DNA of 20,499 bases from a virus: the IMG/VR virus record IMGVR_UViG_3300001589_000268, positions 1 to 20,499 of that record. One strand, written 5' to 3'. This document shows, piece after piece, positions 1-20,499 of the stretch (position 1 is its first letter; each line of letters starts with the position of its first letter). The notes under the pieces are model-generated. The model made no database searches. It had not been told where the DNA came from and saw only the letters and a program-made list of their open reading frames with translations. Made by a program: the position numbers and the translations under genes.

Positions 1-321
1 TCTAGTGGTTATGATTACTTTGTTGAAGTAGATGGTACAGTTGTAAAGCGTTCTGATAGTTTTAAAAATATAGAAAATTATTATGTAGATGAATGTGAAA
101 AGGTTCATAGTGATACTCATGGAAGATTAATCGTAGGTAAACATCAAGTAATAGGTGGTATTGCTACGTTGCAATCTGAGTTTCCCGATGAATCTAATAC
201 GAAAGCAGAGATAAAAGCTTGGTACGATCTACGTAGTATTCTATATGATGATAGTGAAACTAAAGCAGAATTGTTATCTAGAATTGTAGATAACTTTGGT
301 GCAAAACATATAAAGAAGTAA
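1..321 (+). CDS. unknown phage protein, C-terminal 106 residues (5' end cut by window)
   Basis: Frame 1 is open from the first base to a TAA at 319-321, giving 106 residues with no start visible, so the gene begins upstream of the window. The fragment is soluble in character, mixed acidic and basic, and rich in Asp, Glu and Lys; its last residues read AKHIKK. I see no catalytic motif, membrane segment or cysteine cluster, and I do not recognise the family. The next gene starts one base after the stop, so it is probably co-transcribed with the late block that follows. A structural or morphogenesis role is likely from position alone. Confidence 0.75.
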   Translation, partial: SSGYDYFVEVDGTVVKRSDSFKNIENYYVDECEKVHSDTHGRLIVGKHQVIGGIATLQSEFPDESNTKAEIKAWYDLRSILYDDSETKAELLSRIVDNFGAKHIKK

Positions 322-322
322 T

Positions 323-616
323 ATGAAAAATCCTTTAGCAACATTTTATGGATGGCAAGTTAACTCAGGTGCATTAGATGGATGGACATCTTATCATTTA
401 GCAGCTGGATTATTTATAGCAAAGGTAGCACAATGGTTAGGTGCATCAGATTTATGGGCGGTCTTATGGGTACTTATAATAGGTATTGCGTGGGAAATAT
501 TTGAAGTATACGTTGAAGGTACAGAAGAAACGTATGGAACAAAACAACGATGGGCAATTAATACTGCATCAGATATATTTGTTGAAGTAGCAGCTGCTTG
601 GTGGATGGTTTTATGA
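323..616 (+). CDS. VanZ/YjdF-like small integral membrane protein
   Basis: This 97-residue protein has two or three hydrophobic segments (about residues 24-40, 44-60 and 84-97). The polar residues sit where VanZ/DUF2585/YjdF-type membrane proteins keep theirs: His25 at the start of the first helix, Trp57-Glu58 and Glu61 at the end of the second, and Asn80 with Asp84 at the start of the last. I recall similar short proteins from marine phages that begin with the same Phe-Tyr-Gly-Trp region. The biochemical role of the family is unclear; VanZ itself gives teicoplanin resistance. It starts one base after the preceding stop and its own stop overlaps the next ATG (ATGA), so it belongs to a coupled late operon. 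Host envelope modification or a lysis-related role is inference only. Confidence 0.6.
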   Translation: MKNPLATFYGWQVNSGALDGWTSYHLAAGLFIAKVAQWLGASDLWAVLWVLIIGIAWEIFEVYVEGTEETYGTKQRWAINTASDIFVEVAAAWWMVL

Positions 617-732
617 GTGAAGATTTAAAAGATTATTTAACTATAATAGGTTTTTTAGTAATTGTACTTGGAGGTTTGGTTTTCTTTGGAAGTTGTGATG
701 GCGGATGGTCAGTATCTGGTTATGAGGTATGA
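613..732 (+). CDS. 39-residue single-TM small protein
   Basis: The ATG at 613-615 overlaps the preceding stop (ATGA), and its TGA at 730-732 overlaps the next ATG at 729. This end-to-end coupling is the main argument that it is real. The product has an acidic and basic N-terminus of about 8 residues, then one hydrophobic segment (about 9-26), then Gly-Ser-Cys and a short polar tail. The Cys after the hydrophobic stretch recalls a lipobox, but position -3 is Phe rather than Leu/Val/Ala, so I do not call it a lipoprotein. Its position in a cluster of membrane mini-proteins fits a holin, antiholin or spanin-like role, which cannot be shown from this sequence. Confidence 0.6.
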   Translation: MSEDLKDYLTIIGFLVIVLGGLVFFGSCDGGWSVSGYEV

Positions 733-1052
733 GTGATGAGAAAACGTACAGGAGTTATGGAGTCACTAAACTTGACGATAATATGCGGATTAGTCTTAAC
801 CTTAAGTGGCTTGGGCAAATTATCGTGGGAGTTGGTATCGTTGTTATGGGTTACTTACGTATTGAAAACAGGATTGGAGAACTTGAACGAAGAATGGAAC
901 TTGCTAATTCCAGAATTGAAGACCTTGTCAGCAAACATATAGCTGAAGAAGAAGTAAAAATAACACAAATGCAAGAACAATTAGAATGGTATCAAACAGA
1001 ATTAAACTTAAATCCCTTATCTTGGGGAAAGAAAAAAAGAAAGAAAAAGTAG
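729..1052 (+). CDS. TM plus coiled-coil protein, holin/spanin-like (unknown)
   Basis: This 107-residue protein has a polar N-terminus, one TM segment (about residues 27-43), a heptad-like coiled coil rich in Glu/Arg/Leu/Ile (about 44-92), and a Lys/Arg tail (KKKRKKK). An N-terminal TM followed by a long coil is common to inner-membrane spanins and several small holin-like families; no specific family is recognised. The ATG overlaps the preceding stop as ATGA. The end is unusual: the Lys tail is encoded by A-rich DNA with a run of seven A (1032-1038), and the -1 frame stays open past this stop to 1117, exactly where the next gene starts. The mature C-terminus may therefore be longer in some products; see the overlapping entry. 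Confidence 0.65.
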   Translation: MSDEKTYRSYGVTKLDDNMRISLNLKWLGQIIVGVGIVVMGYLRIENRIGELERRMELANSRIEDLVSKHIAEEEVKITQMQEQLEWYQTELNLNPLSWGKKKRKKK

Positions 1053-1117
1053 TCTTAACTGAAGATGACTTTAATCATAACTATTTTATTAATCGAGAAT
1101 TGCGGAGAGTTCGATAA
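986..1117 (+). CDS. overlapping -1-frame ORF: nested 43-aa gene or frameshift extension
   Basis: In the -1 frame relative to the 107-aa protein, an ORF runs from ATG 986 to TAA 1115-1117 (43 residues). The part beyond 1052 reads like ordinary protein (it includes VVLTEDDFNHNYF and ends RELRRVR). Its stop forms TAATG with the ATG of the next gene at 1117, the same coupling used elsewhere in this operon. Without it, 64 bases would be unexplained in a cluster where genes otherwise touch. The SD before 986 is weak. The frame can also be reached by a -1 slip on the A7 run at 1032-1038, adding about 25 residues to the 107-aa protein. I cannot decide between a nested gene, programmed slippage and a sequencing indel. 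Confidence 0.4.
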   Translation: MVSNRIKLKSLILGKEKKKEKVVLTEDDFNHNYFINRELRRVR

Positions 1118-1230
1118 TGCCTTTTCCTTTTCACTGTATTGAATGTGACAAGCTTGTAAAAGAAGCGTTTAATGAAATCTGTGAAGAATGTAAAAAAGGT
1201 AAAGAAGTCTTTAGAGAAGAGGAAGAGTGA
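1117..1230 (+). CDS. 37-aa CxxC/CxxC zinc-binding mini-protein
   Basis: This small gene encodes 37 residues. Two Cys pairs, Cys7-x2-Cys10 and Cys22-x2-Cys25, are spaced by 11 residues, the layout of a minimal zinc ribbon or knuckle; the tail is highly acidic (four consecutive Glu). The ATG shares its A with the TAA of the -1 frame ORF upstream (TAATG), and the next gene's ATG lies two bases after its TGA. A structural zinc site is a reasonable reading. The target (DNA, RNA or protein) is unknown. A purine-rich stretch at its 3' end doubles as the SD of the following gene. Confidence 0.6.
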   Translation: MPFPFHCIECDKLVKEAFNEICEECKKGKEVFREEEE

Positions 1231-1232
1231 TA

Positions 1233-1550
1233 ATGAATTTTTTGAAGATCTACAGCGAAGCGGGTATGATAGGTGTCGTAGGGGCTTTGCTAGTGTATAT
1301 GGTTTACTCTATGAACAAAAGAGGGTCTGCTCAGGCAGACGCTTTGCAAGACCTAAAAACAGAGAACAGGGGTCAGAGTGAAACTTTGGAGAATACAGAA
1401 GGGATGATAATTAAACTTATTGGAAGATGGAATCAGTCAGACGATAAGATGGATAGAAAATTTGACGCACTCAATAAAGAGATAAATGATTTAGATAATC
1501 AAGTATCGGAAATTAAAGGTGTTATTAGTAGGTTGAATGGAAAAAATTAG
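1233..1550 (+). CDS. holin-like TM plus coiled-coil protein
   Basis: From ATG 1233 the product is 105 residues; a GTG at 1227 would add two. I prefer 1233 because the purine-rich SD (about 1219-1226) is then properly spaced. It has a short N-terminus, one TM segment (about residues 10-27), a Lys/Arg boundary and a long polar coil rich in Asp, Glu, Lys and Asn. This is the layout of BhlA/UviB-type holin-like proteins, which have an N-terminal TM starting in an 'E-x-G' region and a charged helical tail. Sequence similarity is too weak to assign that family firmly. It lies among five other membrane mini-proteins, so it is one of several holin candidates. Confidence 0.65.
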   Translation: MNFLKIYSEAGMIGVVGALLVYMVYSMNKRGSAQADALQDLKTENRGQSETLENTEGMIIKLIGRWNQSDDKMDRKFDALNKEINDLDNQVSEIKGVISRLNGKN

Positions 1551-1558
1551 GAGTTAGT

Positions 1559-1849
1559 ATGCCAAAGAAAAAAGATTCAAGGTTAGCAAGAGCAGGGGTA
1601 AGTGGATTTAATAAACCTAAACGCACACCTAGTCACCCTAAAAAGTCACATGTAGTTGTAGCTAAAGTAGGTACTAAAATAAAAACAATACGTTTTGGTC
1701 AACAGGGTGTTAGTACAGCGGGTAAACCTAAAGCTGGTGAATCAGCTAGGCAAAAAGCAAGGCGTAAATCTTTTAAAGCTAGGCATGGTAAAAACATTGC
1801 TAAAGGTAAAATGTCAGCAGCTTATTGGGCAGATAAGGTTAAGTGGTAA
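1559..1849 (+). CDS. basic conserved phage protein, DUF6321-like
   Basis: This 96-residue, very Lys/Arg-rich protein is preceded by a good SD (AGGAG, 5 bases before ATG). Several blocks are ones I remember from a family in marine phages and some giant viruses: a GFNKPKRTPSHPKKSH segment near residues 16-31, then KTIRFGQQGV near 42-51, and a C-terminal block with FKARH, GKMSAAYWADKVKW at residues 72-96. I believe it is the family numbered DUF6321, but the number is from memory. The function is unknown; the charge suggests nucleic acid contact, perhaps with packaged DNA or RNA. Its stop overlaps the next ATG (TAATG). Confidence 0.75.
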   Translation: MPKKKDSRLARAGVSGFNKPKRTPSHPKKSHVVVAKVGTKIKTIRFGQQGVSTAGKPKAGESARQKARRKSFKARHGKNIAKGKMSAAYWADKVKW

Positions 1850-1971
1850 TGGCAAAAAAAGTAAGTTGGATGTGGGGTGGCAAAAAATACTACGGCACAT
1901 TGATAAGAGAAACTAAATCACATAAGTTTGCTAAAACTAAAAATGGTAAAACAAAAAAGATAAAAAAATAA
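1849..1971 (+). CDS. 40-aa very basic mini-protein
   Basis: The ATG at 1849 shares a base with the preceding TAA and the TAA at 1969-1971 shares a base with the next ATG at 1971, so it is coupled on both sides. The 40 residues begin MAKKVSWMWGGKKYYG and end in a run dominated by Lys. The N-terminal third is aromatic and Gly-containing; the rest is Lys/Thr. It is not recognised. Its place between two basic conserved proteins suggests all three act together or were kept together for the same purpose. It is only 40 codons, so automated callers could miss it. Confidence 0.6.
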   Translation: MAKKVSWMWGGKKYYGTLIRETKSHKFAKTKNGKTKKIKK

Positions 1972-2372
1972 TGGCTACCAAGTCTGCAAAAAAAACAAAT
2001 GATAAGATGTGGAAGAGTATTGTTTCTTCTGTAAAGTCTGGTAGTTCTGGTGGTAGACCCGGACAATGGTCTGCTCGTAAAGCTCAGATCGCTACAAAGC
2101 GTTATAAGAAAAAGGGTGGTGGGTACAAAGGTGCTAAATCATCAAGTAATAGTTTATCTAAATGGTCAAAACAGAAATGGGATTATGTCAGTAAAGGAGA
2201 TGAAAAGAAGCCAAGAGCTAAGAGAGGGCGTTATTTACCTGAATCAGTTAGGAAAAGTCTCAGTGCCTCTGAGCGTTCGGCTACCAATAGGAAGAAACGA
2301 CAAGCTTCTGCCAAGGGTAAGCAAAAAGCTAAGTATAGTAAAAAGGTAGCAAAAAAAGTAAGAAGGTCGTGA
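1971..2372 (+). CDS. basic conserved protein, DUF5872-like
   Basis: This 133-residue Lys/Arg/Ser-rich protein has blocks I recognise from a family found in phages and in large DNA viruses, remembered as DUF5872: GGRPGQWSARKAQIATKRY near residues 26-45, then KKGGGY and SNSLSKWSKQKWDY near 46-72, GRYLPESVRKSLS near 86-98, and a Lys-rich tail. In other viruses the same 'GxPGQWSARKAQ' block is usually followed by the 'GRYLP' block, as here. The function is unknown; the charge and repeated aromatic-Lys segments suggest binding to nucleic acid or a virion surface. The stop overlaps the GTG start of the next gene (GTGA). Confidence 0.75.
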   Translation: MATKSAKKTNDKMWKSIVSSVKSGSSGGRPGQWSARKAQIATKRYKKKGGGYKGAKSSSNSLSKWSKQKWDYVSKGDEKKPRAKRGRYLPESVRKSLSASERSATNRKKRQASAKGKQKAKYSKKVAKKVRRS

Positions 2373-2584
2373 AGTTGAATACAAATATATCAGTTGAGAA
2401 TGTCGTAACTATTTTTACTATGATATGTGCAATCACGTTAGCTTTTGGATTTATGAAATATGATATAGATGCTATAAAAAGAGACTTAGAATTAAAAGCA
2501 GATAAAGAATTAATAGCTTACAAACTAGATGTAATGATGGAAGACATTACAGAAATTAAACAACTACTAAAAGAGAGGAAATAA
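2369..2584 (+). CDS. TM plus helical tail protein (holin-like, unknown)
   Basis: There are up to 71 residues from GTG 2369, which overlaps the preceding TGA. An in-frame TTG at 2375 is the better spaced start for the AGAAGG at 2361-2366 (8 bases, against 2 for the GTG). I keep the GTG as the outer limit. One TM segment lies near residues 14-29, followed by a charged helix with regular hydrophobic positions. The size and layout match small phage holin-like proteins or regulators of them. An AGAGAGGAAA stretch at its 3' end is the SD of the next gene. Confidence 0.6.
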   Translation: MKLNTNISVENVVTIFTMICAITLAFGFMKYDIDAIKRDLELKADKELIAYKLDVMMEDITEIKQLLKERK

Positions 2585-2585
2585 T

Positions 2586-2840
2586 ATGGATTTTTTTAAT
2601 GATTGGCTAAGTTGGTCAAATATGTTTTATTTAATTGGACTTATTGTTGCAGGATATGCTACGACAGTAACTGCTAAAAATAGACAAATTGTAAAAGAAA
2701 TTGGTGATTTAGTGAAGGCGTTAGAGTCTGGTTATAAGGATAACAAAATTACTAAATCTGAAAAAGATTTAATTATGAAAGAAGCATTAGACATAGGTAA
2801 GGCAGTTATACAAAGCAGATGGAAACTCTGGGGAAAGTAA
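2586..2840 (+). CDS. 84-aa TM protein, possible holin
   Basis: A strong SD (AGAGAGGAAA) ends about 5 bases before the ATG. The product has an aromatic, acidic N-terminus, a TM segment (about residues 13-30), and a soluble helical tail with the pattern DNKITKSEKDLIMKEALD near residues 51-68. Similar acidic 'DGKIT-x-E' tails occur in several phage holin-like proteins, and I use that as weak support. It directly precedes the large tail gene, whose GTG start follows its TAA without a gap. It is one of the best-formed holin candidates here, but no endolysin is visible in the window to confirm a lysis cassette. Confidence 0.6.
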   Translation: MDFFNDWLSWSNMFYLIGLIVAGYATTVTAKNRQIVKEIGDLVKALESGYKDNKITKSEKDLIMKEALDIGKAVIQSRWKLWGK

Positions 2841-5546
2841 GTGCCAAAACGCTTATACCAAATAAAAGATTTTTCAGGAGGATTAAATAATCTAAAAGAT
2901 CCTGCCGACATAGCAGATAATGAAGTTGCAGAAGTTTCTAATTTAACCTTTACTAAACAAGGTGCAATTGGTGGTGCATTTAATATGAAGGATGCTACAA
3001 ACAATTTATTATCTGCTTACGACACATCGCATATAGACCACATAGAAGCTGGATATGGACTAGGATATTTTGAAACAGACTTTGTTCGTGATGGAGTAAC
3101 TTTATCTGTATCTACATCAGATCAGAATGATAGTCAGTGGGGTTGGAAAGGCTTTAATAAAACACTACAGTTAAAAGTTAATAATAGTGTAGTGAATTTA
3201 ACTACTAGTTATCCGGTTGGTACAAGATTACTAATTACTGCTCCAATATTTCCATCTGATTCCATATCGCCAGACAATCAAGGTTTATTTACTGTTATTG
3301 GACATAGTGGAAATAATTTACTTGTAGATGGTGAACTTTTAGATAGTAGTGTAGCTGAAGATGATGAAGTATATTGGGCGGCTACAGTAAAGGGATTTGG
3401 AACTGGTGATAAAATATTACTTTTAACACATCCCGATGAACATAAGATAGATGTTTACTCTACAAATAATAGCGTTTTAACAGTAGATGATTTAACCCCT
3501 ACTCCATCAGCTGGATGGCAAGCAAGTCAAAGTCACACAGGAGCTACTGGAACATCTAATCTTTCAGGTTCTGGATTAACTTGCAGTGTAGCTACTGACG
3601 GTTCTGGAAATCCTACTTTTACAATAACTTTAGTCGGGACTGGATATGTAGTAGATGAAGAAATAACATTTATAGACCCCGGTAGCTCTACAAATACTGC
3701 TGTTCTTGTTGTGGCTTCTGTGAATAACTGGGAGTTAGATAGCATCACACTTAGATCATCTGCTACTGGTGTAAATTCTAAAGTGCTGTATCATAAAATA
3801 GATGACTCTATTAGGTGTTTTGATACTGCTGATAAAAATAATTGCAAAGTACAGTGGTATGGATGGATAAATAGAAGACATTTTTATGGGGGAAATAGTA
3901 CAACCGATGATAATTCTTATTTAGGATATTTTGCAAAAGATAATACGTTATTACCTCCAACTGAAGATGATTTAACTTCAGCATCAACTGCCACCCCCTC
4001 TAACTTTACAACTTACCCCGCTTCGGCTGGTACTGGATTTGAATTAAATGTTATATCTCATACAGATGTTGAGGGGTTAATACCTTCAGGTGTTTATGAA
4101 TTTGCATCAACTTTTATTTATGATAAAAATCAGGAGTCTTTGCCTTTCGCATACACAAATACTCATACAATATCTGATGCTAATGATTTTAAAGTATTGT
4201 CTTTGAATGTGTCAACTAAATCTCCTTACGACCCTAGAATATCAGGTGGTAGAATATATGTAAGAGAAGTTGGTTCTGATGATGAGTACATAATGCTTAT
4301 AGATATTGATTTAACAAAAGGCTGTAGGACTAATTTTTCTGATAATTATACACCTTGGCATGACGCTGGTAGTTCTCAATTTAATTGCCCAACTGCAACA
4401 GCTTCTGCAAATTTTGAAGTAAAAGACTTTGGATTTATTACTTATGAAACTATCAATGGATTTGCATCTAGTATATTTAGTAATGCATTAGGTGATCAAG
4501 GTGAGTTTTGGAAAGATTCTACTGTAGCCAATAATAGAGTATTTATATGTAATGTAACAATGAAAGATGAAGATTCGGGAACTGATAAATCTACGGCAAC
4601 TGTTAAAAATTACCCTGATAGAATTATGTATTCTATGCCAAATAGATTTGACACATTCCCTTCTTTTAACTTTATAGAAGCAGCTAAGGGTGATGCTGAC
4701 TATTATACAGCTATAGAATCATTTGCAGATAGGATATTAGCATACAAGCAATACAGTTTAGATATTATAAATATAGCGAGTCCTAGTGATGCTAACTGGT
4801 TCTTAGAAGACAGTAAGAACTATATGGGTATAGAGTTTCATGGTGCAGTTGCTAAGACTCAATATGGTATTGCATGGGTAAATAAACAAGGTTTGTATTT
4901 TTATGATGGTTCTAAGATAAGAGACTTATCAGAGAATAAAATAGATGATGATACGTGGTATAGCTTTGTAACAGTAAACTCTATGATAATATATGATGAG
5001 GCAACTAATTTAATTTACGTAGTAAAGAATTGCTCTAGTGATGGCGATGCATATTTATATGATTTAAAAAAAGGTAACTTTACATACCTTAAAGATTTTA
5101 CACATGATGGTATTACAAATGTAGTACACACTAATTTTTCAGATAGTACTAATGCTTTAGTGGGTACAGATGCTGGATCTTCTACTAGATTTTATAAACT
5201 ACATAGAGATTTTCAAGCTGTATCAAACGTATTATATCAGTCAAAAGACTTTGATTTTGGGAATGCAGCAAAAGTAAAAAAAATATATGCAGTATATGTT
5301 ACTTATAGGTCTAATGTAGAATTAGCTGATATGTTTTCGCTAGTAGAAGATGATGGTAATGAACATGATTTAAATGGAGCAGTTCCAGTAAGTGCAACTA
5401 ATTATAAAACTGTTAAGTTAAATATACAAGCTGTAGAATTATGTAATAAAGTTTCAGTTAAGTTAAATACTGCTTCAACATCAGCTAGAGTAGAAATAAA
5501 TGATATAAGTATTGAGTATAGAGAAATACATAAAAGATCTGGCTAA
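2841..5546 (+). CDS. large tail protein, beta-propeller / stabilisation-like (901 aa)
   Basis: The start is GTG, directly after the preceding TAA and with a GGGGAAAG SD. The N-terminus has the pattern FSGGLNN...IADNE...SNLTFTKQGAIGG (about residues 10-46), common at the start of podovirus tail hub, 'stabilisation' and related proteins. Residues about 600-720 carry blade-like segments, including AWVNKQGLYFYDGSKI and a following LSENKI, as in beta-propeller tail proteins. The middle holds an inserted Gly/Thr-rich segment (about residues 234-296, with a VGTGYVVDEEITF motif), the type of small beta domain seen in many phage tail and baseplate proteins. Ser/Thr/Asn/Asp-rich composition with few Cys fits an extracellular virion part. 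It probably sits at the portal-tail junction or tail hub. The family assignment is moderate; a virion role is quite likely. Confidence 0.65.
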   Translation: MPKRLYQIKDFSGGLNNLKDPADIADNEVAEVSNLTFTKQGAIGGAFNMKDATNNLLSAYDTSHIDHIEAGYGLGYFETDFVRDGVTLSVSTSDQNDSQWGWKGFNKTLQLKVNNSVVNLTTSYPVGTRLLITAPIFPSDSISPDNQGLFTVIGHSGNNLLVDGELLDSSVAEDDEVYWAATVKGFGTGDKILLLTHPDEHKIDVYSTNNSVLTVDDLTPTPSAGWQASQSHTGATGTSNLSGSGLTCSVATDGSGNPTFTITLVGTGYVVDEEITFIDPGSSTNTAVLVVASVNNWELDSITLRSSATGVNSKVLYHKIDDSIRCFDTADKNNCKVQWYGWINRRHFYGGNSTTDDNSYLGYFAKDNTLLPPTEDDLTSASTATPSNFTTYPASAGTGFELNVISHTDVEGLIPSGVYEFASTFIYDKNQESLPFAYTNTHTISDANDFKVLSLNVSTKSPYDPRISGGRIYVREVGSDDEYIMLIDIDLTKGCRTNFSDNYTPWHDAGSSQFNCPTATASANFEVKDFGFITYETINGFASSIFSNALGDQGEFWKDSTVANNRVFICNVTMKDEDSGTDKSTATVKNYPDRIMYSMPNRFDTFPSFNFIEAAKGDADYYTAIESFADRILAYKQYSLDIINIASPSDANWFLEDSKNYMGIEFHGAVAKTQYGIAWVNKQGLYFYDGSKIRDLSENKIDDDTWYSFVTVNSMIIYDEATNLIYVVKNCSSDGDAYLYDLKKGNFTYLKDFTHDGITNVVHTNFSDSTNALVGTDAGSSTRFYKLHRDFQAVSNVLYQSKDFDFGNAAKVKKIYAVYVTYRSNVELADMFSLVEDDGNEHDLNGAVPVSATNYKTVKLNIQAVELCNKVSVKLNTASTSARVEINDISIEYREIHKRSG

Positions 5547-6256
5547 TGATTAGAGAAGCAAGAAGAACACAAAACTCTAAACAAGATAAGATACAGGTAG
5601 TTAAGTCACAACCATCTGTTAATTCACTTAGAGAAGGACAAGAAGCTATATATTTATCTAAGTCTAACAGACTAGAAAGATATAGAAAAGAAAAAGGTAG
5701 GTTATGGGTATCTTATATGTATCCAACACAAGATAAAACAATAGATAGAGATTTAATTATTGGCAGGGATATTGTATCTAAAAATAAAAGGATAGATCCT
5801 ACAAAACTTGGTGTATTTTACCAAAAAATATATGACGATGATACTACAGCTACTTTAGCTAGTTCGAACACTAATTTTGCTAACACAGATAATGCTAAAG
5901 ATATGTTTGAAAATTTACCTTCAGGTACTTACATATTTATATTATCAGCAAATGTCGAAGTTAGTGCAGATAATGTTGAAGGTATTTTAAAAGTAAGATT
6001 TCACGATGCTAATACCAGTATAACCAATCCATCTGATTTAGTAGGTTCATTAAGAATACATACAGGTACGGATACTACAGCTTATGACGCTGGTGATGGT
6101 ACAGATTCTTTACAGTTTATGGTTGATATGCAAATTTTAACTTTAACGCAAAATAAAGATATACACATGCAGTATAAAAGGCAAGCTGGTAGTGCTAGTG
6201 GGACTGTTACATTCAGTGATATTAATTTAATTGCAATATTAATAGGTGGAAGTTAA
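5546..6256 (+). CDS. tail-associated protein with beta-rich C-terminal domain (236 aa)
   Basis: The ATG shares its A with the preceding TAA (TAATG), so it is translationally coupled to the tail gene. The N-terminal part (about 1-90) is charged and holds VNSLREGQEAIYLSKSNRL, followed by RYRKEKGRLWV. I recall such segments as virion-anchoring regions in short phage fibre and capsid-associated proteins. The remainder (about 90-236) is Thr/Asn/Asp-rich with alternating hydrophobics, reading like a C1q/TNF-style or jelly-roll trimer domain; its end is hydrophobic (LIAILIGGS), as is common for such domains. It may be a short fibre or a host-contact decoration. The evidence is pattern-level only. 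Confidence 0.55.
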   Translation: MIREARRTQNSKQDKIQVVKSQPSVNSLREGQEAIYLSKSNRLERYRKEKGRLWVSYMYPTQDKTIDRDLIIGRDIVSKNKRIDPTKLGVFYQKIYDDDTTATLASSNTNFANTDNAKDMFENLPSGTYIFILSANVEVSADNVEGILKVRFHDANTSITNPSDLVGSLRIHTGTDTTAYDAGDGTDSLQFMVDMQILTLTQNKDIHMQYKRQAGSASGTVTFSDINLIAILIGGS

Positions 6257-6309
6257 TAATACTGTGTGCGTTATAACCTATTTATTGTTAAATTCAAAGG
6301 AATTTTAAA
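6257..6309 (+). promoter_or_regulatory. 53-base gap, possible late promoter and SD
   Basis: This is the only real gap among the large + strand genes. It contains TGCGTTATAACC (about 6267-6280), which has a -10-like TATAAC, but no convincing -35 element stands at 16-18 bases upstream. An AAAGGAA SD (about 6297-6303) precedes the ATG at 6310. No hairpin with a U tract is evident. A separate promoter for the ejection-protein genes is possible but unproven. Confidence 0.25.
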
Positions 6310-7596
6310 ATGAACAATCCAAATAATTTATTAAACATGATGCAGACTGGTGGACAAGCTAGTTCTGCTGGTGGTACTTCGCTTATAAGAGCTTTGCAAA
6401 GACGAAGCGATATGAAAAAGTTAGAAAGGCAACAAAAGAAGGAAGCTAGAAGACAAAAGAGAGGTGGTTTGTTTGGTAGTCTCGGTAGTATTGCTGGCGG
6501 TTTATTGGGAGCGGCACTTGCTCCTGCTACAGGCGGTGCTAGTTTAGCTTTGTTTTCAGGGCTTGGGTCAGCGGCAGGTAAAAGAGTTGGAGAGGGTTTA
6601 GGAGCTGGAAAATCTAAGAGTTATGATAGTTCAGGTACAGTTTATGGACAGCAATCTTTTAAAGACCTAGACCAAGCTAGTAGTGATTATACTAGAGGTA
6701 TGGGTGAAAGAGCTTTAGTCTCTGGTCTTCAAACGGCTTTAACTGCTGGTTTAAGTCCTAGTGGTGGTATATATGGTAAAGTAGGCGGAAAACTCAGGAC
6801 ATTGCCGGGAAGTGGTAGTGCTGTAGGGGCAGTAACAAGTTCTGCAATTCCAACTGCAAGTACGAAGGGGTTAGAAGCTATGGAATCTTTCTTAAGTCAA
6901 GTAGATACAAGCGGAAACCCAGTACCTTTACCATTTGGTAGTAAACCTAATTTTGTAGGTAGTAGTTTTTTAACTTCTCCTAATCTTTCTACAGCATCAA
7001 CAGCCTCTACTGACTCTTATTTTGATCCCTCTTCACTGTCTCCCTATTTAAGTAATTATGAAGATGGCGGTTTAGCGGCTTATCAAACTGGAGGTTTTAC
7101 AGCTTCTAGTATTTTAAAACAACAAGGTTTAGATCCAACGCAAGATCAATTAATGCAATTCCAAGCTTTTGACCCTACACAAATACAGCAAGCTAAAACA
7201 GGTGCAGAGCAAAGTTTAATGTCTATGACTGGTGGTATGGGACTATCTAGTGCTGGCGGTGGATTTGGTGCTAAACAAAGAGCGGCAACTTCCGCTATAG
7301 GAGCAGGGCAAGATTTAATTGGTGATACTACTGAGCAAGCACAAAGATCTTTTGAATCACAAACATTAGGTACTGCTGCTGACTTGATAAATCAAGAAGT
7401 AGAGTTTAAAGAGCTTGCTGCTAATCAACAAGACTTTGGGCAGTTATATGGAGTAGATACTAACAATGAAGAAGATATGTTAAGATTAAATGAGATGTTA
7501 CAAACAAAAGTTTTTGGTCTTAACGAGACTACAATAAATGGAAATCTTCATGTTTGGGATGATAGTTTAGATCCACCACAATATAGACCGGCTTAA
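6310..7596 (+). CDS. probable internal virion (ejection) protein A, 428 aa
   Basis: The start has a good SD (AAAGGAA, 7-8 bases). Residues 1-51 are polar, ending in a Lys/Arg/Gln-rich helix. Residues about 52-101 are Gly/Ala/Leu-rich and could insert in membrane (GLLGAALAPATGGASLALF). The rest is Gly/Ser/Thr/Ala/Gln-rich with low-complexity segments and no Cys. This composition, and its place as the first of three consecutive long helical or flexible genes after the tail genes, fits the small internal or ejection proteins of podoviruses (for example P22 gp7-type or T7 gp14-type), which form part of the periplasm-spanning DNA conduit. No direct family motif is recognised; the call is from composition and position. 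Confidence 0.5.
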   Translation: MNNPNNLLNMMQTGGQASSAGGTSLIRALQRRSDMKKLERQQKKEARRQKRGGLFGSLGSIAGGLLGAALAPATGGASLALFSGLGSAAGKRVGEGLGAGKSKSYDSSGTVYGQQSFKDLDQASSDYTRGMGERALVSGLQTALTAGLSPSGGIYGKVGGKLRTLPGSGSAVGAVTSSAIPTASTKGLEAMESFLSQVDTSGNPVPLPFGSKPNFVGSSFLTSPNLSTASTASTDSYFDPSSLSPYLSNYEDGGLAAYQTGGFTASSILKQQGLDPTQDQLMQFQAFDPTQIQQAKTGAEQSLMSMTGGMGLSSAGGGFGAKQRAATSAIGAGQDLIGDTTEQAQRSFESQTLGTAADLINQEVEFKELAANQQDFGQLYGVDTNNEEDMLRLNEMLQTKVFGLNETTINGNLHVWDDSLDPPQYRPA

Positions 7597-7598
7597 TC

Positions 7599-9278
7599 AT
7601 GGCTAGGAGAAGAAGTATATACAGTAATAGGCAAGCACAAGCTCCGGGTTCTTATGAGACTCCATTAGCGGATTTTCTTGATGCATTACCGCAGTATGTA
7701 AATCAATATCAACAGAATAAATTACAAGAACAGCGTTATAATGACGCTCAAAAATTAGCTAGTGACCAAAGAGAATTAGAGCAAACTAGATATGATTCAG
7801 CTTTAAAAAGACAGGAAGATAAAGATACTAGAGATAACTATAATAAGATAATAGATGGTACACCTAAATTTGATTATAAGACTAGAAAAACAATCGCTGG
7901 GACATTTGGTTTTGATGATGAAGTAAAAACTTACGACGAACTTATCAATACTCAAGGTGAATCAATGACTCAATTAAGGTCAAAGATAAGTGATATACAG
8001 AACTTACCGCCTGAATCTACTTTTTATCAATTTGATGATTTGGTAAGTGACATTGACCCTAAATCTAGGGAAATGTTAAAAGAAACAGATAGTCGTGCCT
8101 ATGGATTATTATTAAGTGCTGAGCAAAAATTTGATCAACAAAGGTTGACTAATATGAGAGCTATGCCAACTCAAATAAAAACTGAGTTAGCAAGTGCAAA
8201 CAGTCAAAAGTCTTACATTGAAAGAGAGATGATAAAAGTAGCTCAAAAAATGCCTAGTATTGACACTGACAATAAAACTGCTCAGGAAATATTAAAAGCT
8301 TTAAGGGCAACTGGCGTAGACCCAACTGGTGAATTAAGATCATTAAAAGGTCAATTAACAACATTTGAAAATACAATAGACACTATTAATAACGATTATT
8401 CAATTAAAAGACCAGTAAATGAATTACCGGGTAAGAAAGTTCCACCGTCAATAACGCAAGATGGTGTTTCAATCCCTACTTATGATGTTGATGCTTTATA
8501 TGATTCTGAACAATTATTAGCTAATACAGCTCCAAAAAGCCCTAGTGAGGCAGAGCAAAGCCTTGATCTTCAAGAAGCACGATATATTATGGCTACTGAG
8601 CCTGAAGGTTCTCCAGAATACAAATCAGCAATGGATTCTTTAAATATATTAGAATCTAAACCGTTGCCCGGCTTAGGCGGTTTAATAGAAAGACTTAGTG
8701 TTGCGGGGCAAGAAAGGGCAGAAACTGGTGAAGGTATAAGAGGTATTAGACCTGAATCTAGAGTGTTTGATTTACCTCCAGTAGAAGATCCGACAGACCT
8801 TAAATACGTTGATAGGGTTCTTAGTCAATTTGATAGAAAGTTATCACAATTAAAAACATTAGCTTTAAGACCTGAACAATATCGAGGTTCTGGTGCTTCT
8901 GACAAGGTTAATCAAATAAATGCAAACTTAAAAACTAAAGATAATTTAATATCTCAAATAAAAGAATTATATAATAAAATGCCTAAGACTAAGAAATTTG
9001 AAAAGCAGTTAAAGTCAATAAAATCTATTATTCAAGACAATCCAACTGGTTTAGAAGCATTTTTAGATAGTAAAGCCAGAAAAGGTAAAGGAGAGTTTAA
9101 ATTTAAAAAAGGTAAAGTATCTGAAGAAGATAAAGTATTATTAGCAGAATTAAATAGTATATTAAATTTTGAAAACAGAGAAGAGCCAGACAATAAAAAT
9201 GCTTTAAGGGATTTATTACTGGGTATTGTACCGGGCGGAACTACTATGGCTTCACCAATACCGATTCCACAAGATTAA
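7599..9278 (+). CDS. probable internal virion / ejection protein B, 559 aa
   Basis: The ATG comes two bases after the preceding stop with only a weak SD, so coupling is likely. The N-terminus is basic (MARRRS), followed by a Gln/Glu/Asp/Lys-rich helical region (about 35-90) and further helical segments to the end, with many Lys/Asp/Leu heptads. There is no TM segment and no Cys cluster. A middle stretch (about residues 285-385) is Pro/Glu/Ser-rich. The length, helicity and position between a Gly/Ala-rich membrane-active protein and a giant protein match the middle partner of a three-protein ejection set (compare T7 gp14-gp15-gp16). Its function is inferred from this arrangement; the sequence itself is not recognised. 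Confidence 0.5.
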   Translation: MARRRSIYSNRQAQAPGSYETPLADFLDALPQYVNQYQQNKLQEQRYNDAQKLASDQRELEQTRYDSALKRQEDKDTRDNYNKIIDGTPKFDYKTRKTIAGTFGFDDEVKTYDELINTQGESMTQLRSKISDIQNLPPESTFYQFDDLVSDIDPKSREMLKETDSRAYGLLLSAEQKFDQQRLTNMRAMPTQIKTELASANSQKSYIEREMIKVAQKMPSIDTDNKTAQEILKALRATGVDPTGELRSLKGQLTTFENTIDTINNDYSIKRPVNELPGKKVPPSITQDGVSIPTYDVDALYDSEQLLANTAPKSPSEAEQSLDLQEARYIMATEPEGSPEYKSAMDSLNILESKPLPGLGGLIERLSVAGQERAETGEGIRGIRPESRVFDLPPVEDPTDLKYVDRVLSQFDRKLSQLKTLALRPEQYRGSGASDKVNQINANLKTKDNLISQIKELYNKMPKTKKFEKQLKSIKSIIQDNPTGLEAFLDSKARKGKGEFKFKKGKVSEEDKVLLAELNSILNFENREEPDNKNALRDLLLGIVPGGTTMASPIPIPQD

Positions 9279-9284
9279 TGTGGT

Positions 9285-12200
9285 ATGCCCGAATCAACTA
9301 AAAGATATAATTATTTTAGCGACTATATAGACAACTTATCTGACGATGGGTTAGACGATGCATCTGTAGCTAATGTGCAAACCAATGGTGATTACTTAGA
9401 TCAAAAATCAAATTTTGATAATAACTTATACGACCCTCAGTCTTATTATGATGCTCTGTTAGAAAAGAATAACGAACAAAAAGTATCAAAAGAAGATGGT
9501 GATTTATATGGGTTTATTCCCGGTGAGTGGTTGCCAGATTGGGTAAAAGCTGGGTATCAAAATAGTATTACAGGTGCAGCAGATAAAATTTTGACTGGAG
9601 AAGATAGGTTTGATTTGTCAAATTACTCTCCGGGTATGATGGAAGATGTTGGTGCTACTTTAATATCTTTATTTCAACCCTTAGACGCTATAACCTTCGC
9701 AGCTTCTGGTGGAGTTGGTGCAATTGCAGCTAAATCTGCTACAAAATTAGCAATTAAAAAAGCTTTACAATCTGGAGTTGGTAGAGGTGTTCGTGTTAGT
9801 GATGATTTAGTTAAGTCAGTTCTAGGTGATAATGTTCTTTTGAGTAGTGGATTAACTCGTGCTAGAAAAGGCATTGGAGGGGCATTTAGAGCAACAACGA
9901 ATCCGCTAAATGAGGCAAAAAGAAGATTAACGCTTCAAGGTATTTCAGCAAAGAAGGCTAATGATATTATAGAAAAAGCTGCACCTAAAGTATTAAATCA
10001 AGCATTTCAAGCAGCGGCAGTTGGTGGTACACAGTTTGGGTTTTATAGTGGTTTGCAGTCTAGCTTAGGACAGATTGCTGACCCTGATCAGGAGTTTGAT
10101 TTGCTAATGAATATAAAGAACGCATCAAAAGGTGCAGTCTTAGGTTCTGTTACAGCTGGTTCTGCTCCTATTGTTAAATCTTTTTTAAGTCCAAACTTAA
10201 ATAAACTAACTCAACAATTAGCTGTAAAAGCAGTAGAGACGGCTGAGTTTGGTACACTTGCTCCTATTATGGAAGGTGAACTCCCTACCGCTGAGGATTA
10301 TGTTCATTCAGCAGCAGTTATCGGTGCTTTAAATGCTCAAAAATATGCTACAGGTAAGATTACAAAAGGATATAGGAAGATCAGGGATGCTAAAAAAGAA
10401 ATTGGACTTACCGTTGAGGAGGGAGCACAATTTTACGGAGCTTTAAAATCAGCTGAATTTGAAGCGAATCAAGTGTATACAGACAGGAATGGCTTTAAAG
10501 TAAACAATGTTAAACTAGACACTAGAGAAAAAACTGTTGAAAAGACTAATATTGAGACTGGTGTAGAGAAAAGAGTAATAAAAGAAGATATCGTAACTTT
10601 TAAAGATTTAAAAACGAGTGAGTTGTTAGAACCTATAACTTTTTCTGAGTTTCAAAGTAGAGGGTTTAGTAGAAGTGGTGGTAAGTACACCCCAGAAGCA
10701 TTACAGAAAAAAAGGATAGATTCTATATTTGGCATTAAAAAAGAAATTAATATGAACGATGCTAACTTTCTTGATAGAGCTAGTAAAATATTAAAAACAG
10801 AATTACGAGACACGAATATAAATAAAGTTGTTAGTAGTATGACTCCTGTTCAGCAACTAAAACTACAGCATAGAATGAGAAAAGAAGCGGTTGTAAATAA
10901 ACTTAGAACCGAAATAAAGAAAAGCGGTTGGGAAACAACAATGATGCCTGATAAGCTTTTTTCTGATTATCATGGTTTAAAATTTTTAGATAGAGCTGGA
11001 AAAAGATTGCAAACTCAAATAAGTGGAGACGCTAAAAAAAGAGTTGATAATTATAATGTTGATTATTTTAGCTATATGGGAACTCTTAGTCAGATGTATA
11101 ATGATATTGGTTTATACGCAAAAGGAATGGTGGGTTATAAAGAATCTATATCAAAGTTTACAAAAGAAAAATTATTTAAAGAGACCAAAGATAAATTAGA
11201 GCAAGAATCTATTGAGATAGGAAGAAAACTACAAAACCCTAAATATGCAAATGATCCTGTAATTAAACAATATAGGGAAATCTTTGATTATATGTGGGAA
11301 GAAGCAAAGAAAGCTGGTGTAGATTTAGGTAAAAAAGAAGAATGGTATTTTCCTCGCATTGTAAAACAGGATGTCTTAAAAATATTTTCTCAAGATTTTG
11401 GTAAGCTTAGAGCTGAAAACCCTCAATTATTTACCGAAACCTCTTTGTATAGAAATTCTAATTTTCAAAAAGTTATTGGTGAAATCGTCGAAAAAGGTAA
11501 GGTTTCTAAAGAAACAAGAGATGTTTTGTATGAAATGGCTGGTATAAGAAAAGATTTATCAAGGGAGCAAGTGCCTGATTTTGACATTAAAATATCGGGT
11601 GCATTTAGAAAGTTAAATACGACTACGAATGTCCAATATCATAATGTTGCAGAGCATTTACAAATATCTAGAAAGGCTAAAGATTTACCAGAATCTATTT
11701 TAGAAACAGACGCTAGAATTGTTATGTCAAAGTACGGTCATCAGTGGGCTAGGAAAGTTGCTGAGTCAAAAAACTTTGGAAATAGTGGTGAATTTTGGGT
11801 AGCATCAAGAGATGTTTTAAATAAAGCAATTAAAGTATCTGATTCTGGCAGTAAAAGAAAAAAAGTATTAACCGAAGAGCGTGATGTATTAGATAATATG
11901 TATAAAATATTAACTAATAAGATAGAATTAGACCCTTCTCATAACTGGAAAAGTCCACAAGCTAAGAAAGTGTGGAGTGATATAGTTGATTTTGAAATTG
12001 GTTCTAAGATAGGATTAGGCTTTGCTACAGTTCCTAATATAACTCAGGTTGCTATATCCACAGCTTTAAAAACTGGTTACTATCCAATTATAAAAGGTAT
12101 ATATAAGCTTTCTACATCAAAAGAATACAGAGATTTAGTTGGAAAATCTGGCGTTAGTAATATATCTATCTACCAATCATTAGCTGGTTTAAGACCTAAT

Positions 12201-13292
12201 GACTCCAATATGGGTAAGTTTGCTGAATTTACAACTTGGGCTTCAGGATTTCAAAAAATGAATCAGATAAACCAATTAGTATCTGCTGCTGCTGCTAAAG
12301 AATGGGTGGGTATGTTACAACCAATAGCACAAGGAAAGGGAACTGGTAAGTTTAAGACTCGTCAAAATTGGGCTAGAGAAAACTTAAGAGAATTAGGAAT
12401 AAGTAATATAAATAATATATCTGAAACTCAAATATCTAAATCTATGTATAGATTTGCAAGAGATACTCAATTACAAAGGAACATACTTGAAGAACCATTA
12501 ATATTTAATGACCCAAGATTTAGACCTTTATTTTTATTTAAAAAATTTGGATATAAGCAGTTTAATTGGGTTAGAGGAGCTCTAGGTTCTGAATTAAAAA
12601 GAGGTAATATATTTCCAATGTTAAGATTGGCTTCTGCTGGATTATTTGGCGGTGAGTTTGTTTCATTTGCTCGTGATAAGCTTGCTACTTTTTATGCTGG
12701 AGAAGAAGTGTTTAACGAAAATGAATACTTTTTAAATTTTGGAAATCTAAAAGATGTTGCTTTTGGAGATAAGAAAATTGACTCTTTAATAAGTGCTGAT
12801 CGAATGACTTGGGGTGATGCTCTAGATAGGTTTGCCTCAGTAGGTGCTATGGGAATATCTATGGATATAGTAGCTGCTGAGAATACAATAAGAGCTATAG
12901 AGTTTGCAGGTAAACCAGCCGTAGTGCAGGATTTTGATAAGATATGGCAAACAATGACTAGAACTTGGGAAAATCTTGGAGAGTATGGATCTTTAGGAGC
13001 GTTGCAAAGAATGCCTAAGTATCTAGCCCCACTTTTCGGAACTGTACCTAGACGCTTAGCCCAAAGAATAGAACCATCGGGTCAAAAAGAAAGCTATGTA
13101 AAATACAGAAAAGGTTTTACTCGCTCAAAAATATTAGATTACATGATTGAAGGAGATTCTATAAGAGCGACAAGGCTTGTAAAGAACTGGAATAGGTCTT
13201 TTCCTCAGAATCCGATACTATACGATGATATAGGTGTTGACGACATAACAAAAAGAATACTAAGGAAAGCAAAGAAAAAGCTAAAACCTTAA
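9285..13292 (+). CDS. giant internal virion / polyvalent-type protein, 1335 aa
   Basis: This is the largest gene in the window. Its order is an acidic N-terminus (about 1-80) with GEWLPDWVKAG near 85; a first hydrophobic block (about 112-160, LISLFQPLDAITFAASGG); a second Ala/Gly-rich block (about 236-305); a long charged helical middle (about 350-900); then hydrophobic segments near 906-942 and 1107-1139; and a basic C-terminus. The C-terminal 400 residues, with segments such as PLFLFKKFGYKQFNW and an aromatic tail, resemble the membrane-active ends of giant 'polyvalent' or ejection proteins of podoviruses (LPD-type domains). I see no clear lytic transglycosylase Glu motif. The ATG at 9285 is preferred, since an ATG at 9278 opens only seven codons. 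The SD is weak. Role: ejected with the DNA, probably into the cell membrane or periplasm. Confidence 0.6.
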   Translation: MPESTKRYNYFSDYIDNLSDDGLDDASVANVQTNGDYLDQKSNFDNNLYDPQSYYDALLEKNNEQKVSKEDGDLYGFIPGEWLPDWVKAGYQNSITGAADKILTGEDRFDLSNYSPGMMEDVGATLISLFQPLDAITFAASGGVGAIAAKSATKLAIKKALQSGVGRGVRVSDDLVKSVLGDNVLLSSGLTRARKGIGGAFRATTNPLNEAKRRLTLQGISAKKANDIIEKAAPKVLNQAFQAAAVGGTQFGFYSGLQSSLGQIADPDQEFDLLMNIKNASKGAVLGSVTAGSAPIVKSFLSPNLNKLTQQLAVKAVETAEFGTLAPIMEGELPTAEDYVHSAAVIGALNAQKYATGKITKGYRKIRDAKKEIGLTVEEGAQFYGALKSAEFEANQVYTDRNGFKVNNVKLDTREKTVEKTNIETGVEKRVIKEDIVTFKDLKTSELLEPITFSEFQSRGFSRSGGKYTPEALQKKRIDSIFGIKKEINMNDANFLDRASKILKTELRDTNINKVVSSMTPVQQLKLQHRMRKEAVVNKLRTEIKKSGWETTMMPDKLFSDYHGLKFLDRAGKRLQTQISGDAKKRVDNYNVDYFSYMGTLSQMYNDIGLYAKGMVGYKESISKFTKEKLFKETKDKLEQESIEIGRKLQNPKYANDPVIKQYREIFDYMWEEAKKAGVDLGKKEEWYFPRIVKQDVLKIFSQDFGKLRAENPQLFTETSLYRNSNFQKVIGEIVEKGKVSKETRDVLYEMAGIRKDLSREQVPDFDIKISGAFRKLNTTTNVQYHNVAEHLQISRKAKDLPESILETDARIVMSKYGHQWARKVAESKNFGNSGEFWVASRDVLNKAIKVSDSGSKRKKVLTEERDVLDNMYKILTNKIELDPSHNWKSPQAKKVWSDIVDFEIGSKIGLGFATVPNITQVAISTALKTGYYPIIKGIYKLSTSKEYRDLVGKSGVSNISIYQSLAGLRPNDSNMGKFAEFTTWASGFQKMNQINQLVSAAAAKEWVGMLQPIAQGKGTGKFKTRQNWARENLRELGISNINNISETQISKSMYRFARDTQLQRNILEEPLIFNDPRFRPLFLFKKFGYKQFNWVRGALGSELKRGNIFPMLRLASAGLFGGEFVSFARDKLATFYAGEEVFNENEYFLNFGNLKDVAFGDKKIDSLISADRMTWGDALDRFASVGAMGISMDIVAAENTIRAIEFAGKPAVVQDFDKIWQTMTRTWENLGEYGSLGALQRMPKYLAPLFGTVPRRLAQRIEPSGQKESYVKYRKGFTRSKILDYMIEGDSIRATRLVKNWNRSFPQNPILYDDIGVDDITKRILRKAKKKLKP

Positions 13293-13555
13293 TCATCATC
13301 TTCATCATCCATTCTAAGTAACGCTTCCTCAGCATAACTATCTTCCCCTGCGTTTCTCCAGAACTCAGCTAGTCTTCTGTAATATTCATTAGTACTCACA
13401 ACTCGATTCATACACAGACCTACCAGTCTAGTTATCTCTTTTCTTTCTTCACTTGTAAGTTGTTCGCTTTCAGGTACGATCGGGTCATTTTTAAAGTAAT
13501 TCCATTTTGTACTATCATTACTTTTATTACCTGAAAAATCATCCATTATATCCAT
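13289..13555 (-). CDS. 88-aa acidic protein of unknown function
   Basis: The start at 13555 has a clear SD (AGGGG, 5 bases upstream), which lies in the end of the preceding small gene. The product is acidic, ending in a run of Asp/Glu (MDDEDDD); the central region (about 30-75) is predicted helical by composition (EERKEITRLVGLCMNRV). There is no recognised motif. It is the last gene of the - strand block, and its TAA (13291-13289) overlaps the stop of the + strand 1335-aa gene (13290-13292), so the two genes are convergent with overlapping stops. It lies beyond the terminator at 13887, so it needs read-through or its own promoter. Confidence 0.65.
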   Translation of the reverse strand: MDIMDDFSGNKSNDSTKWNYFKNDPIVPESEQLTSEERKEITRLVGLCMNRVVSTNEYYRRLAEFWRNAGEDSYAEEALLRMDDEDDD

Positions 13556-13556
13556 G

Positions 13557-13796
13557 CTATCCCCTATTGTTATTCGCTATTTGATATTCTTCTTTTTTCT
13601 TTTTAACAAAAGCACTTCTTTTTCCCTTTGTCATATCTTTCCAGCAATCATCTAATGAATCAACTCTTGTATCAAACCCTGAAGATAAGCCACAAAACAA
13701 TCTTTCTTCATCATCATAATCACCTTTATATGGATTCCAATTACTTTTTGTACAGAATGCACATACTTTGTCAACTTTACTACAAATTTCAAACAT
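13557..13796 (-). CDS. 79-aa Cys-rich small protein, possible metal binding
   Basis: Five Cys stand at residues 5, 12, 15, 35 and 51; Cys12-x2-Cys15 and the spaced Cys35/Cys51 could make one metal or Fe-S site. The middle is acidic and aromatic, and the C-terminus is basic (KRSAFVKKKKEEY). It is not recognised. It is the first gene after the intrinsic terminator, and its neighbour downstream starts one base after its stop. The 5' region holds a long imperfect hairpin (13831-13865). Expression is probably separate from the main - strand operon or depends on read-through. Confidence 0.6.
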   Translation of the reverse strand: MFEICSKVDKVCAFCTKSNWNPYKGDYDDEERLFCGLSSGFDTRVDSLDDCWKDMTKGKRSAFVKKKKEEYQIANNNRG

Positions 13797-13830
13797 TAAA
13801 GAAAAAAAGTACCTCTATAATCACGTTTAT

Positions 13831-13865
13831 AGCGATATTATTATCTTTTTGATATAAGTATCGCT
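13831..13865. repeat. imperfect palindrome / hairpin upstream of 13796 gene
   Basis: AGCGATA (13831-13837) is matched by TATCGCT (13859-13865); inside, further complementary bases can pair with two single-base bulges, leaving an A/T-only loop, about 14 pairs in all. It lies 35-70 bases upstream of the 13796 start and about 20 bases beyond the terminator hairpin on the - strand. There is no U tract directly after it on either strand, so it is more likely an operator, an mRNA-stabilising stem or a processing site than a second terminator. Confidence 0.4.
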
Positions 13866-13886
13866 TAATATTAATATAAAAAATAA

Positions 13887-13902
13887 AGGGGCGTTAGCCC
13901 CT
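13887..13902 (-). terminator. intrinsic terminator, - strand
   Basis: The - strand reads AGGGGC-TAAC-GCCCCT followed by TTTATTTTTTATA, i.e. a perfect 6-bp GC-rich stem with a 4-base loop and a U-rich tract (13886 down to about 13873). It lies 25 bases past the stop of the 70-aa gene (13928). This is the clearest Rho-independent terminator in the window. Confidence 0.85.
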
Positions 13903-13927
13903 CTATTCTCTATTAAGTTAAAAAAGC

Positions 13928-14140
13928 CTAGAATCCTGCGTCGTCTTTCTTGTAAGCTTCTTTAAATTGACCAGAAAGGTATTTTTTACCATTCTTGTCT
14001 TGATTAATCCATAAAGAAAAGTCTTTCTTTTCTCCACCTACTAATCCGTTGCCAGTATAATCAGGTTTCTTATCTCCCTCTTTCTTATACTCGTTTTTCC
14101 AGAGCTTAAAGGTCTGGTCTTTTTGTTGGTATTCAGCCAT
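13928..14140 (-). CDS. 70-aa conserved phage protein, DUF736-like layout
   Basis: A strong SD (AGGAGA) sits 6-7 bases before the ATG. The product begins with acidic/Lys residues followed by an FKLWKNEYKK region, then KPDYTGNG near residues 25-32, an aromatic FSLWI strand near 41-45, and GKKYLSGQF near 51-59. I remember many short phage proteins with the order 'N-x-G-x-L-F-K-N ... PDYTG ... S-A-W ... KYLSL-x-F', of beta-sandwich (OB-like) character and unknown function, some listed under DUF736. The similarity is partial and the assignment is tentative. It is the last gene before the terminator of the recombination operon, which may point to a nucleic-acid accessory role. Confidence 0.6.
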   Translation of the reverse strand: MAEYQQKDQTFKLWKNEYKKEGDKKPDYTGNGLVGGEKKDFSLWINQDKNGKKYLSGQFKEAYKKDDAGF

Positions 14141-14159
14141 GCTGATTCTCCTTTATTAT

Positions 14160-14241
14160 GAGATGGTCTACCTTATCTTGATTCGCCAATCAATTTCAAA
14201 TGAACCATTTATTTTCATTTCCTTATAAAGCAAACCATCTC
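14160..14241 (-). repeat. 8-bp inverted repeat with 66-base spacing in 5' UTR
   Basis: GAGATGGT (14160-14167) and ACCATCTC (14234-14241) are perfect inverted copies, separated by 66 bases, in the gap between the stop at 14259 and the start at 14140. In transcript sense the leader begins GAGATGGT after an eight-T run and ends ACCATCTC 12 bases before the AGGAGA SD. A 16-codon ORF (14218 to 14168, - strand) fits inside the loop and ends exactly at the second arm. The same spacing occurs at 16614-16699. Confidence 0.45.
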
Positions 14242-14258
14242 TCTTGTTAAAAAAAATA

Positions 14259-14519
14259 TTAATCACAAACTTCACAGACTGAGCCATGTATTGTAGAAGT
14301 CTCTTGAGGTTCTCTATTTATCATTGCTTCTTCTATTTTATACAACATGTCTAATTTGATTTGTTTCAGCTCTTTAAGTAAAACCTCATAAGGCTTTCTC
14401 CAATCAGCAGTATCCTGAAATGGGATTTCTAATTTGATTAGATTCTCTAATGAGTTGATCATAAGCTCAACCTCTTGTTGTGAAAATTTTATATTTGCTA
14501 TGCACTTTTGTTTATTCAT
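14259..14519 (-). CDS. 86-aa helical protein of unknown function
   Basis: The start at 14519 overlaps the preceding stop (ATGA), with a GGGAG SD 7 bases upstream. The protein is mostly helical in composition (Glu/Leu/Lys/Ile), with a Cys at residue 6 and a C-terminal Cys-Glu-Val-Cys pair. No known motif is seen. It follows a PD-(D/E)XK nuclease in the same operon and precedes the 118-base leader of the 70-aa gene. It could be an accessory subunit, but the sequence gives no direct sign of that. Confidence 0.65.
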   Translation of the reverse strand: MNKQKCIANIKFSQQEVELMINSLENLIKLEIPFQDTADWRKPYEVLLKELKQIKLDMLYKIEEAMINREPQETSTIHGSVCEVCD

Positions 14520-14968
14520 ATTAATACTCCCTCTGATAGTTCTTTTATTTTATTACTCCATAGATATATATCTTTTTTCTTTACTAGGTAAGCTTGCTTA
14601 CTAATCGTGTCTCCCTTACCAATAAATTCTACTAAGTTATAATCTTCGCTTTTAACTAATTCTTTTAATCTTTTTAATTTTATCCATACTAATTCTATAT
14701 CATTCAAATGAAAAACCCACCAGTCAGCAGTGCTTGTCTCTAAACCTGATGGTCTATTATTCATTTCTACTTCTATTACTACGTTTCCAGTATACTGTGA
14801 TTTAAAATCTTTTTTTACTTCTACTGTTTTATTTATTTCAGGTATCATTATATCATATTCTTTATGATAACCTTCTTTAAGAAAGGCTTTAGGGTACTTC
14901 TTTTTAATTATATCTAGCACAAGGTTCTCTGACTTTTGACCACTAGTTAATGATTCTTGAAAACCCAT
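14516..14968 (-). CDS. PD-(D/E)XK family nuclease (150 aa)
   Basis: The N-terminal half shows the order of a PD-(D/E)XK core: Glu14 in GQKSENLVLDI, Asp39 in EYDIMIP, then Glu50-x-Lys52 in TVEVKKDF. This is the usual helix Glu, strand Asp, strand E-x-K arrangement. ETSTADWWVF (near residues 77-86) is also typical for the back half of small phage and restriction-type nucleases of this fold. The length of 150 residues fits a compact resolvase or repair endonuclease. It is coupled to the upstream gene by TAATG. Its role is probably cleavage of branched or damaged DNA in the recombination operon; the exact substrate is unknown. Confidence 0.7.
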   Translation of the reverse strand: MGFQESLTSGQKSENLVLDIIKKKYPKAFLKEGYHKEYDIMIPEINKTVEVKKDFKSQYTGNVVIEVEMNNRPSGLETSTADWWVFHLNDIELVWIKLKRLKELVKSEDYNLVEFIGKGDTISKQAYLVKKKDIYLWSNKIKELSEGVLI

Positions 14969-15444
14969 TAGAATGGTACTTCTGCTTTACTCTGTAATTG
15001 GATTGCTCTACCTACTGAGTATGATATCTGAGAATCAAAATCATTTGTAAACTTTTTAGTAAATACATCTACCAATACAACTGAACCTTTTATATCGCTG
15101 AGGTATAGGAAAGGTAGTTGCCCACCTTCCCCATCCTCTTTGCGGAGACCCATAAGGGACAAAAACTTAGCAAAGCCCCAGTTTTTACTGTGGTCGTAAA
15201 GTGCATCACCAACCTTTTTATATCTAAAAATGCCATTATCTATTACCTTGCAACCATCGTAAGGGGGATGATCTTTTTTGTCGATAGTATACTCAGGTTT
15301 AAATACGTCAGCAATAAAATTACCAAACTTGACATTCTCAGATATAGAAAGGTCTGTAATTGTAGTAATGTACCTACCTTTAGGCACAGAACCGTTATCG
15401 TCATCCAAAGAACTTGGATAATAAGCATCCCCTAATTCAGCCAT
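14968..15444 (-). CDS. probable ssDNA-binding-like / recombination-associated protein (158 aa)
   Basis: The start follows the preceding stop directly (TAG-ATG). The protein is beta-rich and acidic, with an N-terminal YITTITDLSI strand (near 25-34), a Tyr/Asp-rich middle, FAKFLSLMGL near residues 90-99, and a C-terminal strand region. The order and size recall phage single-strand binding or DUF669-type proteins, which also carry a repeated 'basic strand, then F-x-x-FL-x-x-LGL' element and lie next to nucleases. The match is loose. Its place between two nuclease genes supports an ssDNA role, but I did not find a diagnostic motif. Confidence 0.45.
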   Translation of the reverse strand: MAELGDAYYPSSLDDDNGSVPKGRYITTITDLSISENVKFGNFIADVFKPEYTIDKKDHPPYDGCKVIDNGIFRYKKVGDALYDHSKNWGFAKFLSLMGLRKEDGEGGQLPFLYLSDIKGSVVLVDVFTKKFTNDFDSQISYSVGRAIQLQSKAEVPF

Positions 15445-15861
15445 CTAAACTTTCTTTAGCTCTGTAATCCTATCAAGACATGCACCAAGATTATCTGTAG
15501 TAATCTTACCATCTCTAAGTCTAGCCATAACGATGTTCTTATTCTTTCTATCAAGACCAATAACCGCTTTCTCTATCTGTTCAGTAACATATTTATCTGT
15601 ATCAATCTCTTTACCATCGAACTTTTCTTTTACTTCTTCAACAGTTTCTTCAGCAGTCATTGGTTTACTATTAGCTTCTGCATGCTCACCTAATATCTCC
15701 TTGATACCATCATAACCATGTATTACAAACTGTACCCACTTTTCCATAGTCTTCATGTTATCAGCATTAAGTTCCATACCATTGCTAAAGGCTTCTACAG
15801 CAATACCATGCCTTATCTTGCCTTCTGTTATCTTATCCCAATCGGGTTGTTTATCGCTCAT
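15445..15861 (-). CDS. conserved phage operon protein with Glu/Lys-rich C-terminus (138 aa)
   Basis: The start at 15861 overlaps the stop of the upstream nuclease (ATGA) and has an AAGGAA SD 7 bases upstream; an upstream ATG would put 12 extra residues inside the nuclease gene. The N-terminus has WDKITEGKIRHGIAVEAF (near residues 8-25), a block I have seen in phage proteins that neighbour Cas4-like nucleases and ssDNA-binding proteins. The middle is acidic (about 55-95), and the C-terminus (about 95-138) is mixed, ending in LKKV. There are no catalytic residues. A recombination or replication accessory role is inferred from the neighbours only. Confidence 0.6.
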   Translation of the reverse strand: MSDKQPDWDKITEGKIRHGIAVEAFSNGMELNADNMKTMEKWVQFVIHGYDGIKEILGEHAEANSKPMTAEETVEEVKEKFDGKEIDTDKYVTEQIEKAVIGLDRKNKNIVMARLRDGKITTDNLGACLDRITELKKV

Positions 15862-16586
15862 AGGTCGTTTCCTTTCTCTTTTAATCCACCACCACATACT
15901 TCATAGAAGTTGCAGTACTTGATATTACATTCCCATTTATATACTGGGGCAACACCAAGCTCTATAGGTGGGTTTCCTTTTTTAAACATCTCTTTTACAT
16001 TATACCAGTATTCTTTTGCCATTTCAATATAGGATATAGGTATAATCTTTTCTCTCATTCTTGAATTATCTTTGTTATAATATAGTAACGCAAGCTTTTC
16101 TATTTTGTTCCCCGAATCTTCTTCATACCACCAAGCGTATGTACCAAGTTGTAAAAAGTAATTAGTAGCGGGGTTTGGATCAGGATTTCTACCAAATAGA
16201 CCTTTCCACTTCCAAGCATTGCATGTCTTTATGTCAATCATTGCCCCATCTTTAATTAAAAGTAAGTCAAAAAATCCCCTTACATTAACGTCAGGTAATT
16301 GTATCTCTCTTTCCATCATTACTTGAGCACCAGTTTTATCCGCATAATCTCTTACTGCTTCTTGTATATCTCCATGAACTAAGTCACCCAATCTAAATAA
16401 CCTCATAGTATCTTCATTTACTGGCTTAGGCTTTACCCCTGCTACATGTTGAAAATAGTGTTTACGCATACACATTCCTGATGCAGATGCATGAAACCAT
16501 TTTTCCTGACCTTGATACCTTTTCTTGTAATGCATATCATTATTCTCAAGTAACCACTCATCGTATATTTTCTGTACATCTATCAT
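15858..16586 (-). CDS. Cas4-like Fe-S PD-(D/E)XK nuclease (242 aa)
   Basis: From ATG 16586 (AAAAGGAAATAAT just upstream) the 242 residues show the full Cas4/RecB-nuclease pattern: Cys39 (MCMRKHYF), His71 in GDLVHGDIQE, Asp107 in VRGFFDLLL, Asp118-x-Lys120 in MIDIKT, an aromatic Gln motif (YFLQLGTYAWWY), and three C-terminal Cys at 220, 225 and 231. One early Cys and three late Cys are the usual ligands of the [4Fe-4S] cluster in this family. Role: probably ssDNA/dsDNA end resection in phage recombination. An open extension upstream through the structured gap starts at a TTG at 16682 with no SD, so I reject it. No CRISPR array or cas1/cas2 is in the window. Confidence 0.88.
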   Translation of the reverse strand: MIDVQKIYDEWLLENNDMHYKKRYQGQEKWFHASASGMCMRKHYFQHVAGVKPKPVNEDTMRLFRLGDLVHGDIQEAVRDYADKTGAQVMMEREIQLPDVNVRGFFDLLLIKDGAMIDIKTCNAWKWKGLFGRNPDPNPATNYFLQLGTYAWWYEEDSGNKIEKLALLYYNKDNSRMREKIIPISYIEMAKEYWYNVKEMFKKGNPPIELGVAPVYKWECNIKYCNFYEVCGGGLKEKGNDL

Positions 16587-16613
16587 ATTATTTCCTTTTG
16601 GTATGTGAATAGA

Positions 16614-16699
16614 AGAGAGGGCAATAAGAACATGACGTTTCTTGATAGTGTGATTGGAAAACAAGAAGGATTTACAAACCAATCAAATATGCCCTCTCT
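16614..16699 (-). other. structured intergenic element, candidate 5' UTR RNA
   Basis: AGAGAGGGCA (16614-16623) and TGCCCTCTCT (16690-16699) are perfect 10-bp inverted copies, separated by 66 bases. Between them sit two more pairings: TGATTGG (16651-16657) with CCAATCA (16679-16685), and AAGAA (16626-16630) with TTCTT (16639-16643). Together they can fold as a three-way junction in the leader of the Cas4-like gene. It starts 8 bases past the stop at 16708 and ends 27 bases before the 16586 start. I know of no family name for it; it could also be a non-coding RNA or a processing site. Confidence 0.5.
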
Positions 16700-16707
16700 A
16701 TATTTCA

Positions 16708-16887
16708 TTACAGCCTAACTATTTCTTTATTTTTAGAATAAAGATTTATTTCTATCTCTTGATTATCTTGAGTAGTAACAACCAAAGTTTTATAGTATTG
16801 TGTATATGCTTTCTCTGTTTTTGCTACCTTAATAGATTTAATATCATATATACTAATCTCTTGCCCTTGACCTAATTGTAGGTTCAT
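16708..16887 (-). CDS. 59-aa small beta-rich protein, unknown
   Basis: I start this at ATG 16887 because AAGGAG lies 5-6 bases upstream and the ATG overlaps the preceding stop (ATGA). An ATG at 16920 would add 11 residues but would overlap the previous gene much more. The product has alternating hydrophobic and polar residues (EISIYDIKSIKVA, then TLVVTTQ and IEINLYS), typical of a small beta barrel or SH3-like fold; there is no catalytic motif. It is the last gene before the structured gap and the Cas4-like nuclease. Function unknown. Confidence 0.6.
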   Translation of the reverse strand: MNLQLGQGQEISIYDIKSIKVAKTEKAYTQYYKTLVVTTQDNQEIEINLYSKNKEIVRL

Positions 16888-17096
16888 ACTTGCTCCTTTT
16901 CTTGTATAGAATTTGCCCATTTGTCTAATGCAGTATATTCTATAGACTCAGCCCTAACTACATAGTTTAGTGCTCTCCTGAGTCCAGATATTTCTGCAAA
17001 GTAATAATCGTTACTAGGGTTCTTCTTCCATTCTTTTTCTGTAGATTTTATATCTCTACGTATATTTGTTTTTATGTTATTTAATATTGTAAACAT
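16884..17096 (-). CDS. 70-aa small helical protein, unknown
   Basis: ATG 17096 is preferred: GGAGA lies 6 bases before it. Upstream ATGs at 17102 and 17114 are less well spaced, though the longest form (to 17114) would have 76 residues. The product has a Lys/Asn-rich N-terminus followed by amphipathic helical segments and ends EKEQV, with the TGA overlapping the next ATG. It overlaps the 49-aa gene upstream by 20 bases. There is no recognised family, membrane segment or metal site. Confidence 0.55.
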   Translation of the reverse strand: MFTILNNIKTNIRRDIKSTEKEWKKNPSNDYYFAEISGLRRALNYVVRAESIEYTALDKWANSIQEKEQV

Positions 17097-17226
17097 TATC
17101 ATTCTCCATTTCATATATATCAGCTACATCGTATTCCTTACCAGTGTTTGGATCATAAGTAATGTATGTTACTACTTTACGCTCTCCGTTATATCCCTGA
17201 TACTCTTTCTTTACTTTTAATCTCAT
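17077..17226 (-). CDS. 49-aa small protein, unknown
   Basis: An ORF from ATG 17226 to TAA 17077 fills the otherwise empty gap after the HNH gene. The SD (GGAGCGAG) lies about 10 bases upstream, in the HNH gene's end. The product begins MRLKVKKEYQGYNGERKVV, has a TYDPNTGKEYDV turn (near residues 23-34) and ends in an acidic/Asn stretch; it reads as a beta-hairpin-like mini-protein. It overlaps the next gene by 20 bases, in keeping with the packing of the block. It could easily be missed by length cut-offs. Confidence 0.55.
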   Translation of the reverse strand: MRLKVKKEYQGYNGERKVVTYITYDPNTGKEYDVADIYEMENDNVYNIK

Positions 17227-17232
17227 ATACTA

Positions 17233-17739
17233 TTAACTCGCTCCTTTACTATTTGTTCCGTTATTATTTATTATTTCTTCCATATCACTATAATAATTAT
17301 TTTCTTTCCAAGTTCTCTTCTTGTGGCAGTTACGACATCTTATTTCGCACTTCTCTATTTCCTCTTGAACTGTTTGCCACTTATAGCCATGTCTAATTAA
17401 ATAAGAAACGCCCTCAGAACCTTTATATCCAACTCTTTTTTTAACACCTCTAACATGGTCAAACTCCAAGACTTGAATATCTTTTTCTCCGCAATCAACA
17501 CATCCATTTACAAAGTATTCTTCAACAACTCTTTTATAATTGTTATGTCTTCTTTTAAACTTATTACGTTTAACCATTTTAATTTGATGATTACGCATAC
17601 TGGGATACCATTCCTTATTGTGGTAATCATGTTGACATGCCCTGCACTGATATTGCAAGCCATCTTTCTTTGCTTTATTCTTATTGTATTTCCATTTGAA
17701 TTTATATTTCTTACAACGACTACATTTCTTAACAAGCAT
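17233..17739 (-). CDS. HNH endonuclease with two zinc sites (168 aa)
   Basis: The N-terminal zinc knuckle is Cys6-x2-Cys9 with Cys32-x2-Cys35. The catalytic half has Cys80-x2-Cys83, the EFDH step with Asp94-His95, and a C-terminal Cys135-x2-Cys138 adjoining His139 (CRNCHKKRT). This is the treble-clef HNH fold with structural zinc, as in free-standing phage homing endonucleases. The middle (about 45-70) is strongly basic and would help DNA binding. The SD is GAGGA 4 bases before ATG 17739. It is inserted between small genes without disturbing the operon. A homing role is the common interpretation; a nicking or packaging role is less likely because no terminase is near. Confidence 0.85.
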   Translation of the reverse strand: MLVKKCSRCKKYKFKWKYNKNKAKKDGLQYQCRACQHDYHNKEWYPSMRNHQIKMVKRNKFKRRHNNYKRVVEEYFVNGCVDCGEKDIQVLEFDHVRGVKKRVGYKGSEGVSYLIRHGYKWQTVQEEIEKCEIRCRNCHKKRTWKENNYYSDMEEIINNNGTNSKGAS

Positions 17740-18009
17740 CTAATCCTCTAATTCTAATTCGTGTATGAAAATAGGGGTATATTCCCCAACGTAAGCACCT
17801 GCTACATTATAGTAAAAATGATCTAATGCATCCTCCTCTGTCATCTCTTCATGCACCATCATAATTGTTAATACTTTTTCAATAGAATAAACCGCAACTC
17901 CACTATCTGTATATCCGATAAGTGCATCATCGTAGCCATCGGCAAACATCATCTCTGGATTATCTACCATATAGGACATTTCTTCTCTTATGTTTGATTT
18001 ATTCGTCAT
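17740..18009 (-). CDS. conserved phage protein of unknown function (89 aa)
   Basis: The product shows a widely seen phage pattern: an acidic ADGYDDALIGY segment (residues 23-33), a VAVYSIEKVL strand-helix (near 38-47), EEMTEEDALDHFYYNVAGAYVG (near 54-75, a helix followed by an aromatic strand) and TPIF. I remember many phage proteins with the order 'GFDDA-x-x-G ... VxVYDxxKVI ... MTxEEAxEYFEFNI-GAWVG', always annotated as hypothetical. Catalytic residues are not obvious. It is preceded by a 53-base gap with a hairpin (18023-18059), and the HNH gene follows its stop immediately. Regulatory or DNA-metabolism use is inferred from the neighbourhood. Confidence 0.7.
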   Translation of the reverse strand: MTNKSNIREEMSYMVDNPEMMFADGYDDALIGYTDSGVAVYSIEKVLTIMMVHEEMTEEDALDHFYYNVAGAYVGEYTPIFIHELELED

Positions 18010-18022
18010 GTTAACCTGCTCA

Positions 18023-18059
18023 GGATTGATTGAATCTACGAAAATAGTTATTCAAATCC
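18023..18059 (-). repeat. bulged hairpin in gap before 18009 gene
   Basis: GGATT (18023-18027) pairs with AATCC (18055-18059), and TGAAT (18031-18035) pairs with ATTCA (18050-18054), with a three-base bulge between (18028-18030). The total is 10 pairs around a 14-base loop. It fills most of the 53-base gap between the stop at 18063 and the ATG at 18009 (- strand). No U tract follows, so a leader structure or protein-binding site is more likely than a terminator. Confidence 0.4.
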
Positions 18060-18062
18060 AAA

Positions 18063-18305
18063 CTAATCTTCTTTATGCTTTTCATGGTACTCATCAATGT
18101 ATTCATTCAGTACATCGACAACTCTGTAAACATTTGTTACTTCTACCTCGGGTTGCTGATTGACAAACTTAGGCGATACTCCATAATGTGCTACCATCAA
18201 TTCAGTAGAATCTGTCTCGCCACTATACAATCTGAATCTAGGTTTTTGTAATCCTTTGGTATCATCTTTACCAATAACTGCTGTTTTTATCTTTACTGCT
18301 TTCAT
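18063..18305 (-). CDS. 80-aa small protein, unknown
   Basis: The ATG at 18305 shares a base with the preceding TAA, with AAGGA 6 bases upstream. The N-terminus has two basic/hydrophobic strand-like stretches (KIKTAV, RFRLYS); the central ELMVAHYGVSPKFVN (near residues 35-49) and a helix with VYRVVDVLNEYI (near 59-70) precede an acidic-basic tail (HEKHKED). There is no recognised motif. The composition is normal for the block. Function unknown. Confidence 0.6.
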   Translation of the reverse strand: MKAVKIKTAVIGKDDTKGLQKPRFRLYSGETDSTELMVAHYGVSPKFVNQQPEVEVTNVYRVVDVLNEYIDEYHEKHKED

Positions 18306-18580
18306 TAGTTATCCTTTCTTTTATCTAATTCTACTTCTGCTAATCTTAATAGCTCCCATACCTTTATCATATAATCCATATCTCTTTCATAATCTCCATC
18401 CATTCTTATTCGATGTAGGTATAGTGTAAAATCCCTGATTGCTTCTTTATATCTTCTATCCCCTTCAGCTTGTGAGCACTCACCATCCATGTAAGCATTC
18501 TCTGATTCTGTAGCTGAGTATAATTCTGTAAAGCGTTCAAGCTCTGAGGTTGGTAAGGCTTGTATAGTTTGCTTATTCAT
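18305..18580 (-). CDS. 91-aa acidic helical protein, unknown
   Basis: The start at 18580 lies inside the end of the RuvC-like gene (8-base overlap), with AAGGG 6 bases upstream. The product has Glu/Asp-rich helices with aromatic positions (FTELYSATESEN, MDYMIKVWELLRLAEVEL) and one internal Cys. No known domain is seen. It directly follows a RuvC-like resolvase in the same operon, so a partner or regulator of that enzyme is possible but not shown. Confidence 0.6.
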   Translation of the reverse strand: MNKQTIQALPTSELERFTELYSATESENAYMDGECSQAEGDRRYKEAIRDFTLYLHRIRMDGDYERDMDYMIKVWELLRLAEVELDKRKDN

Positions 18581-19064
18581 TGTTTGCCCTTTTTATCCTT
18601 TCTTGTTGCCATCCATATACATTTATTAAGATAGCATCTGATGTGTTTAGCGTTACTTTTTTATTTATTTTCGGTTCATCTTTCTGGTCGTCAACTATCT
18701 TTTGAGCCATTGCTTTTATTTCGTTCTTTCTAAGCTTCTTATCTTTAGATAGTCCTAATGGCTTCATCCACACTTGAGGCGATACTAGGTTACACTCAAT
18801 GTCTAATGCTCCTAAGAACCCCTGCCAAACTCCGTAATTAGTACCAAACTTAAATGCACTACTCCTGCCATCTGTAGGAAATGCGTGTACTTGTTCAAGA
18901 TAGGCTACTGGTTTACCATTCCACTTCTCTTGTATCGGCTTCATCAATTCTCGTAACTCATCTATTGTTTTAGGATACTTGTGGTATTCTGTAATCATAC
19001 CAGTAACAGAGACTGCGATGCCCCCTCCTTTTCCAGGATCTATGCCCCATATAACATCCTTCAT
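18573..19064 (-). CDS. RuvC-like Holliday junction resolvase (163 aa)
   Basis: The fold marks of the RuvC/RNase H nucleases are clear. Asp9 is in GIDPGKGGG at the first strand; Glu57 (AYLEQVHAF) is the second acidic residue; and Asp143 (NTSDAILI) lies in the last helix. A conserved SPQVWMK (residues 95-101) lies between, as in many phage RuvC-type resolvases. The length of 163 residues is normal for the family. Role: cuts four-way DNA junctions arising in replication or recombination, probably before packaging. The ATG overlaps the 47-aa gene upstream (TAATG). Assignment to the superfamily is secure; exact substrate preference is not. Confidence 0.88.
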   Translation of the reverse strand: MKDVIWGIDPGKGGGIAVSVTGMITEYHKYPKTIDELRELMKPIQEKWNGKPVAYLEQVHAFPTDGRSSAFKFGTNYGVWQGFLGALDIECNLVSPQVWMKPLGLSKDKKLRKNEIKAMAQKIVDDQKDEPKINKKVTLNTSDAILINVYGWQQERIKRANNE

Positions 19065-19207
19065 TACATCTCCTCTACTTTTATTGTAGGGTGTAAATCA
19101 TCAATCATGTAATGCTCTTTATAATGAGTAACTTCTTTCAACGCCTTCTCTTTATTCTTTGCTCGGACATATCCATTTACTTCTATTGTGTAATAAAATT
19201 CCTTCAT
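19064..19207 (-). CDS. 47-aa small protein, unknown
   Basis: The ORF runs from ATG 19207 to TAA 19066-19064, and the stop overlaps the start of the RuvC-like gene (TAATG). A strong SD (AAGGAGAGATT) is 4-6 bases upstream. The product begins MKEFYYTIEVNGYVRAKN and continues into an amphipathic helix (KEKALKEVTHYKEHY), so it looks like a small alpha-beta protein. It is not recognised. Upstream in the 57-base gap there is a weak 5-bp A/T hairpin (19239-19251) and nothing else of note. Confidence 0.65.
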   Translation of the reverse strand: MKEFYYTIEVNGYVRAKNKEKALKEVTHYKEHYMIDDLHPTIKVEEM

Positions 19208-19264
19208 AATCTCTCCTTGTTTCTTATTATACGTCTGTACTTTTTAAAAGTTCCAAATTAATTT

Positions 19265-19564
19265 TTATCTCTTAACAAAACCTTCACCTTGCCAATTCTT
19301 AGAATTTTTTAAATATCTTTCATCAGCTTCAAACATTCCACTACCTAAAGAATCTGCTCGTTTTTCTAATTCCTTGTAATATCTATCAGCATACAATTCT
19401 TGCTCTTTAGTCAGTAATCCAATCATATTCTGTAATATGGTGCATTTGTCAAAGTCATCAAAATTGTGTAATCCTTTATGTTTGTAGAATTGTATATGTA
19501 GTTTCTCCTTATCAGGAAAATCTCCATTGAACGATACTTTACATATTCCTTTTTTCTTCGTCAT
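19265..19564 (-). CDS. 99-aa protein, unknown
   Basis: The ATG at 19564 overlaps the previous gene's end by 26 bases, an unusually long overlap for this block; a weak AAAGGA lies 9 or more bases upstream. The product has a beta-like N-terminus (ICKVSFNGDF), KLHIQFYKHK, and a long helix rich in Leu/Glu/Tyr (about 44-70, TILQNMIGLLTKEQELYADRYY), with two Cys at separate places (8 and 41). There is no recognised domain. It may belong with the preceding small genes as an early or middle set. Confidence 0.55.
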   Translation of the reverse strand: MTKKKGICKVSFNGDFPDKEKLHIQFYKHKGLHNFDDFDKCTILQNMIGLLTKEQELYADRYYKELEKRADSLGSGMFEADERYLKNSKNWQGEGFVKR

Positions 19565-19772
19565 TACTAAATATCCTTTCTCTTTTTAAATCTTTCCAAT
19601 TTCTATACTTTCTTTTATCTTCTTTTGCTATATCCCATCCAATCTTTCTTAGAAAGGGTATACCTCCTCTTTGTAAGCTTTTAATATAATTTCTAGCTAG
19701 GTTCAATTTAACTTTTACTGCTTCTCCAGTTTTATGTACGAGAAAAATTGCATCTTTGTCGTTATTGTACAT
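19539..19772 (-). CDS. 77-aa basic small protein, unknown
   Basis: The start lies directly after the preceding stop (TAA-ATG). The first part alternates strand-like residues (DAIFLVHKTGEAVKVKLN), the second is basic with GGIPFLRKIGWDI (near residues 36-48), and the end is Lys/Arg/Asp-rich. The basic C-terminal half would suit DNA or RNA contact. I cannot assign a family. Its 3' 26 bases are shared with the next gene in another frame. Confidence 0.55.
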   Translation of the reverse strand: MYNNDKDAIFLVHKTGEAVKVKLNLARNYIKSLQRGGIPFLRKIGWDIAKEDKRKYRNWKDLKRERIFSNDEEKRNM

Positions 19773-20096
19773 TTATTCTTCTTCTTGAGGTTCACATTTA
19801 CCACACACTTCAATGTTCTTTCCATACTTTGGAAAATCGTTGTAATATATTGTTTTTCTATTCCTTCTTGTTCCAATTACTCTCGTGTACTCCCAACATA
19901 AGTTACACTTAGGACAAGATCTTACATATTTGTCTGTGCTATTCTTTTGTTTTACCCGCTTATTTGGTGTGCTTCCCTTTTCTTTATTGAAGAAATTAAC
20001 ACCTAACATTATTTCTCCTAAGATAGTATTCTTATTTTCTCCTATTGCTTCTATTAATGATTTACTAATTAATTCTAATCTATTACTTCTTCCCAT
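19773..20096 (-). CDS. 107-aa zinc-ribbon protein
   Basis: The ATG at 20096 lies 14 bases inside the end of the preceding gene. The N-terminal half (about 1-36) is helical, and residues about 37-60 are basic and flexible. The C-terminal half has Cys61-x2-Cys64 (plus Cys67, CPKCNLCW) and Cys98-x2-Cys101 (CGKC), a typical zinc ribbon of about 40 residues with basic and aromatic strands between. Such ribbons often bind DNA or RNA polymerase. A phage transcription or replication factor is possible, but there is no family assignment. Confidence 0.65.
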   Translation of the reverse strand: MGRSNRLELISKSLIEAIGENKNTILGEIMLGVNFFNKEKGSTPNKRVKQKNSTDKYVRSCPKCNLCWEYTRVIGTRRNRKTIYYNDFPKYGKNIEVCGKCEPQEEE

Positions 20097-20265
20097 TTTT
20101 CTTACCTACTTCCATTATGTATGTTTCCCAAATCTTCATCATCATATCTTGCTCTATTTCGTTTGCTTCTTGATAATCAAATAAATTGATTTGTCCCTCT
20201 GCTTCTATTGTACGTTTAAAATCGTCGTACATCTCATCAAATATTAAATCATGTTCTGTTGTCAT
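20083..20265 (-). CDS. 60-aa acidic helical protein, unknown
   Basis: GGGAG lies 7 bases before the ATG at 20265, which is within the 3' end of the previous gene (17-base overlap). The product is acidic in its first half (IFDEMYDDF) and becomes Lys-rich at the end (GKKNGKK). It is probably a single helical hairpin (QEANEIEQDMMMKIWETYI). No motif is seen. It is a small early-type gene in an overlapping series. Confidence 0.5.
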   Translation of the reverse strand: MTTEHDLIFDEMYDDFKRTIEAEGQINLFDYQEANEIEQDMMMKIWETYIMEVGKKNGKK

Positions 20266-20488
20266 CTATATACTCCCAACTATTATTTGTTGATTCCTTC
20301 ATATTGTCTGCCATTACCCAAGCGGATACTATTTCATCAGCTTCTTGGTAGTTAGGATAAATAATAACCCCATCTACATACTTACCTTCAAAGTTATTCT
20401 GCTTTAAGTCTTTAATTATGTAATTAGCTTTATAGTCAGAATAGTAGCTATGTTCTAAGTCTTTACCTTTGCCTAGTAATTTTATCAT
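20249..20488 (-). CDS. 79-aa small protein, unknown
   Basis: The ATG at 20488 overlaps a TGA (20487-20485) of an upstream frame (ATGA). The N-terminus is basic with Gly-Lys-Gly; the middle has a strand-like VDGVIIYPNY (near residues 38-47), followed by an acidic helix (EADEIVSAWVMADNM). The 3' end overlaps the next gene by 17 bases. It is not recognised. Confidence 0.5.
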   Translation of the reverse strand: MIKLLGKGKDLEHSYYSDYKANYIIKDLKQNNFEGKYVDGVIIYPNYQEADEIVSAWVMADNMKESTNNSWEYIDDNRT

Positions 20489-20499
20489 TTTAATTCATC
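20485..20499 (-). CDS. possible 3' end of a further - strand gene (cut by window)
   Basis: The four codons GAT GAA TTA AAA are followed by TGA overlapping the next ATG (ATGA), the same coupling seen elsewhere in this block. Only the last four residues would be in the window, so the support is the coupling pattern alone. Confidence 0.3.
   Translation of the reverse strand, partial: DELK

Follow-up and report, generated by a model that had tools for sequence, protein, structure and literature searches.

In an uncultured group of marine phages, the leader preceding a Cas4-like nuclease gene contains a structured RNA, which probably controls expression of the nuclease operon. That the RNA is structured, belongs to the sense strand of the operon and is located in cis is in our view near-certain. 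As judged from aligned sequences, its consensus consists of two nested helices, P1 and P2, and a single internal loop, long and asymmetric, on the 3' side. The analysis started from a window of 20,499 nucleotides, which is the whole stretch of DNA studied here (IMG/VR record IMGVR_UViG_3300001589_000268). In agreement with the initial annotation, the element sits in a gap of 121 bases upstream of the Cas4-like gene. This gap constitutes the leader (16587-16707, minus strand), which extends between the start of the Cas4-like gene at 16586 and the end of a small gene at 16708. The features, all on the minus strand, are as follows, in the order in which they would be transcribed:

16708..16887, minus strand: small gene lying before the leader; 59-70 aa, according to which start is used
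16690..16699, minus strand: P1 5' arm, RNA AGAGAGGGCA, with compensatory changes
16679..16685, minus strand: P2 5' arm, RNA UGAUUGG; two-sided changes in 6/6 modelled P2 pairs
16658..16678, minus strand: L2, U-rich apical loop of 21 nt, UUUGUAAAUCCUUCUUGUUUU
16651..16657, minus strand: P2 3' arm, RNA CCAAUCA
16624..16650, minus strand: J2, single-stranded, 27 nt, forming the 3' side of the internal loop
16630-16639, minus strand: AACGUCAUGU within J2, which takes the place of CAACUACAC of the sister clades
16614..16623, minus strand: P1 3' arm, RNA UGCCCUCUCU
16593..16607, minus strand: linker with Shine-Dalgarno segment, CACAUACCAAAAGGA; most relatives share it
15858..16586, minus strand: Cas4-like (RecB-type, PD-(D/E)XK) nuclease gene, 242 aa, the first gene past the leader
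15445..15858, minus strand: operon gene 2, no assigned function
14968..15444, minus strand: operon gene 3, predicted OB-fold, SSB/DUF669-like, 158 aa

A gene for an HNH endonuclease is found near the leader (17233-17739, minus strand; phrog_2255, 5.4e-24). Further gaps of 118-200 bases are present in the minus-strand block (13797-13927, 14141-14258, 17115-17232 and 19065-19264), and these are devoid of G+C-rich stems of at least 9 bp. On the plus strand, the large proteins of the structural block (2841-13292) yielded no PHROG match at E 0.01. A plus-strand ORF of 28 codons (16632-16718), which by eye resembled a lysozyme fragment, was discarded, as PHROGs returned nothing and the antisense frames of eight relatives held no conserved ORF.

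P1 is a perfect 10-bp inverted pair, exactly as first noted (AGAGAGGGCA at 16614-16623 and TGCCCTCTCT at 16690-16699), and it represents the sole stem in the window with at least 9 bp and at least four G/C per arm. The minimum-energy fold of the minus-strand leader comprises P1 with 10 bp, P2 with 7 bp and a mini-hairpin of 5 bp (-27.4 kcal/mol; z -2.87; 2/200 shuffles equally stable). Thus, both inner pairs proposed in the initial annotation form in this fold, but only the 7-bp pair is conserved. The third pair (AAGAA/TTCTT) is located in a loop whose bases do not pair in the consensus drawn from 46 copies, and the proposed three-way junction was therefore dropped. Likewise, the statement that the stem is too long for chance was overstated as far as the stem alone is concerned: a stem of at least 10 bp occurred in 23/2000 dinucleotide shuffles of the gap, and 4/20 shuffles of the whole window contained one stem of at least 10 bp having at least six G-C pairs. 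P1 by itself is only modestly improbable, that is, its length is uncommon yet possible by chance. It is the comparative evidence rather than stem length that establishes the element as real.

For comparison, we assembled 86 sources consisting of the window, 63 viral loci matched by the 242-aa Cas4-like protein, 21 further viral contigs matched by the alignment of this protein (80 of 142 relatives being retained), and one contig from a metagenome-assembled genome (MAG). A covariance model built from 15 copies, from which the window had been left out, detected the element directly before the Cas4-like gene in 55 of the 86 sources (E < 1e-4), including the window itself with an E-value of 4e-8. 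The remaining 31 sources comprise three without a readable leader (L034, L041, L053), locus L047, and 27 distant relatives with at most 64% protein identity, which carry no such exact element directly before their cas4-like gene. In L047 (3895-4005), P1 is kept and the interior is replaced by different hairpins (E 0.27). Inspection by eye revealed that locus L043 keeps the RNA even though the small upstream gene is absent, indicating that the element travels with the downstream gene. The MAG contig (L144; DKQR01000126.1), which is binned to Ca. Marinimicrobia UBA7303, has both the element and the gene and may provide a hint to the host or reflect a binning error. One relative encodes a P22-type portal and an SU10-type capsid protein. 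Among 50,697 phage records, there was no match to the tested proteins and no related phage isolate.

Scanning of viral contigs for the J2 core combined with the P1 3' arm returned 32 stretches, 27 of which correspond to this locus. The other five were judged chance hits, as the element was not visible by eye. A search for extra copies in 20 records gave further matches with E-values of 0.0018 or worse; two of these represent the same site on the opposite strand, and the others are weak and lie elsewhere.

The initial annotation had proposed to look for compensatory changes in the homologous gaps of related phages, and the relatives indeed show them. We aligned 46 of the 55 matches, leaving out nine near-identical copies and retaining 42 distinct sequences. 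In this alignment, 93.0% of the 645 paired cells can pair, and two-sided changes are observed in 14/16 pairs. The covariation score amounts to 0.521 as compared to 0.231 in shuffles (0/500 as high) and 0.048-0.133 for slid pairings. Some rows of the alignment have P2 out of register, so that pairing of P2 is understated in these values. For the ten pairs of P1, one parsimony reconstruction on the protein tree counts 25 double compensatory changes and six breaks, together with 28 single changes that convert one standard pair into another. In the 46 individual sequences, P1 measures 8-14 bp and P2 5-10 bp, whereas the unpaired parts range from 0-7 nt (J1) and 11-23 nt (L2) to 17-38 nt (J2), as determined with a stem finder allowing G.U and one mismatch per helix (P1 and P2 of L038 were set by hand). 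Covariation and the presence in 55/86 sources speak for a functional RNA structure within the leader preceding the Cas4-like gene.

To which strand the structure belongs is undecidable from folding alone, because both strands of the leader fold well (z -2.87 and, for the plus strand, z -3.01), and minimum energies do not separate them either, the sense strand being lower in 21/42 cases. However, when read on the strand of the gene, the helices contain 33 internal G.U and no internal A.C juxtapositions, as counted with a stem finder that accepts G.U and penalizes mismatches. This bias favours the gene-sense strand, that is, the mRNA.

Conservation extends to unpaired sequence. The J2 core CAACUACAC has nine positions, whose conservation in 18 representatives outside the clade of the window ranges from 78% to 100% (0.94 or above for 7/9), as compared to 41% identity at four-fold degenerate codon sites. 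In the window's clade, AACGUCAUGU is present at the place of the J2 core in 3/4 representatives. Neither AACGUCAUGU nor CAACUACAC is found in L043, whose protein is 90% identical to that of the window. L2 overall is conserved no better than four-fold codon sites. A stretch of the form ACAUAC-AAAGGA before the start codon is also conserved among relatives, and inspection by eye of the window and 14 fetched records showed it ahead of no other gene start. The Shine-Dalgarno sequence is left free in the fold, implying that repression would need an added factor. In 25 representatives, the complementarity of the Shine-Dalgarno segment to L2 or J2 did not exceed that of shuffles (mean z 0.04 and 0.71), and complementarity between L2 and J2 or between L2 and the leader, as would be expected for a pseudoknot of the usual kind, was no better than for shuffled loops. 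In the window, we found no terminator-like site and no excess of promoter-like sites.

The first gene of the operon encodes a PD-(D/E)XK nuclease (PDDEXK_1, 4.2e-10; phrog_1706, 8.3e-22). Ten residues are invariant in 24 relatives (C39, C220, C225, C231, H71, D107, D118, K120, Q146 and Y150), which we take to be the Cas4 cysteine cluster and the RecB-type motifs. The structural model of this protein (mean pLDDT 71.8) is nearest to Cas4 SSO0001, Cas4 of the Cas4-Cas1-Cas2 complex, MGME1 and RecE. The third gene is predicted to encode an OB-fold, SSB-like protein: its 158-aa product is modelled as a beta-barrel (pLDDT 82.3) that is nearest to PrgE and SSBs, with a best Z of 7.5 that lies within the unspecific range of the tool, and its viral matches include phage proteins named DUF669 or SSB. 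The protein (14968-15444) has no Pfam family and no PDB match at E < 0.001, and a sequence search of solved structures with the alignments of the two proteins gave no match for either.

Which function could such an element have? The reading we prefer, to which we give somewhat less than an even chance, is a cis-acting translational operator of the operon that would be bound by a phage or host protein. It is preferred because the conserved parts outside the helices are single-stranded and lie near the ribosome binding site, before genes of DNA metabolism, as in T4 genes 32 and 43. That is, the leader RNA would act in cis on the operon encoding the Cas4-like nuclease, the uncharacterized protein and the OB-fold SSB-like protein. 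The two helices, P1 with 8-14 bp and P2 with 5-10 bp, would form an interrupted hairpin, which may present the U-rich loop and the long single-stranded J2 just upstream of an accessible Shine-Dalgarno sequence. A protein could recognize the hairpin together with the J2 motif, thereby blocking or adjusting ribosome loading at the nearby start codon. First candidates for this protein are presumably the SSB-like protein of the operon or the Cas4-like nuclease, or otherwise another phage or host RNA-binding protein. The operator reading draws on the conserved structure, the sense strand, the fixed position and the conserved unpaired motif; points against it are that the J2 motif is not universal, that L2 is conserved no better than four-fold codon sites, that the OB-fold matches are weak and that the more distant relatives (27/86 sources) lack this exact element directly before cas4-like.

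The main rival, which is unlikely but has to be taken seriously, is an RNase III-type processing site or stabilizer of the mRNA 5' end of the kind known from the T7 early region, in which the hairpin, cut by RNase III or a similar enzyme, would give the operon its own stable 5' end. Phage T7 RNase III sites are interrupted hairpins in intercistronic gaps, and the present hairpin likewise resides between cistrons, within a block of densely packed genes, and offers ~15-23 paired bases in P1 and P2, interrupted by the asymmetric internal loop. However, this loop measures 17-38 nt, which is far larger than the loops of the T7 sites, and it contains conserved sequence, whereas a cutter of double strands needs no strong conservation in the unpaired J2.

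A ligand-sensing riboswitch governing translation of the operon appears improbable. It would fit a conserved unpaired core held in a helical frame near the ribosome binding site, and riboswitch-like RNAs do occur in marine phages according to passages in PMC2864571 and PMC9004378. Nonetheless, neither form of expression platform that was tested came to light, namely a terminator-like site in the window or an alternative pairing of L2 or J2 sequestering the Shine-Dalgarno sequence beyond shuffles in the 25 representatives. Moreover, the element precedes one nuclease gene rather than metabolic genes and has no Rfam match.

Even more doubtful is that the element is a small RNA or is released from the leader by cleavage to act in trans. 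The fold is compact and stable and the conserved unpaired J2 could serve as a pairing seed, but promoters and terminators are not in excess in the window, and a search of seven contigs for complements of the J2 core at other sites gave none longer than those of shuffled cores. The position of the element, which is tied to the start of the Cas4-like gene, additionally disfavours a separate small RNA. We consider it highly improbable that the element acts at the DNA level as a single-stranded hairpin, be it an origin, a primosome site or a recombination site; inverted repeats can act in DNA and genes for replication and recombination are adjacent, but the excess of G.U over A.C on the gene-sense strand and the fixed location of all 55 matches before a start codon and Shine-Dalgarno sequence argue against this idea. 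Finally, a chance inverted repeat, suggested by the stems of at least 10 bp in 23 of the 2000 gap shuffles, is refuted with virtual certainty by covariation and conservation over 46 copies.

Some distant relatives contain hairpins which, as judged from sequence, are candidates only for homology with the element of the window. A refined covariance model highlighted four weak candidates (L054, L055, L057 and L062; E 0.0021). In these loci, a stem of 14 bp encloses CCACAACUAC and lies upstream of the small gene found before cas4-like (3711-3795 in L054, L055 and L062; 2026-2110 in L057), and L059 and L060 appear by eye to possess a compensated version of this stem. Further weak matches to the leader model (E 0.001-0.024) were observed at position 2616 in L049, 2617 in L050, 2638 in L051 and 1384 in L119; according to the ORFs listed for L049, its match coincides with the start of an HNH endonuclease ORF. 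Five distant loci (L120, L130, L131, L132 and L133; about 2229-2602) share a hairpin in which ACGUCAUGU lies 5' of P2, and the same motif sits 3' of P2 in the window. Two-sided changes occur in 3/15 pairs of this hairpin, and 2/500 shuffles reached its covariation score. In the same five loci as well as in L052 and L056, a second long hairpin is present directly before the small gene preceding cas4-like; 100% of its cells pair, and only one pair shows a two-sided change. A more far-reaching and rather unlikely proposal is that the element of the window represents a new class of phage leader RNA, in which the Cas4-like nuclease or the SSB-like protein itself would recognize the conserved J2 loop, enabling the operon to sense free recombination protein or ssDNA. 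Across this uncultured marine phage lineage, the fold would have been kept while the motif was swapped (CAACUACAC to ACGUCAUGU) and the position within the operon shifted.

By the measure of Rfam, the RNA constitutes a new family of a known general kind, the structured leader RNA. Searches against Rfam 15 gave no match in the window and, at E <= 5, three weak matches in seven relatives (of 85 fetched), none of which came near the gathering score or fell at the site of the element on its strand. One of these, in L002, is to a microRNA model, is far below threshold and overlaps the leader on the opposite strand. No description of this RNA was found in the openly accessible literature that was searched. 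Well-supported structured leader RNAs beyond the model phages are few, and the present one combines strong covariation and a fixed context with the lack of an Rfam match. It provides a concrete candidate for an RNA that controls phage recombination genes after transcription, and it illustrates how the scaffold may stay while a recognized motif is swapped.

How does the element compare to known systems? The manA and wcaG motifs are structured leader RNAs occurring mainly in marine sequences, phages included, as described in parts of PMC2864571. In contrast to the present RNA, they are associated with different genes, and neither family was reported by our Rfam searches. Closer parallels are provided by phage T4, in which gp32 and gp43 regulate their own translation via leader structures, as outlined in sections of PMC3014915 and PMC535899. 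As in these cases, the gene for a nucleic-acid enzyme has a structured leader RNA immediately before its ribosome binding site. The gene 43 operators of T4 and RB69 resemble the element in that a simple helix exposes recognized unpaired bases, for which J2 provides a candidate, upstream of a gene of DNA metabolism. However, these hairpins comprise 16-18 nt (PMC3014915, in the portion concerned with this operator), whereas the element described here spans 86 nt and has two helices and a conserved internal loop. The gene 32 operator of T4 is characterized by a pseudoknot and UUAAA repeats, whereas the present RNA has a hairpin that is interrupted by a long internal loop on its 3' side, and its complementarity for a pseudoknot of the usual kind does not exceed that of shuffled loops in the 25 representatives. 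SegG neighbours the T4 gene 32 leader, as mentioned in a passage of PMC535899, and the HNH endonuclease gene near the leader in the window is reminiscent of this arrangement. Like the gene 32 operators of T4 and RB69, the element is part of a phage mRNA leader in which a folded portion comes first and a segment with less structure covers the ribosome binding site, and it may serve an operon with a single-stranded DNA-binding protein, the candidate here being the predicted SSB-like product of the third gene.
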